Positions 1 to 64,000 of a stretch of DNA of 64,000 nt are shown here, piece after piece. Both the position numbers and the translations under genes were made by a program. Position 1 is the stretch's first letter, and each line of letters opens with the position of its first letter. The notes beneath the pieces are model-generated. The model was not told the DNA's origin and did not search any database. It was given only the letters and a program-made list of their open reading frames with translations. Source of the DNA: Thermodesulfovibrio sp. Its GTDB lineage: Bacteria; Nitrospirota; Thermodesulfovibrionia; Thermodesulfovibrionales; Thermodesulfovibrionaceae. The stretch is taken from contig DYFF01000020.1 in the NCBI GenBank assembly GCA_020725335.1, forward strand, positions 62,001 through 126,000, read 5' to 3'.

Positions 1-417
1 GCAATGGAAGAAGCGAAATTAAGAAAAAAAGATTTAGATACTTTTGCTCTTCGCTCTCCTATAGATGGCTTCCTCTATAAGTTTGATGTTAGACTTGGAG
101 AGCTTCTTACGCCTGAGAAATATGAGAGAATTATAATAGGAAAACCACAAAGCCAGATAAGACTCTTTATTGAAAGCTTCTGGATTGATAGATTGAAGGT
201 AGGAGATAAATTTATCATAAAAGATGGAGAGACAAATAGGGAATATGGAAAGGCAAAGCTTGTTTATATTTCAGAGTATGTAGGGACAAGAGATTTTAGA
301 ACAGAAGATTCCCTTGAAAGAATAGATACAAAATATGCTCAAGCCATACTGGAGTTTGAAAATGCTCAACCCATTAAAATTGGAAAATTAGTTCTATGTG
401 AAAAAATTAAGGAGTAG
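1..417 (+). CDS. HlyD-family membrane-fusion protein, C-terminal part (5' end outside window)
   Basis: The frame is open from the first base, so the gene almost certainly begins upstream of the window. The visible 138 residues start in a charged, coiled-coil-like stretch. A lipoyl/biotinyl-type segment follows (LRSPIDGFLYKF...GELL, about residues 17-36), and then a beta-rich portion typical of periplasmic adaptor subunits of efflux or type I secretion systems. These adaptors connect an inner-membrane transporter to the outer membrane. The partner transporter is not visible. The stop (415-417) lies right behind the AAGGAG ribosome site of the next gene, so the two are probably co-transcribed. 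Family assignment rests on a short fragment and is moderate. Confidence 0.6.
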   Translation, partial: AMEEAKLRKKDLDTFALRSPIDGFLYKFDVRLGELLTPEKYERIIIGKPQSQIRLFIESFWIDRLKVGDKFIIKDGETNREYGKAKLVYISEYVGTRDFRTEDSLERIDTKYAQAILEFENAQPIKIGKLVLCEKIKE

Positions 418-422
418 TGAAG

Positions 423-1847
423 ATGAAAACAGTTTTACTCACAGGTGCAACAGGTTTTGTTGGTAGAAGACTTCTTTATAGCCTCTTAAATGAAAAGATT
501 AACATAAGGCTTTTAGTTAGAAATAAAAACAAACTTGAATATTCAATAGTCGAAAAATGCCAGATTTATGAGGGTGATACTTTCAATCTCCCGGTCTTAG
601 AGGAAGCTCTAAGGGGGAGTGATGTTGCCGTTTACTTAATACACATGATGGGTAAAGGAAGGGATTATGAAGAAAAGGAAAGGCAGAGTGCAGAGAATTT
701 CAGAGTCTGCTGTGAAAAGGCAGGAGTAAAGCAGATAATCTATCTTGGTGGACTTGGTGAGCTGAAGGATGCAAGCCCTCATCTTAGAAGTAGATACATA
801 ACAGGACAAATTCTAAGTGCTAATCCTGAAAAGGTAAAGGTAGCATGGTTGAGGGCTGGAGTAATTTTAGGTTCAGGAAGCGCAAGCTTTGAGATATTGA
901 GAAATCTTGTGGAGAAGATTCCAATAATGATAACTCCTCGGTGGGTAAATACTCCAACCTGTCCAGTTTTTATAGATGATGTAATAGCATACCTTAAAGC
1001 TGCTGTTTTATCAGATATACTAATTCATGACAAAATTGATATTGGCATGCCTCCCATGACATTCAAAGATATGATGTTAAAAACAGCAGAAGTTTTAGGA
1101 TTAAAGAGAGTGATAATTGGAGTTCCTGTTTTATCTCCGAGACTTTCCTCTTACTGGCTTGTACTTTTTACTCCTGTTAATTTTGAACTGGCGAAAGAAC
1201 TCGTATTAGGTCTCAAATCAAAAACAGTAAAAAGTAATGACAATGCTGAAAAATATTTTCCTCAAATAAAGATAACGCCCTTTCAAGTAGCTATAAGAAA
1301 AGCTATAGAAGAGATTGAAAAAAATCAGGTTATAAGTCGCTGGTGTGATAGCTCAAAGGGGACAGTCTGCGATGTTCCAAAAATTCCAGAGATTTCAAAG
1401 GCTATTTATGTTGACAGATATACGAAAAAAGTAGACCCTAAGTGGGGAGAAAAAATCTTTGACATATGTAAGGATTTAGGTGGACAGAGGGGTTGGTATG
1501 CATTGAATTTTCTCTGGGGTATTAGAGGCTTTATTGACAAACTCTTTGGCGGGTATGGATTAAACAGAGGGAGAAGAGTTTCAGGAGAATTAAGAGTAGG
1601 TGATGTTATTGATTTCTGGAAGGTTATTGAAATTGTGGAAGGTAGGCGTCTTCTTCTTGAAGCCCAAATGAAATTACCTGGAAAAGCCTGGCTTGAATTT
1701 ACTATCAGCGATGAAGTATTTACTCAAACTTCATATTTTTATCCTAAGGGCTTATGGGGTAGGCTTTATTGGTATGCTTTTTTACCTTTTCATAAGCTCA
1801 TTTTCAATATGATGTTGAATAGAATTGTTCAAGACGCATCAAGATAA
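423..1847 (+). CDS. SDR-family NAD(P)-binding protein with C-terminal DUF2867-like domain
   Basis: The N-terminal Rossmann fold carries the glycine motif GATGFVGRR (residues about 8-16), followed by an atypical short-chain dehydrogenase/epimerase-like body. The last ~150 residues (GWYALNFLWGIRGFIDKLFGG onward, ending in an aromatic Tyr/Trp-rich helix) match the DUF2867 region usually fused to such SDR proteins. Substrate is unknown; relatives are annotated only as nucleoside-diphosphate-sugar epimerase-like. I chose ATG 423 because AAGGAG (409-414) sits 8 bases before it; a GTG at 417 is also in frame but too close to that site. The 3' end overlaps the convergent lpxK by 44 bases. Confidence 0.75.
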   Translation: MKTVLLTGATGFVGRRLLYSLLNEKINIRLLVRNKNKLEYSIVEKCQIYEGDTFNLPVLEEALRGSDVAVYLIHMMGKGRDYEEKERQSAENFRVCCEKAGVKQIIYLGGLGELKDASPHLRSRYITGQILSANPEKVKVAWLRAGVILGSGSASFEILRNLVEKIPIMITPRWVNTPTCPVFIDDVIAYLKAAVLSDILIHDKIDIGMPPMTFKDMMLKTAEVLGLKRVIIGVPVLSPRLSSYWLVLFTPVNFELAKELVLGLKSKTVKSNDNAEKYFPQIKITPFQVAIRKAIEEIEKNQVISRWCDSSKGTVCDVPKIPEISKAIYVDRYTKKVDPKWGEKIFDICKDLGGQRGWYALNFLWGIRGFIDKLFGGYGLNRGRRVSGELRVGDVIDFWKVIEIVEGRRLLLEAQMKLPGKAWLEFTISDEVFTQTSYFYPKGLWGRLYWYAFLPFHKLIFNMMLNRIVQDASR

Positions 1848-2790
1848 TTTCTATAGCCTGAGCTGGAATTTCAAGTGAAATTTGGAGATAACAAATTTTA
1901 CCCTTAAAATTGCTGAGATATTCACGGAGTTTTATGAAATCCTTTTTAGTTGTAATTAGAAGATCTGCTTTCTCAGAATCCTTAATTAATCTACGAACAG
2001 TTCTTTCACTGTAAAACTTGTGATCTATAAATTTCTTGTAGCCTATTACGTTAATATTGATTTGCCCTAAAAAATCTACAAAGCTTTTGAAATTTCCAAT
2101 TCCCGCAAAGACAAATGCTTTTTTGCCCTCAGCACTCATCAAATCTCCTCTCTCATCTCTTAGCCCATGAATCATTAAGGGTGAAAAATGTATCTCCTTT
2201 ACTCCCAGTTCCTTTATTTCATCTGCAAGTTGTTGATTTTCCCTTTTAGTAATAAACACCAAATCTGCCTTATTAATCTCCGCCAAGGGAGAGCGTAGTG
2301 GACCAAGGGGGAAGAGTTTTGAATTGCCAAACCCAACTACACCATCTATAAGTAAAATTTCTAAGTCTCTATGAAGAAGCCAGTGTTGAAATCCGTCATC
2401 AAGAATAAAAAAAGCCCTATCCTTTTTAGTTAATCCCAATCTTTCAATTGCATAAATTCCAGCTTCGTAACGATTTTTTCCTTTAAATACCTTTAAATCC
2501 TCCTCAACCATCAATAATGGTTCATCACCCACCTGCTCAGCTTTATGTTCTAAACCTACCATAAGGGGGCCTTTCAGCTTTCCCTTGTAACCTCTTGTTA
2601 GAATTATGGGGTTAAAGCCTCTTGTAATTGATTTTTTTGCAAGCTCTATTGTAAAGGGTGTTTTACCTGTTCCACCTAAAGTAAGATTACCCACACTTAC
2701 TACAGGGAAGGGAAGTTTTTTTTGCTTTGCCAAACATTTATTTTTCTTCCATTGGTATAGAAGAAGATAAAATTTTTCAAGAAGGTTCAT
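1804..2790 (-). CDS. lpxK: Tetraacyldisaccharide 4'-kinase LpxK
   Basis: LpxK phosphorylates the 4' position of the lipid A disaccharide precursor at the inner membrane, the sixth step of the Raetz pathway. The protein has 328 residues, the usual length. It has the N-terminal segment FPVVSVGNLTLGGTGKTPF (P-loop near residue 40) and the LILDDGFQH-type motif, here FILDDGFQHWLLHRDLEILLID. It implies an outer membrane with lipopolysaccharide. The start ATG overlaps the stop of the upstream phosphatase gene by four bases (ATGA), so translation is probably coupled. Other lpx genes are not in the window. Confidence 0.93.
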   Translation of the reverse strand: MNLLEKFYLLLYQWKKNKCLAKQKKLPFPVVSVGNLTLGGTGKTPFTIELAKKSITRGFNPIILTRGYKGKLKGPLMVGLEHKAEQVGDEPLLMVEEDLKVFKGKNRYEAGIYAIERLGLTKKDRAFFILDDGFQHWLLHRDLEILLIDGVVGFGNSKLFPLGPLRSPLAEINKADLVFITKRENQQLADEIKELGVKEIHFSPLMIHGLRDERGDLMSAEGKKAFVFAGIGNFKSFVDFLGQININVIGYKKFIDHKFYSERTVRRLIKDSEKADLLITTKKDFIKLREYLSNFKGKICYLQISLEIPAQAIEIILMRLEQFYSTSY

Positions 2791-3413
2791 CTCCAGAAAA
2801 CACCATTTAAAAGTCTTATTAAAGGATAGGGTTCATAAAATTCTATAATATTCAAACAGGCAAAATCTTGTTCAATTCTGAAGATATTTTCAAGAGGGAT
2901 ATTAAGAATATTGCATAATATAACCCTGTTAATTCCACCATGAGCGGTTAGAAATACTTGATACCCTTTGTATTGTGTAAGTATCTCCTCTATTGCCTTT
3001 TTTGCTCTAATACTTACTTCTAAGGTACTTTCACCCTCAGGTGGTGAAAAATGAGCGGGATTTTCTCTCCATCTCTCAAAATCTTCTGGATAGGAAGATA
3101 TAATCTCATCTATTGACATACCTTCCCATTTACCAAAGCTTCTCTCTTTTAATATATCCATTGATTTAACTTCAATTTCTAAGTTTTTACTGAGAATATG
3201 AGCTGTTTTAAGGGCTCGTTTAAGAGGAGAAGACAGAATTATAGCTTTATCCAGTTCGTATTTTTTTCTTATTTCCTTTAATGCTTCTGAGACTTTTTCA
3301 ACTTGCTCTATTCCCTTTCTGCTTAAAGGAATATCAATATGTCCCTTATAAACTTTTTTAGGCCCCTCTGTCTCTCCATGTCTCAATAGATAGATAACAG
3401 TATAAGGTTTCAT
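2787..3413 (-). CDS. cobC: Histidine phosphatase, probable alpha-ribazole phosphatase CobC
   Basis: The protein belongs to the phosphoglycerate-mutase-like histidine phosphatases. It has the catalytic LLRHGET motif near residue 10, an SSPLKRALKTA arginine motif and the second histidine in TAHGG near residue 158. At 208 residues it fits CobC, which removes phosphate from alpha-ribazole phosphate late in cobalamin nucleotide-loop assembly. The functional choice rests on the neighbour: the adenosyltransferase gene cobO lies directly upstream with a one-base stop/start overlap (TAATG). A general phosphoglycerate mutase-like role cannot be excluded by motifs alone. Confidence 0.75.
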   Translation of the reverse strand: MKPYTVIYLLRHGETEGPKKVYKGHIDIPLSRKGIEQVEKVSEALKEIRKKYELDKAIILSSPLKRALKTAHILSKNLEIEVKSMDILKERSFGKWEGMSIDEIISSYPEDFERWRENPAHFSPPEGESTLEVSIRAKKAIEEILTQYKGYQVFLTAHGGINRVILCNILNIPLENIFRIEQDFACLNIIEFYEPYPLIRLLNGVFWR

Positions 3414-3925
3414 TAGTATTCTATGCCCTTTCGAGCATTGACTCCTTTTTCAAAATAATGTTTAATATTTTTCATCTCTGTCACTAAATCTGCTCTTTCA
3501 ATAAGCCATTGTGGTGCATTGCGACCTGTTATTATGATCTCTGTGTCCTTATTTATTAATGATAAAAGTTCCTCTGTCTCATCCCTGAATATTAGTCCTA
3601 AACTTATTGCTATTGCCAGTTCATCAAATACTATCATGTCATAGGTATCTTTTTTTATTTTAAGTTTTAATTCTTCAAGACATCTCTTTATTTTTTCTCT
3701 TTGTAAGGACTTGCCCTCATTATAAATAAAGCCTGTGCTACATCTATAAACATCTACTAATGTTGGATAGTTATTTAGAATGACAATTTCTCCACTAAAT
3801 TCTTCCTTTATAAACTGAATGAATAACACCCTTAATCCATTACCTATTGCCCTGATTGTTAAACCCACTGCAGCAGTTGTTTTTCCTTTGCCATCTCCTG
3901 TATATAAATGCATTAAACCTTTCAT
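3413..3925 (-). CDS. cobO: Cob(I)yrinic acid a,c-diamide adenosyltransferase CobO/BtuR
   Basis: This is an ATP:corrinoid adenosyltransferase of the CobA/CobO/BtuR family, which attaches the 5'-deoxyadenosyl ligand to cobalt. The Walker A motif GDGKGKTTAA begins near residue 10. It is followed by the family segment VLFIQFIKE and the acidic DMIVFDELAIA. Length (170) is normal. Together with the adjacent cobC it forms a two-gene cobalamin unit. The gene starts four bases after the marC stop on the opposite side of the operon order, so it is transcribed behind marC. Confidence 0.92.
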   Translation of the reverse strand: MKGLMHLYTGDGKGKTTAAVGLTIRAIGNGLRVLFIQFIKEEFSGEIVILNNYPTLVDVYRCSTGFIYNEGKSLQREKIKRCLEELKLKIKKDTYDMIVFDELAIAISLGLIFRDETEELLSLINKDTEIIITGRNAPQWLIERADLVTEMKNIKHYFEKGVNARKGIEY

Positions 3926-3929
3926 ATAG

Positions 3930-4520
3930 TCATCCTAAATTTAGTATTTTCACTAAACCTCTTTTAATCAAACTTATGGCTATAGCACTAAGCAATAAAG
4001 CCATTACCTTTGCAAAAGCCTTTATGCCATGAATACCAAAAATTTTTACCAGAGTTTGCGCTTTTTCAATCATTATCCAGGCAATAAAAAGATTAAGAAA
4101 AAGGGATAATATAACCATTGGATAACCATAAGTTCCTGCAAGAATAATTAGAGTAGTAAGAGTAGCCGGACCTGCTAAAAGAGGAGTTCCTATAGGAACC
4201 ACACCTAATGTTTCACTTATAGTAAACTCCTTCTCCTTTACTCTTAAAATTTCAGATATGGATAAAATTAGAAGAAGAATGCCACCAGCTATCATAAAAT
4301 CTTCTAAAGCTATGCCGAGGATTGAAAAGAATATATTTCCTAAGAACAAAAAGGAAAGTGCTACAAAAAAAGCAGTTATAACTGACTGTCTTGCAATTTT
4401 CTTTTTGTCATATTCAGGCAGTCCTTCAACTAATGAAATATAAATAGGAACAATAGCTGGTGCATCAACAGCAACAAAAAGGGGTATAAAAGTGAGTAGA
4501 AAAGTATTAAAAATTTCCAT
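3930..4520 (-). CDS. MarC-family integral membrane protein
   Basis: A 196-residue, strongly hydrophobic protein with about six membrane segments and the MarC family pattern: an N-terminal LLTFIPLFVAVDAPAIVPIY and a central VPIGTPLLAGPATLTTLI. MarC proteins (formerly UPF0056) sit in the inner membrane; their function is not established, and the historical antibiotic-resistance label is unsupported. The gene lies immediately upstream of cobO on the same strand, 4 bases apart, suggesting co-transcription, though no functional link to cobalamin is known. Start ATG at 4520 is the only good candidate. Confidence 0.85.
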   Translation of the reverse strand: MEIFNTFLLTFIPLFVAVDAPAIVPIYISLVEGLPEYDKKKIARQSVITAFFVALSFLFLGNIFFSILGIALEDFMIAGGILLLILSISEILRVKEKEFTISETLGVVPIGTPLLAGPATLTTLIILAGTYGYPMVILSLFLNLFIAWIMIEKAQTLVKIFGIHGIKAFAKVMALLLSAIAISLIKRGLVKILNLG

Positions 4521-4546
4521 TAATGAGGATACCTTTATTACTTATA

Positions 4547-4711
4547 TTACTTATCTTTTTCCTGTATCTCTTCTTCTTTTTCTTCCTCTTCTTCAATCTT
4601 AACAGTTACATCTCTCACAAAATCTGGACATTTTTGTCCTGCTTTAAGAGAAAATTGTTTTTGGCAGGTTGCTCTCCATGCACATATAATACACATGGGT
4701 TTTTCTTTCAT
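4547..4711 (-). CDS. Small Cys-rich protein with acidic tail (54 aa)
   Basis: A short gene with a strong ribosome site (GGAGG, five bases before ATG 4711). The product has cysteines at 7, 10, 16 and 28 (MCIIC...TC...KCPDF), suggesting a small metal-binding or redox knuckle. It ends in a highly charged tail made almost only of Glu, Lys, Ile and Gln (residues 38-54). Four Cys in 22 residues, a proper start signal and position between recO and marC on the same strand argue it is real. I do not recognise a named family. The antisense frame here is low-complexity and hydrophobic and is only a shadow of the acidic tail. Confidence 0.72.
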   Translation of the reverse strand: MKEKPMCIICAWRATCQKQFSLKAGQKCPDFVRDVTVKIEEEEEKEEEIQEKDK

Positions 4712-4751
4712 GTATTCCTCCGATGTATATCCTTTCTTTTTTAATATAATA

Positions 4752-5477
4752 TCATAATTTAACAGTAAGGGATATATGTTTTTTGATGAAAACTTCTACT
4801 TCATCAATTAGTTTTTCATTAATTTTAACTCTTTCTAAATGAGAAAGTTGCCATTTCAGGAAAGAATTTAAAAAGTTTATAACCCTTTCTGGCATGATAT
4901 ATTTGCCCTCTTCTTTATTATCTTTATATTCCTGATTATTCTTTAAAAAACAACTACTGCATAAAATAAATCCCTTTAAATAATGAGACTGTCCATTAAG
5001 GCTTTTTCCACAGGCTCCACAATGCTTCATATCGGGAAGATATCCTAATAGGCTTAAAACTCTAATTTTTAGAAAAAGTGTATAATTCTCCCATTTATTA
5101 GAGTCTTCAATCTCTCTTAAAATACTTAGCATAAGATTGAATAGTTCAGAATTTTTTTCTCTTTTTGATGAATATTGAAGGAGGAATCTTATTATTTCTG
5201 CTAATTTAAAAAAAATTTTATAGTTTTCTCTGATTTTTTGAAAGGGATATAAAATATCTGACTGTATGATTTTTTGAAGTTTATCCTCTCTGCCAATAAA
5301 AGATATTTTAGAGTAAGTTAGAGGTTCAAGAGAACTTCCAAATCTGCTTTTAATTTTTCTTGGACTCTTAGCAAAAAGATTTAAAATACCAAATTCTTTT
5401 GTTAAATAAGTTACTATTAAATCTGCTTCCCCGTAATCTCTACTTTCAAGAACAATAGCTTCAGAAGAATATATCAT
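4752..5477 (-). CDS. recO: DNA repair protein RecO
   Basis: RecO loads RecA on SSB-coated single-stranded DNA with RecR in the RecFOR pathway. The N-terminal OB-fold starts with the family pattern SEAIVLESRDYGEADLIV, and a zinc-binding CGACGKSL...CSSC cluster lies near residues 152-174. Length is about 241. I prefer ATG 5477, which begins MIYSSEAIVLE as RecO proteins do; a TTG at 5498 would add seven residues and overlap the upstream stop. There is no clear ribosome site, so translation is probably coupled to the DUF151 gene ending at 5482. Linkage with era is common for recO. Confidence 0.9.
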   Translation of the reverse strand: MIYSSEAIVLESRDYGEADLIVTYLTKEFGILNLFAKSPRKIKSRFGSSLEPLTYSKISFIGREDKLQKIIQSDILYPFQKIRENYKIFFKLAEIIRFLLQYSSKREKNSELFNLMLSILREIEDSNKWENYTLFLKIRVLSLLGYLPDMKHCGACGKSLNGQSHYLKGFILCSSCFLKNNQEYKDNKEEGKYIMPERVINFLNSFLKWQLSHLERVKINEKLIDEVEVFIKKHISLTVKL

Positions 5478-5481
5478 TAAA

Positions 5482-5934
5482 TTACATGATATTGCCAAAA
5501 TCTTCAGGCTTTAAATTCTTAAGCCACTCTTCTAATTCATCACCTTTTCTTAATTCAAAAATTCCCTCTTCAACAAATATAGGAGCTTGAACTCTTAATG
5601 CTATTGCTACAGCATCGGAAGGACGAGAGTCAATAGTTTTTTCCTTTATTCCGTCAAAGATATAAATTAAAGCATAATAAGTGTTATCAATCAAATCAGT
5701 AATTACTATTTTTTTTATTTTTATCTCGAGTTCATCCAGTATATTCTTAATAAGGTCATGAGTTAAGGGTCTTGGTGTTATTACTTTCCCTAAGGCTAAT
5801 GCTATGGAATCAGCCTCTGGTTTTCCAATCCATATAGGAAGAGTTTCATCACCATCTATCTGTTGAAGCAAAAGAATATACATACCACTTCTTGGGTCAA
5901 AAAGTAATCCCTCTACTTTCATCTCTATTAACAT
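5482..5934 (-). CDS. Bifunctional nuclease family protein (DUF151)
   Basis: A 150-residue protein with the DUF151/BFN fold: LPIWIGKPEADSIALAL near residues 31-47, then the family motif DSRPSDAVAIALR (about 101-113) containing the conserved Asp/Arg/Ser-Asp. Members in plants were reported to have DNase/RNase activity; in bacteria the role is unclear. It lies between era and recO with only one or a few bases between stops and starts, so it is part of the same transcript. A DNA- or RNA-related role would fit that context but is inference. Confidence 0.85.
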   Translation of the reverse strand: MLIEMKVEGLLFDPRSGMYILLLQQIDGDETLPIWIGKPEADSIALALGKVITPRPLTHDLIKNILDELEIKIKKIVITDLIDNTYYALIYIFDGIKEKTIDSRPSDAVAIALRVQAPIFVEEGIFELRKGDELEEWLKNLKPEDFGNIM

Positions 5935-5935
5935 T

Positions 5936-6814
5936 TCAATACCCCAATGATTTCAATAATATGTCTTTCTGTCTCCATTTTTTTCTTACTTTCACCCAGA
6001 CTTCAAGGAAAATTTTTATACCTAATAGTTTTTCTATATCCATGCGCGCTTCCGTTGCAATTTTCTTAAGCCTTTCTCCTTTTTTACCTATTATAATAAT
6101 TTTTTGACCTTCTCTTTCAACAAAAATATTAGCACTGATTTTAATTAAATTCTCACTTTCTTCCCATCTTTCAATGTCAACAGCAACAGAGTAAGGAATT
6201 TCATCTTCGGTGTATTTCATTATTTTTTCTCTTATAAATTCAGCAACAATAAATCTTTCAGCTAAATCTGTTATCATATCCTCAGGATATAGTTTTTCTC
6301 CTTCAGACAAATAAAAAATTATCCTATCTAAAAGCCTTTCCACTCCGTCATTATTTAAAGCAGAAATAGGGATAATTTCTTTAAAAGGAAATAAGTCTTT
6401 GTATGAATCAATTATAGGTAATAGTTCTTGTTTTATTACTGTGTCAATTTTATTAATTGAGAGAATAACAGGCTTATTGATTTTTCTTAATTTATTAATA
6501 ATTGACAATTCAGAATCCTTAGGAAGCTCAGGCTCAACCATAAAAACAATTAGGTCTACCAACTCAATTGCCTCATAAGATTGTTTAACCATAAATTCTC
6601 CAAGCTTATGTTTTGGCTTATGAATTCCAGGGGTATCAATAAAAACTATCTGAGCATTTTGAGTATTCTTAATGCCTATAATCTTATTGCGCGTTGTTTG
6701 TGGCTTTTCAGTAACTATAGAAACCTTTTGCCCTAAAATTGCATTAAGAAGAGTTGACTTGCCTACATTAGGTTTTCCGATTATTGCAACATATCCAAAT
6801 TTAAATTCATTCAT
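5936..6814 (-). CDS. era: GTPase Era
   Basis: Era is a ribosome-assembly GTPase that binds 16S rRNA near its 3' end. All G motifs are visible: G1 GKPNVGKST (about residue 13), DTPGIHKPKH (G3), NKID (G4) and the SAL motif (G5). The C-terminal KH domain contains the IIGKKGERLKKIATEAR signature (about 245-262). Length 292 is typical. The stop codon is one base from the DUF151 start, and the start overlaps the end of the aminotransferase gene by four bases, so it is mid-operon. Confidence 0.96.
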   Translation of the reverse strand: MNEFKFGYVAIIGKPNVGKSTLLNAILGQKVSIVTEKPQTTRNKIIGIKNTQNAQIVFIDTPGIHKPKHKLGEFMVKQSYEAIELVDLIVFMVEPELPKDSELSIINKLRKINKPVILSINKIDTVIKQELLPIIDSYKDLFPFKEIIPISALNNDGVERLLDRIIFYLSEGEKLYPEDMITDLAERFIVAEFIREKIMKYTEDEIPYSVAVDIERWEESENLIKISANIFVEREGQKIIIIGKKGERLKKIATEARMDIEKLLGIKIFLEVWVKVRKKWRQKDILLKSLGY

Positions 6815-8001
6815 GCAATCTCTTCCAAAGCTTTTTTTATTCTTTCTATGCCCTTGTTGAGATTCTCTATGCTTGTCGCATAGGATATTCTAATATAACC
6901 TTCTGCTCCAAAAGCAGAGCCAGGGACAAGAGCAACTTGTGCTTTCTCAAGTAGATATATACTTAAATCCATGGATGAATTAAGCTCATATGAACCTGCT
7001 TTCTTAGTGATAATTTTATTAACATTTGGAAATGCATAGAAAGCTCCTTTTGGCATTTTACAAGAAATTTCTGGAATTTTGTTCAGCTCAGCAATAAGAT
7101 AGGTTCTTCTTCTATCAAATTCTTTTCTCATTATCTCTACACATTCTTGAGGACCTTTCAAAGCAGCAACAGCTGCTTTCTGTGCTATGGAGGTAGGATT
7201 TGATGTGGACTGACTCTGAATATTTGTCATAGCCTTTATAACTTCCACAGGACCTGCTGCATATCCTATCCTCCATCCTGTCATAGCATGAGATTTACTT
7301 AAACCATTTACAACAATTGTTCTCTCCTTTATCTCTTCACTGAAAGAGGCTATACTTATATGTTTATTGTTATCGTAAATAAGTTTTTCGTAAATTTCGT
7401 CAGATATTATATAGAAATTGTTTTTAATTGCTATTTCAGCTATCTCTCGTAAGGTCTTTTCATCATAAATAAAACCCGTTGGATTTGATGGAGAGTTTAT
7501 GATAATAGCTTTTGTGCGAGGCGTTATTTTTTCTTTTAATGCTTCAGGGGACAGCATAAAATCATTTTCCTCGTAAGTATCGACTATAACAGGTATAGCA
7601 TCATTAAGTAAGACCTGATCCGGATAAGATACCCAGTAAGGTGCTGGTATTATTACTTCATCTCCTGGGCCAAAAAGTGCCTGAGCAATATTATAAAGAG
7701 AATGTTTGGCTCCGCAAGAGACAAGAATATTTTCTTTTTTGTATTTAAGTCCATTTTCCTTCTCAAGCTTTTCAATGATAGCTTCCTTAAGTTCATCTAT
7801 GCCACCAACAGGAGTATATTTTGTAAATCCGTCTTTTATTGCTTTTATAGCTGCTTCTTTAATATGTTCAGGCGTGTCAAAGTCTGGTTCTCCTACACCA
7901 AAATTCACTACATCTAAACCTTTTGCCTTCATCTCTTTTGCTTTTGAGTCCACCGCAAGGGTTGGAGATGGTTTAACTTTTTTTGCTCTCTCTGAAATCA
8001 T
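6811..8001 (-). CDS. Class I PLP aminotransferase, aspartate aminotransferase type
   Basis: A fold-type I aminotransferase of the thermophilic aspartate aminotransferase (AspC, subgroup Ib) kind. Visible features are VNFGVGEPDFDTP at the N-terminus, SPSNPTG, the PLP-binding lysine in VNGLSKSHAMTGWRIGY and RISYATS near the end. It would move amino groups between aspartate/glutamate and 2-oxoacids; related enzymes also act on aromatic substrates or prephenate. Start ATG 8001 follows a GGAGGG site by about nine bases and gives 396 residues. Upstream in-frame codons would only add a non-homologous leader. The start lies 29 bases inside the 3' end of alr, an unusually long same-strand overlap. Confidence 0.9.
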   Translation of the reverse strand: MISERAKKVKPSPTLAVDSKAKEMKAKGLDVVNFGVGEPDFDTPEHIKEAAIKAIKDGFTKYTPVGGIDELKEAIIEKLEKENGLKYKKENILVSCGAKHSLYNIAQALFGPGDEVIIPAPYWVSYPDQVLLNDAIPVIVDTYEENDFMLSPEALKEKITPRTKAIIINSPSNPTGFIYDEKTLREIAEIAIKNNFYIISDEIYEKLIYDNNKHISIASFSEEIKERTIVVNGLSKSHAMTGWRIGYAAGPVEVIKAMTNIQSQSTSNPTSIAQKAAVAALKGPQECVEIMRKEFDRRRTYLIAELNKIPEISCKMPKGAFYAFPNVNKIITKKAGSYELNSSMDLSIYLLEKAQVALVPGSAFGAEGYIRISYATSIENLNKGIERIKKALEEIA

Positions 8002-9109
8002 TATACATTCCCTCCGTTTCATAAATATATTTTTTCTTTGCTTTACTTCCAAGAGATGTTAAAACTTCGTATGGTATTGTATCTGCCCAGGAAGCAATAT
8101 CCCAAGCTGTAATCTTTTCATTTCCGTAACTGCCGAGTATTATTACCTCATCTTCCACTCTTGCTTCTGGAATCTCTGTAAGATCAATCATTGTAATGTC
8201 CATACAAATTGTACCAACTACAGGAGCTTTTTTACCCCTAACGATAATAAACCCCCTATTGCTCAATCTTCTAAAATAGCCATCAGCATAGCCTATAGGT
8301 ATTACACCTATGAGGCTATCTCTTTTAGTTATAAATGTCTTACCATAACTTATTGGTGTTCCCTTTGGAAGCTTTCTTATATCAAGTAGTTTTGTTTTTA
8401 GAGTCATACAAGGTCTTATACCATCTAAAACACTCTTTGTTGAATAACCATATAGCATAATGCCTGGTCTTACAGCATCAAATATAGCATCCTCTAAAAA
8501 AATACCAGCTGAATTAGATATATGGAAAATAGGGCTAATTCCTAAATTGGAAAGACATTTTTTTAATTCTTTAAATTTGTTAATCTGCTCTGCACTCCAT
8601 AACGGGTCTTCAGCAATAGATAAATGACTCATTACTCCTTCTATACTTAGATTAGGCATATTTGCAATCTTTCTAACCTGTTCACATATATTTTCATAAA
8701 TACCAAGCCTTCCCATGCCTGTTTCTACTTTAACATGTACAGGAATTTTTACTCCTTTCTTTCTTGCATATTCTGATAATTCTTTTGCGTGATTGATATC
8801 GAATATTACTGGTGTTAGTTTATATTTAAATATTCCTTCAATTTCCCTATCAAAAAGAAGAAGAATAGGACAATCTATTTTTGATTCTCTTAATGATAAA
8901 GCTTCATCATAAAAAGCTACTCCTAAATAGTCAACATTATTTTTTTGTAAACATTTAGATACTTCTATTGCTCCATGACCATAAGCATCCGCTTTAACAA
9001 TAGCAATTATTTTAGTACTTTTATTAGCTCTTTTGGTAATAGATTTTATAAAATGAAAGTTATCAACTAAAGATTTTAGATTAATCTCTGCTTGAAGAAC
9101 TCTACTCAC
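7973..9109 (-). CDS. alr: Alanine racemase
   Basis: Converts L- to D-alanine for peptidoglycan. PLP-binding lysine is in IVKADAYGHGA (about residue 38). The C-terminal domain has the catalytic tyrosine region (IMLYGY) and the IPIGYADG and VGTICMDITMID motifs. Length 378 is normal. The gene starts two bases after the tatA stop region and its tail overlaps the next gene by 29 bases. It belongs to the long rplI-to-recO transcription unit. Confidence 0.95.
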   Translation of the reverse strand: MSRVLQAEINLKSLVDNFHFIKSITKRANKSTKIIAIVKADAYGHGAIEVSKCLQKNNVDYLGVAFYDEALSLRESKIDCPILLLFDREIEGIFKYKLTPVIFDINHAKELSEYARKKGVKIPVHVKVETGMGRLGIYENICEQVRKIANMPNLSIEGVMSHLSIAEDPLWSAEQINKFKELKKCLSNLGISPIFHISNSAGIFLEDAIFDAVRPGIMLYGYSTKSVLDGIRPCMTLKTKLLDIRKLPKGTPISYGKTFITKRDSLIGVIPIGYADGYFRRLSNRGFIIVRGKKAPVVGTICMDITMIDLTEIPEARVEDEVIILGSYGNEKITAWDIASWADTIPYEVLTSLGSKAKKKYIYETEGMYNDFRESKKS

Positions 9110-9111
9110 AT

Positions 9112-9300
9112 TTATTTCTTATCTTCTGGATTTTCCTTTTTAGGAGTCACATCTATTTCATCTTTTTCTGATGTTGCCTTCTTAAAATTCTTTATTGCTT
9201 CTCCAATACCTTTACCAATTTGTGGTAGTCTTGTTGCTCCAAAAAGTACAATCACTATTACAAGAATAATAAGCAATTCCTGCGTTCCTAATCCGAACAT
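9112..9300 (-). CDS. tatA: Sec-independent translocase subunit TatA/TatE
   Basis: A 62-residue protein with a single N-terminal membrane helix ([21 protein letters not shown]), the Gly hinge, the amphipathic helix [18 protein letters not shown] and a charged tail, which is the TatA pattern. It forms the pore of the twin-arginine pathway that exports folded, often cofactor-loaded proteins. Its first codons overlap the 3' end of mobA by 13 bases. The pairing with a molybdenum-cofactor gene makes sense because molybdoenzymes are frequent Tat substrates, though tatC is not in this window. Confidence 0.9.
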
Positions 9301-9896
9301 CTTATGCCTCCTTTTTTAAGTTTTTCTAAATCTTCTTGTGTGTTTATATTAATAAAAGATACTCCTTCCCTATCTAAATTTGCAACCTCTATTATTTCAG
9401 ACCTGACAGCATATATTAATTTTGTCATACTAAGTTTATCTTCTAACAGCAAATTTTCGAGGTAAGAGAAAAGATTTTTTGCATAAATACCTGGCAAGGG
9501 ATAAATTTTATCTCTAAAAGAACAGATAGTTATATCTGGTTTATGAGCAAAATGTTTTTTTGTCATTTCAAAAATTAATTTTTCCTCTATAAAAGGCATA
9601 TCACAAGCAAAGGCAAAAACATCATAACTGGAATTCTTCATTGCTGCATGTATACCAGCCATTGGTCCTTTAAAAGGATAAATATCACCTATGAGAGTAA
9701 GACCTTCTTTGAAATAAAGTTCTGGAAAGTTAGTAATAATTAAAACTTCTTCAAAAAGTTTTTTCAATTTTCTAATTAACAGTTCAATTATCCTTTTATT
9801 ATCAATAGATATCAAACATTTTGGCTTCTTTATTCTTGTTGATTTTCCCCCTGCTAATATAGCAGCGGTTAATTTAAGTTTAGAGGACAATTGCAC
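9288..9896 (-). CDS. mobA: Molybdenum cofactor guanylyltransferase MobA
   Basis: A nucleotidyltransferase with the MobA signature [19 protein letters not shown] at the N-terminus and a central [11 protein letters not shown] metal-binding motif, 202 residues long. MobA attaches GMP to molybdopterin to make the bis-MGD cofactor of DMSO-reductase-type enzymes. The usual Gly-rich loop reads GGKSTRI rather than GGxSxRMG, so the Met-Gly is replaced, a mild divergence. It overlaps both neighbours (17 bases with the MEMO gene, 13 with tatA). Specificity for Mo versus another nucleotidyl transfer is inferred from similarity. Confidence 0.82.
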
Positions 9897-10689
9897 CTAA
9901 ATAACCTACAACTTTATCATAATCTCTGCTAACCTCAGCAGAGGTGGTATACTTGATAATCTGAACTTCCTTGGCACCAAGCATCTTTGTAGCAAAAAGC
10001 ATTGTAACAGTTGGAATAAAACCGCACATGGATATTTTATGAGATAAAACAGTGTGATAAAGCCCTTCGGGGTCAAAATTTTTAATCTTCTCTGCTGCCA
10101 GAGAATCTACCTTTCTTGCAAGCTCATCCGGTAAATAATGACTCATATCTGTACTGGAAATAATAATTGACTCATCTACAAGATTAAGTTCTTTTAAGGC
10201 AGAGGATACACCTTTTGCAATTTCTATACAATTTTGCATATCTACCATTTTCAATATGATAGGAACAATTTTAGCCTTTGGATTTAGTTTATAAATAAAA
10301 GGAAGTTGAACCTCAAGACAATGTTCATAAAGATGTGCCTGAGTATCTTTCTCTGCAATAGAAACCTTATCAATTATTTTGTTTGCAAGTTCTTGATGAA
10401 TTTCGAATTTTCCGAGTGGTATCTCCCACTGTCCTTCATTCATTACAGATATATCTGAGCCGTATCCTGTATGATTGGGACCCATAAGAATATAAATGTT
10501 TTTAGGTTTAATTTTAGAATAGACCGCTCCTGCCACATGCCCTGAATAAACATATCCTGCATGAGGGCAAATTGCACCTAATGCATTAATATTTCCCCTC
10601 AAGGGCATATAATCTTCTATTTCTGCGAGAAGCTCTTTTGGATTTGAAGGATAAAAATAACCAGCTACTGCAGGCTTTCTTAATATCAT
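9880..10689 (-). CDS. MEMO-family protein (AmmeMemoRadiSam system protein B)
   Basis: A 269-residue MEMO-like protein related to class III extradiol dioxygenases. It starts with RKPAVAGYFYPSNPKEL and contains ICPHAGYVYSGHVAG, LMGPNHTGYG and SSTDMSHYLP, which hold the conserved His residues. In many anaerobes this family co-occurs with an AMMECR1 protein and a radical SAM enzyme; neither is next to it here. The biochemical role is unknown. It sits between dnaB and mobA in one transcription unit, starting one base after dnaB stops. Confidence 0.88.
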   Translation of the reverse strand: MILRKPAVAGYFYPSNPKELLAEIEDYMPLRGNINALGAICPHAGYVYSGHVAGAVYSKIKPKNIYILMGPNHTGYGSDISVMNEGQWEIPLGKFEIHQELANKIIDKVSIAEKDTQAHLYEHCLEVQLPFIYKLNPKAKIVPIILKMVDMQNCIEIAKGVSSALKELNLVDESIIISSTDMSHYLPDELARKVDSLAAEKIKNFDPEGLYHTVLSHKISMCGFIPTVTMLFATKMLGAKEVQIIKYTTSAEVSRDYDKVVGYLGAIVL

Positions 10690-10690
10690 A

Positions 10691-12073
10691 CTAAAGGTCC
10701 TCTTCTATTTCTGTCCCCATATATTTATCGGTAAAATCAAGGAAACGAGTATAATCGCTAAGAAAAGTGAGATTAATTGTATCAGTAGGACCATTTCTCT
10801 GTTTTGCCACAATGACTTCTGCTTTACCTTTATTAGCAGGATTTTTTTTGTTATAAACTTCGTCTCTGTATAGGAAAATTATAACATCTGCATCTTGTTC
10901 TATTGCTCCAGACTCTCTTAAATTAGCAAGTGTAGGGCGTCTATCATTGGTTTTCTCAACAGAGCGGTTCAACTGACTGAGAGCAACAACAGGCACTTTA
11001 AGTTCCTTTGCCATTGCTTTTAAAGAACGGGAGATTTCAGATATTTCTTGTTCTCTTCTATCATAGGCTGTTCTGCTTCTCATAAGCTGCAGATAATCTA
11101 TTACTATAAGGCTTAATCTACCTTTTTCCATTTTGAGCCTTCTTGCCTTGGCTCTTATTTCAAGAACGCTCATCTGTGAGGAATCGTCTATGTATATGGG
11201 AGCTTCACTTAACTTCACCGCAGATTCTGTTAACCTTTCCCAGTCTCTTTTGCCTATAAAACCTTTCCTTAAGGCTGAAGCATTAACCATAGCAAGAGAG
11301 CTAAGCAGCCTCATAGCTATTTGTTCCTTTGACATTTCAAGACTGAAAAAAGCAACGGGTTCTCCAAGATCTACACCTACATGTTGGGCAATATTAAGAG
11401 AAAAAGCTGTTTTCCCCATTCCGGGACGTCCACCGATTATTATCAAATCACCTGGCTGAAATCCGCTTGTAAGTTCGTCTAAATCTTTAAATCCTGAAGG
11501 AATACCTGTTATAACAGCCTTTCTTTCATACATGGATTCAATCATTTTAAAAGTATGCTTAACTACGTCTTTCATATGGTAGAAACTTGTATTTGTTCTT
11601 TTCTCTGAGATTTCGAAAATTAATTTTTCAGCGTAGTCAAGCATCTCCTCAGCATCTTCTGGTTCTTCATAAACCTTGGTCACAATCTCTGTACAAGCAC
11701 GAATGACCGCTCTCAAAAGTGCCTTTTCTCTTACAAGCTTAGCATGATATCTTATATTTGCTGCAGTAGGTACAACTGTGGCAAGGGTGCTAAGATAGGA
11801 TAACCCACCGATGTCTTCAAGCTCGCCTTTGTCTTTAAGATTTTCTGTTAAAGTAATAAGATCAATAGGTTCATTCTTATTAAAGAGTTCAAGCATTGCA
11901 TTATAAATTTTCCTGTGAGACTCTCTGTAGAAATCCTCTGCAGACAATAACTCAATTGCCTTTGTTATAGACTCTCCCTCAAGAATTATTGCTCCTAAAA
12001 CAGCTTGTTCTGCTTCAAGACTCTGTGGAGGTAGTCTATCTACAGAGGCTTCTATGTTTCTTAAATAGGCCAT
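10691..12073 (-). CDS. dnaB: Replicative DNA helicase DnaB
   Basis: The hexameric 5'-3' helicase at the replication fork. The N-terminal domain starts LPPQSLEAEQAVLGAII. The RecA-like domain has Walker A GGRPGMGKTAF (about residue 206), the DYLQLM motif and the arginine-rich LRESGAIEQDADVI motif. It has 460 residues and no intein. The start codon overlaps the rplI stop (TAATG), the classic rplI-dnaB pairing seen in many bacteria. Confidence 0.97.
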   Translation of the reverse strand: MAYLRNIEASVDRLPPQSLEAEQAVLGAIILEGESITKAIELLSAEDFYRESHRKIYNAMLELFNKNEPIDLITLTENLKDKGELEDIGGLSYLSTLATVVPTAANIRYHAKLVREKALLRAVIRACTEIVTKVYEEPEDAEEMLDYAEKLIFEISEKRTNTSFYHMKDVVKHTFKMIESMYERKAVITGIPSGFKDLDELTSGFQPGDLIIIGGRPGMGKTAFSLNIAQHVGVDLGEPVAFFSLEMSKEQIAMRLLSSLAMVNASALRKGFIGKRDWERLTESAVKLSEAPIYIDDSSQMSVLEIRAKARRLKMEKGRLSLIVIDYLQLMRSRTAYDRREQEISEISRSLKAMAKELKVPVVALSQLNRSVEKTNDRRPTLANLRESGAIEQDADVIIFLYRDEVYNKKNPANKGKAEVIVAKQRNGPTDTINLTFLSDYTRFLDFTDKYMGTEIEEDL

Positions 12074-12516
12074 TACTCAGCTACTATATTTACTTTGACT
12101 TTTGCCACTATATTAGCATCTAACTTAACGTCTACTTCATATTCACCTACTCTTTTTATAGGTTCTACTATATTTACCTGTTTTTTATCAATTGAAAATC
12201 CTTCTTTTTCTAATGCTTCAGCAATGTCTTTTGATGTAACTGAACCAAATAATTTTTGATCCTCTCCTGCCTTTGCTTTGATAATTAGCTGGGTTTCAGA
12301 TAATCTCTGAGCGACTGATTCAGCATCCTGGCGTTTCTTTTTAGCTTCTTCTTCAAATTTTTTCTTCTGACGCTCAAGAAATTTCATATTTTTTTCATCT
12401 GCTAACAACGCAAGTCCTTTTGGAAATAGAAAGTTTCTTGCATATCCATCTTTTACAACAATAATCTGACCAGCTTTACCTAAATTAGGAATATCCTCTT
12501 TGAGAATAACTTTCAT
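12073..12516 (-). CDS. rplI: Ribosomal protein bL9
   Basis: A 147-residue large-subunit protein. It begins MKVILKEDIPNLGKAGQIIVVKDGYARNFL, the canonical bL9 N-domain. A long Lys/Glu-rich connecting helix follows, then a C-terminal domain. I set the start at ATG 12516, preceded by GGAGGG; a longer frame would add a leader unlike any L9. It is probably the first gene of a long operon running into dnaB and beyond. Confidence 0.95.
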   Translation of the reverse strand: MKVILKEDIPNLGKAGQIIVVKDGYARNFLFPKGLALLADEKNMKFLERQKKKFEEEAKKKRQDAESVAQRLSETQLIIKAKAGEDQKLFGSVTSKDIAEALEKEGFSIDKKQVNIVEPIKRVGEYEVDVKLDANIVAKVKVNIVAE

Positions 12517-12561
12517 CTGCCCTCCCATGAAAAATTTTTTCGCTTTTATATATGATAACAT

Positions 12562-12593
12562 AAAAAAAGGGCAGAGTCAGAACCCTGCCCTTG
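12562..12593 (-). terminator. Rho-independent terminator behind groEL
   Basis: On the minus strand AAGGGCAG and CTGCCCTT form an eight-pair stem around a short loop and are followed by a run of seven T. It sits 20 bases after the groEL stop and just before rplI, so it ends the groESL transcript and separates it from the rplI operon. Confidence 0.85.
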
Positions 12594-12614
12594 AATGTCT
12601 TTAGTTAATCTATT

Positions 12615-14261
<1,647 letters not shown>

Positions 14262-14528
14262 TTATTTTTCTACAATACCAAGAATTTCTTCTTCCTTGAT
14301 TATCAAATACTCTACATCATCAACTTTGATCTTTGAACCAGCATACTTGTCAAAAAGCACTGTGTCACCAACTTTAACTTCTTTAACTTCAGATCCTACT
14401 TCAATTACTGTACCTTTTTGAGGTTTTTCTTTTGCCACATCAGGAACATAAATACCTCCTGGGGTTTTCTCAAGCTCCTCTGAAGAATACTTTACTACTA
14501 CTCTGTCTTTGAGTGGTTTAATCTTCAT
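14262..14528 (-). CDS. groS: Co-chaperonin GroES
   Basis: An 88-residue cap of the GroEL folding chamber. It starts [21 protein letters not shown] and contains the mobile loop TPGGIYVPD and the roof segment [13 protein letters not shown]. Strong ribosome site GGAGGAGG just upstream. First gene of groESL, controlled by the promoter and CIRCE-like operator directly upstream. Confidence 0.98.
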
Positions 14529-14559
14529 AGCCTCCTCCTTTTATTATATTTTTTTATTA

Positions 14560-14586
14560 TTAGCAACTATCACTATCGAGTGCTAA
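14560..14586 (-). promoter_or_regulatory. CIRCE-like HrcA operator of groESL
   Basis: The minus strand has a perfect left half TTAGCACTC, a nine-base spacer, and a right half AGTTGCTAA that matches GAGTGCTAA at six of nine positions. CIRCE is the known binding site of the repressor HrcA. The element follows the -10 box directly, where bound HrcA would block transcription. The hrcA gene is not in this window. Confidence 0.8.
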
Positions 14587-14614
14587 TATAACTGTATTTT
14601 GAATTTTTAAGCAA
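14586..14614 (-). promoter_or_regulatory. Sigma-70-type promoter of groESL
   Basis: Reading the minus strand: TTGCTT (14609-14614), 17 bases, then TTATAT (14586-14591), immediately before the CIRCE-like operator. Both boxes are close to consensus and the spacing is ideal. Confidence 0.65.
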
Positions 14615-14827
14615 GAGCTAAATTCAGAGAATATAGATTTTTTACGCTTAAATTTACTAAATATTTAATGTTTTCTTTCATTTATTCTTTTTTTCAAAGT
14701 TATTTTCAAAATTTGAACATAAAAATAATTTAAATTCTAAAATATCCTCAATATTCTCATAACGACATTAGTATTATTTCTATAGATTATTCAAGCTTTT
14801 AGAGTTTAACAATTTAAAGAAAAGGTA
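14615..14827. other. Non-coding AT-rich gap between groESL promoter and ffh
   Basis: About 210 bases with no convincing reading frame, RNA gene or strong hairpin; it holds only the 3' flank of ffh and the upstream side of the groESL promoter. Confidence 0.5.
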
Positions 14828-16150
14828 TTAAAAAGGAAATATTTTTGGCAATTTAAATCCTTTGCCTTGTTTCATTTTTTTCATCATTTTCTTCATTTCG
14901 TTAAACTGTTTGATAAGTCTATTTACATCTGTAACTGTGGTACCACTTCCTTTAGCTATTCTAATTCTCCTACTTGCATTGATAATTTTTGGATTTTTTC
15001 TTTCCTCAGGAGTCATAGAATTTATAATTGCTTCAACTCTTACAAACTCCTTTTCGTCAATTTTAATATCCTTCATCAGTTTATTTGCTCCAGGAAGCAT
15101 AGAAAGAATATTTTCAAGAGGCCCCATTTTCCTCATTTTTCTTATCTGGTCTTTTAAATCATCGAATGTAAAACTCTCTTTGTCAATCTTTTCTTTTAGT
15201 TTCTCGGCTTCCTTCTGGTCAAATGCTTTCTGAGCCTGCTCTATTAAAGAGAGAACATCACCCATTCCAAGTATTCTTTTTGCTATTCTGTCAGGATGAA
15301 ATTCTTCAAGGGCGTCAATTTTTTCTCCTGTGCCTATTAATTTTATTGGTTTACCTGTTACTTCTTTTATTGAAAGAGCTGCTCCGCCTCTTGCATCTCC
15401 ATCCATCTTTGTAAGAATTACACCGTCTATGCCAATTTTTTCATTAAAGCTTTTTGCAATGTTTACTGCATCTTGACCTGTCATAGCATCCGCTATAAAT
15501 AAAACTTCCTTAGGTTGTAAAATTTCTTTCACATCCTTTAACTCATCCATGAGTTCTTCATCTACATGCATTCTACCAGCTGTATCAACTATTACTGGAT
15601 CCATTCTGTCTATTTTTGCAATCCTAAGAGCCTCTCTACAGAGTTCTCTTGGATCTTTAATATCAAAGGAATGAAAAACTTTAATATCTATTGATTTACC
15701 GAGAGTTATGAGCTGTTCGATAGCTGCAGGTCTTTGTAAGTCTGCTGCAACAAGCATAGGCCTTCTTCCTTCTTTTTTAAAAATACGTGCAAGCTTTGCC
15801 GCTGTTGTGGTTTTTCCAGAACCATGTAATCCCACCATCATTAAAACTGTTGGAGGGTTAGGATTTAATAAAATTTTTGAAGTACTTCCTCCAAGAAGTT
15901 CACAAAGTTCATCATACACAATTTTTATAACTTGTTGAGCAGGGGAGAGGCTCTCAAGGATTTCTGTTCCAATTGCTTTCTGTCTGACTCTATCAATAAA
16001 AGACTTTACTACCTTAAAGTTAACATCTGCTTCTAAAAGTGCTATCCGTATCTCCTTCAAGGCTGCATCAACGTCTTCCTCTTTGAGGATTCCCTTACCT
16101 TTAAGTTTTTTAAATATGGCTTCTAATTTATCAGATAGTGATTCAAACAC
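14828..16150 (-). CDS. ffh: Signal recognition particle protein Ffh
   Basis: The SRP54 GTPase that binds signal sequences and 4.5S RNA. The NG domain carries GLHGSGKTTTAAKLA (about residue 107), DTAGRM and TKMDGDARGGAALS. The Met-rich M domain begins near residue 300 and ends in a run of Met/Lys (KKMMKKMKQGKGFKLPKIFPF). Its length, 440, is normal. The start codon follows the stop of the upstream thioredoxin-like gene by one base, so they share a transcript. Confidence 0.97.
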   Translation of the reverse strand: MFESLSDKLEAIFKKLKGKGILKEEDVDAALKEIRIALLEADVNFKVVKSFIDRVRQKAIGTEILESLSPAQQVIKIVYDELCELLGGSTSKILLNPNPPTVLMMVGLHGSGKTTTAAKLARIFKKEGRRPMLVAADLQRPAAIEQLITLGKSIDIKVFHSFDIKDPRELCREALRIAKIDRMDPVIVDTAGRMHVDEELMDELKDVKEILQPKEVLFIADAMTGQDAVNIAKSFNEKIGIDGVILTKMDGDARGGAALSIKEVTGKPIKLIGTGEKIDALEEFHPDRIAKRILGMGDVLSLIEQAQKAFDQKEAEKLKEKIDKESFTFDDLKDQIRKMRKMGPLENILSMLPGANKLMKDIKIDEKEFVRVEAIINSMTPEERKNPKIINASRRIRIAKGSGTTVTDVNRLIKQFNEMKKMMKKMKQGKGFKLPKIFPF

Positions 16151-16660
16151 CTATCTACCTCCCTTATTAAGAAGCTTTTCTATCTCAGTATTTAAAAGTC
16201 CAAAAGTATCTCGTGTTATTCCCCTATAAATCTGAATTATTTCTTTCCTTTCATTGAGAATAAAAAAATTTGGGAACCCAAAAACATTATAAAGCTTTTT
16301 ATATTTTGTATCTGTGAAAAAAATCGGATACTTTATTCCCCTATCTTTTGAAAATTCATGAAGTTTTATAGAAGTTGATATCTCATCACTAAACAAAACA
16401 CCTATTATCTCAAGTTGATCATTAGAAAACTTCTCTCTCAATCGATTTAAATCGGAAATTACCATATCACAGGCAAAACATTTCGTTGAGAGAAATTCTA
16501 TTAAAATAACCTTGCTTTTAAATTTATAAAGATTTAAAGAATGACTATCTATTCCTGTTATGTTAAAATCTGGGGCAGGGTCTCCTTTCTTTAATGCTCC
16601 CTGCCCCTCATTTGAAAAGAAGAAAATAAATAGTAAAAGTGTAATTATTATTTTTTTCAC
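16151..16660 (-). CDS. Secreted thioredoxin-like (TlpA/ResA-type) protein
   Basis: A 169-residue protein with an N-terminal signal peptide (KKIIITLLLFIFFFSNEGQGA) and an AhpC/TSA-Redoxin-like fold (GDPAPDFNITGID). The redox motif is CFAC within FLSTKCFACDMV (about residues 64-67). Periplasmic TlpA/ResA proteins reduce disulfides, often for cytochrome c maturation. The CFAC pair differs from the usual CxPC because no proline precedes the second Cys, so its redox potential may differ. It lies three bases behind trxA; substrate unknown. Confidence 0.8.
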   Translation of the reverse strand: MKKIIITLLLFIFFFSNEGQGALKKGDPAPDFNITGIDSHSLNLYKFKSKVILIEFLSTKCFACDMVISDLNRLREKFSNDQLEIIGVLFSDEISTSIKLHEFSKDRGIKYPIFFTDTKYKKLYNVFGFPNFFILNERKEIIQIYRGITRDTFGLLNTEIEKLLNKGGR

Positions 16661-16663
16661 AAC

Positions 16664-16996
16664 TTAAGCATTCAAAAGATTATCTAATTTGTTCTTCAAA
16701 GTAGACTTTGGAACTACACCTACTATCTGGTCAACTCTTTGTCCATCCTTGAAAAACATAATAGTAGGTATCCCCATAATTCCATAACGAGTTGCTAATT
16801 CAGGGTTTTCGTCAGTATTAAGTTTACCTATTTTGATCTTGCCAGCATATTCCTTAGCAAGCTCTTCAATAGTTGGAGCTATAATTCTACAAGGACCGCA
16901 CCACGGTGCCCAGAAATCTACCATTACTACACCTTTAGAATTTAATACTTCTCTTTCCCATGATGAAGTTGTTAATTCCAAAATACCCTCTGCCAT
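16664..16996 (-). CDS. trxA: Thioredoxin
   Basis: A 110-residue cytoplasmic thioredoxin with the active site WAPWCGPCR (about residues 28-36), the cis-proline segment GIMGIPTIMFF and a normal length. Start ATG 16996 follows GGAGG by six bases; a TTG four codons upstream also lies in frame but overlaps the ribosome site. It leads the trxA-tlpA-ffh group and has its own candidate promoter. Confidence 0.95.
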   Translation of the reverse strand: MAEGILELTTSSWEREVLNSKGVVMVDFWAPWCGPCRIIAPTIEELAKEYAGKIKIGKLNTDENPELATRYGIMGIPTIMFFKDGQRVDQIVGVVPKSTLKNKLDNLLNA

Positions 16997-17030
16997 TCCC
17001 ACCTCCAAATATTTTTTAAATCATAATTTA

Positions 17031-17060
17031 AGAATAAATCTTAACAAATTATTTTGTCAA
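17031..17060 (-). promoter_or_regulatory. Candidate promoter of trxA
   Basis: On the minus strand a perfect TTGACA (17055-17060), 18 bases, then TATTCT (17031-17036), about 35 bases before the trxA start. The perfect -35 box is rare in AT-rich background; the -10 is four of six. Confidence 0.5.
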
Positions 17061-17411
17061 TTAAACTCCGTGATGCATCACTACCCTTACAGCCATAAGA
17101 CATATAATTCTTCTAAAATTTTATTCACTCTTTTAGACAGTCTTATACTGATTGTAAGCTTTGAAAATCCATAGACATTAAACACACAACAACAGTAAGC
17201 AATAAAGTTTAAAGTTTTTAGAAGAACTATATCTGATAATATTTTCAAATTTACCAATAATTAGAAAGAACAAGCAAAGCATACATTGTAAAATCTGCAA
17301 CCTTCACTATAAGTCTTTTTTGTAATTCGTAGCAAAAAATTTTACTGCTATTTAAAAAAGATTTTATCTTATTGAAATAAAGCCTTTTAAAAAAATATAA
17401 GATATTAATTA
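17061..17411. other. 350-base gap with no recognisable gene
   Basis: AT-rich sequence between the methyltransferase stop and the trxA promoter. No open frame with a ribosome site, no tRNA-like cloverleaf and no strong terminator stem were seen. It is one of the few long gaps in an otherwise packed region and could hold a small RNA, but nothing in it supports a specific call. Confidence 0.5.
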
Positions 17412-18218
17412 TCAGACCAAGTGTTGAGTAATGCCCTTTGTTTTACACTTTAATACTTCATAAAGAATTATTGAGGCACTCATTGCTACATTTAGACTTT
17501 CTGCTCTTCCTAATTGAGGAATTCTACATTTTATATGAGGTAGCTTTTTAAAATATTCTCCTGCACCATGTGCTTCATTACCAAATACTACTGCCAACGG
17601 TGGAGTTAGTTCTATTTCAAATATCATTTTTTTAGACCTCGGGTCTGTTATTATTAATCTTAAGGAATGTTTGTTTAAAAATTCTTCTATTTCCTCTATA
17701 TCTGCTTTAAATAGCGGAATAAAAAAGATACTACCTGCTGATGCTCTTATAACCTTTGAAGAAAGGGCATTACAGCTTCCGGGAGTTAAAATTACTGCAT
17801 CTGCACCAAAGGCTTCAGCAGTTCTTATTATTGTGCCCATATTCCCAGGGTCTTGAATTTTATCCAAAAGTATGATAATTTCAGCTTTTTTTACCTCTTC
17901 TTCAGATAATTTTTTAATTTTATAAGAAAGAATAGCAAAAATTCCTTGCGGGGTAACTGTATCGGAAATCTTATTCGCAATCTTTTCCGTAATTCCGATT
18001 AATTCGAAATCCTTCATCTTTAAAGAATTGAAAAATTTTTCATTTTTAGTAATAAAATTTTCTGTAAGAAGAATTTTATCAATCCTATGCTCTTTTTGTC
18101 TTTCTAATGCTGTTTTTACTAAATTTGCGCCTTCAACAAAAATTTTATCGAGGGGTGTTTTTTTTATTTTGATGATTTCTTTTATTAAAGGATTTTCTAA
18201 GCTATTTATCCATTTCAT
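17412..18218 (-). CDS. TrmH/SpoU-family RNA 2'-O-methyltransferase
   Basis: A SPOUT-class methyltransferase of 268 residues. The N-terminal substrate-binding domain ([19 protein letters not shown]) precedes the knot domain with motif 1 [23 protein letters not shown], motif 2 [10 protein letters not shown] and motif 3 [22 protein letters not shown]. These are the three SpoU motifs. It methylates a ribose in rRNA or tRNA with S-adenosylmethionine; the exact site cannot be read from the sequence. Its start overlaps the nnr 3' end by 17 bases. Confidence 0.9.
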
Positions 18219-19734
18219 CAGAGAGTTCTTTAATTGCTTGAGGCAAGTTATCTATTAAATCTCCTGCTATGAGGCCTTGCTTTCCTCTGTACTTAGCTGC
18301 TAAGTCACCACTTAAACCATGGACATACACTCCAGCAACAGAAGCATGGAAAGGATTTAAACCCTGTCCGATAAAGGAGGCAATTATTCCTGTCAGAACA
18401 TCACCTGTTCCCCCTGTTGCCATCCCCGGATTCCCTGTTGTGTTAATAAAAGTATTGCCATTTGGCTCAGAGATGATAGTAGGAACGCCCTTAAGTACCA
18501 CCACTGTGTTTAACTCCTTTGCCACTTTTTGGGTTATTTCAATTCTGTTGTTTTCAATTTCTTTAACAGGCACTTTTATAAGCCTACTAAGTTCTCCTGG
18601 GTGAGGTGTTAAAACCACTTTTGCTTTAGCCCTTTTCAATAACCCATTTTTATTACTAAGAAGTGTGATACCATCGGCATCAATAACTATAGGAATGTGA
18701 CAATCAGTGAGTAAAAATTTTAGTATTTCTTCTGTATCTTCATTAACTCCAACTCCTGGACCAAAGGCTACCACATCTGCCTTTTCATTTATAAATTCTT
18801 CTATTTTTTTAATTGCATCCTTTGAAAGTGTTTGACTATTACAGGGAAGTGGTAATATCATTTCCTCTAAAACTTTGCTTTGAAACACTACCTTAAGAGC
18901 TAAAGGAACAGCCATAGTTACAAGTCCTGCACCTGAACGCAAGGCACTTTTTGCACACATCAAAGCAGCTCCAGTTTTTCCCACAGAACCTGCAATTACT
19001 AAAACATGTCCATAAGTGCCTTTATGTGAATATAATGGTCTTAGAGGTATTAGAGAACTGACAAATTCTTTAGTAATGAGGGAGACTTTTAATCCTTCCG
19101 ATTCAGTGAGTTCTTTTGGAAAACCAATGTCTTCAATAAAAAGTTTTCCTACCAAGTCTCTGCCCGGGAATAGAATATGCCCTCTTTTTGGAAGTCCGAA
19201 AGTTACAGTCAGGGATGCTTTAATAGCAATTCCTAAAATTTCTCCACTGTCTGATGAAACTCCAGAAGGTATATCTACAGCAATTACTATTTTATTGAGA
19301 GAGTTTATTAAATTTATTAATTTTGCCAGGTCTCCTTCAATTTTTTTCTTTAATCCTGTTCCGAATATGGCATCAACTATAACTTCTGCTTCTGATAGTT
19401 CCTTTTTTGTTGGATATCTTTTAAATATGGAGATTCCATATTTTTCAGCTATTTCTAATTGTTTTTTACAATCATTTGATAATTTATCGTCAGGAAAGAG
19501 CTGAAAAATTTTGATATTGAACCCTCTATTTTTTAAAATTCTTCCAACAGCAACTCCATCTCCTCCATTGTTACCTGGTCCTACAAGAATAATTAAATTT
19601 TTTACTCCTAATGTAATGATATGTGTTGCCACTGATAGAGCTGCTCTTTCCATTAGTACAAGAGAAGGGATACCATATCTTTCAATGGTTAAGTTGTCAA
19701 TTTCTGCCATCTCTTGAGCTGTTACAACTTTCAT
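18202..19734 (-). CDS. nnr: Bifunctional NAD(P)H-hydrate repair enzyme (epimerase + dehydratase)
   Basis: A 510-residue fusion that repairs damaged NAD(P)H hydrates. The N-terminal YjeF_N epimerase domain (1-~210) has [16 protein letters not shown] and a [12 protein letters not shown] motif. The C-terminal ribokinase-like dehydratase domain (~230-510) has [26 protein letters not shown] and [18 protein letters not shown]. Both halves appear intact. A diverged stand-alone relative of the dehydratase half occurs at 54214-55074. Confidence 0.95.
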
Positions 19735-19759
19735 GTAGCTCTGCTCCTGTTTTTTTGTA

Positions 19760-19768
19760 ATTATATCA
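19760..19768 (-). promoter_or_regulatory. Extended -10 promoter of nnr
   Basis: On the minus strand TGA directly precedes a perfect TATAAT, forming an extended -10 (TGNTATAAT), 26 bases before the nnr start and ahead of its CAGGAG ribosome site. Confidence 0.6.
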
Positions 19769-19799
19769 TAAATTTTTAAAATTAATAGGAATTTTAAAA

Positions 19800-19808
19800 T
19801 GGTATAAT
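19800..19808 (+). promoter_or_regulatory. Extended -10 promoter of the DUF4197 gene
   Basis: TGG followed by perfect TATAAT (19803-19808), then GAAGGAG and ATG 19836. It is back-to-back with the nnr promoter about 30 bases away, so this is a compact divergent promoter region. Confidence 0.65.
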
Positions 19809-19835
19809 AGAGTAAAATAAACGAAGGAGTTTATC

Positions 19836-20555
19836 ATGAATATAGTTATTTTTTCATTATTTTTGCTTTTATTCTTTAGCAGTGCCACGCAAGCAAGTTT
19901 TTTAGAAGATTTTTTTAAAGGAGTCCAGTTACCTCAGCAGAGCCAGAGAGACTCTGATACTACAATTGCAGGACTGAAAGAAGCTTTATCAATTGGAACA
20001 AATAATGCTGTTTTATCTGTCTCTAAGGTTGATGGATACTTTAAAAACGAAGCAATTAAGATTCTACTTCCTAAAAATATTCAAAACATAGCAAATGTAT
20101 TAAGTAAAATAGGGTATCAGAAAGAGGTAGATGAATTTATTCTTAGTATGAATAGAGCAGCGGAAAAGGCAGCACCAAAGGCAAAAGATATTTTTATTAC
20201 TGCTATAAAGGATATGACAATAGAGGATGCTATTAAAATTCTAAACGGAGGAGATACAGCAGCAACAGACTATTTTAAGTCAAAAACTTTTGATAAACTT
20301 TATGAATCTTTTAAACCCATAATTTCTAAAAGCATGAACGAAGTAGGAACAACAAGAGCATATAAGGATATGACAAATAAATATATCTCAGCTATTCCTT
20401 TTTCTGGTTTGGAATCCTTTGACCTTGACCATTATGTTACAACAAAAGCTTTAGATGGTCTTTTCTATATGATAGCTGTGGAAGAAAAAAAGATTAGAAC
20501 AGACCCTGCAGCAAGGGTAACAGAGCTTCTGAGGAAGGTATTCGGTAAAAAGTAA
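19836..20555 (+). CDS. DUF4197 family exported protein
   Basis: A 239-residue protein with a clear signal peptide ([21 protein letters not shown]). The body is of the DUF4197 type: [70 protein letters not shown], and the C-terminal [45 protein letters not shown]. Function is unknown. It is a single-gene unit on the plus strand with its own promoter, inserted between two minus-strand blocks, and it is followed by a hairpin. Confidence 0.85.
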
Positions 20556-20568
20556 TTTATAAAACATA

Positions 20569-20596
20569 AGGGGATATCCCTAAGAGAATATCCCCT
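20569..20596. terminator. Hairpin between convergent DUF4197 and peroxiredoxin genes
   Basis: AGGGGATAT and ATATCCCCT pair over nine bases with a ten-base loop. It lies 14 bases after the DUF4197 stop and 23 bases after the end of the convergent peroxiredoxin gene. The T-tracts on either side are weak, so it may act in both directions with moderate efficiency. Confidence 0.6.
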
Positions 20597-20618
20597 CAAA
20601 TTTACATTAAGGTATTTA

Positions 20619-21341
20619 TTAATCAAAGGCTTCTTTTGTTTTCCAGACTTCCCAAACTTTTCCAACAAGGTCTGGACCGGGTTTTAAAGTAGCTTTGCCT
20701 GGTTTCCATCCTGATGGAGTTGCTTCTGTACCTTTAGACTTTCTTACATGTTGAAAAGCCTGTATTTGTCTTATAGTTTCAAGCACATTTCTTCCTACAG
20801 GTGGGGTAAGAATTTCATATCCCTGAATAACTCCGTCTGGATCTATAATAAATCTTCCCCTTGTCTCAACTCCTGCGTTTTCATCATAAACTCCGTATAT
20901 TGTACCTACTTTCCCTCCAGCATCTGATAACATGGGGAAGGGAACTCCGCCTTTAACCATTTTACTTAATTCATGGTCATTCCACATTTTATGTACAAAG
21001 ATGCTATCAATACTCATTGATAATACTTCAACACCAAGTTTTTTGAATTCATTGTATTTTTCAGCAACTGCTGAAATTTCTGTAGCTCAAACAAAGGTAA
21101 AATCTCCAGGATAAAAACATAATAAAACCCATTTCCCAAGATAATCAGAGAGTTTAACATTAACGAATTTGCCTTTGTAGTAGGCAGGTGCTATAAAATC
21201 TGGTGCTTTTCTACCCACCATAATCATACTTTTCACCTCCTTCTCTTTTGTTAAAACTTCATCAATTTCTTTCTTTGGTGGTTCTTCTCCTACAGGACCA
21301 CCTGTAGGTCTTGCACAGCCAACTTTTAATTCTTCAGGCAT
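20619..21341 (-). CDS. Selenocysteine-containing peroxiredoxin (UGA read through at codon 85)
   Basis: A 240-residue AhpC/Prx6-like peroxiredoxin is obtained if the in-frame TGA at 21087-21089 is read as selenocysteine. The context PGDFTFV-U-ATE is exactly where the peroxidatic Cys (normally PGDFTFVCPTE) should be. The frame is otherwise intact on both sides. The catalytic Thr (T82) and the later Prx segments ([28 protein letters not shown]) are present. A SECIS-like hairpin starts ten bases after the UGA. The resolving Cys of typical 2-Cys enzymes (VCPA before GWKPG) is replaced by ATPS, so it would act as a 1-Sec enzyme. Other Cys are only C9 and C75. Start ATG 21341 follows AAGGAGGTGA. An N-terminal extension of about 38 residues with C9 precedes the domain. 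Automated annotation would split it into two fragments. Confidence 0.82.
21059..21076 (-). promoter_or_regulatory. SECIS-like hairpin of the peroxiredoxin gene
   Basis: On the minus strand UUUCAGC and GCUGAAA form a perfect seven-pair stem with loop AGUU, ten bases after the UGA. Bacterial SECIS elements are short stem-loops just downstream of UGA with a G near the start of a small loop, placing the loop roughly 16-37 bases from the UGA. This one puts it at 17. The codons in the stem encode ISAVAE, so the hairpin coexists with coding. Confidence 0.7.
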
Positions 21342-21481
21342 AAAGTATCTCACCTCCTTAGCTAATTTTTTAAATTATATCAATTATAGGCAAAAGTTGC
21401 AATATGAAAAATATTAATAGTTTTTACCTATATAAATTAATAAATTGCTGTGAGAGAATAAAAAATGTAAGTAATTAGATA

Positions 21482-21518
21482 AAGAGGAGTAAGCATAATA
21501 AAAATACTTACCCCTCTT
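21482..21518 (-). terminator. Hairpin after csgG, probable end of curli operon
   Basis: AAGAGGGGTAAG and CTTACTCCTCTT pair on the minus strand with a single G:U-type position and a 13-base AT-rich loop, 14 bases after the csgG stop. Only a short T stretch follows, so termination strength is uncertain. Confidence 0.6.
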
Positions 21519-21531
21519 AGCTTATGAAATA

Positions 21532-22473
21532 TTAATACTTAAAGACCTTTTTGCCAACATCTGTGGAATCTTTCATTTTAGGCCATTCTGAAAATTTGTC
21601 AGTTGATGGATTATCCTTACTTTTAACTTCAATTTCATATTTTGTCAACCATTTTTCAAATTCTTTCTGATCCTTTGGTTTCCAAACGCCCATTTTAACA
21701 CCTTCTATAATCATGTCATATACAGCCTTTTCAATCGCTTCCTGAACAGCCATTTCAACGGGTTCGTTAGCTGCTATACCTGTTTCTGCTTCTAATAACC
21801 TATTAAGCCTTACAAATCTGAAAATTCCTAATGATAACATTTGAGAAAGCACTGTTTTTGAAGTCTGAACAGTTTTTAAAACAGCACCATTTTTTACAGA
21901 CACTGCTCTTAAATATATGGTTACTTTATCAACTCTGTATTCAGCAGAACCTCCCGCACCAAAATATTTTGCTCCTATTCCTCCTGTAGTTACATTAGAA
22001 TCATAGCCTATGATTCCACCTTCCAAAAGAATGCCTGCATAAAGAAGTGGTGGGAGTGGTTCAAAACTTTTCTTTTGTTCCTCTGTTAAATATAAATCTC
22101 TCATCTGAAGAATGATTTTTCTTTCCTGAAGAAGATTAGATAATCCCTCTCTTTCCACAGGTACAAACCAGCCACTATCTTCAAGGGCTTTTATCAATAT
22201 TGAAGTAGCACCTTGGGTAACAGCGGTAGAAAAATTAGTAGCATTGCCTGGTGCTTTATATTGACCTGTCTGGTCACGGAACTTATATGCTGCTACGGGA
22301 ATAGGATTTTCCGGTTTCGGCAAAGATATTAGGTCTTTATGAATTGATGTTACATACTCAGGTCCGCTAATAGCTCTCTGTGAGACAATTTCTGGAGTTA
22401 AGGCAACGCAGCCTAAAAAGACAATCTGAACTGTTAAAATTAGGAATAATTTGAGATTGCTTAAATATTTCAT
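21532..22473 (-). CDS. csgG: Curli outer-membrane secretion lipoprotein CsgG
   Basis: CsgG forms the nonameric outer-membrane channel that secretes curlin subunits. The 313-residue product has a lipoprotein signal with lipobox FLGC (Cys about 22). The CsgG core follows: PVAAYKFRDQTGQYK, SNLLQERKIILQMR, LLYAGILLEGGIIGYDSN (channel-loop region), the RVDKVTIYLRAVSVKNGAVL strand and the C-terminal EAIEKAVYDMIIEGVKMGVW helix. It is the last gene of the curli operon, 15 bases after csgF. Confidence 0.93.
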   Translation of the reverse strand: MKYLSNLKLFLILTVQIVFLGCVALTPEIVSQRAISGPEYVTSIHKDLISLPKPENPIPVAAYKFRDQTGQYKAPGNATNFSTAVTQGATSILIKALEDSGWFVPVEREGLSNLLQERKIILQMRDLYLTEEQKKSFEPLPPLLYAGILLEGGIIGYDSNVTTGGIGAKYFGAGGSAEYRVDKVTIYLRAVSVKNGAVLKTVQTSKTVLSQMLSLGIFRFVRLNRLLEAETGIAANEPVEMAVQEAIEKAVYDMIIEGVKMGVWKPKDQKEFEKWLTKYEIEVKSKDNPSTDKFSEWPKMKDSTDVGKKVFKY

Positions 22474-22487
22474 TTCTATTTCCTCCT

Positions 22488-22898
22488 TTAAGGTGTTGGT
22501 GTATAAGGAAGTTCAAAAGTAGTTTGTTGTCCTGTCGCAGGGTCTGTAACAAGCATTGTAATTTTTCCTGTTCCTTTTGTTACATCAACAATCAATCCTC
22601 CTATAATATATCTTCCTTCCTGTATATCTTTACCCTCATATGCGTCTTCAAGTATTTTACTTAGATACTGAGCTTGATACATTGGAGTAAGCTGATTAAG
22701 AAGAGATTGGTCAGCTTTTTCTTTGAATTTGTTTTGTGCTTGAGCCTGCTGTAATAAGAAACTACCATTCAATGGATTTCCCCCAAAAGATGGATTTGTA
22801 AATTGAAAGATTAATTCACTGCTTTTTGCTAATCCTGGTAAAAAGATAGCAAAGGATACTATAACAATGAACGAAGTAAAAATTAATGTTTTTTTCAT
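22488..22898 (-). CDS. csgF: Curli assembly protein CsgF
   Basis: CsgF couples the CsgG channel to extracellular nucleation by CsgB. The 136-residue product has a signal peptide and the CsgF signature ELIFQFTNPSFGGNPLNGSFLL...AQAQN right after it (about residues 28-55), the segment known to insert in the CsgG pore. Transcribed between csgE and csgG. Confidence 0.92.
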   Translation of the reverse strand: MKKTLIFTSFIVIVSFAIFLPGLAKSSELIFQFTNPSFGGNPLNGSFLLQQAQAQNKFKEKADQSLLNQLTPMYQAQYLSKILEDAYEGKDIQEGRYIIGGLIVDVTKGTGKITMLVTDPATGQQTTFELPYTPTP

Positions 22899-22911
22899 CG
22901 TGAACCTCCTT

Positions 22912-23298
22912 TTATCTTATTTTTCCTTCTTCTTCAAGATATTTCTCATACTCTTTCCAGTTAAATATGAAGTATTTAACTACCTCGCTTGCTTCTTTAA
23001 CTTTTTCCTCTATGTCATCAAGTCTCGAACTTACAAAATTTTGATAAATTAAGTTTTCGTTGATAGAGACAAAAATTCTGCTTCCAAATTGAGGGTCAAC
23101 GAATTCCTCAACCGTTAGGTCAAACGTTATATCTGTAGTCATTATTGGTTCTAAGGCAATATAAAATAGTTCATAAAAGTCTCTTCCTATTTTTGTTTTC
23201 GTTTTATCTATGATTAAGCCTTCTATTTGAGCTGAAGAAATTGTAAAGCAACAAGTTAGGAGCAATATTATAAAAATTACTTTAGAAACCCTATTCAT
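22912..23298 (-). CDS. csgE: Curli assembly protein CsgE
   Basis: CsgE caps CsgG on the periplasmic side and selects curlin subunits. The 128-residue product has a signal peptide and the CsgE pattern: GLIIDKTKTKIGRDFYELFYIAL, then a beta region with LTVEEFVDPQFGSRIFVSINENLIYQ and a C-terminal helix. It starts within the last bases of the upstream gene (8-base overlap) and is part of the curli operon. Confidence 0.9.
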   Translation of the reverse strand: MNRVSKVIFIILLLTCCFTISSAQIEGLIIDKTKTKIGRDFYELFYIALEPIMTTDITFDLTVEEFVDPQFGSRIFVSINENLIYQNFVSSRLDDIEEKVKEASEVVKYFIFNWKEYEKYLEEEGKIR

Positions 23299-23680
23299 TT
23301 TCCCTTCCTTTTACTATAGAATCCTTCGCTACTAATTGGCTGTCTTTATAAGCTTCAAGATTTATCTGATATTCATCATTTGCTGAAAAATTAAAAACTA
23401 TTTGAGAAAGGCATTTTTTTTCATTGGATTGGAGAGATATACTATTTGATTGAGCTGTTTTGCTTATGCCAGCTTTGCCTTTTTTTTCTGCTATGATTTT
23501 TAAAATAATGTTTACCTCACTGGGAGTATTATTTTTACAGCAAGCAGTTATTTTTATTTGGGATTTAGATATTTCCTTGGTAAGCCAGGCCTCATATGGT
23601 TGATTTGCTCCCTTTGAAATAAGAGGATTACAAATATAAATCATAATTGTTCCAAATAAGAATAAATATTTTTTCATCAA
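23291..23680 (-). CDS. Probable CsgH/CsgC-like periplasmic curli chaperone
   Basis: A 129-residue exported protein (signal peptide up to about residue 25). The predicted Ig-like beta protein contains a GKAGISKTAQSNSISLQ segment followed by CLSQIVFNFSANDEYQINLEAYKDSQLVAKDSI. This resembles CsgH/CsgC proteins (Gly/Ser-rich turn, T-x-Q motif, L-S-x-V strand), which stop curlin aggregating in the periplasm. Position between csgB and csgE supports the call. It has a CC pair (ACCKN) and another Cys, so a disulfide is possible. Sequence similarity is weak, hence no gene symbol. Confidence 0.6.
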   Translation of the reverse strand: MMKKYLFLFGTIMIYICNPLISKGANQPYEAWLTKEISKSQIKITACCKNNTPSEVNIILKIIAEKKGKAGISKTAQSNSISLQSNEKKCLSQIVFNFSANDEYQINLEAYKDSQLVAKDSIVKGRENE

Positions 23681-23689
23681 TTAACTCTT

Positions 23690-24250
23690 TCACTGTACAA
23701 TAATTGTTATTTTGCCAAACCCAATTTGCATCAAATTGCTTTTATTACCCCAAGTTCCAGTTAAACCTTGAATCTGATAGGCTTTGTTATAAAACCCAAT
23801 TTGAAGAACAGTAGCTGAATTGAAAGATGTTTGCTGTACTTGTACTGCCTCATTACCTACACCAAATTGTTTAGCATTTGCAACGTTTCCCAGTCCTTTT
23901 TGTTCCTGTATCGTTGAATTAAATAAACCGGTTTGCTCAGCATATGCATAATTATAAATTCCTATTTGGTGTTGGTAAGCTAAATTATTATTCCCATATT
24001 GTAGTATTTCTCCATTAGTACCAAAAGAAGCCCAACTTTGTTTAATTTGTCCTTGATTTTTAAGCCCTTCCTGAGATATAGATGCTCTATTTACTCCAGA
24101 AGTTTCAATATTTGCATCATTTAAGAAACCTATTTGTTTTATTTCAGCTATGGCACATCCCTGATACCCTTTATATCCACAATCAAAAGCGAAAGCTAAT
24201 TCTGGAAGAATCAGTAGTATAACTATCAATAAAATCTCTCTTGTATTCAT
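23690..24250 (-). CDS. csgB: Curlin-repeat protein, probable nucleator CsgB
   Basis: A 186-residue exported protein (signal peptide to about LAFA). After a short DCGYKGYQGC segment come roughly a dozen curlin-like units of about 11 residues with a spaced N-x-A-x-x-x-Q-x-G pattern, for example NLAYQHQIGIY and NYAYAEQTGLF. The repeats are less regular and less acidic than those of the neighbouring curlin, and the C-terminus is hydrophobic, fitting a surface nucleator. Start ATG 24250 follows AAGGAGG by eight bases. Which of the two curlins is major and which nucleator is inferred from order and regularity. Confidence 0.8.
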   Translation of the reverse strand: MNTREILLIVILLILPELAFAFDCGYKGYQGCAIAEIKQIGFLNDANIETSGVNRASISQEGLKNQGQIKQSWASFGTNGEILQYGNNNLAYQHQIGIYNYAYAEQTGLFNSTIQEQKGLGNVANAKQFGVGNEAVQVQQTSFNSATVLQIGFYNKAYQIQGLTGTWGNKSNLMQIGFGKITIIVQ

Positions 24251-24275
24251 CTCAGCTACCTCCTTTTCATTAAAG

Positions 24276-24296
24276 GGGGCGGATTTTGTCCGCCCC
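24276..24296 (-). promoter_or_regulatory. Strong GC hairpin between csgA and csgB
   Basis: GGGGCGGA and TCCGCCCC pair perfectly over eight bases around a five-base loop, by far the GC-richest stem in the region. It sits between the csgA stop and the csgB ribosome site. On the minus strand only CTTTAAT follows, so it is more likely a partial terminator or 3'-end stabiliser than a full stop. Confidence 0.65.
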
Positions 24297-24328
24297 AAAA
24301 AAACTCAGCACAGTTCTAATTGTGTAAC

Positions 24329-24862
24329 TTATTTCTGGTTTATAACTGCTAAATTCATCCCACCAGCCTGGTATATGTTCGCAGTATAAGCAGAACCTCC
24401 GAGAATACCCTGGCTAATATAAGCATTATTACCACAACCATTCTGATTAACTGTAGCTAAATTTTTGCTGCTGTATTGATCGATTGCAGCTTTGTTAAAT
24501 GCGCCATACTGATTAATAAATGCATCATTAAACCAACCATACTGATCAATATCAGCTTTATTACCCATTCCTTCCTGATAAATCTTTGCCTCATTAAATT
24601 TTGCAAAAAATGTCTGAGTAATGGATGCTTTGTTGCCAACACCTTTCTGATCAATTTCTGCAAGATTATTTGAGAATGCTCCACCGAATTGAGTAATATC
24701 AGCAGTGTTAAAGAAGCCAACCTGTGTTATATCTGCGGTAGTACAACCAAAATTTCCATTACCTCCGCACTGGGGTACACAGGTCAAACAATTTGCCATC
24801 CCTATAGCTGGAACACTAAGGATTAAAACTAATGCCAAGAAAATTTTTGCTAATTTTGTCAT
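24329..24862 (-). CDS. csgA: Major curlin subunit CsgA
   Basis: A 177-residue exported protein with a signal peptide (cleavage likely after GMA, residue 23). About 11-12 tandem units of about 11 residues follow, with the pattern N-x-A-x-I-x-Q-x-G, for example NKADIDQYGWF and NDAFINQYGAF. These are amyloid-forming curlin repeats. The mature N-terminus is Cys-rich (C25, C28, C32, C40) and one more Cys lies in a late repeat (QNGCGNN), unlike the Cys-free E. coli CsgA. Ribosome site GGAGGTGA is strong, fitting high expression. Confidence 0.9.
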   Translation of the reverse strand: MTKLAKIFLALVLILSVPAIGMANCLTCVPQCGGNGNFGCTTADITQVGFFNTADITQFGGAFSNNLAEIDQKGVGNKASITQTFFAKFNEAKIYQEGMGNKADIDQYGWFNDAFINQYGAFNKAAIDQYSSKNLATVNQNGCGNNAYISQGILGGSAYTANIYQAGGMNLAVINQK

Positions 24863-24914
24863 CTCTTTTCACCTCCTTTCTTTGTTTAATTTTTAATGCT
24901 CTGTGCTGAGCTTG

Positions 24915-24954
24915 TTCTTAATTTAAGAATATCTTATCCTCTGATTTAAAACAA
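24915..24954 (-). promoter_or_regulatory. Candidate csgA promoter with overlapping palindrome
   Basis: On the minus strand TTGTTT (24949-24954), 17 bases, TATTCT (24926-24931), about 64 bases before the csgA start. The -10 overlaps a 7-1-7 palindrome TTCTTAAATTAAGAA (24915-24929), which could bind a dimeric regulator such as the CsgD-like protein encoded upstream. The boxes are only moderate matches. Confidence 0.45.
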
Positions 24955-25010
24955 TTAATCATGTGGCTATTTTTAGGTAACTAAAGATTTAAACTATGAA
25001 GGGATAATTT

Positions 25011-25592
25011 TTAATGACTGTTGTAAATATATAGTTTGATTAGCTGAGACCTATTTTTTACGTGTAATTTCTGAAAAACTTTATGCAAATGAGCCTTAAC
25101 TGTTTGTTCGCTTATAAACATTTTATTTGATATTTCCTTATTTGAAAGTCCTTCGCTAACTAATTGGATAATTTCTCTTTCTTTTTCTGTAAGTTTAATT
25201 TCCCCTATGTTATGTTCATCTATAAATTCTTTATTTATGAGAGATTGAATCAAGTTGTTGCTAAGCCAAATTTGACCTTGATTTATAACTCTTATGGCTT
25301 TTATGAATTGACTAATATCGGAATCATAGGAGAATACTCCTTTTAATTTATAGTTAATTAAACTGAATAAAATATCTTCATTTTTATTCCCTGTATCAAT
25401 TAGCAGAATTTTTGATTTTGAATATTTTGTTACTAAATCCTCTGTTAACAAGTTTAGATCAGTAACGATTATATCTGGCTGTTCTTGAGGAGTTTCATTT
25501 TTAATAATTGAAACATCATCAAATTGTTCAAAGTGTTTACAGAGAAGTTCACTAAAAAGTTTAGACTTTATATTGCTCAAAAGTTTAATCAT
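25011..25592 (-). CDS. LuxR/NarL-type regulator, CsgD-like
   Basis: A 193-residue response-regulator-like protein. The N-terminal domain is a degenerate receiver: an Asp is present in DIIVTDLNLL, but the acidic pair expected after the first strand is missing, as in CsgD. The C-terminal LuxR helix-turn-helix (LTEKEREIIQLVSEGLSNKEI...QTVKAHLHKVFQKL, about residues 128-185) is intact. It lies directly upstream of csgA on the same strand, the position expected for a curli activator. Control of the curli genes is inferred from place and architecture. Confidence 0.8.
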   Translation of the reverse strand: MIKLLSNIKSKLFSELLCKHFEQFDDVSIIKNETPQEQPDIIVTDLNLLTEDLVTKYSKSKILLIDTGNKNEDILFSLINYKLKGVFSYDSDISQFIKAIRVINQGQIWLSNNLIQSLINKEFIDEHNIGEIKLTEKEREIIQLVSEGLSNKEISNKMFISEQTVKAHLHKVFQKLHVKNRSQLIKLYIYNSH

Positions 25593-25650
25593 ATTTAATA
25601 TTCGAAATAAATAATCTCTCCTTTAAAATAAAAACTTAATTCTTTTATTA

Positions 25651-25679
25651 ATTATAGTTACGTGCATAATTAAAATCAA
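25651..25679 (-). promoter_or_regulatory. Promoter of the csgD-like regulator
   Basis: Minus strand TTGATT (25674-25679), 17 bases, perfect TATAAT (25651-25656). This is one of the best sigma-70 matches in the window. An AAGGAG lies about 28 bases before the ATG, too far to serve that start well, so translation initiation may be inefficient or regulated. Confidence 0.65.
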
Positions 25680-25720
25680 CTAAAGTTTTAAATCTTAAGC
25701 ATTGTATGATATATTTAACG

Positions 25721-26173
25721 ATGGAAGAAAGGATAAAAGAAATTGGATATCTTTTGCCTGAGCCTGTAAAACCTGTAGGAGCCTATGTCCCAGCTTTACA
25801 AGTTGACAATTTACTTTTTCTAAGCGGAATTCTTCCCTTCAGAGAAGGTAAGCTTACAAGAAAAGGCAAGGTTGATAAAGAAATAACTCTTGAAGAAGCC
25901 TCAGAAGAGGCTATACAGATTGTCCTTAATGCTTTGGCAATTGTGAAGGCTCAGATTGGTAGTCTTGACAAGGTGAAAAGATGTGTGAAAATAACAGGAT
26001 ATGTTGCATCTTCAGAGAATTTTATAGAACAACCAAAGGTGCTTAATCCTGCCTCTGAATTATTGGTAAAGATTTTTGGTGATAAAGGGAAACATTGCCG
26101 AGTTGCAGTAGGTGTTTGTAGCTTACCTCTTGATGCAGCAGTAGAGATGGACTTTATTTTTGAAATTGAGTAA
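25721..26173 (+). CDS. RidA/YjgF-family protein
   Basis: A 150-residue RidA-superfamily protein of the MEERIKEIGYLLPEPVKPVGAYVPA type, with LLFLSGILP, the central VLNALAIVKAQIGSLDKVKRCVKITGYV, and CRVAVGVCSLPLDAAVEMDFI. The canonical RidA enamine/imine deaminase Arg lies in a different context (R in HCRVAVGV is kept). The family removes reactive imines from PLP enzymes; this YjgF subgroup is poorly characterised. I chose the ATG at 25721 because homologues begin with MEERI-like sequence and an upstream TATGAT (25705-25710) would place the transcript start just before it. An in-frame ATG at 25706 overlaps that -10. Confidence 0.82.
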   Translation: MEERIKEIGYLLPEPVKPVGAYVPALQVDNLLFLSGILPFREGKLTRKGKVDKEITLEEASEEAIQIVLNALAIVKAQIGSLDKVKRCVKITGYVASSENFIEQPKVLNPASELLVKIFGDKGKHCRVAVGVCSLPLDAAVEMDFIFEIE

Positions 26174-26178
26174 AACCC

Positions 26179-27471
26179 TTACCTTTTATCAATAACTCTT
26201 GTAATTTTCTCCCCAACCTTTTCCATTGAGCGTTTCTCTGCAAGTTTTACATTTACTGGGAGTCCTAATTCTGAGGCAATTCTTTCCTTTATTACACCTA
26301 TTAATTGAGTTTGCTCTCTCATCACGTCAGAGAATATATCTTCTGACATTTCAAGCAATAGAGTAATCTGGTCAACTCCTGCCTGCCTTTCAAGAATTAT
26401 CTGATAATTTGGCTGTTTTCCTTCTATTTCATAGAGTATTGCCTCAATTTGAGAAGGGAATAATTTCATGCCTCTTATAATAATCATATCATCGGTTCTA
26501 CCCATTATTCTATCAATTCTTCTGAGGGTTCTTCCGCAAGGGCATTCTCCGGGTATAAATCTTGTAAGGTCACCTGTTCTAAATCTCAATACAGGGAAAG
26601 CTTCTTTTGTTAATGTAGTGATAACAAGCTCTCCTGTGCCTCCTTCCTTTACAGGCTCAAGAGTTTGTGGGTCAATTATTTCAAAAAAGAAGTGGTCTTC
26701 CTGAATATGAAGCCCTTTCTTTTCAAGACACTCTCCGGCAACCCCCGGTCCTATTACTTCGCTAAGTCCATAATTGTCAGTGGCTGTAATCTTAAGCTTT
26801 TCCTCTATTTCCTGCCTCATTCTCTCAGACCATGGTTCAGCACCAAAAAGTCCAAATTTTAGCGAGAGAGAGTTTGGATTAATATCCATCTCTATCAACG
26901 TGTTTGCTATTAGTAAAGCATAAGATGGTGTCGATATGAGTGCAGTGGTTTTGTAGTCCTGAAGTATCTTTATCTGTTTTTTCGGATTCTCAATGGATAC
27001 GGGTATAACTGAAGCACCAATTTTTTCTGCACCATAATGGAAACCGAAGGCACCTGTAAAAAGTCCATAATTGAAAGCTATTTGAATTACATCATCTTTT
27101 GTAATCCCACCTGCACTTAAGACTCTTGCTACAAGTTCTGTCCATATTTTTAAGTCATTTTTTGTGTAACCCACTACAATAGGCATTCCTGTAGTTCCAG
27201 AGGATGTATGAATCCTAACAACCTCTCTTAAAGGAACGGCGAAAAGGCCATAGGGATAGTTTTCTCTTAAGTCATTTTTTGTTGTAAAAGGTATTTTATT
27301 TATATCTTCAAGAGAACTAAACCCATCAGGGTCTATGCCATGTTTGTCAAACATTCTACGATAGAAGGGAACATTTCTGTATACTCTGTGAATGGTTGAC
27401 TGAAGTCGTTCAAGCTGAAGCTGAAAGAGTTCTTCTCTTACCATACATTCCTTATCTTTATCCCATATCAT
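26179..27471 (-). CDS. paaK: Phenylacetate-CoA ligase family enzyme
   Basis: An adenylate-forming enzyme of 430 residues that activates phenylacetate or another aryl acid with ATP and CoA. Visible signatures are HTSSGTTGMPIVVGYT (P-loop-like, near residue 90), DNYGLSEVIGPGVAGEC, FRTGDLT and the C-terminal GRTDDMIIIRGMKLFPSQIE hinge. It lies 11 bases behind a Liv-type ABC transporter. In anaerobes such pairs often serve aromatic amino-acid oxidation with indolepyruvate ferredoxin oxidoreductase, which is not in this window. Substrate is inferred. Confidence 0.9.
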   Translation of the reverse strand: MIWDKDKECMVREELFQLQLERLQSTIHRVYRNVPFYRRMFDKHGIDPDGFSSLEDINKIPFTTKNDLRENYPYGLFAVPLREVVRIHTSSGTTGMPIVVGYTKNDLKIWTELVARVLSAGGITKDDVIQIAFNYGLFTGAFGFHYGAEKIGASVIPVSIENPKKQIKILQDYKTTALISTPSYALLIANTLIEMDINPNSLSLKFGLFGAEPWSERMRQEIEEKLKITATDNYGLSEVIGPGVAGECLEKKGLHIQEDHFFFEIIDPQTLEPVKEGGTGELVITTLTKEAFPVLRFRTGDLTRFIPGECPCGRTLRRIDRIMGRTDDMIIIRGMKLFPSQIEAILYEIEGKQPNYQIILERQAGVDQITLLLEMSEDIFSDVMREQTQLIGVIKERIASELGLPVNVKLAEKRSMEKVGEKITRVIDKR

Positions 27472-27482
27472 AAAAACCTCCT

Positions 27483-28222
27483 TTAAATTCTTTCTTCTGC
27501 ATCAAGGTCTCTTCCAAGATAAGCTCTTTGAACATCTCTGTTCAATAGCAGATCTTCGGAAGTTCCTTCAAGAATCACTCTGCCTGTCTCGAGCACGTAT
27601 CCTCTGTCAGCTATTTTTAGTGCGCTCTTTGCATTTTGTTCTACAAGAAGCACGGTTAAGCCATAAAGTTTTTTTAATTCTAAAATATGTTGAAAAACTT
27701 CTTTTATAATATTCGGTGCCAATCCCATGCTTGGTTCATCAAGGAGAAGAAGTTTTGGTTTTGACATAAGGGCCCTTCCAACTGCAAGCATCTGCTGTTC
27801 CCCTCCAGAAAGAGTTCCTGCAAGCTGTTTCCTTCTCTCTTTTAGTTTTGGAAAGAGATTGTAAACTATTTCTATTTCTTCCTGAATCTGCTTTTTTCTC
27901 CTTAAAGAGTATTGTGAGTAAGCTCCTAACAGAAGATTTTCCTCAACTGTAAGGGTTTTAAAGATAAGCCTTCCCTCTGGAACCTGCGATATACCTGTTT
28001 TTACAATTTTCTCTGGAGTTAATTTTGTTATATCCCCCCCTTCAAATAAAATACTTCCTGATGCAGGTTTTACAATTCCTGATATGGTATTAAGCAGAGT
28101 TGTTTTCCCGGCTCCATTACTTCCTATTAGAGTAACAATTTCACCCTTTTTAATATGGAGGGATACTTTTTTAGAGTATAAAGCTTTCCGTAGTAGACAT
28201 CTAAGTTTTTTATTTTAAGCAT
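27483..28222 (-). pseudogene. livF: Branched-chain amino-acid ABC transporter ATPase LivF, frameshifted at a slippery run
   Basis: The ATG at 28222 starts MLKIKNLDVYYGKLYTLKK, the normal LivF N-terminus. The frame then runs into a stop after 31 codons. Stepping back one base at A-AAA-AAG (28166-28172, after codon 19) gives KVSLHIKKGEIVTLIGSNGAGKTTLL. From there an uninterrupted ATPase runs to 27483, with Walker A, signature LSGGEQQMLAVGRAL, Walker B LLLLDEPSMGLAP and the H-loop region intact. One added base would restore a 246-residue protein. This is either a programmed -1 frameshift (A-AAA-AAG is a classic site), a sequencing error in an A run, or a recent mutation. The rest of the transporter is intact, favouring a functional gene. 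Confidence 0.8.
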
Positions 28223-28225
28223 GCC

Positions 28226-28975
28226 CTAATCCTCGCCAAGATAGGCTGAAATAACTTGAGGATTTTTTTGTATCATAAGAGGCTCTCCTTCAGCGATAAC
28301 CTCTCCAAAATTAAGTACTGTAATCATATCACTTATTCCCATTACAAGTTCCATATCGTGCTCAACAATCAGAATGGTAATTCCCTTTTCATCCCTAATT
28401 TTCTGTATTAGATGGCTTAAATTTTTTGTTTCTCTCGTATTAAGACCTGCAGCAGGTTCATCAAGCAAAATCAACTCTGGCTCAGTAGCAAGTGCTCTTC
28501 CTATCTCAAGTAAACGTTGCTCTCCAACAGGAAGATTTTTAGCAATTTCTTCTTTTCGATGAGATAGATTAATATATTCAATAATAGAGCTGCTCTTTTC
28601 AATAATGTCCTTGTTTATCCCTTTTATCATTAATCCTGAGCTTAAAAAACCCCTCTGATTTTTCAAGTACATTCCAGCAATTATATTTTCAAGAATTGTA
28701 AGATTTCCAAAAATTTCAAGGTTTTGAAAAGTTCTTGCCAATCCCATTAACGCCCTTTTATAAGGTGGCAGCGCTTTAATTGACATCCCTTTAAAAAGGA
28801 TATCACCGCTATCCATTTTTTCAACTCCGCTAATTATGTTCATCAAAGTTGTTTTTCCAGCACCGTTTGGACCTATGAGAGCATGAATCTCACCTTTTTT
28901 TACCGAAAAATTAATATCTTTCAATGCCCTAATACCACCGAAACTTTTTGATATGTTCTTTATGTCAAGAATCAT
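28226..28975 (-). CDS. livG: Branched-chain amino-acid ABC transporter ATPase LivG
   Basis: A 249-residue ATP-binding subunit. Walker A GPNGAGKTTLMN (about residue 34), the Q-loop region (LARTFQNLEIF), a signature variant LPVGEQRLLEIGRAL, Walker B LILLDEPAAGLNTRE and the switch His in VEHDMELVMGI are visible. It ends with the LivG tail SAYLGED. Start ATG 28975 overlaps the livM stop by four bases (ATGA), which I prefer to an in-frame ATG four codons upstream. Confidence 0.94.
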   Translation of the reverse strand: MILDIKNISKSFGGIRALKDINFSVKKGEIHALIGPNGAGKTTLMNIISGVEKMDSGDILFKGMSIKALPPYKRALMGLARTFQNLEIFGNLTILENIIAGMYLKNQRGFLSSGLMIKGINKDIIEKSSSIIEYINLSHRKEEIAKNLPVGEQRLLEIGRALATEPELILLDEPAAGLNTRETKNLSHLIQKIRDEKGITILIVEHDMELVMGISDMITVLNFGEVIAEGEPLMIQKNPQVISAYLGED

Positions 28976-29907
28976 CTTAATGTCCATTTTTTATAAGTTT
29001 CAACTACTAAAGGAACAATACCTTTTCTCATAAAGAGAAGAGAAAGGGTTAAAATCATTCCATATACAAGAATATCAAATTCTTTGAATCCTCTTAGAAC
29101 CTCAGGTAGTATGGTAATAATTAACGCACCTGCTATGGCACCCCAAATATTTGTCATTCCACCTATTACTACCATCATAAGCACTAAAACCGAATAAAAA
29201 AGAGAAAATCCACTGGGGCTCAGAAAGGTAACATAATGGGCATAAAGGGCACCCGCTAAAGATGCATAAGCAGCACTTAAGACAAAAACTTTTATTTTAA
29301 GCTTAGTGATATTTATACCAAGGGTTACCGCCGCGATTTCGCTGTCATGAATAGCTCTCAAGGCTTTTCCTGTCATAGAGTGAATAAGATTTAATGAAAA
29401 AATCATAACAAAAATAATGCATAACCAGATAAGATAAAAATACTCCACTGTCGAGCTTAAGTGATAACCTAAAATATTAAAAGAGGGTATATCTCCAAAA
29501 CCTGAGGGACCACCCGGTCCCCATTCATTAAGAATTATATGGATTATCTCACCAAAACCAAGAGTAGCAACTGCAAGATAATGTCCCTTCAATCTTAAAG
29601 AAGGTATAGCAATAATTACAGCAGTAAGGGATGCTATTATAATTGATGCTATTATGCTAAATAAGACAGGTAGTCCAAAATTCATGCTCAAGATAGCAGA
29701 CATATATGCTCCTATTCCGTAAAAGCCTGCTTGCCCAAGTGATATCTGTCCTGCATATCCCATAAGTATAGTTAATCCTATTGCTACAAGAGCGTTAATT
29801 CCAACAAAAATTCCTATTGTAAGGATATAATTGTCTGAAGTAACTTGGGGAAAGAGAATTATTAAAATTCCCAATATTAGAACTGCTATTGCATTACCTT
29901 TTGTCAT
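28972..29907 (-). CDS. livM: Branched-chain amino-acid ABC transporter permease LivM
   Basis: A 311-residue inner-membrane permease with eight to ten hydrophobic segments. It has the LivM motifs LTILMGYAGQISLGQAGFYGIGAY, LRLKGHYLAVATLGFGEII and the conserved VIGGMTNIWGAIAGALIITILPE near the C-terminus. It pairs with LivH. It starts one base after the livH stop. Confidence 0.94.
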   Translation of the reverse strand: MTKGNAIAVLILGILIILFPQVTSDNYILTIGIFVGINALVAIGLTILMGYAGQISLGQAGFYGIGAYMSAILSMNFGLPVLFSIIASIIIASLTAVIIAIPSLRLKGHYLAVATLGFGEIIHIILNEWGPGGPSGFGDIPSFNILGYHLSSTVEYFYLIWLCIIFVMIFSLNLIHSMTGKALRAIHDSEIAAVTLGINITKLKIKVFVLSAAYASLAGALYAHYVTFLSPSGFSLFYSVLVLMMVVIGGMTNIWGAIAGALIITILPEVLRGFKEFDILVYGMILTLSLLFMRKGIVPLVVETYKKWTLR

Positions 29908-29908
29908 T

Positions 29909-30796
29909 TTAAAACTTTCTTAATTTTAAAATTTCAGCTTTTCCGAACATTCCTGCTGGTCTCACAAACAGTATAAAGAGCATTATGAGGAGCGCAACAG
30001 CATCTTTAAATCCTGAATGAATATAGCCTGCTGTTAAAGATTCAAGTATTCCAAGAGTAAAACCACCTGCCACAGCACCTCTACTTCTTCCAAGTCCACC
30101 CATTATTGCTGCGCAAAATCCTTTCACTGAAAGCATTGCACCCTTGTCATATTCCATAAGAGATATGGGAGTTATAGCTATTCCTCCAATTGCTCCAATT
30201 ACTGCACTAATTATAAAGGAAAGCATAACTATATTAGAGACATTTATCCCCATTAGTCTTGCTGCTCTTACATCAAGAGAGCATGCTTTCATTGCTCTGC
30301 CAATCATGGTTTTATTGAAAAACAGATAAAGCAGGACAATACACACAGCTGTAATTCCTATTACCCATAGAGTTTGTTGAGTTATTATGGCTCCATAAAA
30401 ATTTATAGGTTCTCCCTCTGTAAATGGTGGATAGGTATAAGGGTCTTTGCCGAATTTAAACATTAAAATTCCTCGTATTAGGATGGAAATCGCGATAGTA
30501 ACCATAATCATTAGAAGCAGATCACCTTTTTTCAGGAGAGGCTTAATGGTAAGCCTCTCCATTAAAAGACCAATGAGTGCTGCAGTTAGTAAAGTTAGAG
30601 AAAGAGAGACTGTAAATGGTAGTTGCATGCCTTCAAGAAAAAACCACATCATAAGTCCACCTATAACAACAAACTCTCCCTGAGCAAGATTGATTATCGA
30701 GGTAGAGTTATAGACAATATTAAACCCTATCCCAACAAGGGCATAAACAGAGCCAGTTGTTAATCCTGAAAAAAGAAACTGTAATAGCAAAGTCAT
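29909..30796 (-). CDS. livH: Branched-chain amino-acid ABC transporter permease LivH
   Basis: A 295-residue permease. It begins LLQFLFSGLTTGSVYALVGIGFNIVY, then STSIINLAQGEFVVIGG and the ATPase-contact region MKACSLDVRAARLMGINV (EAA-like), and ends in AAIMGGLGRSRGAVAGGFTLGILE. All are typical of LivH. It lies three bases after the livK stop within the livKHMGF order. Confidence 0.94.
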   Translation of the reverse strand: MTLLLQFLFSGLTTGSVYALVGIGFNIVYNSTSIINLAQGEFVVIGGLMMWFFLEGMQLPFTVSLSLTLLTAALIGLLMERLTIKPLLKKGDLLLMIMVTIAISILIRGILMFKFGKDPYTYPPFTEGEPINFYGAIITQQTLWVIGITAVCIVLLYLFFNKTMIGRAMKACSLDVRAARLMGINVSNIVMLSFIISAVIGAIGGIAITPISLMEYDKGAMLSVKGFCAAIMGGLGRSRGAVAGGFTLGILESLTAGYIHSGFKDAVALLIMLFILFVRPAGMFGKAEILKLRKF

Positions 30797-30799
30797 ATA

Positions 30800-31960
30800 T
30801 TATTTGAGTATCTCCCAATCGCCGTTTTTAACTATAACCATCTCAAAAGCTGTCATATCAAGTCCACAGTGATCATTGGGTGACATATTGAATATTCCAC
30901 CTGTGCCAGGCCATTTTTTAATTTTTGTTTCAATATAATCTCTAATCTTTTTCTTATCTGGGCCAACATTTTTCAATGCTTCAACAACCATCATTAACGC
31001 ATCGTATGCATGCCCACCGAAAGTTCCTGGTTCTGACTTGTAGCGGGCTTCATATTCGGTTACATATTTTTTCAAAATAGGTTTCTGAGGATGCTTATCA
31101 GGAAGTTTCTCCCAGACAACAAGCCTTCCAAGAGGTGCTATAACACCCTCTGCTGCTTTTCCTGCAAGCTCCAGATTTTTCTTACTTCCCCAACCATGAC
31201 TCTGATAAAGGGGAATTCCCATTTTAAGGGCATGCCAATTTTTTGTAACTATTACCTGACCAGGACCTACAGACCAGTTAATGACTGCCTGCGCACCGGC
31301 TGATTTGATTTTTACAAGCTGAGTGGTCATATCAGTATCTTTCGGTCCATATCTTTCATCAGCAACTATTGAAATGCCAAATTTTGGAGCCATCTCAATA
31401 AGTGCTTTTCTTCCTGCATCGCCAAATCCTGTAGTAATTGTTATTATACCTACTTTATTAATACCTTGTTTTTTCATGTAGGTGTAAATTGCCTCAACAG
31501 CGCTTGTATCATACTGGGCAGTTTTAAAAATCCAATATCTCTCTTTTACTGGTTGGGTGATGTTAGCACCGGCAGCAGCTGAGATAAGAAGAGTTTGAGC
31601 CTGTGTCATAATAGGAACTAAAGCCATTGACTCTCCTGTTGTTGAAGGGCCTATTATTGCTAAAACTTTATCTTTTTCAAGAAGTTTTTTAGCTGCAAGC
31701 ACGGCCTGTGTTTCATCACTTTTTGAATCTTCAATGATTACCTTAAGAGGGTGACCATTTATTCCTCCTGCTTTGTTTATCTGTTCAACGAGCATTAGAA
31801 CTGTGTTTTTTTCAGGTTCTCCAAGGAAAGATGCGGGGCCTGTTACTGAAAATATCGCGCCAATGTTGTAAGGTTCTTTACAGAAGGAATTAGTAGAACT
31901 AAAGAAAATTAGAGCAGTAAATATTAAAAGAAATAAAAGCAACCTACCAATTTTTCTCAT
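30800..31960 (-). CDS. Periplasmic branched-chain (or aromatic) amino-acid binding protein LivK-like
   Basis: A type I periplasmic binding protein of 386 residues with a signal peptide (LLLFLLIFTALIFFSSTNSFC, possibly a lipoprotein). The Peripla_BP_6 pattern is YNIGAIFSVTGPASFLGEPEKNTVLMLVEQINKAGGINGHPLKVIIEDSKSDETQAV, with a later IGPSTTGES. It delivers the ligand to LivHMGF encoded directly downstream. Ligand could be a branched-chain amino acid or an aromatic acid, given the paaK gene at the end of the operon. Its start overlaps the rluB stop by four bases. Confidence 0.9.
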   Translation of the reverse strand: MRKIGRLLLFLLIFTALIFFSSTNSFCKEPYNIGAIFSVTGPASFLGEPEKNTVLMLVEQINKAGGINGHPLKVIIEDSKSDETQAVLAAKKLLEKDKVLAIIGPSTTGESMALVPIMTQAQTLLISAAAGANITQPVKERYWIFKTAQYDTSAVEAIYTYMKKQGINKVGIITITTGFGDAGRKALIEMAPKFGISIVADERYGPKDTDMTTQLVKIKSAGAQAVINWSVGPGQVIVTKNWHALKMGIPLYQSHGWGSKKNLELAGKAAEGVIAPLGRLVVWEKLPDKHPQKPILKKYVTEYEARYKSEPGTFGGHAYDALMMVVEALKNVGPDKKKIRDYIETKIKKWPGTGGIFNMSPNDHCGLDMTAFEMVIVKNGDWEILK

Positions 31961-32706
31961 GACAACCTCCTTTTATTTGTTTTTTCTGCTGATTTTGCCT
32001 TATTTTTTAATACTTCTATTTCCTCTTCTGTAAGAGGCCTAAGTTGACCAGGTTTTAAATCTCCCAATTTTATTCCATCAATGGCAATTCTTATAAGTCT
32101 TATTACAGGGTGTCCAACTCTTTCAAGCATTTTACGAATCTGACGCTTTCTTCCTTCATGAAGAGTTATTCTTATCCATGAATTTGCCTTAAGAGTTTTC
32201 ACTATCTGAACACTTACAGGTATAGCGAGCTTTCCATCAATCTTTATTCCTTTTCTCAATTTTTCCAGTTTGTCCTTTTCCATAATACCTTCAACTTTAA
32301 CCATATAAGTTTTTTCTATCTGAGAGCTGGGATGCATTACATGATATGCAAGTTCACCGTCATTGGTAAGCAGTAGTAAACCTTCAGAGTCAAAATCAAG
32401 TCTTCCAACGGGATAAACTCTAAATTTAATTACTTTTAAAAAATCTTTTACAGTTGGCCTTCCTTGAGGGTCTAAAAGAGAAGTGATCACTTTTTGTGGT
32501 TTGTAAAAGGCATAATAGACCTTCGGTTCTGGTTTAATAAGAAGTTTCCCATCAACCTTTATATAATCTATCTCAGGGTCTGCTTTTTGTCCTAATACTG
32601 CAAGCTGACCGTTTACAGTTACACGTCCTTCTTTTATTAAATCTTCTGCATGTCTTCTTGAGGCTATACCATAGTCAGAAAGTATTTTCTGAAGCCTTTC
32701 AAGCAT
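31957..32706 (-). CDS. rluB: Ribosomal large-subunit pseudouridine synthase, RluB/RsuA family
   Basis: A 249-residue pseudouridine synthase. The N-terminal S4 RNA-binding domain (LERLQKILSDYGIASRRHAEDLIKEGRVTVNG) is followed by the catalytic domain with the active-site Asp in YPVGRLDFDSEGLLLLTNDGELA (about residue 103). The C-terminal LHEGRKRQIRKMLERVGHPV motif is also present. It most likely modifies 23S rRNA as RluB does, though RsuA/RluE/RluF relatives cannot be fully excluded. Sits between the SurA-like gene and livK. Confidence 0.88.
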   Translation of the reverse strand: MLERLQKILSDYGIASRRHAEDLIKEGRVTVNGQLAVLGQKADPEIDYIKVDGKLLIKPEPKVYYAFYKPQKVITSLLDPQGRPTVKDFLKVIKFRVYPVGRLDFDSEGLLLLTNDGELAYHVMHPSSQIEKTYMVKVEGIMEKDKLEKLRKGIKIDGKLAIPVSVQIVKTLKANSWIRITLHEGRKRQIRKMLERVGHPVIRLIRIAIDGIKLGDLKPGQLRPLTEEEIEVLKNKAKSAEKTNKRRLS

Positions 32707-32709
32707 TTT

Positions 32710-33669
32710 TTAATCCATAATTTCTATGTATGCTCTCTGTCGCAAACTTCTTCCCCAGAGTTTATATTCTTTTTTGAATTTTTCATCTTCTATAAGAGTT
32801 CTCACATGGTTTTTAAGAGCTTCTGAACCTTTCTTAAAACACAAACCGTCAAGCTTGAAGATATATACACCATTTACAGTAATCATAGGTTCACTAATTT
32901 GGCCTACATTCATTTTTGAAAAAACATTTGCGAGTTCAGGGGATATTTCACTTTTTTTAAGTAAACCTATAGCTCCACCAGTTTTTGCAGAGGCATCCTC
33001 ACTTAGCTGGGATGCAACTTTACTAAATGACTCTCCCTCAATAAGCTTCTTTATTGCTTCATTGACCTTTTCTTTCATTTCATTTTGATTTTCTCTCATT
33101 TTTATAAATATCTGACTTACATAATAACCCTCTTCATCGCAGGAAAGCTCTGGATGAGATGAGATAAAGCTGTTTATCTCCGCTTCAGTAATAATAATTT
33201 TACTTCTCACAAGAGAATTTAAAGCTCTTCCAATGAGTATTTGCTCTTTCATCATGTTTTTGTAATCATTTAGGGTCATACCTTCTTTTTTAAGATTTTC
33301 TTCAAATTCCTTGTCCGTCAAGTTATATTTTTTCTTAATGTCATTAATAGCAAAATCTATTTCACTTTCAGCTACAAAGATTCCATATCTTTCTGCTTCT
33401 TCCATCTGCAATTTTGTGTCAATAAGTCTTTCCAGAAATTCTTCCTCTCTTTTTTTGAAGTATTTGAACTTTTCATCGGGTGTCATATTCTTAATTTCAT
33501 CTCTTGATATAAATTCCATGTATTTATAAAGCTCGCTCCAAGTTATAACTTCTCTATTTACAACAGCTATAACTCTATCAACAAAGAATTTATTCGCTTC
33601 TGCTTGGCATATTAAAGTTATGAATAAAATAGCAAAAATAGAAATGATAAAATGAATTAATCTCGTCAT
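32710..33669 (-). CDS. SurA-like periplasmic peptidyl-prolyl isomerase
   Basis: A 319-residue exported protein (signal peptide ending about QAEA). The SurA N-terminal domain (VDRVIAVVNREVITWSELYKYM... LERLIDTKLQMEEAERYGI) is followed by a single parvulin rotamase domain (about 175-270, GESFSKVASQLSEDASAKTGGAIGLLKKSEISPELANVF). E. coli SurA has two rotamase domains; this has one. It would chaperone outer-membrane proteins such as LptD, encoded 8 kb away. Assignment to surA proper is tentative. Confidence 0.82.
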   Translation of the reverse strand: MTRLIHFIISIFAILFITLICQAEANKFFVDRVIAVVNREVITWSELYKYMEFISRDEIKNMTPDEKFKYFKKREEEFLERLIDTKLQMEEAERYGIFVAESEIDFAINDIKKKYNLTDKEFEENLKKEGMTLNDYKNMMKEQILIGRALNSLVRSKIIITEAEINSFISSHPELSCDEEGYYVSQIFIKMRENQNEMKEKVNEAIKKLIEGESFSKVASQLSEDASAKTGGAIGLLKKSEISPELANVFSKMNVGQISEPMITVNGVYIFKLDGLCFKKGSEALKNHVRTLIEDEKFKKEYKLWGRSLRQRAYIEIMD

Positions 33670-33682
33670 ATCTTAGACTCCT

Positions 33683-34687
33683 TTAACATATTCTTGGCAA
33701 TTGTTCTCCTGGTAGCATATCTACGATTCTTGTTCCTCCAATCAATGTCTTGAGTAAAACTTTTCCTCCCTCTCCTGTAACTTCTCCAATTATAGCAGAT
33801 TCTTCGCCAAAAGAGTGCGACCTCATTAATTGTAAGATTTTTTCTGCTGACTCTGATTTGACAATTGCAACAAAAATTCCTTCATTTGCCACATAGAGAG
33901 GATCAAGCCCAAGAAGGTCACAAGCACCTTTTACTGTGTCATGAACAGGGATAGCCTTTTCATAAATTAGTATATTTTTGTTACTCTCTAAGGCAAGTTC
34001 TTTCAGAGTTGTAGCTACTCCTCCACGCGTAGGGTCTCTCATTATTTTGACATAAGGAGCAAATTGTTTTAGTAACTCTGCGATTAGCCCATTTAATGCC
34101 CTTGTGTCACTTAAAACAGGTGGGTCAAAAACAAAATCATTTCTTTCACTCATAACAGCAATTCCGTGATTTCCAATAGAACCACTGATTATAACTTTAT
34201 CGCCAACTTCTATTTTCTGAGGAGAAAGGTCAATTCCGTCAGGCACTATTCCTATTCCGGAGGTATTTATAAAAATTCCATCTCCTTTACCTTTGTCTAC
34301 AACCTTTGTATCCCCAGCAACTATTTTTACTCCAGCTTTTTTAGCTGACGAGGATATACTACTTAGAACTCTTTCAAAGTTATCTAAGGGGAAACCCTCT
34401 TCAAGAATAAAACCAACAGTAAGATAAAGAGGCATAGCTCCTACTACAGCAAGGTCATTTACAGTTCCATTTATAGCAAGATCACCTATGTCTCCACCAG
34501 GGAAAAATATAGGTGAAACAGTATAAGAATCAGTTGTAATTGCTACTTTACCCGAGTGATTTAGTGATACTATTGCCGAATCCATTAAAGAGGGAAGTTC
34601 AAAAATTGGTGCTATGTATTTTTTTATTAGGTCATGCATTAGCTTGCCACCGCTACCGTGTCCAAGCAGTATTCTATCCAAACTCAC
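33683..34687 (-). CDS. hypE: [NiFe]-hydrogenase maturation protein HypE
   Basis: HypE dehydrates the carbamoyl group delivered by HypF to make the cyanide ligand of the NiFe centre. The 334-residue protein has the N-terminal LLGHGSGGKLMHDLI, the AIR-synthase-like core (GDIGDLAINGTVNDLAVVGA, KIVAGDTKVVDKGKGDG, IMRDPTRGGVATTLKE) and the C-terminal PRIC, whose terminal Cys carries the thiocarbamate/thiocyanate. No other hyp genes are adjacent, so it is an isolated copy. Confidence 0.95.
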   Translation of the reverse strand: MSLDRILLGHGSGGKLMHDLIKKYIAPIFELPSLMDSAIVSLNHSGKVAITTDSYTVSPIFFPGGDIGDLAINGTVNDLAVVGAMPLYLTVGFILEEGFPLDNFERVLSSISSSAKKAGVKIVAGDTKVVDKGKGDGIFINTSGIGIVPDGIDLSPQKIEVGDKVIISGSIGNHGIAVMSERNDFVFDPPVLSDTRALNGLIAELLKQFAPYVKIMRDPTRGGVATTLKELALESNKNILIYEKAIPVHDTVKGACDLLGLDPLYVANEGIFVAIVKSESAEKILQLMRSHSFGEESAIIGEVTGEGGKVLLKTLIGGTRIVDMLPGEQLPRIC

Positions 34688-34706
34688 ACCTCCAATTTAT
34701 TTCATC

Positions 34707-34781
34707 ATTCCAAGGCATTAAATGCCGAGGAATCTCCTCTTAATTTATATCTAAGAACAAGGCACTTAGGCCCTGCCTAAG
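34707..34781. repeat. Pair of small hairpins in the lipoprotein-hypE gap
   Basis: First hairpin: ATTCC...GGAAT outside, GGCATT/AATGCC inside (34707-34733). Second hairpin: CTTAGG/CCTAAG with loop CCCTG (34765-34781). Neither has a T-run in the direction of transcription. The layout resembles degenerate intergenic palindromes, but I see no second copy of these in the window. Confidence 0.4.
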
Positions 34782-34810
34782 GATGACTTTTTATATTTAA
34801 ATAAATTCAT

Positions 34811-35923
34811 TCAGCTTCCCTCTAAAAAAGCCTTTATTTCAACAGGTTCACTTTCCTTCATAGGACCTTCAGTGTTAATTTTATAGTATATAGGCGATTT
34901 AATAATGTTACTATTATATTCAAAATCACAAAATAGAGGAATCATTGTTTCACCAATTAACTTAAAATCTTTTTCACCTGCTGATTTTCTGTATATTTTA
35001 TATCCCTTAATCCATTTTTCAGAAACTTCTTTCCAAGAAAGATATACTCCCTGTTCATTAATTGCCCAGAAAACTTCTTCAGGCTTTGATGGCATAAAGG
35101 AATCAATAGGAATGGTTATATAAGTTCCCTTACTTTCTATATATGTTGATTCAGAATGGATGGAAGTGGTTATAACATAATTTATAGAATGACTTGTAAA
35201 GGCAGTTATGGTTGAATAAAGTAGCTCATCCAAAAAAAAGTTTTTATCTGTTGCACCTATTTTTACTCTTTCACCCTTTTGATTTATTCGGTAAATATTA
35301 TAGTAGTTTGATGAATTACTTATCTTCCATGAAAGCATAACTCCTTGAGGAGTTACTTGATGTCGAAGATTTTCGACTTCAGGTAATTTTAAAGGAGTTA
35401 TAACTGCTTCAGTGGGTTTGCTATAAATACCCTTTGGACGAATAGCAAAGATGCGGTATCTATAACTCTCTCCAAATGTAAAATTTTTATCTTCTAAGAG
35501 CGTTGTGTTTTTGTCATAATATCCTATAGTTTTTTTCTCACCTTTATTTTCTCTTTCAATTAAAAAACTTTCTATTTTTGCTTTCGCCTTTTCTGGATAG
35601 CTCCATGAGATTAAAATTTTATCATAGGTTGCTGATAAATTTAATTTCTCTACAGCCTCAGGTTGAAGATAATCTTCAAGAGTAGGATCCATTTTTCTAC
35701 CACAGGCAGAGAGGAGAAATAATGAAGTTAATATAAGTAGCCATATTGATGCCCTATTGAGCGATTTAGCTATTTTGGGGTAACAGTTCTTAACGAAGCG
35801 AAGCGTAAAAAAGCTGCAATTGTTTGAGCTCCGAAAGAGCGAGTTTTGCGGATTTAGCGTAGCGAGTTTAGAACTGTCCCAAAATAGCTCATAAGCGAAA
35901 TAGGGTATCAGCTTTTCTTTCAT
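34811..35923 (-). CDS. Fibronectin-III-like lipoprotein carrying an in-frame palindromic element
   Basis: A 370-residue product. The first codons (MKEKL) overlap the argH stop by four bases (ATGA). A 54-codon segment encoded by the palindromic element follows, then a lipoprotein signal core IWLLILTSLFLLSACG (lipobox LSAC, about residue 74). The mature part has three fibronectin-III-like modules, each with a WSYPEKAKAKIESFLIERE- or YKIYRKSAGEKDFKLIGET-like pattern. Removing the 162-base element joins MKEKL directly to IWLLIL, a textbook lipoprotein signal peptide. No ATG, GTG or TTG lies in frame between the element and the lipobox. Function unknown; an outer-membrane or periplasmic binding role is inference. 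The insertion lengthens the n-region by 54 residues and may impair export. Confidence 0.75.
   Translation of the reverse strand: MKEKLIPYFAYELFWDSSKLATLNPQNSLFRSSNNCSFFTLRFVKNCYPKIAKSLNRASIWLLILTSLFLLSACGRKMDPTLEDYLQPEAVEKLNLSATYDKILISWSYPEKAKAKIESFLIERENKGEKKTIGYYDKNTTLLEDKNFTFGESYRYRIFAIRPKGIYSKPTEAVITPLKLPEVENLRHQVTPQGVMLSWKISNSSNYYNIYRINQKGERVKIGATDKNFFLDELLYSTITAFTSHSINYVITTSIHSESTYIESKGTYITIPIDSFMPSKPEEVFWAINEQGVYLSWKEVSEKWIKGYKIYRKSAGEKDFKLIGETMIPLFCDFEYNSNIIKSPIYYKINTEGPMKESEPVEIKAFLEGS
35748..35909 (-). repeat. Palindromic element, copy 1 (inside lipoprotein gene)
   Basis: A 162-base imperfect palindrome. Arms pair as GATGCCCTATT with AATAGGGTATC (one G:T), AGCTATTTTGGG with its complement, and ACAGTTCT with AGAACTGT. 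Inner arms meet at an apical GCTC/GAGC hairpin (35828-35840). A homologous copy lies at 37318-37480 in the same orientation. Length is exactly 54 codons and one frame is open throughout, so it is translated as part of the lipoprotein. Confidence 0.88.
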
Positions 35924-37296
35924 CCCTTCAAACTTTTCCTCAAAAGCTTTATCTGCTCCTTAACACTCTTCTTCGAAGTGCTTCCATAGGAAATCTTTGC
36001 CTCAATTGAACCCTCTGGTGTTAGTATTCCATATACATCTTCATCAATTTTATCCGAAAAATTCTTCAACTCTTTTATGCTTAAATCTGTTATAGACTGA
36101 CCTTTTTCAATGCAGTAAAGCACAATTTTACCTGTTATCTCATGGGCAATTCTAAAGGCAACTCCTTGTCTCACAAGATACTCAGCAAGGTCTGTAGCGG
36201 TTATATATCCACCATGGCAGGCTTCTTTCATTCTATCTTTGTGGAATTTTATCTCAGGAAGCATTTCAGTAATTACTCTAAGGCTCGTGCTTACTGTGTC
36301 AATTGTATCAAAAAGGGGTTCTTTGTCTTCCTGCATATCTCTGTTATAGGTAAGCGGAAGCCCTTTCATTGTTGTTAACAGGGAAATCAAATTACCATAG
36401 ACTCTGCCTGTTTTACCTCTGATTAATTCTGCAGGGTCAGGATTTTTTTTCTGGGGCATCATACTCGAACCTGTTGAGAATCTGTCTGGAAGTTCAATAA
36501 ATTTGAATTCATCTGTTGCCCAGAGTATTATCTCTTCAGATAGCCTACTTAGATGCATCATGAGCATAGCACCTGAGAAAAGGACATCGCAAACAAAATC
36601 TCTGTCAGAGACAGCATCCATGCTGTTTGGAATTGGCAATTCAAAGCCTAATTCTTTTGCTGTAAAAAGTCTGTCTATTGGTAGGCTACTTCCTGATAAA
36701 GCACCTGCACCAAGGGGGCTTTGATTTATCCTTTTTATTGCCTCTTTTAGCCTTTGTCGGTCTCTTTCAAACATCCATGCATAAGCAAGAAGATGGTGAG
36801 CAAGAAGCACTGGTTGGGCTTTCTGTAAGTGGGTGTAGCCTGGCATAATTGTATCGATATTTTTTTCAGCAAGATTAACAAGAGTTTTTTCAAGTCCTGC
36901 TGTTAACTCTATTAATTCATTTACTTTTTTTCTCAGATAAAGTCTTAGGTCTGTTGCAACCTGATCATTTCTTGAACGAGCAGTATGAAGCTTTGCTCCT
37001 GCAGAGCCTGCTTTTTCAATCAAAGCTTTTTCAATGTTCATATGTATGTCTTCAAGCTCTTCTTTGAATTCAAACTTTCCCTCTTTGATTTCCTTTTCAA
37101 TTTCAGAAAGCCCCTTTAGAATCTGCTTTAGCTCCTTTTCTGTTATAATTGCTTGTTTGTATAACATCTTGGCATGGGCTCTGCTTCCCTCAATATCCTC
37201 CTGCCAGAGCCTTTTGTCAAAGGATATTGACTGGGAAAACTCCTCCAGTGTCTTTGCAGTGCCTTCCTTAAACCTACCACCCCAAGGTTTTTTCAT
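35920..37296 (-). CDS. argH: Argininosuccinate lyase
   Basis: The last enzyme of arginine synthesis, cleaving argininosuccinate to arginine and fumarate. The 458-residue protein has PWGGRFKEGT at the N-terminus, HTARSRNDQVATDLRL, MPGYTHLQKAQPV and the superfamily signature GSSMMPQKKNPDPAELIRGK (about residue 278). Length is normal. It is flanked on both sides by copies of the palindromic element. Its start has an AGGAGA ribosome site. Confidence 0.97.
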   Translation of the reverse strand: MKKPWGGRFKEGTAKTLEEFSQSISFDKRLWQEDIEGSRAHAKMLYKQAIITEKELKQILKGLSEIEKEIKEGKFEFKEELEDIHMNIEKALIEKAGSAGAKLHTARSRNDQVATDLRLYLRKKVNELIELTAGLEKTLVNLAEKNIDTIMPGYTHLQKAQPVLLAHHLLAYAWMFERDRQRLKEAIKRINQSPLGAGALSGSSLPIDRLFTAKELGFELPIPNSMDAVSDRDFVCDVLFSGAMLMMHLSRLSEEIILWATDEFKFIELPDRFSTGSSMMPQKKNPDPAELIRGKTGRVYGNLISLLTTMKGLPLTYNRDMQEDKEPLFDTIDTVSTSLRVITEMLPEIKFHKDRMKEACHGGYITATDLAEYLVRQGVAFRIAHEITGKIVLYCIEKGQSITDLSIKELKNFSDKIDEDVYGILTPEGSIEAKISYGSTSKKSVKEQIKLLRKSLKG

Positions 37297-37317
37297 CTAT
37301 TCTCCTTTAGTTGAAAT

Positions 37318-37480
37318 AGATGCTTTGATAAGCGACTTATAAATCTTCTGGTAACAATTCCATACGAGCAAAGCGTAAAACAGCCGCAATTGTTTGAGCT
37401 CCTTGGGAGCGAGTTTTGCGGCTGTAGCGTAGCGAGTTCGGAATTGTCAGAAGATTTACTTGAAGCGACATAAAGCATCT
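37318..37480 (-). repeat. Palindromic element, copy 2 (between EF-G-like gene and argH)
   Basis: A 163-base palindrome homologous to copy 1. Arms are AGATGCTTT/AAAGCATCT (perfect), AAATCTTCTG with its complement (perfect), ACAATTCC/GGAATTGT (perfect) and CAGCCGCAA/TTGCGGCTG (perfect). The apex is GCTCC-TTG-GGAGC (37398-37410). The arms differ in sequence from copy 1 yet still pair, while unpaired stretches such as AATTGTTTGA are identical. It fills the gap between the two genes. Confidence 0.88.
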
Positions 37481-37487
37481 GTTTGCT

Positions 37488-39584
37488 TCACTCCTCAGCC
37501 TTTGCCTGACGCTCTTTTTGCCTTTGCTCAATTATCTTCTGAGCAATATGTGAAGGCACCTCTTCATAATGAGAAAACTCCATAGAATACATTCCTCTTC
37601 CTGAAGTCATGCTGTGAAGTTGGTTTGCATAGGTAAGCATCTCTGCCATCGGAACAAGAGCTGTTATCTTTTGATTTCCTCCTGCCTGGGGGTCAACACC
37701 CTGAACCTTACCTCTACGGGAGTTAAGATCACCAATAATTGTACCTAATGTTTCATCAGGCACGATTATTTCGGCTTTCATTATTGGTTCAAGCAATACA
37801 GGTTTTGCATCCATAAAAGCTTTTTTTAGCGCAAAAGAACCAGCTATTTTGAAAGCCATTTCTGAAGAATCCACTGGATGATAAGAACCGTCATAGAGTG
37901 TTACTTTAATATCAATGATTGGATAGTAGGCCAAAATTCCCTCTTTCATAGTATCAATAATTCCCTTTTCAACTGCGGGACGATACTGTTGAGGAATAAC
38001 ACCACCAACAATTTTATCAACAAATTCATAACCTCCACCTCTTGGAAGAGGTTCTATTTGAATCCAGCAGTCACCATACTGACCTCTTCCCCCAGACTGT
38101 TTCTTGTACTTACCCTGAGCACTTGCAGTTGCCCTTATTGTCTCTCTATAGGGAACTTTTGGTGCCATAAGGTTAACTTCTACTCCGAATTTTCTCTTAA
38201 GTTTCTCAAGAGCTACTTCTATATGAACCTGTCCCATCCCGCTTAAAATCATATCTTTTGATTCTTCATCCCTTGAGAATTTAAGAGTTGGGTCTTCTTC
38301 AAGAAGTTTGTGAAGCCCTGCGCTTACCTTTTCTTCATCACCTCTTGTTTTTGGTGCAATAGCATAGGATATAATGGGTTCTGAGAATCTTACTTCTGGA
38401 AGCTGAATAGGATTGTTTTCATCGCATAGAGTATGTCCTGTGAGAGTATCTTTAAGTTTTACTGTAGCAACAATCTCACCAGGTCCTGCTTTCTGACAAG
38501 GTGTTTGAGCTTTCCCAAGAATGTAGTAAATCTGACCAATCCTTTCCTTTGTCCCTGCATTCGGATTAAGAACTGTTGAGTCAGCTTTAAGCACACCTGA
38601 GAAAATTCTAATATAGGAAATCTTCCCAGCAAAGGGATCAATGGTGGTTTTAAAAACATAGGCAGCAAGAGGTTCTCCCTCAGATGGCTTTCTTATTACT
38701 TCATTTCCATCCTTTGGATTAGTTCCTTTTATAGGATATATATTAGCTCTTTCATTAGGATCTGGAAGAGTTAGGATAATACTATCAAGTAAAGCTTCCA
38801 CACCAATTCCTAAAAGTGCTGAACCAGCAAGCACTGGGATAAATCTACGAGCAATAGATGCATCATGTAATCCTTTTCTTAATTCTTCTTCGGTTAGTTC
38901 TCCTCCTTCAAGATATTTTTCAAGAAGACTGTCATCAAGCTCAGCTATTTTTTCTACAAATTTTTTTCTGTAATCATCCACTTTAGTTGAAAGCTCAGAA
39001 GGTATTGCAACTTCTTTCATTGTCTTGCCATCTTGAAGATAGGCTTTTAGGGATATTAAATCAACAATTCCCTGAAGACCAGGACCTTCGCCAATTGGCA
39101 AAGTAAGGGGAATTGCTTCTTGTCCGAAAACTTTTTCAATCTCAGCAACTGCTCTATCAAAGGATGCATTTTCTTTATCAAGCTTGTTTACAAAAACTAA
39201 TCTTGGAAGATCATAGTCATCACAATATTTCCATATTCTTTCAGTTTCAGCCTTGACACCTGAAAGTGCACTAACAATTACTACTGCACCGTCGGATACT
39301 CTTAAAGCATTCTTTGTATCTTCAAGAAAGTTTACAAAACCGGGTGTATCTATAATATTAATTCTGTAATCCTTGTAATCACAGTAAGCAACTTTACAGC
39401 TCAATGTCATGTTTCTTGCAAGTTCCTCAGGCTCATAATCAATTACCTTACCTGTAGTTTCACCTGTAGTTACTCTGTCAATCTGCCCTGTTTTAAAAAG
39501 TATCTGTTCTGCAAGCTTGGTATTCCCTGCACCTGCATGGGCTACGATTGCGATGTTTCTGATTTTTGTGATATCTCTGCTCAT
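37488..39584 (-). CDS. Elongation factor G-like GTPase with altered P-loop
   Basis: A 698-residue EF-G homologue with all five domains: G domain, DTPGFVNFLEDTKNALRVSDGAV (G3), NKLDKE (G4), domain II, and domains III-V with the QVHIEVALEKLKRKFGVEV and GGRGQYGDCWIQIEP segments. The P-loop reads AHAGAGNTKLAE, with Asn where GK[ST] has its essential Lys. Switch I reads RNMTLSCKVA, not RGITI. It therefore belongs to the EF-G2/EF-G-like paralogues rather than canonical fusA. It is not next to rpsL/rpsG/tuf. Role could be ribosome recycling or a regulatory function; nucleotide hydrolysis may be weakened. Confidence 0.85.
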   Translation of the reverse strand: MSRDITKIRNIAIVAHAGAGNTKLAEQILFKTGQIDRVTTGETTGKVIDYEPEELARNMTLSCKVAYCDYKDYRINIIDTPGFVNFLEDTKNALRVSDGAVVIVSALSGVKAETERIWKYCDDYDLPRLVFVNKLDKENASFDRAVAEIEKVFGQEAIPLTLPIGEGPGLQGIVDLISLKAYLQDGKTMKEVAIPSELSTKVDDYRKKFVEKIAELDDSLLEKYLEGGELTEEELRKGLHDASIARRFIPVLAGSALLGIGVEALLDSIILTLPDPNERANIYPIKGTNPKDGNEVIRKPSEGEPLAAYVFKTTIDPFAGKISYIRIFSGVLKADSTVLNPNAGTKERIGQIYYILGKAQTPCQKAGPGEIVATVKLKDTLTGHTLCDENNPIQLPEVRFSEPIISYAIAPKTRGDEEKVSAGLHKLLEEDPTLKFSRDEESKDMILSGMGQVHIEVALEKLKRKFGVEVNLMAPKVPYRETIRATASAQGKYKKQSGGRGQYGDCWIQIEPLPRGGGYEFVDKIVGGVIPQQYRPAVEKGIIDTMKEGILAYYPIIDIKVTLYDGSYHPVDSSEMAFKIAGSFALKKAFMDAKPVLLEPIMKAEIIVPDETLGTIIGDLNSRRGKVQGVDPQAGGNQKITALVPMAEMLTYANQLHSMTSGRGMYSMEFSHYEEVPSHIAQKIIEQRQKERQAKAEE

Positions 39585-39611
39585 AAGAACCCCCTCCTAA
39601 TTTTTTAATTT

Positions 39612-40904
39612 TTATCCAAAAACTCTCCTGTATATATGCTCCATGTTTCTTGTGTAATAGTTTATCTCAAAAATGCTCTTTATTTCATCATTAGTCAGAT
39701 ACTTTTTAATATTTTCATCTTTAAGCAATAACTCCATGAAAGGTTTACCCTCTTTCCAACTATGCATAGCATTTGATTGAACAATTTTGTATGCTTCCTC
39801 TCGAGTAATACCCTTTTCAACAAGAGCGAGTAGTACACGCTGAGAGTTATAGAGTCCGTAACTAAGCTCAATGTTTTTAAGCATTTTTTCTGGGTAAACC
39901 CTCAAGTCCTTTATAATCCCGTAAAGTCTATTAAGCATATAATCTATAAGAATGCAGTTGTCAGGAATGATTACCCGTTCAACTGAAGAGTGAGATATGT
40001 CTCTGTCATGCCAAAGGGCAATGTTTTCATAGGCCGCGAAAGCATTACTTCTAACAAGTCGTGCAAGACCGCTTAAATTTTCACATCCTACTGGGTTTCT
40101 TTTATGAGGCATTGCAGATGAGCCTTTTTGTCCCTCTGTAAAAGGTTCTTCTGCCTCTAAAACCTCTGTTCTCTGTAGATGCCTAATCTCAACAGCGATT
40201 TTTTCTACCAATGCTGCAATTAAAGCCAAAACTGATAAAAACTCAGCATGTCTGTCACGCTGGACAACCTGAGTGGCAACTGGTTCAGGCTTAAGCCCAA
40301 GTTTCTTAAGTGCAATTTCTTCAATATCAGGAGGCATATTTGAGAATGTTCCCACCGCACCTGATATTTTACCTACAGAGATTCTATCGATAGCTGAAGT
40401 TAATCTTTCTATGTTTCTTTTTGTCTCTTCATACCATAAAGCAAATCTCAATCCAAAAGAGGTTGGTTCAGCATGCACACCGTGACTACGACCCATGCAT
40501 ATTGTATCTCTATACTGGAATGCCTTTTCTCTGAAAAGACTTTTCAATTTTTCTAAATCTTCCATTATAAGTTCAGCTGCCTCCCTTATCTGCAAAGCCA
40601 AGGCTGTGTCAACTACATCAGAAGAAGTAAGTCCCATGTGAACATATCGGGATACAGGGCCTACTTTTTCTGCAACAGCAGTTAAGAAGGCTATTACATC
40701 ATGTTTCACTGTAGCTTCGATTTCATCAATTCTTTTAATGTCGAAATCAGCTTTTTCTTTTATTTCTGTTAATGCATCCGTAGGTATCTTTCCGAGCTCT
40801 GCCCATGCCTCACAAACAGCTATCTCGACTTCAAGCCATTTCCTGAATTTGTTTTCCTCACTCCAGATATTGCCCATCTCTTTTCTTGTGTATCTTGGTA
40901 TCAT
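39612..40904 (-). CDS. purB: Adenylosuccinate lyase
   Basis: Purine biosynthesis enzyme acting on SAICAR and adenylosuccinate. The 430-residue protein belongs to the fumarase/aspartase superfamily, with signature SSAMPHKRNPVGCENLSG (about residue 262) and the HVHMGLTSSDVVDTA-type motif (here RYVHMGLTSSDVVDTA). The start ATG 40904 follows GGAGGAGG and overlaps the truB stop by four bases (ATGA); a longer in-frame start would cut into truB. Confidence 0.96.
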   Translation of the reverse strand: MIPRYTRKEMGNIWSEENKFRKWLEVEIAVCEAWAELGKIPTDALTEIKEKADFDIKRIDEIEATVKHDVIAFLTAVAEKVGPVSRYVHMGLTSSDVVDTALALQIREAAELIMEDLEKLKSLFREKAFQYRDTICMGRSHGVHAEPTSFGLRFALWYEETKRNIERLTSAIDRISVGKISGAVGTFSNMPPDIEEIALKKLGLKPEPVATQVVQRDRHAEFLSVLALIAALVEKIAVEIRHLQRTEVLEAEEPFTEGQKGSSAMPHKRNPVGCENLSGLARLVRSNAFAAYENIALWHDRDISHSSVERVIIPDNCILIDYMLNRLYGIIKDLRVYPEKMLKNIELSYGLYNSQRVLLALVEKGITREEAYKIVQSNAMHSWKEGKPFMELLLKDENIKKYLTNDEIKSIFEINYYTRNMEHIYRRVFG

Positions 40905-41791
40905 ACTACCTCCTCCCAAATTATTCTTTCAGGTTTTATTATTACTCCATTGCCAAAGCCTATGCCGAGTATTTTACCCGTCTTGTCTTTTACTTTTACC
41001 CACCCTGCCGGAACGATGCCTGAAGGTATTTTAATAGGGTTACCGTTTAGGAAACGAGGAATTAAAGTATCCTGAAGAGTTAAAGAAGGTAAGAAGTACA
41101 AGGCATTATCTATAGATAGAATACTACGATAAGTTTGAATCCTATCTGGTAATAAGCTGTTTAACTCTTTTAATTCAAGAGCCTCTTCAACTTTAAATTG
41201 TCCAACTCTTGTTCTTGTCAACTCTACTATATGAGCTCCCATCCCAAGCTTTTGTCCAATATCATTACAGATAGACCTCACATAAGTTCCCTTACTGCAT
41301 ACTACCCTGAATGTTACAAAAGGTGGTTCAAAGTTTTCTATATCTATTGAATAAATTACAACTTTTTTAGGCTTTCTTTCTACTTCAATACCCTTTCTTG
41401 CAAGCTCGTGTAACGGTTTCCCATCCACCTTTACTGCCGAATACATAGGTGGTGTTTGCATGATTTCTCCAGTAAAATTTTTTAAAATTTTCTCCAATGC
41501 CTGCCTTTCGAGTTCAAAATTATCAATTACTTCTAATACCTTGCCTTCTGCATCATAAGTATCAGTGGAAATTCCAAATCTTGCCTTGAAAAGATATTCC
41601 TTCTCAAGTTCCATTAGAAATGGAGTAATTTTCGTAGCCTCATTTATGCATACAAGCAAAACTCCAGTTGCTATAGGGTCAAGAGTTCCGGCATGACCGG
41701 CTTTTTTCACTTGAAGAATCTTTTTTATTTTTGATATAGACTGCTGACTTGTAATTCCCTTTGGTTTATTAAAAATTATTACTCTATCCAT
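40901..41791 (-). CDS. truB: tRNA pseudouridine(55) synthase TruB
   Basis: A 296-residue pseudouridine synthase. It starts GVIIFNKPKGITSQQSI-like, with the catalytic Asp in KAGHAGTLDPIATGVLLV (about residue 38). It contains TPPMYSAVKVDGKPLHELARKG and a C-terminal PUA-like domain. It modifies U55 in the TpsiC loop. Nine bases separate it from lptD upstream. Confidence 0.96.
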   Translation of the reverse strand: MDRVIIFNKPKGITSQQSISKIKKILQVKKAGHAGTLDPIATGVLLVCINEATKITPFLMELEKEYLFKARFGISTDTYDAEGKVLEVIDNFELERQALEKILKNFTGEIMQTPPMYSAVKVDGKPLHELARKGIEVERKPKKVVIYSIDIENFEPPFVTFRVVCSKGTYVRSICNDIGQKLGMGAHIVELTRTRVGQFKVEEALELKELNSLLPDRIQTYRSILSIDNALYFLPSLTLQDTLIPRFLNGNPIKIPSGIVPAGWVKVKDKTGKILGIGFGNGVIIKPERIIWEEVV

Positions 41792-41799
41792 CTTTCTAT

Positions 41800-43854
41800 C
41801 TATAAAAGTTTTATAGCTCCTATGCCTTTTAATTCAAAAATTAAAAGTATGCTAAAGTCTGAGGTTTCTCTGCCATCTCTAATTACAGGCTTTCTTGCAA
41901 AGGTTATATTAGAAGCCCAGCATTTTTCTGTATATTTTACATAAAGAGAACTATCTCTCAATCCAGCACCTTTTAAATCGTAATTTATGTTTCCATTAAA
42001 TGACCATTTTTCAGAGAGTTTCTTAAAAAATGACATCGCATAAGTTTTTATGCCGGGTTCTTTATCTTGGGTTTCATATTGATCTCTTAATGTTTGTGAC
42101 CAAAGGTAAGAAGGGCTCACTGCTCCTTGTCTTGTATATCTCTGACCAAAAGATATTGATGTCTTTTCATCAGGAGAAAAGTTTATCCAACTATTAAGCC
42201 TTTCCATTCTGTTCTCCGCTATGTTTTGATAAGTATCGAAACCTAAACTTATTTTCCAAAAAGAAGCCTTAGCTTCAATTAGAATTGGATATAATTTATT
42301 CCAATCGTTTTTAGCTCGGAAATCATAAATTTGTGCTATTCTTCCTTCAAGAGAGATATTGTTAACATCAACCTTGCTATAAGCTCCAATTCTAATTATT
42401 GCAGAATCATCAATAAGTTCCGATTCTTTCAAAATTGGTGGTTTACCATTGACGCCTACGAAAACTCCTTCAATAAATGGTTCAATAAGTTGAGTGAATT
42501 TATCTGTTCTTTTATAAAGTTTCATAAAAGCTTTTGCGTTGTAATGAATCATCTCTCTATGAGATACGTCATCGTACGGGTAGGTTTTTTCAAGATTGTA
42601 AAAAATGGCATGGGCGCTTAAACTCTGTGAAAATTTTATACTATCTCCTAAGGTATTTGTAATACGAGGATTTAACTCAAATCTCTGTCCCTTAAGACCG
42701 TCCTCTTTGTAATATTCTGCTACATTAGTATTAAAACTTAAATTTAATGGACCTAATTTATAAGGGTAAACGGAATAACCAAGTTCTGCCTTTATTGGAG
42801 GACTCATTCCTTCATTTTTCAAATCTTTCCATCCTTGCCCTAATAAATAAAATCTTCCACCTACAGCAGGTACGGACAGTTCTGCTGATGACTGGAGGAA
42901 TCTATCATATTTTGCCTGTAAATCTTTTCCGTACTCTCTGAAAAGATAGGATGAGTTATATGACCTAATATCTGCATACTCCTTATAAAAGTCTTTTTTA
43001 TTTACATAGTTTATGTCCAAAAGAAGATCAAGTCCTCTTAATTTTTGCAGATGAACTCCTCGTAATTCTTGATAGTTTTTATCAGTTACCCTGTCATTTA
43101 TTTGATATCCATACCACATTCCCTTTGAATCAAATCCTAAGTATCTATATTCAATTCCTTTACCTATTCCTGTTTTTGAAAAATAATCAAGATAAAAAGT
43201 AGCGTCTTTATTGCTATCTATCACAAGAAAATAAGCAGGGCTTATATGTAAACCTCTCGTATTTGAATTGCCTATTTTTAGGGGAAGAAAACCTGATTTT
43301 TTAATATTGCCTCCTGGTCCCCAAAAAACAGGAGAAAAAGCAATAGGTATGTTTTTTACTTTAAAGGTTGTAAAGGTGGTTAATAATGTATCATCTACAA
43401 CTAAATTAACTACTTCAGAAGTAAAACACCATGGTTGGGCACGATCTTTCTCTGGTTCACAGGTGGAAAAGGTTGCCTTTTTAGCCTTATATTTTATTTC
43501 ACTTAGCCTTTCTATCTCCTCAGCACTTATCCACATATCTTGTTTTTTAATGTGAATTAAAGCTTTTTTTAGATTTCCTGTTTTTTTATCTACCTTTATA
43601 TTAGCTTCCTCTGCCCAAGCTTTTAAGTCTTCATCTTCAAAATATATATTCCCTCTTGCCTCTATTTCGTTTTTTTCTTCATAGTACACTGCTTTGTCAG
43701 TAGTTAACTTAAAGGTTTCTCCTGTCATTGTTACATTTCCAGTAGCAATGTATTTTTTGTCTTCTTCGTACCTTTCTAAGGTATCAGAATTTATCTCTAA
43801 GGCAAAAGATAGGAAAGGCCAACATAAAATAAATAAAATCATTAGAAAAATCAT
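41800..43854 (-). CDS. lptD: LPS-assembly outer-membrane protein LptD
   Basis: A 684-residue protein with a signal peptide (ILFILCWPFLSFA). An N-terminal OstA/LptA-like beta-jellyroll follows (INSDTLERYEEDKKYIATGNVTMTGETFKLTTDKAVYYEEKNEIEARGNIYF), then a long C-terminal beta-barrel of alternating aromatic strands. The Cys pair in STCEPEKDRAQPWCFTS lies between them. LptD, with LptE, inserts lipopolysaccharide in the outer leaflet. With lpxK this shows LPS is made. Its start overlaps the folC stop by four bases. Confidence 0.9.
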   Translation of the reverse strand: MIFLMILFILCWPFLSFALEINSDTLERYEEDKKYIATGNVTMTGETFKLTTDKAVYYEEKNEIEARGNIYFEDEDLKAWAEEANIKVDKKTGNLKKALIHIKKQDMWISAEEIERLSEIKYKAKKATFSTCEPEKDRAQPWCFTSEVVNLVVDDTLLTTFTTFKVKNIPIAFSPVFWGPGGNIKKSGFLPLKIGNSNTRGLHISPAYFLVIDSNKDATFYLDYFSKTGIGKGIEYRYLGFDSKGMWYGYQINDRVTDKNYQELRGVHLQKLRGLDLLLDINYVNKKDFYKEYADIRSYNSSYLFREYGKDLQAKYDRFLQSSAELSVPAVGGRFYLLGQGWKDLKNEGMSPPIKAELGYSVYPYKLGPLNLSFNTNVAEYYKEDGLKGQRFELNPRITNTLGDSIKFSQSLSAHAIFYNLEKTYPYDDVSHREMIHYNAKAFMKLYKRTDKFTQLIEPFIEGVFVGVNGKPPILKESELIDDSAIIRIGAYSKVDVNNISLEGRIAQIYDFRAKNDWNKLYPILIEAKASFWKISLGFDTYQNIAENRMERLNSWINFSPDEKTSISFGQRYTRQGAVSPSYLWSQTLRDQYETQDKEPGIKTYAMSFFKKLSEKWSFNGNINYDLKGAGLRDSSLYVKYTEKCWASNITFARKPVIRDGRETSDFSILLIFELKGIGAIKLL

Positions 43855-45185
43855 ATAATTTCACCAAGATTCCTTAAGGATGATTTCTCTCCAAGAGCCT
43901 CTTTTAGCTCCCCAATTAGATAGGCAGAGCCAGTACAAAGAAGGAATAAATCCCTGTTTTCTTTACATAGTGATACCCCCTTTTTAAAGGCTGTCAGGCT
44001 GTCAGGCAAAGCTTGTATATTTTTTGAAAATCCATTAATACTATTAAGTAAATCTTCATATTTAAGAGCTCTTTCATATTTAGCAGAAGTGAAAAAGATT
44101 TTTTCGGCATAATTTTCAAACTCTTTTAAGACTCCCAATACATCTTTATCTTTCATTATGCCAAAAACTACTACTGGTTTTTTTTGTGTTAGCTCTTTAA
44201 GTGAATTTACCAATGTTCTGACAGCTGGGGGATTATGAGCAATGTCCAAAATTATCAAAGGCTCTTTACAGACAACTTCAAGTCGTCCAGGCATGTTTAT
44301 ACTTTTTAATGCTTTTCTTATAGCAGATTCTTCCCATTTGTTATAGATATTCATAAAGGCTTTCAAAGCCAAAGAAGCGTTTTCCTTTTGATGAACTCCT
44401 GTAAGAGAGAGGTGTAAATCATACGATGGACTTAAGCTTTTGCCGCATGTTATGGATAAATCTGAAGGGTGAAAATTATAGGGATAAAAATCAAAGATTA
44501 TGCCATCAAAATCCATTAATTTTATCTCACTATGAAAGTGTTTACCATAGACAAACAAGGGAGAGTTCATCTCTCTTGCTTTTTTTGAAATTACATCTTC
44601 TGCTTCCTCATCCTGAGAAGCTGACACTATAGGAATTCCCTTTTTTATTATTCCAGCCTTTTCTTGCGCAATTGAGGATAGGGTAGTACCTAAAAATTCT
44701 TGATGGTCAATTCCTATACTTGTAATGACAGAGACTTCAGGTTTAACAACATTTGTTGCGTCAAGTCTTCCTCCCATCCCTGTTTCAACAACTACATAAT
44801 CTACTTTCATTTCCTGAAAATAGAGGAAAGCCATTATGGTTACATATTCAAAAAATGTGAGTACCTCTCCGTACGGTTTTATTTTTTCAATGAGATTGAT
44901 TACATTATCTTCTGATATCTCCTCATCGTTTACAAGTATTCTCTCTGTAAATCTTGTTAGGTGAGGGGATGTAAAAAGTCCGACCCTAAAGCCGTGAGCT
45001 CTAAGTAGAGAGTAAATTATTTTTGATACAGAACCTTTTCCGTTTGTCCCTGCTATGTGGATAGATAGAAAGCTATCATGAGGATTACCCAATTTTTCAA
45101 GTACTGCTGAGACTCTTTCAAGCCCTAATTTTATTCCCTTTGTGCGTTTACTGTAGAGTTCATTTATTAATGCTTTATATTTCAT
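43851..45185 (-). CDS. folC: Bifunctional dihydrofolate/folylpolyglutamate synthase FolC
   Basis: A Mur-ligase-fold enzyme of 444 residues that adds glutamate to dihydropteroate and folates. The P-loop is SIHIAGTNGKGSVSK (about residues 41-55), with VVETGMGGRLDATNVV and SITSIGIDHQEFLG next, and the C-terminal domain ILDIAHNPPA. Order trpA-accD-folC is widely conserved in bacteria. Its start overlaps accD by four bases. Confidence 0.95.
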   Translation of the reverse strand: MKYKALINELYSKRTKGIKLGLERVSAVLEKLGNPHDSFLSIHIAGTNGKGSVSKIIYSLLRAHGFRVGLFTSPHLTRFTERILVNDEEISEDNVINLIEKIKPYGEVLTFFEYVTIMAFLYFQEMKVDYVVVETGMGGRLDATNVVKPEVSVITSIGIDHQEFLGTTLSSIAQEKAGIIKKGIPIVSASQDEEAEDVISKKAREMNSPLFVYGKHFHSEIKLMDFDGIIFDFYPYNFHPSDLSITCGKSLSPSYDLHLSLTGVHQKENASLALKAFMNIYNKWEESAIRKALKSINMPGRLEVVCKEPLIILDIAHNPPAVRTLVNSLKELTQKKPVVVFGIMKDKDVLGVLKEFENYAEKIFFTSAKYERALKYEDLLNSINGFSKNIQALPDSLTAFKKGVSLCKENRDLFLLCTGSAYLIGELKEALGEKSSLRNLGEII

Positions 45186-46051
45186 TTTTTCCCATCTGTT
45201 TCAGAATAATCCTGATGAGAAGAAATGAGTATATCAATAATTTTAGCTACAGTATTTTTTAACTCCTTTCTATCTACAACAATATCAACCATTCCGTGTT
45301 CAAGTAAAAATTCTGCCCTCTGGAATCCTTCTGGTAGTTGTTGTTTAATTGTTTCTTGTATAACTCTTGGTCCAGCAAATCCTATGAGACTTCTTGGTTC
45401 TGCAATGATTATGTCTCCAAGCATAGCAAAAGATGCTGTTACACCACCGAAGGTAGGGTCTGCAAGCACTGATATATAAAGAAGTCTGGACTCTTTCAGT
45501 CTTCCAATTGCTTGAGAAGTCTTTGCCATCTGCATTAAAGAAAACATTCCTTCTTGCATCCTCGCACCACCAGAAGAAGAGACAACTACAAGAGGAAGTT
45601 TTCTCTCAATGGCTCTCTCTGCAGCTCTTGTAACCTTTTCTCCAACAACTGTTCCCATACTTCCGCCCATAAAGGAAAAATCAAGAACTGCAATTACTAT
45701 ATCTTTTCCATTAATTTTTGCATCACCATAGATTGCAGCTTCTTTAATCCCAGATTTTTTCTCATTTTCCTGAAGTCTCTCTTTATAAGGTAAAGTATCC
45801 TTAAATCCCAAAGGGTCTGGGCTTCTGAGTTCAGAATCGAGTTCTTTGAAGCTACCATTATCTGTTAGTAAGCTGATGCGTTCTCGTGCAGATATTCGAA
45901 AGTGATAGTTACATTTTGGACAGACTTTAAAGTTATTTTCCAGCTCTTTACGATAAATTATTTCTTTACAGTTTTCGCATTTTACCCATAAACCTTCTGG
46001 AATTTTTACCTTTTTCTCTATTTTTGGTTCTTTCCTTTTAAACCATGCCAT
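45182..46051 (-). CDS. accD: Acetyl-CoA carboxylase carboxyltransferase subunit beta
   Basis: The beta half of the carboxyltransferase that makes malonyl-CoA for fatty acid synthesis. The 289-residue protein has the N-terminal zinc ribbon (VKCENCKEIIYRKELENNFKVCPKCNYHF, four Cys, about residues 24-46). A crotonase-like domain follows with VVVSSSGGARMQEGMFSLMQMAKT and GGVTASFAMLGDIIIAEPRSLIGFAGPRVI. The start overlaps the trpA stop by one base. Confidence 0.96.
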   Translation of the reverse strand: MAWFKRKEPKIEKKVKIPEGLWVKCENCKEIIYRKELENNFKVCPKCNYHFRISARERISLLTDNGSFKELDSELRSPDPLGFKDTLPYKERLQENEKKSGIKEAAIYGDAKINGKDIVIAVLDFSFMGGSMGTVVGEKVTRAAERAIERKLPLVVVSSSGGARMQEGMFSLMQMAKTSQAIGRLKESRLLYISVLADPTFGGVTASFAMLGDIIIAEPRSLIGFAGPRVIQETIKQQLPEGFQRAEFLLEHGMVDIVVDRKELKNTVAKIIDILISSHQDYSETDGKK

Positions 46052-46830
46052 TATATTGCCTCTCTTAAAGATTTAATGAAATCATAGGCATTATAAGACC
46101 TTTCATGAAAGGCTTTCACTATAGCACTACCTACAATTACACCATCAACATGCTGGGACATATATTTTGCTTCTTCAGAGTTGCTTATTCCGAATCCCAC
46201 ACAAACTGGTTTCCCGAAACTTTTAACAAAATCTATATGTTCCTTAAAGTCTTTATCAAGTTTTAAGTACGAACCAGTAATGCCAGTTATTGAAACATAA
46301 TAAATAAAACCTGTGGAGGCTTTGACAATTTTTTTAACTCTTTCGGGAGTTGATGTGGGTGCAACAAGAAAAATTGTATCGATGCTATACTTTTTAGCTA
46401 AATATCTATAATGCTTCGATTCTTCCACTGTTAAATCAGGAAAGATAACACCTCCCACTTGAGCATTTTTAGCATCTTTGAAAAATTTTTCAATTCCGTA
46501 GCAGAATACAGGATTAAGGTAAGTCATCAAAACTATAGGAGCGTCGATTTCCCCTTTAAAATCAAAAAGAAACTGAAGAATCTTTCTCAATGTAATTCCC
46601 TTATTAAGAGCTCTTTCTGCTGATCTCTGAATTGTAGGTCCATCAGCAAGAGGGTCTGTAAAAGGAACTCCAAGTTCTATAACATCTGCACCTACTTCAT
46701 TTAGGATTTTGAGTCTTTTTGCAGTTTCTTCAAGGTTAGGGTCTCCTGCCATTATATAGGGTATAAATGCTTTTTTACCATTCTTTCTAAGTTGTTCAAG
46801 CTTTTTTCTAATAGCAAAACCTAAATTCAT
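46051..46830 (-). CDS. trpA: Tryptophan synthase alpha chain
   Basis: Cleaves indole-3-glycerol phosphate and passes indole to TrpB. The 259-residue TIM barrel has AFIPYIMAGDPN, the catalytic Glu in VIELGVPFTDPLADGP (about residue 48) and the phosphate-binding GFGISNSEEA and VIVGSAIVK. I set the start at ATG 46830 because an AAAGGT site precedes it and the longer frame adds a lysine-rich leader without counterpart. It follows trpB by about 46 bases. Confidence 0.95.
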   Translation of the reverse strand: MNLGFAIRKKLEQLRKNGKKAFIPYIMAGDPNLEETAKRLKILNEVGADVIELGVPFTDPLADGPTIQRSAERALNKGITLRKILQFLFDFKGEIDAPIVLMTYLNPVFCYGIEKFFKDAKNAQVGGVIFPDLTVEESKHYRYLAKKYSIDTIFLVAPTSTPERVKKIVKASTGFIYYVSITGITGSYLKLDKDFKEHIDFVKSFGKPVCVGFGISNSEEAKYMSQHVDGVIVGSAIVKAFHERSYNAYDFIKSLREAI

Positions 46831-46876
46831 ATTCTTACCTTTAATATTTTTTGCTATCATCCCACAGTTTTAGTTT

Positions 46877-48079
46877 TCATTTTGAGCCGAGCAAAGAAGT
46901 CTCTTCTTTTATTCTTGCCACCTCTTGCACATCTTTGTCACCTCTGCCTGAGAGATTTATGATAATTAAAGAATCACGAGACATTTTAGGTGCTATTTTT
47001 ATTGCTTCAGCTACTGCATGTGCTGATTCCAAAGCAGGTATAATTCCTTCAAGTCTACTTAAAAGTTCAAATGCTTCCAAGGCTTCATCATCAGTAGCAT
47101 AGGTATAAGTTACTCTTCCTGTCTCTTTAAGATAAGCATGTTCAGGACCAACAGAAGCATAATCAAGCCCCGCGCTTACAGAATGGGTTTGAAGTATGTT
47201 CCCATCCTTATCCTCAAGAACATAGCTGAGGCATCCTTGAAAAATTCCCTTAGCTCCGCCTGCAAATCTGGCTGCATGTAATCCAGTTTGTATACCTTTA
47301 CCCCCAGCTTCAACACCTATCATCTTAACTTCTCTATCTTTAAGAAATCCGCTAAATAGCCCAATTGAATTGCTTCCACCACCAACACAGGCAATCAGAA
47401 AGGTCGGTAATCTTCCTTCTTTTTTAAGTATCTGTTTTCTTGCTTCTCTGCCTATAATGCTTTGAAAAAATCTAACAAGTAGAGGATACGGATGAGGTCC
47501 AAAAACTGTTCCAAGAACATAATGGGTAGTCCTTACATTTGTAGTCCAGTCTCGCAGTGCCTCATTTATAGCATCCTTAAGTGTTTTTGAACCTGTGTCA
47601 ACGGGTAAAACATTCGCTCCAAGAAGATTCATTCTAAAAACATTCAAATTCTGCCTACGAATATCTTCTGTCCCCATGTAGATATCACACTTAAGACCAG
47701 TAAGAGCAGCCCCTGTTGCAGTAGCAACACCGTGTTGACCAGCTCCTGTTTCTGCGATTATCCTCTCTTTTTTCATTAATTTTTTAGCAAGTAAGGCTTG
47801 TCCAAGTGCATTATTAATCTTATGTGCTCCAGTGTGGGCAAGGTCTTCTCTTTTTAGATATATCTTTGCACCACCAAGATATTCCGTAAACCTTTTTGCA
47901 AAATACAGAGGTGTAGGCCGGCCAACATAGTCTTTAAGAAGAGCTTCGAATTCAGCAATAAACTTTCTATTGTTTTTAGCATTTAAAAAAGCTCTTTCAA
48001 GCTCTTCTAAGGCAGCCATAAGGGTTTCAGGGACAAAGCGTCCTCCGTAATCTCCAAAGTATCCCCTTTTACTACTCAT
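46877..48079 (-). CDS. trpB: Tryptophan synthase beta chain
   Basis: PLP enzyme that joins indole and serine. The 400-residue protein begins [16 protein letters not shown] and has the PLP lysine in [16 protein letters not shown] (about residue 87), the [15 protein letters not shown] motif and [12 protein letters not shown] for phosphate binding. It is the standard TrpB1 type. No other trp genes are nearby. The start codon lies only seven bases after a perfect TATAAT, so the mRNA is probably leaderless. Confidence 0.97.
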
Positions 48080-48086
48080 GAAAAGT

Positions 48087-48095
48087 ATTATAGCA
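48087..48095 (-). promoter_or_regulatory. Extended -10 promoter of trpBA-accD-folC
   Basis: On the minus strand TGC then perfect TATAAT (48087-48092), followed by seven bases and the trpB ATG. The expected start of transcription falls on or one base before the A of ATG, and there is no room for a ribosome site. Confidence 0.65.
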
Positions 48096-48338
48096 TAGGA
48101 GCTTAAATTTTTTATTTAACGATTAAATACTTAAATTACTTACATGTCCCTTAAAAAGCTTGATACTAACATATCCCTTTTTACTCATCGAAAAAATATG
48201 TCTCGGCGAAAAATTTCTCGTTCTGTTATAACATTACAGGTGTGGACACTTTTCCGGAATATAGCTTATTGTCTAATTAAATATAAAAGTTTCAATCAAT
48301 TATGAATAGATAAAAAAACAATAAAATTTTTAAAATTG
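48096..48338. other. Gap between trpB and cheW
   Basis: About 240 AT-rich bases without an open frame. The only notable motif is a GTGTGGACAC palindrome (48240-48249) in a short, slightly GC-richer stretch that looks foreign to its surroundings. No RNA gene recognised. Confidence 0.4.
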
Positions 48339-48344
48339 TATAAT
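48339..48344 (+). promoter_or_regulatory. Candidate -10 box of cheW-mcp
   Basis: A perfect TATAAT about 30 bases before the cheW start and ahead of a GGGAGGG ribosome site. The -35 side is plain A/T sequence, so the box could be chance. No sigma-28 type motif is seen. Confidence 0.4.
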
Positions 48345-48375
48345 TAAAAAATAAAAACAGAAGGGAGGGATAGCA

Positions 48376-48894
48376 ATGGAAACAGCATTGATGGCAAAGG
48401 AACAAAAAATACTAGAGAAAAGCCAGATCCTTCAACTGGTAACATTCACTTTAGGTGGCGAAGAGTACGCTGTTGATATCCTCAAGGTGCAAGAAATAAA
48501 CCGAATGAAGGAGATAACAAGAGTTCCCAATGCACCTTATTATGTTGAAGGAGTTATTAACCTCAGAGGCAAGGTAATACCGGTTGTTAGTTTGAGAAAA
48601 TTCTTTGGATTACCTGAAGAAGAAGACAGAACACATCAAAAAATAATGATAATGGATGTTCAAGGTGTTACCATGGGTTTAATAGTTGATGCTGTATCAG
48701 AAGTATTGCGTATATCAACAAGTATAGTTGAGCCACCACCTGCGATGACGTATAGTGTAAGTAGTGAATTTATCTCAGGCATAGCTAAGCTTGAAGACAG
48801 ACTAATTATACTGCTAGATATGGATAGACTGATAGGCAAAGAGGAAACTCAAAGTATGATTAGCATGGCAGAAAAAACCGCAATTACAGAATAA
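48376..48894 (+). CDS. cheW: Chemotaxis adaptor protein CheW
   Basis: A 172-residue adaptor that links chemoreceptors to CheA. It has the CheW fold: LQLVTFTLGGEEYAVDILKVQEINRM, then VEGVINLRGKVIPVVSLRKFFGLP (the conserved NLRG motif, about residues 60-63), and LIVDAVSEVLRI with GIAKLEDRLIILLDMDRLI. It is followed 21 bases later by a chemoreceptor gene, and the two probably work together. Neither cheA nor cheY is in the window. Confidence 0.95.
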   Translation: METALMAKEQKILEKSQILQLVTFTLGGEEYAVDILKVQEINRMKEITRVPNAPYYVEGVINLRGKVIPVVSLRKFFGLPEEEDRTHQKIMIMDVQGVTMGLIVDAVSEVLRISTSIVEPPPAMTYSVSSEFISGIAKLEDRLIILLDMDRLIGKEETQSMISMAEKTAITE

Positions 48895-48915
48895 ACATCT
48901 CAAGGAGGGATTAAA

Positions 48916-50535
48916 GTGTTTAAAAACTTAACTGTAGGAAAAAAACTAACTGTAGGGTTTGGAGTTTTAATTTTATTGCTTGTTGTTGTAGGAGTTGTAA
49001 CATTTGTGCTTTTAAGTATTGTTAAAAAAAATGCAGATGATATTGATGAAAGAACTGATAAAATTATGAATTCTGCAAGTGTGAGAGCTAATGTTTTAAG
49101 AATTATGATGAAAATTCAAGAAATAGCATTTACAACTGATTCATCAAAAAAAGAAGAATCTAAAAAAGACATAGAAACTTACAGGGAAAACTACAGAAAA
49201 AGTTTTGAATTCTTGGAAAAGACAACCCGTTCTGAAAAAGGCAAGAAAGCGTTAAATGAAGTTAAAGTGGCAGTAGATGATCTTAAGGATTTTAACAACA
49301 AAGCTATTGAACTATCTATGGCAGGGAAAAACAAAGAAGCCCTTGAGTTATTTTACAAAGAAATTGCTCCAAGGTTAAACAGAGTGAATAAAGCTCTTGA
49401 TGAACTGGTTAAGTTTTATTATGAAACATTGAATCAAAGAGCAGTTGAAATTAGAGATATTACAGTCAAAACGATAACTATAGTAAGCATTTTAACAGTT
49501 TTTAGCATAATAGCTGGAACATTCTTTACTTTATTTATTACCCGTTCAGTTAAAAAACCCGTAACAGAACTAAAAGTAGTGCTTGAAAAGGTAGCACAGG
49601 GAGATTTGTCAGTTAATGCTAAAGTAGAAAGTAAAGATGAAATTGGAATGATAAGTCAATCAGTAAATGAAGCAATAACAAGTATAAAGAAACTCATATC
49701 AGAATCAAAAACCATATCAAGCTCCCTTGCTTCATCAAGCGAACAACTTTCAGCCACAACTGAGGAAATATCAAGAAATCTCAAATCCCAGACAGAGCGT
49801 GCAAGTCAGATAGCCTCTGCAGCAGAGGAGATGAGCCAGACAGTTGTTGATATAGCAAAGAATGCCTCCCAGATAGCAGAAGTAAGTGTAATGACTGCTA
49901 CTGTAGCAAAAGAAGGAAAAGATATGACAATGAACACAGCAAAGGAGATAAAAGTAATAGAGGGTGCCATACAGAAACTTTCAGAGGTAATAAATGTCCT
50001 TGGAGACCGTTCCCGCCAAATTGGCGAGATTGTAACAGTAATCAAAGATATAGCAGACCAGACAAATCTTTTAGCTCTTAACGCCGCAATTGAGGCAGCA
50101 AGAGCTGGAGAACAAGGAAGAGGATTTGCAGTAGTAGCCGATGAAGTAAGAAAACTTGCAGAAAGAACCACTAAAGCAACAGATGAAATAGCAGAGATGA
50201 TAAGAGGCATACAGAGTGAGGTTGATGTGGCAGAAGGTTCAATGGAAGATGCTACAAAGAAGGTAGCAAGTGGAGTGGAATTAAGTAATAAATCTGCAAA
50301 TATGCTTGGACAGATACTAAACAAGACTCAGGAATTACAGTCAATGATACAGCAAATAGCTTCTGCAACAGAGGAGATGTCTTCAGTAACAGATCATGTA
50401 ACACAGGATATTAGCAGTATAGCAGAAGGTTCAAAAGAAATATCTCTTGCAGTGGATCAGTCAGCTCAGACTGCAAGTGATATTGCAAGATTAGGTGGAG
50501 AGTTACAGTCTGCTATTGGAAAATTTAAGGTGTAG
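48916..50535 (+). CDS. Methyl-accepting chemotaxis protein
   Basis: A 539-residue chemoreceptor. TM1 is about residues 10-32. A periplasmic four-helix-bundle-type sensor domain with many Lys/Glu follows, then TM2 at about 190-213 and a HAMP domain ([37 protein letters not shown]). The signalling tip is [40 protein letters not shown]. No C-terminal CheR-docking pentapeptide is present. It starts with GTG after an AAGGAGGG site. The ligand is unknown. Confidence 0.95.
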
Positions 50536-50544
50536 TAATCTTTA

Positions 50545-50573
50545 TCCCCGGGAATTTTTCCCGGGGATTTTTT
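50545..50573 (+). terminator. Rho-independent terminator after the chemoreceptor gene
   Basis: TCCCCGGG and CCCGGGGA form a perfect eight-pair GC stem with a seven-base loop, followed by TTTTTT. It lies ten bases after the stop codon and just before the convergent kinase gene. Confidence 0.92.
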
Positions 50574-50589
50574 AAAATTTTCTTCTGTA

Positions 50590-53088
50590 TTATTTGAGCT
50601 CTCTTAGTTTTTCTAAAAATTCACTAATACCAAAAGGTTTTGAGAGTACCTTTAACCCCTGCTTTATCAATTCATTAACCTGCTCAATGTTTTCAGCATA
50701 TCCCGTCATGAAGAGAAATTTTATATCAGGTTTAAGTTGCTTTAACTTTCTGTAAAGTTCAAGTCCATTCATTTTAGGCATAATTATATCTGACAGGCAG
50801 ATATCAAATTTATTCTTATACTCATCAAAATGCTCAATAAATTCTATTGGACTTGAAAAAGAATAGACCTCAAAACCATATTTTGAAAGTAACTCTTCTG
50901 TCGCAACTCTAACCTCGTCATTGTCCTCTATAATAACAATCCTCTTTAACTCTATATCTCTTCCCTCCATTTTTATATCAATATTTTGAATTTTTCTTTC
51001 TGCAAGAGGAAGGTAAATTTTAAAAGTTGTTCCCACGTCTACTTCGCTGTAAACATTTATAAAGCCTTTATGTTGTTCTACTATGCTATATACTGTTGAT
51101 AGTCCAAGTCCTGTGCCTTGTTCTTTCGTTGTAAAAAAAGGATCAAAAATTTTATCTATAATTTCCTTTGGAATACCCATACCTGTATCGGAAAAACTAA
51201 TACAAATAAAATCACCTTCACTAACTTTAGGATAAAGATTAGCTATTTCTGTTTCTATAATTTTTCTTTCAATACCGATAGTTATATTGCCTCCTCCAGG
51301 CATAGCCTCTACTGCGTTCACCACAAGATTTAGCAAAAGTTGTGTAAAATGAGTTCTATCAATATTTACATAGAGGGGTTCTGAGGATAATTGAACATCA
51401 AGCTTTATATCCTCTCTAATGGTAGGTTTAAGAAGTTTTATCTCTTCTTTAATAACCTCATTTATATCATAAATCTTAAGGTCAGAAACCTGTTTTTTAG
51501 AAAAGGCAAGAAGCTTCTTAATAAAATCCTTCATCTTTTCAACTGCATTGGCTATTCCCTTAATATATTTTTTTACTCGCTCATTATCCTTAGTGTAGAG
51601 CTGAATTAATTGATTATTACTTGAAATAACTGTGAGCATATTATTTAAATCATGGGCAATACTTCCTGCAAGTCTGCCGATACTTTCCATTTTCTGTGCT
51701 TGAAAAAGCTGTTCCTGCATTCTTAATTTCTCAGTGATATCTTTTACAAAAGATACCAAAAACAGAGGATTACCTTTCTCATCTTTTATCAAAGAAGAGG
51801 ACAAAAGAACATTAAAAGGGCTACCATCTGCCCGCTTAACTTTAATTTCATAGATTTCTACATATCCTTTTTTTAGTAACTCTTCTATGAATCTTGAACG
51901 CTCTTCAGGATAGTAATATAATTCTTTCACATTTTTAATCTCCGATTTATCCTTATAACCAAACATTTTCAAACCGAATGGGTTTATATCTAAAAGTTCA
52001 CCCTCTAAGGAAGAAATTACAATTGCATCCCTTGATGTTTCAAAAAGCTTTGATAATTTTTCCTCTCTCTCTAAAATTTCTTTTCCCATTTTAGAAATGT
52101 TCTCTGCAAGGTTATTAAATTCATGAAAATAAGTCGTTTTAGGGGTGAAATTATAGTTACGCTTCTTAATGTTTTCTATTAGTCTGAAAAGCTCTAAAAA
52201 AGGTTTTTGGATAAAACCCGACACTAAAAAACTCACAACAAGTGCTAATATAGTAAATAATATAAAAATAAAAATAAGTTGTTTTTTAAAAATATCATAT
52301 TTTGCAAAAGCACTATTATAATCGTTCCCGATAAAAATATACTTATCAAAAATGGGAAGATATTTTGTATGCAATAAATACTTTTCTCCTTGCATAATAA
52401 ACTCTTTGGGCTCTTTTGTCTCGGCTATTTCATATAGATTAAAGATAAGCATTTTTATATTTGCTCCTTCATTTACAAAACTCTCATCATAGTGGGCGAT
52501 AATCTTACCATTTTCATCAACAATAAATGAATAATATCCTTTTTTATACAACTCTTTTAAATAGCTGTTAAAATCTGGAATATCAACGAATAAAACTATA
52601 TATTTATCTAAAAAATTTGTTCCTTGAGCATAATAAGATTTTTTATCAATCAGGAAAACATAAGGACCTGAAAAAGTAGCTTTTTCTATATTATTAAACA
52701 TAGGAGTATTACCTAAATAGAGGTTTAAAACGTCTTTTCTGAAAGGATAAAATTCTTTTATAAAACCCACCTTATCAAAAAAAATAATATATTTGATCGA
52801 AGGATTTAATTCAAGAAGCCTCTGTAAATTTTTTTTTCTTTCTTCAAAACTTTTTTCTTTAATCATTATATTTTTTACAGCATTCAGAAAATTTTCATTA
52901 TGTTTTACTGTTTGCTCGAGGTATTGCTGAAAATTTCTAATTATGGTCTCATATTCATTTTGTTTGGATTTTGTTGTAAATATTTTTGAAATAATATAAA
53001 TAGATGTATTAGTGGATAGAAGCAAAAAAATTCCAAAAAATAAAAGAAGAATAAAAATAAAGGTTTTAAAATTAAAAATTATCCTCAT
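50590..53088 (-). CDS. Hybrid sensor histidine kinase (Cache-like, PAS, HisKA, HATPase, receiver)
   Basis: An 832-residue membrane sensor. TM1 is about residues 7-30, a Cache-type periplasmic domain spans about 35-260, TM2 is near 268-290 and a HAMP-like linker follows. A PAS domain (about 335-450, FETSRDAIVISSLEGELLDINPFGLKMFGY) precedes the phospho-His region GSIAHDLNNMLTVIS. The HATPase has LLLNLVVNAVEAMPGGG and DTGMGIPKEIIDKIFDPFFTTKEQGTGLGLS. The C-terminal receiver domain has its acceptor Asp in ICLSDIIMPKMNG and Lys in LSKPFG. It overlaps the upstream binding-protein gene by four bases, suggesting that protein feeds it signals. No DNA-binding output is encoded alongside. Confidence 0.93.
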   Translation of the reverse strand: MRIIFNFKTFIFILLLFFGIFLLLSTNTSIYIISKIFTTKSKQNEYETIIRNFQQYLEQTVKHNENFLNAVKNIMIKEKSFEERKKNLQRLLELNPSIKYIIFFDKVGFIKEFYPFRKDVLNLYLGNTPMFNNIEKATFSGPYVFLIDKKSYYAQGTNFLDKYIVLFVDIPDFNSYLKELYKKGYYSFIVDENGKIIAHYDESFVNEGANIKMLIFNLYEIAETKEPKEFIMQGEKYLLHTKYLPIFDKYIFIGNDYNSAFAKYDIFKKQLIFIFILFTILALVVSFLVSGFIQKPFLELFRLIENIKKRNYNFTPKTTYFHEFNNLAENISKMGKEILEREEKLSKLFETSRDAIVISSLEGELLDINPFGLKMFGYKDKSEIKNVKELYYYPEERSRFIEELLKKGYVEIYEIKVKRADGSPFNVLLSSSLIKDEKGNPLFLVSFVKDITEKLRMQEQLFQAQKMESIGRLAGSIAHDLNNMLTVISSNNQLIQLYTKDNERVKKYIKGIANAVEKMKDFIKKLLAFSKKQVSDLKIYDINEVIKEEIKLLKPTIREDIKLDVQLSSEPLYVNIDRTHFTQLLLNLVVNAVEAMPGGGNITIGIERKIIETEIANLYPKVSEGDFICISFSDTGMGIPKEIIDKIFDPFFTTKEQGTGLGLSTVYSIVEQHKGFINVYSEVDVGTTFKIYLPLAERKIQNIDIKMEGRDIELKRIVIIEDNDEVRVATEELLSKYGFEVYSFSSPIEFIEHFDEYKNKFDICLSDIIMPKMNGLELYRKLKQLKPDIKFLFMTGYAENIEQVNELIKQGLKVLSKPFGISEFLEKLRELK

Positions 53089-54200
53089 CTTTCTATCTTC
53101 TCAAACATGCCATTATTAACAATTATTATAAAAGGCTTTATTTCTACATCCCCATATTTGTTAATTTTAATCTCACCCATAGGAAGTTTAAAATGGGAAT
53201 TCAAAATCTTTTCTCTAATTGTATTAAGCTCTCCACCTCTTAAAATTGCCTCTTTTATAATCATCACTACATTGTAGCCATTTATTACTGAAGAATCAGG
53301 TGGATAACCAAACTTTTGCATGAATTTTTCTCTAAACTTCATGTAATTTTCATTTTTTGTTGATTCATCATGGTAGCCAACACTTAAAACTCCCTCTGCT
53401 AAGTAACCAGTGAAGGAGATAAAACCATAAAATCTCGCCCAAGCTGAAATAGCTAACTTAATATTAGGATTAATTAGTCGAATTTTTTGCGTTATTATTG
53501 AGGCGTTGAATATATCAGTTACCATTAATACGAAGTCTGGTTTATACTTTAATGCTTCCTCCACTAAAACATCAAAATCTGAGATTTTCTCTCTAATAGT
53601 AAAAATCTGTACAGAGGAGTTTTTATCGATTTTTGTAATAAAACTATTTGCAAAATCAGTTGTATATACAGGGTTTCTTTCATCGACCATTATTAACACT
53701 CTCTTAGGCTTAATTTTCTCTCTCACATACTCTCCAAGGGCTTCACCAAAATCCTTATTACTGGGCTCAATTCTTATAAAATAATCATCCTTATCTGAGA
53801 ATTCATTACCTGAAACTGTTGGAGAGATGGCTACAAGTCTTTTTTCATTAATTAGTGGTAATAATGCCGTTGCCATTGTGCTCGTTGCAGGACCAATAAC
53901 TGCAACAACTCCCTCATTCGACAATTCCATATAATTCATTTTGGCTATTTCTGAGTTACCCTTACTATCCTTTATAATTAACTCTAATTTCCTCCCTTTA
54001 ACCCCTCCACTTCTATTTATCTCTTCTACTGCCAAGAAAGCACCATCTCTTATCTGTCTGCCAAGTTCAGGAGAACTTCCAGTAAGCGATACCATAAGCC
54101 CTATTTTTATAGTAGGATGATTAGAGGGAACATAAAAAGTCCACAAAAAAACTAGAAAAATAAAAAAAGCGAATAAGATTATATAAAAAGATTTACCCAT
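53085..54200 (-). CDS. Periplasmic binding protein (Peripla_BP_6) linked to the kinase
   Basis: A 371-residue protein with an N-terminal membrane anchor or signal (FYIILFAFFIFLVFLWTFYV). A type I binding fold follows: IKIGLMVSLTGSSPELGRQIRDGAFLAVEEINRSGGVKGRKLELIIKDSKGNSEIA and IGPATSTMATALLPL. It resembles amino-acid binding proteins of Liv transporters, but no transporter genes adjoin. Instead the histidine kinase gene overlaps its end (ATGA). The likely role is ligand sensing for that kinase; this is inference from arrangement. Confidence 0.85.
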   Translation of the reverse strand: MGKSFYIILFAFFIFLVFLWTFYVPSNHPTIKIGLMVSLTGSSPELGRQIRDGAFLAVEEINRSGGVKGRKLELIIKDSKGNSEIAKMNYMELSNEGVVAVIGPATSTMATALLPLINEKRLVAISPTVSGNEFSDKDDYFIRIEPSNKDFGEALGEYVREKIKPKRVLIMVDERNPVYTTDFANSFITKIDKNSSVQIFTIREKISDFDVLVEEALKYKPDFVLMVTDIFNASIITQKIRLINPNIKLAISAWARFYGFISFTGYLAEGVLSVGYHDESTKNENYMKFREKFMQKFGYPPDSSVINGYNVVMIIKEAILRGGELNTIREKILNSHFKLPMGEIKINKYGDVEIKPFIIIVNNGMFEKIER

Positions 54201-54213
54201 TTGCTTAATGCAA

Positions 54214-55074
54214 TTATATCAAAAAATTAAGTGAAGTTAAAGCCTTATGAAGGAATTTTATGATTTCAACTATTTGAGTTGAAGGTTCAGGATTAGCAAA
54301 TTGACCAGCAACTCTGTTAGCTTTAGATGCTAAAAAGCAAGCCTTTTGGACTTCAAAGCCTGACTCAATAAGTGCTGAAACAACTCCAGTAATAGTATCT
54401 CCCGTGCCTCCAATAGGTTCAAGAGCCTCTACAAGAGGTTCTGATATTGTCTCAATAATCTTTCCTTCCTTGACCACATAATCGGTTCTGCCCTTTACAA
54501 GGAGGTATTTTGATGCATTACCATGTTCATAAGCTCTTTGAACAAGCTCTTCCACTCTACTTTCATCTTGAAGAAGGAATCCTCTTGTATAGAACGGATG
54601 GGGAGCTTCTTCATCAGCAAGAAATGCCAGTTCTCCAGGGTCTGGAGTAAAAAGGTCAAAAGAAGTAGCGTTCCCACTCATCTTTGCAGCATACATAAAT
54701 CCTGCATCAGCAATTAGAAAAGGACGAATAGGCATTTCATCGATGGAAAAAAGAATCTTGTTACACCAGTCTGCATCAGGAAGAAGATAATGGAATGTCA
54801 AAGTTGTAAAAGCCCTATTTTTCAAGTCTTTTACTACAAACTCGTAAAGCCTCTTACTTCCATTTCCTCTACCAGTGTCTCCCGCAAGATAAACGAAGGG
54901 AGGCGATTTTCCAAATAACTCAAGTATCTTGATAGCTGAGGCAATTAGAGCAGGAGTTCCTCTTTGAATTGATATTCTACTTTCCCCTATAACAAGACTG
55001 TCTCCTTCTAAGTTTACTTCGCCTGCATAAATATGGAATTCTTCATCGGGAACTGTGCCTACTATGGCAAGCAT
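54214..55074 (-). CDS. Ribokinase-like protein, diverged NAD(P)H-hydrate dehydratase relative
   Basis: A 286-residue protein with a ribokinase/YjeF_C-type fold: ISIQRGTPALIASAIKILELFGKSPPFVYLAGDTGRGNGSKRLYEF, DLFTPDPGELAFLADEE (compare LTPHPGE), and the catalytic-like loop EPIGGTGDTITGVVSALIESG (about residue 228). It lacks the epimerase half found in nnr and has diverged elsewhere (PDPGE instead of PHPGE). It overlaps the DUF3343 gene by 13 bases and closes the selenium-type cluster. It may act on a small Se/S metabolite or a nucleotide; the function is not known. Confidence 0.65.
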   Translation of the reverse strand: MLAIVGTVPDEEFHIYAGEVNLEGDSLVIGESRISIQRGTPALIASAIKILELFGKSPPFVYLAGDTGRGNGSKRLYEFVVKDLKNRAFTTLTFHYLLPDADWCNKILFSIDEMPIRPFLIADAGFMYAAKMSGNATSFDLFTPDPGELAFLADEEAPHPFYTRGFLLQDESRVEELVQRAYEHGNASKYLLVKGRTDYVVKEGKIIETISEPLVEALEPIGGTGDTITGVVSALIESGFEVQKACFLASKANRVAGQFANPEPSTQIVEIIKFLHKALTSLNFLI

Positions 55075-55619
55075 ATTTCCTTTATTTTATCATAAGCTAA
55101 CTGAAGAGCATAACCACATAAAGTATGGCCAATGAGCCTTGGTTCGATAGCCTCATTTAATTTTTTACCGACCAAAATTGCTGCCAGGTAGGGAACATCA
55201 GGACAACCACCACCAGAGACATTTACGATTGTTAAAGATGCCTTGTGAACAGTGATTTTCATATTAGCTGCCCTAACCATTAGATAGCGCCCGAAATCTT
55301 TTATGTGAAAAAGCTCTACAGGCTTTAGATTACCATCATCTGAGGGCAACCAATCAAGAGGTGGTATTCCGTAAGAGTTTAAAACCTTTACAATTCCCAT
55401 TGCATGCAAAAGGGGGATTTCTATGGCAAGGTCACATCCTTTTCGCACATGAGCCGGAGGGCCCACTACCCTTATACTATAAGCATTTTCTTTAAGAATA
55501 TTCTCAGCCCTTATTACCTCCGAGGTATTCTCAAAGAGTAAAATGGCTCTATCATTCCGAGATACAATATTTTGACCAATCTCATCTCTTCTTTTAAAGA
55601 GCTTTCTTAGTATTTTCAT
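55062..55619 (-). CDS. DUF3343-containing putative Se/S carrier protein
   Basis: A 185-residue protein. A basic N-terminus leads to a DUF3343-like domain (about 25-95: AILLFENTSEVIRAENILKENAYSIRVVGPPAHVRKGCDLAIEIPLLHA), in which a conserved Cys (RKGC) precedes DLAIE. The C-terminal part has a GGGCPDVPYLAAILVGKKL motif with another Cys. DUF3343 proteins are often encoded next to YedE and TusA/YedF proteins in selenium-using anaerobes and have been proposed as Se/S carriers. The C-terminal extension is not something I recognise. Confidence 0.65.
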   Translation of the reverse strand: MKILRKLFKRRDEIGQNIVSRNDRAILLFENTSEVIRAENILKENAYSIRVVGPPAHVRKGCDLAIEIPLLHAMGIVKVLNSYGIPPLDWLPSDDGNLKPVELFHIKDFGRYLMVRAANMKITVHKASLTIVNVSGGGCPDVPYLAAILVGKKLNEAIEPRLIGHTLCGYALQLAYDKIKEICLP

Positions 55620-55620
55620 T

Positions 55621-55839
55621 TCAATCCCTTTTTATCCTTATCCTGTATCCAGAGCCTTCTTCAATAACATTTTCAATCTGCCAACCCATTGAAGAGGCTG
55701 CCCTTGAGACATTCTCTTTTGATGTATCCGTATCAACAAGAATCTCTATTTCACCCTTACCGAACCTTTTAATTGCCTCAAGAGTTAAAAGAACAGGCTC
55801 AGGGCACGAAAGTCCTCTTGCATCAACAATTTCAGTCAT
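55621..55839 (-). CDS. TusA/SirA-family sulfur (selenium) carrier protein
   Basis: A 72-residue TusA-fold protein with the signature DARGLSCPEPVLLTLEAI, the carrier Cys at about residue 11, and the CPEP motif. TusA proteins carry persulfide; in YedF-type proteins beside YedE the same domain is linked to selenium metabolism. It lies three bases after yedE and one base before the DUF3343 gene. Confidence 0.85.
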   Translation of the reverse strand: MTEIVDARGLSCPEPVLLTLEAIKRFGKGEIEILVDTDTSKENVSRAASSMGWQIENVIEEGSGYRIRIKRD

Positions 55840-55842
55840 TTT

Positions 55843-56958
55843 TTACCTCCTTCTCATTGTTAAACCTATAATTAGGCATACGATTAGACCAATCACTGTG
55901 GCAACAGCTCCATTGGGACCTATCCCTGCTGGAGAACTGGCAAGTCCAAAATTATGGGCAATAGCTGCACCAACAATCATTCCTGTAGCAAAAACTGCTG
56001 CATCTCCATCACCTTCTCCAGACATGAAAAGTTGTCTACCTGGACAGCCACCTGCGAGCGTGAAAGCAAGTCCGGCAAGGGTCATTCCGAGAAAATTCCA
56101 AAGCTGCATTGTATGAGCAATGGGCTGTTTTTCAAACCCTGGATTGAACTGTCCAATAATTAAATTTGTAATAATCGCTGCAATAAATAAAGCCGCTATA
56201 CCCAAAAACAGATGCCCCTGCCTGAAAAGTATGATGTCTCTGAAAGCACCCATTGTGCAGAATCTACTTCTTTGTGCAAGAACTCCAATGAGTAAGCCCG
56301 CTGCAAGAGATATAAATAAGGGTGCATGTTGTGCTCCAGGGCCCTTTAGGCTATAGAAAAGAAGCATACCCCTTGCCTCTCCCTCGGGCTGCGGGTCAAT
56401 AAGAAGAAGTATAAGTAATCCAAGCATTAAAAGAGGAAAACCAAGACCCACTGCCTTTGAAGTTGAAACCTGCGTTCTTCCAAGAGAGTATCCTGCCTTT
56501 AAAAATCTTGTGCCTACCCATATACCAAAGATAAGTCCAAGAAGTCCAAAAATTGCATTTCCATCACCACCTGCAAGCCTCAGTATCGTTCTCCAAGGAC
56601 ATCCTAAAAAAACCAAGGCACCTATCATGGCAAAAACGCCAAGAATAAATCTTATGAAAGGTGCAGAACCTCCTCTTGGACGGAACTCCTTAAAGGCAAG
56701 GGCAGAAAGAAAAGCTCCAATAACAAAACCGAGTATTTCAGGCCTCATATACTGGACAACAGCAGCTCTGTGGAAACCCAACGCTCCTGCAATGTCTCTT
56801 TCCATACAGGCAACGCATATGCCCATATTCGTAGGATTGCCAAGTTTCTGCAGTATTGGCGCAAGAATGCCGATGATTAATCCTACAAAAATAATTCCAC
56901 CCTTCGTTCCAAAGAAGTTCTTAAATCCTTCCATGCCCTCCTCCAGTAATTTTTTCAT
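55843..56958 (-). CDS. yedE: YedE-family membrane protein, putative selenium transporter
   Basis: A 371-residue membrane protein with about ten helices built of two YeeE/YedE-like halves. It has repeated Cys motifs VFLGCPWRTILRLAGGDGNAIFG (about residue 119) and LAGGCPGRQLFMSGEGDGDAAVFATG (about residue 304), plus an N-terminal CVACMERDIAG. YeeE relatives import thiosulfate; the YedE branch co-occurs with selenium genes, and YedE here is followed by a TusA-like and a DUF3343 gene, the arrangement typical of the selenium-associated group. Substrate is inferred. Confidence 0.8.
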   Translation of the reverse strand: MKKLLEEGMEGFKNFFGTKGGIIFVGLIIGILAPILQKLGNPTNMGICVACMERDIAGALGFHRAAVVQYMRPEILGFVIGAFLSALAFKEFRPRGGSAPFIRFILGVFAMIGALVFLGCPWRTILRLAGGDGNAIFGLLGLIFGIWVGTRFLKAGYSLGRTQVSTSKAVGLGFPLLMLGLLILLLIDPQPEGEARGMLLFYSLKGPGAQHAPLFISLAAGLLIGVLAQRSRFCTMGAFRDIILFRQGHLFLGIAALFIAAIITNLIIGQFNPGFEKQPIAHTMQLWNFLGMTLAGLAFTLAGGCPGRQLFMSGEGDGDAAVFATGMIVGAAIAHNFGLASSPAGIGPNGAVATVIGLIVCLIIGLTMRRR

Positions 56959-57068
56959 AATATAATAAATAAATTTTTCCTTTAAGTAAAATTCTTTTTT
57001 CCTATATATTTAAGTTTTTAATATAGAATTCGCCGATGTTTTAGAGGAAAACAAATGTTTTTTTAAGG

Positions 57069-57074
57069 TATAAT
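57069..57074 (+). promoter_or_regulatory. -10 box of the aroA-cmk-ispH operon
   Basis: A perfect TATAAT 14 bases before the aroA ATG at 57089. Transcription would begin about eight bases before that ATG. No ribosome site exists there. Confidence 0.5.
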
Positions 57075-57088
57075 ATTTTTTACTATCT

Positions 57089-58381
57089 ATGGACAGAGTG
57101 ATAAAACAAAGGAATATGCTAAAGGGTGAAATAATTCCTCCTCCTGATAAATCTATATCTCATCGGGCTATAATGTTTGCATCTTTAGCAAAAGGGAAGT
57201 CAAGAATAAAAAATTTTCTATGGGCTAAAGACCCTATTAGTTCTATGAATGCTATGAAATCTTTAGGAGTAGATATTGAAGTTACAGAGACAAGCGAAAT
57301 AGTGGTTTATGGAAAGGGTTTACATTCCCTAAAAGAGTCTGAGGACATAATAGACTGTGGTAATTCAGGAACAACTATAAGGCTTTTAAGCGGAATCCTT
57401 GCAGGTCAACCTTTTTTAAGCATTCTTACTGGGGACGAATCATTAAGGCAGAGACCTATGAAAAGAATAATAAAACCCCTTTCAATGATGGGTGCAGATA
57501 TTTTAGGAAGAAAAGAAAACTCTCTGCCTCCTCTTGTTATAAAAGGTGGTTCACTTAAAGGAATTAATTATGAAATGCCCATTGCCAGTGCTCAGGTAAA
57601 AAGTTGTATTCTACTTGCAGGACTTTATGCAGATGGAGAAACAACCGTTATAGAACCCCACAAAAGCAGAGACCATACAGAAAAAATGCTAAAAAGCATG
57701 GGTGCAAATATAGAAGTTAATGGAAATATTGTTAAAATATCTACTCAAAGAAAAGAATTAAATCCCTTTGAAATAAATGTTCCGGGAGATTTTTCTTCTG
57801 CTGCCTTCTTTATAGCAGCTGCAACCCTCGTTAAAGACTCAGAAGTTATTATAAAAAATGTTTGCCTAAATGAAACAAGAACAGGATTTTTGGATGTTTT
57901 AAACAGAATGGGTGGGAATGTAGAAATCTTGGAACAGCGAAATCAAGCGGGCGAACCTGTTGGAGATTTAAGAGTCAAAAGTTCACCGGGACTAAAAAGT
58001 GTTATTGTTGAAGGCGATATCATCCCAAGATTAATAGATGAGTTTCCCATATTATGTGTTTTAGCCACTCAGGCAGAAGGTAAAACTGTCATAAAGGATG
58101 CTAAAGACCTTAGAGCTAAGGAATCTGACAGAATTAGGGCAATGACAACGGAATTAAAAAAATTAGGAGTCCATATAGAAGAACTTGAAGATGGGGTAGA
58201 AATAAAGGGTCCTTGTAAAATTAAAGCTAATGAAGTTTATTCATATAAAGACCATAGAATCGCCATGTCTTTAAGCATAGCAGGACTTCTTGCTGACGGT
58301 GAAACTAAAATAGTTGATGCGGATTCCGTCGATATATCCTTCCCTGAATTTTATAGTATTATGGAGAATCTACAAAATTGA
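57089..58381 (+). CDS. aroA: 3-phosphoshikimate 1-carboxyvinyltransferase (EPSP synthase)
   Basis: The sixth shikimate-pathway enzyme. The 430-residue protein has PPPDKSISHRAIMFASLAKGKS, GNSGTTIRLLSGILAG (phosphate/PEP site), RPMKRI and KESDRIRAM near the C-terminus. It has the two-domain inside-out fold of its class. The first ATG is used here; an in-frame ATG at 57116 (MLKGEIIPPPDKS) is preceded by AAAGGA but spaced very closely. It overlaps cmk by four bases. Confidence 0.95.
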   Translation: MDRVIKQRNMLKGEIIPPPDKSISHRAIMFASLAKGKSRIKNFLWAKDPISSMNAMKSLGVDIEVTETSEIVVYGKGLHSLKESEDIIDCGNSGTTIRLLSGILAGQPFLSILTGDESLRQRPMKRIIKPLSMMGADILGRKENSLPPLVIKGGSLKGINYEMPIASAQVKSCILLAGLYADGETTVIEPHKSRDHTEKMLKSMGANIEVNGNIVKISTQRKELNPFEINVPGDFSSAAFFIAAATLVKDSEVIIKNVCLNETRTGFLDVLNRMGGNVEILEQRNQAGEPVGDLRVKSSPGLKSVIVEGDIIPRLIDEFPILCVLATQAEGKTVIKDAKDLRAKESDRIRAMTTELKKLGVHIEELEDGVEIKGPCKIKANEVYSYKDHRIAMSLSIAGLLADGETKIVDADSVDISFPEFYSIMENLQN

Positions 58382-59046
58382 AAAAAGTCATAGCTATTGA
58401 TGGTCCTTCTGGTGCTGGCAAAAGCACTATTTCAAAGGCAGTTGCAAAAAAATTAGGATTTTATTATCTTGATACAGGTTCACTTTATAGAGCAATAGCA
58501 TATTATTTTTTGAAAAATTTTAATTCAGTAAAGGAGCTTTCCTCTATCAATGAAGAAGAGCTTAAAAAGGAACTTGTTCGTATTCATATTAAATATGAAA
58601 ATGGTAGCGTCTATCTTTTCTCTGAGAATGTATCTGAACTAATCCGAGACCCAGAGGTAGGAGCACTTACTTCTCAACTCTCAGCAAGAAGAAGTGTAAG
58701 AGAGTTTTTGTTACCAATTCAAAGAGAGTTTGCAGAAAAATACAACACTGTCGCTGAAGGTAGAGATATGACTACTGTAGTTTTTCCTGATGCATGGAAA
58801 AAATTTTATATTGATGCTTCACCTGAAGTAAGAGCCAAAAGAAGATATGAGCAATTATTAGGCTTAGGTAAAAAAATTACTTTTGACGATGCTTTAAGAG
58901 ATGTAATAGAAAGAGATAAACGAGACTTCACGAGAAATGAAGCACCTTTAGTGCGAACACATGATGCTTTTTATATTGATACTTCAAGACTTTCCATCAG
59001 GGCTGTAATAGACCTAATTTTAAAAAAAGTTGCAGAGGATGGCTAA
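58378..59046 (+). CDS. cmk: Cytidylate kinase
   Basis: Phosphorylates CMP and dCMP. The 222-residue protein has P-loop AIDGPSGAGKSTISKAVAKKL, YLDTGSLYRAIAYY, the AEGRDMTTVVFPDAWKKFYIDAS motif and the lid region ERDKRDFTRNEAPL. The only suitable start is TTG 58378, whose bases overlap the aroA stop (TTGA), so translation is coupled. The order aroA-cmk-ispH-rpsA is common in firmicutes and some anaerobic lineages. Confidence 0.95.
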   Translation: MKKVIAIDGPSGAGKSTISKAVAKKLGFYYLDTGSLYRAIAYYFLKNFNSVKELSSINEEELKKELVRIHIKYENGSVYLFSENVSELIRDPEVGALTSQLSARRSVREFLLPIQREFAEKYNTVAEGRDMTTVVFPDAWKKFYIDASPEVRAKRRYEQLLGLGKKITFDDALRDVIERDKRDFTRNEAPLVRTHDAFYIDTSRLSIRAVIDLILKKVAEDG

Positions 59047-59069
59047 TATCTTGTATTATCAAAAACAGT

Positions 59070-59915
59070 ATGCAGAGAGAAATTGTTCTTGTTGAAGGTG
59101 CAGGTTTTTGCTTCGGTGTAAAAAGGGCAATTGATATAGCCTTTGATGTTGCAAAGATACATAAAAAAGGAGTTTTTACCTTAGGACCAATCATACACAA
59201 TCCTCAGGTAGTAGAAAAATTACAAGAACTCGGTGTTAAACCAATAGAAGATATATCTGAGCAAAATGATATAAAAACTCTAATAATAAGAGCTCACGGT
59301 ATTTCAAAAAAAAGACTTGATGAGCTAAAAAGCCTCGGCTATGAAATAATTGATGCTACTTGCCCATTCGTAAAAAAAGCACAAAGTATTGCTGAAAAAT
59401 TAGATTCTGAAGGTTATCAAGTGCTAATAATAGGAGATAAGGAACATCCAGAAGTTAAAGGAATCTTTAGCTATGCTGGACAAAAAGCAGTTGTTGTATC
59501 AAATTGTAACGAAATTCCTATTTTAAATAAAAAATTGGGCATTATTCAGCAAACCACTCAACCACTTTCAAAGGTTAAAGAAATTCTTAACGCAATAATC
59601 AATTCCCTTAGCGAATTTGAAGAGATAAGAATATTCAATACGCTTTGTAATTTTACTGCAAAACGCCTTGAATCTACAGGAAAAGTAGCAAAAGATGTTG
59701 ATATTATGATTGTAATTGGAGGCAAAAATAGTGCAAATACTACTCAATTAGCAAATCTTTGTAAAAAAATGGGTGTGAAGACCTATCATGTAGAAAATAC
59801 TCAAGAAATAGACAAAAACTGGTTTAAAGATGTAAAAAAAATAGGCATTACAGCAGGAGCTTCAACTCCTCAGTGGATAATTGATGAAATTATTGATAAA
59901 ATAAAATGTTTATAA
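59070..59915 (+). CDS. ispH: 4-hydroxy-3-methylbut-2-enyl diphosphate reductase IspH
   Basis: The last enzyme of the MEP isoprenoid pathway, with a [4Fe-4S] cluster bound by three Cys. All three are visible: GAGFCFGVKRA, DATCPFVKKA and NTLCNFTAKR (about residues 13, 97 and 191). The 281-residue protein also has IRAHG, IGDKEHPEVKG, TTQ and GITAGASTPQWIIDE. Its presence shows use of the MEP route. Confidence 0.96.
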   Translation: MQREIVLVEGAGFCFGVKRAIDIAFDVAKIHKKGVFTLGPIIHNPQVVEKLQELGVKPIEDISEQNDIKTLIIRAHGISKKRLDELKSLGYEIIDATCPFVKKAQSIAEKLDSEGYQVLIIGDKEHPEVKGIFSYAGQKAVVVSNCNEIPILNKKLGIIQQTTQPLSKVKEILNAIINSLSEFEEIRIFNTLCNFTAKRLESTGKVAKDVDIMIVIGGKNSANTTQLANLCKKMGVKTYHVENTQEIDKNWFKDVKKIGITAGASTPQWIIDEIIDKIKCL

Positions 59916-59934
59916 ATTAAGGAGGAACAGGACC

Positions 59935-61533
59935 ATGCAGAATCAGATAAGTGAAAAACAAGAACTTGAAAGTCTCTATGAGAGCTCTCTATCTCATGTG
60001 GAAAGAGGAGAGATTGTAAAGGGCAAAGTAATAGGTATAAGGAATGATGGAATTATTGTAGATGTAGGGTATAAGTTCGAAGGAATTATTCCTCTAAATG
60101 ATTTTTCTCGTGAAGAAGTTGAATCCATTAAAGAAGGAGATGAAATTGAAGTTTTTATTGAAAAGATAGATGATGCACAAGGTGCAATATATCTTTCAAG
60201 AGATAGAGCTGTAAAAATTAGAGCGTGGGAAACTCTAATGGATGCTTATAATAATGGAACTCCAATAGAGGTCACAATTACAGGTAAAACAAAAGGTGGC
60301 ATTTTAGCCTCCTATAAAGGTATAAAAGGTTTTATTCCTTCCTCATTATTAGAGACAAGGAAACCTAAAAATCTTGATGATTATATTGGAAAGTCATTTA
60401 AAGTAAAAATAGAAAAAATAGAACCACCCAAAAATTTATATGGCTCATGGAAAAATCTTAAAACTACGCTTGTTCTTTCAAGAAAAACTTTTCTTGAAGA
60501 AGAACGAGAAAAGCTCAAAAAAGAATTAAAGGAGAAAATAAAAGAAGGAGCAAAAATAAAAGGTATAGTAAAAAATATTACCAATTATGGAGTTTTTGTA
60601 GACATTGGTGGTATAGACGGTTTTCTTCATATATCTGATATCTCATGGGGGAAAGTAAAACATCCTTCTCAGTTTTTTGAAGTAGGTAAAGAATATGAAT
60701 TTATAATACTAAAATCAGATATGGAAAATGAGAGAATTACTCTTGGTTATAAGCAGAAAAAATCCGATCCTTGGGAAAATATTGATAAAAAATATCAACC
60801 GGGCATGAAAGTAAGAGGAAAAGTTATAAGAATTGAAGATTTTGGAATTTTTGTAGAGCTTGAAGAAGGGGTTGAAGGACTTGTTCATGTAAGTGAGCTT
60901 GACTGGGTTACACCAAAAAATGCATCTTTCTACGCAGAAGTTGATGATTGGTTAAATCTAAAAATACTTGATATTGATAAAGAAAACAGAAAAATCTCAT
61001 TAAGTCTTAAACAGCTTAAACCAAAACCATGGGAAGTGGTTGCTAAAAGATATAAAGTAGGGGATAAAATTACAGGGAAAGTTAAAACTATAACAGATTT
61101 TGGCTTATTTATAAGATTGCCTGAAGGTGTGGACGGTCTTGTGCATATTTCAGATATTTCATGGACAAAACATGTTGATCATCCCTCTCAATTCTTTAAA
61201 AAAGGGCAGAAAGTGGAAGCAGTAATTTTAAATCTTGAGCCAGAAAAGGAGAAACTCTCATTGGGTATAAAACAACTTACTGAAGACCCTTGGATTAGAG
61301 AAATTCCAGAAAAATTTAAAATTGGTGAAATATATGATGCAAAAATTATAAAGAAAACAGAACACGGTTTATTTGTTGACTTACAAGGAATAGTGGAAGG
61401 ACTTGTTTATAATTCTGAGATAAATAAAGACAAAGTAGTAAAAGAAGGAGATGAAATTAAGGTATTGGTTATAAAAATTGATCCAGAAAAAAGGAAAATA
61501 GGCTTAAGCATGAAAAAAGCTGAAGAAGAATGA
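59935..61533 (+). CDS. rpsA: Ribosomal protein bS1
   Basis: A 532-residue protein with six S1 OB-fold repeats, for example VKGKVIGIRNDGIIVDVGYKFEGIIP, IKGIVKNITNYGVFVDIGGIDGFLHISDISW, VRGKVIRIEDFGIFVELEEGVEGLVHVSELDW and ITGKVKTITDFGLFIRLPEGVDGLVHISDISW. S1 helps mRNA bind the 30S subunit. AGGAGG precedes ATG 59935. The last codons overlap the sppA start by four bases. Confidence 0.95.
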   Translation: MQNQISEKQELESLYESSLSHVERGEIVKGKVIGIRNDGIIVDVGYKFEGIIPLNDFSREEVESIKEGDEIEVFIEKIDDAQGAIYLSRDRAVKIRAWETLMDAYNNGTPIEVTITGKTKGGILASYKGIKGFIPSSLLETRKPKNLDDYIGKSFKVKIEKIEPPKNLYGSWKNLKTTLVLSRKTFLEEEREKLKKELKEKIKEGAKIKGIVKNITNYGVFVDIGGIDGFLHISDISWGKVKHPSQFFEVGKEYEFIILKSDMENERITLGYKQKKSDPWENIDKKYQPGMKVRGKVIRIEDFGIFVELEEGVEGLVHVSELDWVTPKNASFYAEVDDWLNLKILDIDKENRKISLSLKQLKPKPWEVVAKRYKVGDKITGKVKTITDFGLFIRLPEGVDGLVHISDISWTKHVDHPSQFFKKGQKVEAVILNLEPEKEKLSLGIKQLTEDPWIREIPEKFKIGEIYDAKIIKKTEHGLFVDLQGIVEGLVYNSEINKDKVVKEGDEIKVLVIKIDPEKRKIGLSMKKAEEE

Positions 61534-62387
61534 AAAATAAAACAATCAAAATTTTTCTAATTATATTAGGCTGTCTTTTATTCATAAGTTTTATAGCAAC
61601 ACTTATGGAAAGCGGGCTTTCTTCAGGTAAAATTGCAATTATCAATATAAAAGGGGTTATTATAGAGTCAACCTCTACTATTGAAGAAATTAAGCAATAC
61701 AGAAAAAATCCTTCAATCAAAGCAATTATTTTAAGAGTTGATAGCCCTGGAGGTGCTGTTGTTCCCTCTCAGGAAATTTATGAAGAGATTAAAAGAACAA
61801 TAAAGGTAAAACCAGTAATTGTCTCAATGGGTTCAGTGGCTGCATCAGGTGGATACTATATCTCTTGCCCTGCTACAAAAATTATTGCCAATCCTGGAAC
61901 ACTTACTGGTTCAATAGGTGTTTTAATGGAATTGCCAAATATAAAAGGCTTGCTTGATAAGATAGGGGTAAAATCAGAGATAGTAAAAAGTGGCAGATAT
62001 AAGGATATTACTTCACCCTTTAAAACACTGCAACAAGACGAAAGAGAGGTATTACAGAGATTGATTAATGATGTTCATGAACAATTTATAAATGCAGTTT
62101 CAGAGGGTAGAAAAATTCCGCTGGAAAATGTGAAAAGATTTGCAGACGGTAGAGTTTTTACTGGACTTAAAGCAAAAGAACTTGGACTTATTGACGAAAT
62201 AGGAGACCTTGATTACGCAATTAAAGTGGCTGCTCAACTTGGCAAAATTAAGGGTGAACCAGAAATAATTCAGAAAAAAACTACCCTTATTCAAGAAATA
62301 ATAAAAGGAGATGCAGAGACATTAGTAAGAAAAATTTTACCTAATTATCAAATTTATTATCTATATTCACCACAAATAAACAACTAA
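61530..62387 (+). CDS. sppA: Signal peptide peptidase SppA
   Basis: A membrane-anchored serine protease (S49 family) of 285 residues. One N-terminal membrane helix (IKIFLIILGCLLFISFIATLM) precedes a catalytic domain with LRVDSPGGAVVPSQEIYEEI, the nucleophile Ser in SMGSVAASGGYYIS and the general-base Lys in IVKSGRYKDI. It is the short, single-domain form rather than the duplicated E. coli form. It removes signal-peptide remnants from the membrane. It starts within the rpsA stop region (ATGA). Confidence 0.93.
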   Translation: MKNKTIKIFLIILGCLLFISFIATLMESGLSSGKIAIINIKGVIIESTSTIEEIKQYRKNPSIKAIILRVDSPGGAVVPSQEIYEEIKRTIKVKPVIVSMGSVAASGGYYISCPATKIIANPGTLTGSIGVLMELPNIKGLLDKIGVKSEIVKSGRYKDITSPFKTLQQDEREVLQRLINDVHEQFINAVSEGRKIPLENVKRFADGRVFTGLKAKELGLIDEIGDLDYAIKVAAQLGKIKGEPEIIQKKTTLIQEIIKGDAETLVRKILPNYQIYYLYSPQINN

Positions 62388-62401
62388 AGGAGGACATATT
62401 T

Positions 62402-62680
62402 ATGAAGAAATCAGATCTTATTGAAAAAGTATCGGCAAAAATAGAATATTTAACAAAAAAACAAGTAGAAACAATAGTAGATATGGTATTTGAATATATG
62501 AAGGATAAACTATCAAAAGGAGAAAAAATCGAATTAAGAGGTTTTGGTAATTTCAAAGTTAAAGAAAGGAATGCTCGCATTGCAAGAAATCCTAAAACTG
62601 GAGAAACAGTTGAAGTGCCACCACAAAAGTCAATTCATTTTAAAATGAGTAAGGCACTAAAGGATGCTATAAACAAGTGA
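62402..62680 (+). CDS. HU/IHF-family DNA-binding protein
   Basis: A 92-residue nucleoid protein. It starts KKSDLIEKVSAKIEYLTKKQVETIV and has the beta-arm signature GFGNFKVKERNARIARNPKTGETV with the DNA-intercalating Pro of the arm (RNPKTGE). Position after rpsA resembles rpsA-ihfB of proteobacteria, so it may be an IHF beta-like subunit, but HU cannot be ruled out. GGAGG precedes the ATG. Confidence 0.92.
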   Translation: MKKSDLIEKVSAKIEYLTKKQVETIVDMVFEYMKDKLSKGEKIELRGFGNFKVKERNARIARNPKTGETVEVPPQKSIHFKMSKALKDAINK

Positions 62681-62681
62681 A

Positions 62682-63602
62682 GTGCTTCTTAAAGTAGAAA
62701 ATTTTAATGTTTATTATAAAAATCTACCTTACCTTGAAGATATAAATTTTTATTTAAATAAGGGTGAAATATTTTCCATAGTTGGAGAGAGCGGTAGCGG
62801 TAAAACACTAACAGGGCTCTCCTTAATTAATTTATTACCTGAGCATTTTTCTGCTCAAGGTAGAATAATTTTTGATGGACAGAATATATTACAGTTAACC
62901 CCTGCACAAATTAGACAAATAAGAGGTAAAAGAATTTCTATTATTTTTCAAGACCCAGCAACTTCCCTAAATCCTGTAATAAAAGTGGGGAATCAAGTTG
63001 CAGAAATGCTTGTTCATCATTTTAATTTGTCTAAAAAAGAAGCATTAGACAGAACCTTTATAATTCTTGAAAGACTGAAAATAGCAAACACTATAAACTC
63101 ATATCCTCACCAACTCTCCGGCGGGATGAGGCAAAGAGTAATGATAGCTATGGCAATTGCATGTAATCCAGACTTAATCATTGCTGATGAGCCGACAACT
63201 GCTTTAGATGTTACAGTGCAAGAAGAAATTCTTGATTTATTATATTTTTTAGTAAAAAAGGACGGTAAATCGCTCATTTTAATCTCCCATGATATAAACA
63301 TTGTATCTGAATATGCTGATAGGATTATGATAATGTATGCTGGTAGAGTTCTTGAGAAAGGAAAAGTTCAAGATATTTATGAAAATCCCGCTCATCCCTA
63401 TACTAAAGCTCTTCTAAAATGTATTCCCGCTGAAGGTGTTAGAATAAAGGGCATTCCGGGTAATATTCCAAGTATGAAAAATCTTCCATCTGGATGTATT
63501 TTTAATCCCAGATGTGAAAATAAAAAAAATATATGTTCACAAAATACTCCTGACTTAGTAAAAATTTCTGATGATCATTATGTTAGATGTTTGCTTATTT
63601 AG
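62682..63602 (+). CDS. Oligopeptide/dipeptide ABC transporter ATPase (DppD/OppD-like)
   Basis: A 306-residue ATPase. Walker A VGESGSGKTLTGL (about residue 34), Q-loop IIFQDPATSLNPV, signature HQLSGGMRQRVMIAMAI, Walker B DLIIADEPTTALDVT and the C-terminal oligopeptide-transporter extension YENPAHPYTKALLKCIP with a Cys cluster (GCIFNPRCENKKNIC, putative FeS or metal knuckle). It starts with GTG 62682, one base after the HU stop, with no clear ribosome site. Permease and partner ATPase genes do not follow here; the next gene is convergent. It thus appears isolated from its transporter partners in this window. Confidence 0.92.
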   Translation: MLLKVENFNVYYKNLPYLEDINFYLNKGEIFSIVGESGSGKTLTGLSLINLLPEHFSAQGRIIFDGQNILQLTPAQIRQIRGKRISIIFQDPATSLNPVIKVGNQVAEMLVHHFNLSKKEALDRTFIILERLKIANTINSYPHQLSGGMRQRVMIAMAIACNPDLIIADEPTTALDVTVQEEILDLLYFLVKKDGKSLILISHDINIVSEYADRIMIMYAGRVLEKGKVQDIYENPAHPYTKALLKCIPAEGVRIKGIPGNIPSMKNLPSGCIFNPRCENKKNICSQNTPDLVKISDDHYVRCLLI

Positions 63603-64000
63603 ATATCTTGAATATGGATAATAGAGCAACAAAAATCATAAATAAAAGAGTAATTATAAAGTTTTCCCAACCAAAATGTTTATATACAATACCAGGTAAA
63701 TATGAACCTAATACTCCACCAGAATAATAAGTAGCTATATATGCACCATTTACAAGGCTTTTCTGCGTAGTTGCCAGCTTGTTTAAATAACCTGATGCTA
63801 CTGAATGGACAAGAAACATTCCTGAACAGAATCCGAACATTACAACAAAGATTAAGAATAAGTTAGGAATACTAAACATAATTAAAAAAATTCCATACAC
63901 GAAAAGCCCATAAAGTAGGGTTCTTCGCTCACTTCCTAAGAATTTTATAATCTTGGTTGCTACAAATGAAATGGCTATTCCAGTTATAAACCCTGAATAA
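63595..64000 (-). CDS. MFS transporter fragment (5' end outside window)
   Basis: The frame is open from 64000 to the stop at 63595 and continues beyond the right edge. The 134 visible residues are hydrophobic with about four membrane segments. An internal charged loop GSERRTLLYG and the pattern FGFCSGMFLVHSVASGYLNKLATTQKSLVNGAYIATYYSGGVLGSYLPGIVYKHFGW are typical of the C-terminal half of major-facilitator drug or sugar transporters. The last bases overlap the convergent dppD by eight. The substrate cannot be told. Confidence 0.75.
   Translation of the reverse strand, partial: YSGFITGIAISFVATKIIKFLGSERRTLLYGLFVYGIFLIMFSIPNLFLIFVVMFGFCSGMFLVHSVASGYLNKLATTQKSLVNGAYIATYYSGGVLGSYLPGIVYKHFGWENFIITLLFMIFVALLSIFKISK

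Follow-up and report, generated by a model that had tools for sequence, protein, structure and literature searches.

The two palindromic sequences that flank argH in the window (the whole stretch of 64,000 nucleotides of Thermodesulfovibrio sp. DNA that was analysed) are best explained, at a probability of about 0.78, as copies of a palindromic, MITE-like mobile element that is non-autonomous, measures ~160–200 bp, is probably mobilised in trans and would be constrained in its fold.

Two interrupted hairpins around argH

Copy A (35748–35909, + strand) is recognised by motif, by fold and by R1, a covariance model built from the two window copies only (155 bits in G000), and copy B (37318–37480, + strand) by fold and R1 (148.6 bits). 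For copy A the + strand is the better-folding strand, bearing TTTGAGC..GCGAGTTTT. The copies share the same orientation, are 162 and 163 bases long and have ~84% identity across 184 aligned columns. The original prediction was exact in their coordinates and orientation, and all the arms and loops that it quoted are in place. Each copy is a single long interrupted hairpin. The RNA fold reaches -69.8 kcal/mol (z -7.5) for copy A and -75.3 kcal/mol (z -9.0) for copy B, 30–35 kcal/mol lower than shuffled sequence and equalled by 0 of 200 shuffles in either case.

The core is defined by four conserved asymmetric loops, the stems between them being variable. From outside to inside the order is outer arm, loop GAGCGA/GAGCGAAA, second arm, loop GGTAACA/TGTC, third arm, loop AGCGAAGCGT/TAGCGTAGCGAG, fourth arm, loop TTGTTTGA/GAGTTT and apical hairpin. 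The fold of copy A on the + strand pairs the 5' side of the outer arm (GATGCCCTATT, 35748–35758) with 35899–35909, the second arm (AGCTATTTTGGG, 35768–35779) with 35878–35889 and the third arm (ACAGTTCT, 35783–35790) with AGAACTGT at 35870–35877; the second and third arms are helices 1 and 2 of A6, in which both covary. The conserved apical module of copy A (35820–35846: loop TTGTTTGA, hairpin GCTC-CGAAA-GAGC, loop GAGTTT) recurs in other phyla between different stems. The fold of copy B, also on the + strand, pairs the second arm (AAATCTTCTG, 37342–37351) with CAGAAGATTT at 37448–37457 and the third arm (ACAATTCC, 37354–37361) with GGAATTGT at 37440–37447, and its conserved apical module (37390–37415) consists of loop TTGTTTGA, hairpin GCTCC-TTG-GGAGC and loop GAGTT. 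The lower arms are unlike between copies yet paired, and the loops are the same. The outermost ends are likewise paired in both copies with unlike sequences (GATGCCCTATT/AATAGGGTATC in A versus AGATGCTTT/AAAGCATCT in B). A pattern scan finds the apical module only twice in the window and twice in the entire genome.

Between both copies lies argH (35920–37296, - strand), coding argininosuccinate lyase (Lyase_1 and ASL_C2). Upstream of argH, the stop codon of the gene for an EF-G-like GTPase (37488–39584, - strand) is at most 10 bp from copy B. On the other side follows an ORF (34811–35923, - strand) that codes an fn3-domain lipoprotein and whose ATG overlaps the argH stop codon. In an addition to the original prediction, copy A is not confined to the spacer: it lies inside this ORF and is read through in frame, preceding the hydrophobic signal segment and the lipobox (SIWLLILTSLFLLSAC). 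Where relatives lack the element, the start of the lipoprotein gene coincides with the argH stop codon or adjoins it, and the signal peptide is short and normal. Four species carry the element, in two versions, between the first codons of the lipoprotein gene and the hydrophobic segment, with the frame open throughout and no in-frame start after the element. The element is read in one frame in the window genome and G005 and in another in G015 and G008.

Element and flank identities disagree among species pairs at this locus: G005 and G015 have flanks 93% identical and elements 79.8% identical, while elements are 96% identical between G015 and G008 (flanks 73–81%) and 93.8% between the window genome and G005 (flanks 73–78%). 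Elements at this site are thus replaced, by repeated insertion or by exchange. The idea that the outer arms are copied from the target was rejected, two species pairs keeping the same arms within different flanks. G002, G003 and G004 (L128, L129, L131) carry a different palindromic repeat (GTCATTCCGAG type) at the same spot of the signal region; the site downstream of argH is a repeated landing place. This other repeat is of GTCATTCCGAGCGAAGCGAGGAATCTC type, and G002 and G003 keep an open frame across it. In the spacer between a fusA-like gene and argH of G001 (L127) only an outer-shell remnant, GATAGAGATGTATTTCGCTTTCAT..TTGCTCAATACATTCTCTATC, is seen, as though the inner hairpin had been lost or had never entered.

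At least one frame of the element's - strand is free of stop codons in 81% of 111 copies versus 44% when pairs are shuffled and loops kept, a comparison in which the shared ancestry of related copies limits inference. Insertion just past the argH stop codon would be tolerated because the gene-sense strand has such stop-free frames, which would add ~50 residues ahead of the lipoprotein signal segment.

Spread, mobility and modular construction

The covariance-model search of the genome and its relatives that was proposed with the original prediction finds copies genome-wide and phylum-wide. The 1.8-Mb genome of the window has three, the third found by R1. Of the 16 genomes of the genus, R1 detects the element in 9, and across all 16 it gives 20 further matches at E<1, 17 at E<0.001 and 14 below 1e-16; since a model from two copies alone yields 20 further matches, the similarity of the copies is not chance. 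R2, a model from 23 copies, has matches in 62 of 296 sampled genomes and in 38 of 135 genera of the phylum. At least 11 scored R2 candidates are found in each of several phylum genomes, whose true copy numbers are higher.

Covariance models also match in Desulfobacterota, Bacteroidota/Ignavibacteria and Bacillota. Full-length, clear R1 matches come from Deltaproteobacteria and Desulfobacula (69.7, 60.2 and 49 bits), Ignavibacteria (58.3 bits) and Proteiniphilum (40.9 bits), and weaker ones from Saprospiraceae (31.9 bits) and Croceifilum (24.7 bits), these scores being inflated by preselection of the loci by motif. Second copies without the exact motif are detected as well (L084 at 340–464, L046 at 2457–2576). 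Run genome-wide, R2 gives at least 51 matches in a Saprospiraceae genome (G306) and 19 in Acetivibrio alkalicellulosi, both absent from the training set. An exact scan for TTGTTTGAGC(2-26)GCGAGTTTTGC returns 89 stretches, most with different flanking stems that pair; not all of them are family members, some lying in ordinary coding sequence. Betaproteobacteria have only the apical part in common, with non-significant scores, and are not counted as family members. The apical motif CAATTGTTTGAGC..GCGAGTTTTGC stands there (L055, L061, L080, L085) inside longer GC-rich repeats with other stems. No element match was obtained in the plasmids, phages and viral contigs searched. Rfam 15 holds no matching family at gathering or relaxed thresholds, its sole match being a chance one to mir-558 (20.2 bits versus a gathering score of 90), and no description of a cross-phylum structure-conserved repeat was found in the open papers searched. 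The family is apparently undescribed, absence from the open literature and Rfam being no proof of novelty.

The mobile, MITE-like nature of the element that had been proposed is borne out by these copies together with empty sites, 5-bp duplications and terminal inverted repeats (TIRs). The element measures 160–210 bp, lacks transposase coding capacity and occurs in multiple dispersed copies; its outer arms are paired in nearly all of them, forming TIRs that are explicit in G079/G096. Comparison with orthologous loci lacking the element, also proposed originally, reveals exact empty sites for L027: this insertion of 198 bp is found in G005 only, and the junction is closed in G015, G001, G002 and G003, where the host genes overlap and the BLAST pieces abut with a 3-bp overlap. 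Dispersed copies have entered junctions where genes are closely packed, and relatives show the exact empty sites.

A young subfamily in G079/G096 (CCCAAATCCAGCGATAAGGAT..ATCCTTATCGCTGGATCACAG, 195–197 bp) has TIRs, and five of its copies have the common ends CCCAAATCCAGC..GCTGGATCACAG. Target duplications of 5 bp (TTTTA, AATTA, TAAAT, AGAAA, ATAAT) border 5 of 5 of these young copies versus 1 of 20 cross-pairs, and L287 in G154 likewise has a 5-bp direct repeat, TATAC. The target-duplication claim is restricted to the young subfamily because a blind flanking-repeat search over 111 copies gave no excess over the control. None is evident at either window copy; so in older groups, the window copies included, a recognisable duplication was lost or never present. 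Near-identical copies split the assemblies of G295 and G306 into contig ends, a sign of recent spread. The fixed length of the target duplications suggests that a DDE-type transposase moves the element in trans. The folded strand, as single-stranded DNA or RNA, would have to keep its shape for copying or tolerance, and source elements would drift in stem sequence and not in structure because the fold is required. G079, G096, G154 and G295 showed no long element bounded by the same TIR, and no enzyme is linked to the element.

In G079/G096 the same terminal shell is also found nearly empty at 42–56 bp (L384, L389, L398), with an internal deletion (L387), holding an unrelated palindrome of TCATTGCGAGC type (L388) and around element copies that are themselves split by another palindrome (L385, L386, L391). 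The element core is split in the latter three loci of G079 by a ~125-bp palindrome, TCAGGCAATGGTATAATC..CCATACCATTGCCTGA, so that palindromes are nested in palindromes. In G306, a Saprospiraceae MAG, the core lies inside a different high-copy MITE of >400 bp with ends GGGTTATTCAG..CTGAATATCCC (L334–L353), which shows 6-bp repeats at some copies (AAGAAA, TAATTA); at least 51 copies of it carry the core, many at contig ends. Because shells occur without the core and the core occurs inside a different MITE, the element is modular, its inner core being partly separable from its outer ends. The same core in the MITE of G306 also shows that end recognition by a transposase is not what holds the core constant. 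Element copies of G177 and G150 (L206–L216) adjoin another large palindromic repeat, GGAAATCnAACCACCTGCCTTTA / TAAAGGCAGnTGGTT.., which has internal motifs of its own; the two together look like a composite unit.

The conserved fold and competing readings

The covariation test suggested with the original prediction gives values far above both of its controls. Among 102 phylum copies two-sided changes are found in 34 of 37 pairs, 93.7% of cells are paired versus 79.8% after shuffling, and the covariation score is 0.450 versus 0.186 for shuffled and 0.063–0.090 for slid alignments, the slid control being the guard against the rise in score that comes from fitting alignments to the structure. The observed values are matched by 0 of 500 shuffles. 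Loop motifs are fixed and unpaired across phyla, while the paired arms change; within one genome the arms differ widely among copies and the inner parts stay alike. With the weak helix 5 left out, G.U pairs number 97 on the + strand versus 33 A.C, a difference whose p-value of 2e-8 must be read with caution, the copies being related. In 73 of 75 copies it is the + strand that gives the better fold. The G.U excess and the better folds mark one strand as that whose fold matters.

The claim that the folded form is under selection is supported across the family by covariation, fixed loops and G.U excess; against a simple version of it, many changes between orthologues within the genus break pairs, as dead copies would show, so that individual copies often decay. 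Palindrome-restoring mutation could contribute to the covariation. At L223/L240, from two genera, the element and adjoining spacer are ~97% (96.8%) identical while the flanking genes are 78–81% identical, and the single paired double change is compensatory by inspection. Such conservation is better explained by function or exchange than by neutral decay, and may reflect selection on certain copies or short-tract exchange. The high identity begins and ends near gene boundaries.

According to simple ORF calls for 112 copies, the neighbouring genes are both on the - strand at 55 copies, both on the + strand at 18, convergent at 16 and divergent at 17, and a facing stop codon is usually within ~40 bp of the arm. 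Given the 55 versus 18, the better-folding strand is mostly antisense to the neighbouring genes. This placement may stem from a preference at insertion, from selection against harmful positions or from a function. The abutment on gene 3' ends, the orientation bias, the identity at L223/L240 and the singling out of one strand by G.U pairs would all suit a primarily regulatory structured RNA or 3'-end element (terminator, mRNA stabiliser or antisense RNA) for which mobility is a means of spread only. This explanation is unlikely: the better-folding strand, being antisense to most neighbours, is not host-gene mRNA, close relatives differ in having a copy and show clean empty sites, pairs are broken by many of the changes between orthologues, no Rfam family matches even at a relaxed threshold and no consistent gene partner was noticed. 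A purely regulatory form of the structured RNA family put forward originally is less probable and is not needed.

Template switching corrects long palindromes and gives paired changes in one step. Matching arms could then stem from such restoration and not from selection, in line with arms that differ widely among the copies of one genome around inner parts that stay alike. This process would, however, erase asymmetric loops, which are fixed and unpaired across phyla; it makes perfect pairs and no excess of G.U over A.C, while 97:33 is observed; and one-sided, pair-breaking changes prevail between genus orthologues. As the origin of the covariation it is improbable.

The mobile element of the preferred reading could in principle be REP-like and moved by a RAYT (TnpA-REP, Y1 transposase), as was also proposed at the outset, being palindromic, intergenic and a single-strand hairpin, with RAYT-sized Y1 genes in some high-copy genomes. 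This proposal is very unlikely: a Y1_Tnp gene is missing from the window's genome, G005 and G015 and from the many-copy genomes G132, G150, G177, G218 and G233, the element is within 1.5 kb of only 1 of 30 Y1 loci, and its length and target duplications are unlike those of REPs. An RNA-borne, SINE-like element copied by reverse transcriptase is the least credible alternative, since RNA-like covariation and G.U pairs on one strand are set against TIRs and fixed 5-bp duplications that point to cut-and-paste DNA, the lack of RVT_1 in the window's genome and in carriers G109, G132, G150, G154, G177, G218, G265 and G079, and no target-primed features seen. Two other candidates were rejected. The AbiF/Abi_2 RNA motif (RF03085), considered as a structured hairpin, has no Abi_2 gene in 41 genomes and no Rfam match. 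The integron attC site, considered as structure-conserved and placed behind stop codons, has RYYYAAC/GTTRRRY end boxes that were not seen here by inspection, and element copies adjoin ordinary housekeeping genes.

Relation to known repeats and significance

The behaviour of the family is known from MITEs and from RPE/ERIC-like palindromic repeats. What is unusual is its structure-conserved, sequence-variable core, common to several phyla and found in different terminal shells. The palindromic repeats of bacteria are known mainly as families that are confined to one lineage and identified by their sequence.

Rickettsia palindromic elements (RPEs) are ~105–150 bp long, intergenic or in frame within protein genes, and have stop-free frames (PMC2229807, PMC10969869). 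Compared by description, copy A resembles them in its in-frame insertion with a stop-free frame at the argH-lipoprotein locus of four species, in two frames. RPEs are described from Rickettsia, whereas the present family spans phyla, turns over its stems while keeping its loop motifs, and has 5-bp target duplications in one subfamily. ERIC, YPAL/RU-2 and NEMIS/Correia are intergenic palindromic MITEs of 100–170 bp with stable folds and a location at gene ends (PMC2229807, PMC2267715), characters shared by the present family. They are recognised by sequence and the present family by its co-varying core; ERIC and YPAL are described from enterobacteria and relatives, with no recognised sequence relation to the present element. 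The Chunjie MITE of Geobacter uraniireducens, as cited in PMC10969869, is 178–235 bp long, with TIRs and direct repeats, and lies in an operon without breaking it; it is likened to the present element by description and not by sequence, in its behaviour as a small TIR-bearing MITE. REP elements with RAYT (GTAG/CGTC-tagged) measure 20–40 bp and have a tag and an associated Y1 gene (PMC3733652, PMC8266576). They too are palindromic, lie at the ends of genes and presumably fold in single-stranded form; the present element differs in having no Y1 association.

A bolder and tentative reading takes the core as a cross-phylum structured module (single-stranded DNA or antisense RNA) riding unrelated MITEs and palindromic shells, its fold being read by a widely shared cellular factor. 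If true, the core would serve as a portable accessory, allowing mini-transposons of very different kinds to be copied or to be tolerated at gene ends, and not as the end-recognition signal of one transposase.

For the fold-constrained mobile element favoured here, experiments could ask whether a small mobile element has to preserve its fold and not its sequence. At the argH locus, insertion, replacement and in-frame tolerance form a natural series that can be followed at a single site, and a covariance model would annotate many hundreds of unexplained intergenic hairpins.

What the first reader, a model, noticed from the sequence alone, without database searches (positions are those of the whole stretch)
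35748..35923. The palindromic element is inserted in frame into a lipoprotein signal peptide
The gene starts ATG AAA GAA AAG CT, overlapping the argH stop, and the hydrophobic lipoprotein core IWLLILTSLFLLSAC begins right after the element. Excising the 162 bases joins MKEKL to IWLLIL and gives an ordinary lipoprotein signal. The element adds exactly 54 codons with no stop and supplies no internal start codon. In-frame insertion of palindromes in coding genes is known from Rickettsia palindromic elements; I know of no such description for this lineage.
Basis: partly seen in the sequence, partly recalled or inferred. Interest (0 to 1): 0.75.

Follow-up and report, generated by a model that had tools for sequence, protein, structure and literature searches.

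The report
Palindromic repeats inside bacterial signal peptides
A dispersed hairpin-forming DNA repeat found only in Nitrospirota bacteria has inserted, reading frame intact, into the throw-away export tag of a lipoprotein, and has done the same in at least five other unrelated exported-protein genes, which suggests that export tags are safe landing sites for such repeats.

Summary
Confirmed, and it generalises. The window is from Thermodesulfovibrio. Lipoprotein gene 34811-35923 (minus) starts at an ATG overlapping the argH stop. 162 nt (35747-35908, 54 codons, no stop, no ATG/GTG/TTG) separate MKEKL from the hydrophobic core and lipobox. Syntenic orthologues in six Thermodesulfovibrio genomes have a short ordinary signal peptide. 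Three others carry the element at the same place; three more carry an unrelated repeat there. All seven insertions are in frame.

The element belongs to a family of 150-200 nt imperfect palindromes: 34 stem pairs, 24 with compensatory double changes; 3 copies in this genome, up to 31 in relatives. All 38 hits of its core motif in 84,980 GTDB genomes are Nitrospirota. Most copies are intergenic, but 12 read in frame straight into a signal-peptide core, in six unrelated genes. Proposed mechanism (inferred): in-frame insertion survives in the n-region because signal peptidase removes it.

New points: stem changes show no G-U preference, arguing for DNA-level upkeep rather than RNA selection; the element evolves about tenfold slower than neighbouring synonymous sites, without amino-acid constraint; no Y1/RAYT transposase in this genome. 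Closest precedents: Rickettsia palindromic elements and one Yersinia RU-2 fusion. No description for Nitrospirota was found.

The parts
34811..35923 (-). Lipoprotein CDS, 370 aa, fibronectin type III domain (PF00041), start ATG overlapping the argH stop
   Evidence: ORF; Pfam fn3 E 2.3e-9; AlphaFold model: residues 1-44 pLDDT<50, mature part mostly >90
35909..35923 (-). Original n-region start MKEKL (ATG plus 4 codons); ATGA overlap with argH
   Evidence: an ATGA junction in most orthologues
35747..35908 (-). Inserted segment, 162 nt = 54 codons, IPYFAYELFW...AKSLNRAS, no stop and no ATG/GTG/TTG
   Evidence: absent from six Thermodesulfovibrio orthologues
35747..35779 (.). Palindrome arm 1 (33 nt)
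35878..35910 (.). Palindrome arm 2 (33 nt)
35756..35909 (-). Match to the covariance model R1 of the element family
   Evidence: 154.9 bits, E 1.1e-38; copy was used in training
35702..35746 (-). Signal-peptide hydrophobic core and lipobox IWLLILTSLFLLSAC; lipidated Cys codon predicted at 35702-35704
   Evidence: Cys invariant in 15 orthologues
35920..37296 (-). argH, upstream gene with overlapping stop
   Evidence: Pfam Lyase_1 and ASL_C2
37327..37479 (-). Second copy of the element, filling most of the gap between an EF-G-like gene and argH
   Evidence: 132.7 bits, E 8e-33

Best explanation
A dispersed, non-coding, MITE-like palindromic DNA element of the Thermodesulfovibrionales inserted between the n-region and the hydrophobic core of the lipoprotein signal peptide without shifting the frame. 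Translation starts at the ATG that overlaps the argH stop and runs through the element, making a precursor with a 59-residue positively charged n-region. Lipidation and cleavage at the lipobox then discard the element-encoded peptide, so the mature lipoprotein is unchanged. This tolerance would explain why the same element, and other repeat families, are found in frame at this spot in several unrelated exported proteins. Shown by sequence: insertion, frame, empty sites, recurrence, family. Inferred: translation, export, cleavage, and the near-neutrality of the insertion.
For: Empty, syntenic orthologous sites in six congeners, and seven of seven filled sites in frame. No canonical start between codon 1 and the lipobox. 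The two element lineages at this site are read in different phases yet both stay open, so the frame rather than a particular peptide is kept. The same arrangement (short n-region, element, core) occurs in an L,D-transpeptidase, a second lipoprotein, a TPM-domain protein, a TPR protein and an amidase-like protein: 12 copies in six genes, all open through the whole element; none in the reverse orientation. Relatives lacking the element have ordinary short signal peptides for the L,D-transpeptidase. The last 20 residues before the core keep a net charge of +1 to +5 in ten fusions. Family covariation.
Against: No expression, proteomic or export data. A 59-residue n-region is long, and no signal-peptide predictor was available. 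Some fused copies in relatives (the ATG CCG CTC AAA motif of family-f2 elements) have an internal ATG near the core, so translation there may start inside the element. Low nucleotide divergence of the element suggests that it is not simply neutral filler. In the relatives of the second lipoprotein and the amidase-like gene, several sites without the element carry other repeats, so their ancestral signal peptide is not cleanly defined.
Confidence: 0.82

Rival explanations
1. The element is a regulatory RNA hairpin at the argH/lipoprotein junction: its mRNA structure controls translation or export of the downstream gene, and the open frame is a by-product.
For: Stable fold, strong covariation, and element divergence far below synonymous divergence of its neighbours.
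Against: G-U cells are not favoured over A-C cells (10 versus 22 of 952; 39 versus 70 in the larger set), unlike a stem selected as RNA. No Rfam family at gathering score in the window, only a sub-threshold chance hit. Most copies are intergenic beside many different genes, and six of 13 genomes have neither this element nor another repeat at this junction.
Confidence: 0.12
2. Translation of the lipoprotein starts downstream of the element at a non-canonical codon, so the element is only a leader.
For: Long n-regions are unusual; ATA or ATT initiation cannot be excluded from sequence.
Against: No ATG/GTG/TTG in frame before the lipobox. Unconstrained leaders would not be expected to stay in frame and stop-free in 7 of 7 orthologues with at least three different inserts, nor would all 12 signal-peptide fusions stay open through the element.
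Confidence: 0.05
3. The element-encoded peptide was domesticated as a functional extended signal peptide, selected for its amino-acid sequence.
For: Present in four species; positive charge kept near the core.
Against: Element pN 0.064 against pS 0.083, about equal. The two element lineages at the site encode unrelated peptides because they are read in different phases. AlphaFold confidence for residues 1-44 is below 50.
Confidence: 0.04

Closest known systems
Rickettsia palindromic elements (RPE; Ogata 2000, 2002; also reported from Wolbachia), as described in PMC2229807 and PMC10969869
   Same: 105-150 bp palindromic repeats carrying an open frame, intergenic copies plus in-frame fusions to protein genes
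   Different: Core motif found only in Nitrospirota; no clear insertion into the interior of a mature protein seen, fusions sit at N-termini and mostly before signal-peptide cores
Yersinia YPAL/RU-2 element in YPO1552 (Delihas 2007, PMC2759123, PMC2229807)
   Different: A single locus where the repeat itself makes part of the signal; here the element precedes an existing core, in several unrelated genes, with empty orthologous sites
REP elements with RAYT transposases (GTAG/CGTC-tagged repeats, PMC3733652)
   Same: Dispersed palindromic repeats
   Different: 20-40 bp versus 150-200 bp; no Y1 transposase found in this genome or in several others that carry the element
MITEs such as ERIC/RU-1, RUP and Correia elements (PMC2229807)
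   Same: Short, non-coding, terminal inverted repeats, intergenic preference; many relatives' copies end TAAGC...GCTTA
   Different: Parent transposase and target-site duplication not identified; outer arms are copy-specific but complementary

Membership tests
Rickettsia palindromic elements | Palindromic 105-150 bp repeat with an open frame | tested here: met
   154-position model; 129 of 151 copies open in at least one frame of one orientation, 14 of 151 in the other
Rickettsia palindromic elements | In-frame insertion in protein-coding genes | tested here: met
Rickettsia palindromic elements | Insertion also within mature protein bodies | tested here: not met
   No copy with long coding sequence on both sides in 185 copies; one candidate (L097) is obscured by masked bases
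Rickettsia palindromic elements | Sequence homology to RPE families | not tested
   RPE sequences not compared directly; the Nitrospirota core motif had no hit outside Nitrospirota in GTDB r220
REP/RAYT | Resident Y1 (RAYT-type) transposase | tested here: not met
   PF01797 absent from G000, G002, G004, and from G057 with 31 copies (a draft genome); present in some relatives
MITE | Terminal inverted repeats | tested here: met
MITE | Target-site duplication and parent transposase | tested here: inconclusive
   Outer arms are inverted and copy-specific; no recent empty site at single-base resolution; only Y1 transposases were searched
Bacterial lipoprotein signal peptide | Lipobox with invariant Cys after a hydrophobic core | tested here: met
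   LLSAC, Cys invariant in 15 orthologues
Bacterial lipoprotein signal peptide | Short n-region | tested here: not met
   59 residues here, against 2-16 in six orthologues without an insertion
Structured RNA family | Covariation with G-U tolerance; Rfam match | tested here: not met
   Covariation present but no G-U preference; no Rfam match at gathering score

The most novel reading that the evidence does not exclude
In this lineage the signal-peptide n-region is a general landing zone for repetitive DNA: palindromes and other repeat families insert there in frame and persist because signal peptidase removes them, and the palindrome is a DNA-level element (possibly a functional one, given its slow evolution) with an unidentified, non-RAYT route of spread.
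Probability: 0.5. Interest if true: 0.72.

Novelty: new variant of a known kind. Interest (0 to 1): 0.64.

Why it matters
Protein-coding palindromes are known mainly from Rickettsia and Wolbachia, where they enter protein bodies. Here an unrelated element in a free-living lineage enters, repeatedly and in frame, the one part of a protein that is thrown away. This gives a simple rule for where selfish DNA can hide inside genes, a possible source of long signal peptides, and a warning for start-site annotation of exported proteins. Culturable T. yellowstonii carries the insertion, so the idea can be tested.

Tried and rejected
The first motif pattern for copy counting was mis-specified and returned nothing. 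Rfam gave no match at gathering score and only a sub-threshold chance hit. Viral contigs and plasmids gave no match. A RAYT transposase as mover was tested and not found in key genomes. Peptide-level selection was tested on the element and not supported; the 'rest of gene' figure in that call came from unaligned codons and was replaced. Chance read-through was considered: orientation B has almost no open frames, which can explain the orientation bias, but not that fused copies sit directly before hydrophobic cores. A porin-like locus in G037 (L135/L338) looked like a non-signal fusion; on inspection the element supplies an ATG in frame with the signal core, and a later frameshift separates the signal from the mature protein; it is not counted among the six genes.

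Full report
Where it is. The window lies in a 1.80 Mb Thermodesulfovibrio genome. A same-genus genome in the search set (G002) is a single contig of 2,003,803 bp, the published length of T. yellowstonii DSM 11347 (PMC4319510). The gene is on the minus strand, 34811-35923, downstream of argH (35920-37296), with an ATGA start/stop overlap. It encodes a lipoprotein with a fibronectin type III domain.

The observation. Arms 35747-35779 and 35878-35910 form a 33-nt, 79% complementary inverted repeat; the strand folds at -53.2 kcal/mol with z -4.4. Deleting 35747-35908 (162 nt) joins MKEKL to IWLLILTSLFLLSAC. No ATG, GTG or TTG occurs in frame between the first codon and the lipobox.

Orthologous sites. 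The argH-lipoprotein junction was found in 13 Thermodesulfovibrio genomes including this one, and in related families. Six congeners have a short ordinary signal peptide (for example MR-FIAIALLSLILLTGC, MNRKT-LLLMFITFMFLTAC). Four (G000; G004, which is UBA2600; G002; G015) carry the palindromic element; three (G012, G009, G007) carry a different repeat with TCATTCCGAGCGAAGCGAGGAATCTC-like sequence. All seven run in frame from the overlapping ATG to the core. The elements of G000/G004 and of G002/G015 belong to two lineages that are read in different phases, yet both stay open. Genes of G004 and G002 are close (dS 0.23-0.27) while their elements are only 77% identical; G000/G004 elements are 93% identical although gene dS is about 1 or saturated. 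The neighbouring EF-G/argH gap shows both element types in tandem in G004 and single types in G000 and G002, so differential loss from a tandem pair is one reading; independent insertion or exchange between strains are others.

The family. Twenty-eight copies align into 34 pairs in five helices; 95.6% of cells pair and 24 pairs show double changes, far above shuffles and slid controls. The model finds 3 copies in this genome and 0-6 in congeners, and up to 31 in other families of the order. A core-motif scan of 84,980 GTDB genomes returned 38 stretches, all from records named Nitrospirae, Nitrospira, Nitrospiraceae, Thermodesulfovibrio or Thermodesulfovibrionales; viral contigs gave none. A search of plasmids gave none. 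Stem changes show no G-U preference: 10 G-T against 22 A-C cells among 952, and 39 against 70 in the larger set. That argues for upkeep of the palindrome as DNA, for example by template switching (PMC8794818), rather than selection on an RNA.

Generalisation. Among 185 distinct copies, most are intergenic. Copies that read through into long downstream frames were listed. With a test for a hydrophobic core within about 18 residues after the element, 13 hits were found in 181 copies in one orientation and 1 in 177 in the other. One of the 13 (L095) opens only inside the element and has its own start; the other 12 are open through the whole element. The single reverse hit opens near the end of the element and has its own start. 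The 12 fall in six genes: this lipoprotein (4 species), an amidase-like protein (3; no Pfam match, the name is a guess), an L,D-transpeptidase with LysM (2), a second lipoprotein (1, plus a further orthologue cut by a contig end, L318), a TPM-domain protein and a TPR protein. Start codons upstream of the element give n-regions such as MRNLPID and MKNLMS, and a TTG-initiated (M)REKVLVITG. Relatives of the L,D-transpeptidase gene without the element have ordinary short signal peptides (MRSLKLLKVLLLFLL); in the second lipoprotein and the amidase-like gene, several relatives carry other repeats in the same stretch. The orientation bias can be explained by open frames: 129 of 151 copies are open in orientation A and 14 of 151 in B. 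The count of independent events is small and the copies were not sampled at random, so no P-value is claimed for the preference for signal peptides.

Rate of change. At an orthologous copy outside the window (G000:C7, G004, G002) the element differs by 6-10% while adjacent genes have dS 0.35-1.1, so the element is conserved at nucleotide level. In the lipoprotein copy pN (0.064) is about equal to pS (0.083), so no amino-acid constraint is seen (few changes). This slow evolution is not explained by the discard model and may mean a DNA-level function or exchange between strains.

Mechanism and verdict. The best reading is a MITE-like palindrome that inserts widely and survives inside genes mainly where its peptide is later removed. 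Translation, export and cleavage are inferred. AlphaFold gives residues 1-44 (element peptide) pLDDT below 50 and a confident mature part. The mover is unknown; a Y1/RAYT transposase was not found in this genome. The finding is a new variant of protein-coding palindromes (RPE; Delihas RU-2), with no earlier description for Nitrospirota found in the open-access library searched, which does not hold most subscription papers.

Noticed in passing
37327-37479: A second copy of the element fills most of the gap between an EF-G-like gene and argH, so both junctions of argH carry one. In G004 the gap holds two tandem copies of different types and two extra ORFs.
   Followed up: partly
L074 1482-1652 (G000:C7), also L065 and L073: The nearest start codon before the conserved KGFILAAG of a nucleotidyltransferase-like gene is an ATG inside the element on its opposite strand (MSKDISGAKDSEFL...); conserved in three species.
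   Followed up: partly
L039, L040, L045 (lipoprotein junction in G012, G009, G007): Unrelated repeats (CATTC-GAG-CGAAG-GAATCTC type) are also in frame in the same signal-peptide n-region, up to 99 residues long.
   Followed up: partly
150 copies: The outermost arms beyond the shared core are copy-specific yet complementary to each other (mean longest match 6.2 nt against 4.2 for shuffled partners); the origin of these arms is unexplained.
   Followed up: partly
34706-34745: A sequence resembling the GAATCTC-type repeat lies just downstream of the lipoprotein gene, in the gap before a gene with AIRS domains.
   Followed up: no
L066 1470-1865 (G003): Between a murC-like and a murB-like gene the element lies in a 131-aa frame that starts inside the end of the first gene; whether it is translated is unknown.
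   Followed up: no
L338 (G037 porin-like gene): The element lies before a signal core with an ATG from the element in frame; a frameshift separates signal and mature parts, either a pseudogene or an assembly error.
   Followed up: partly
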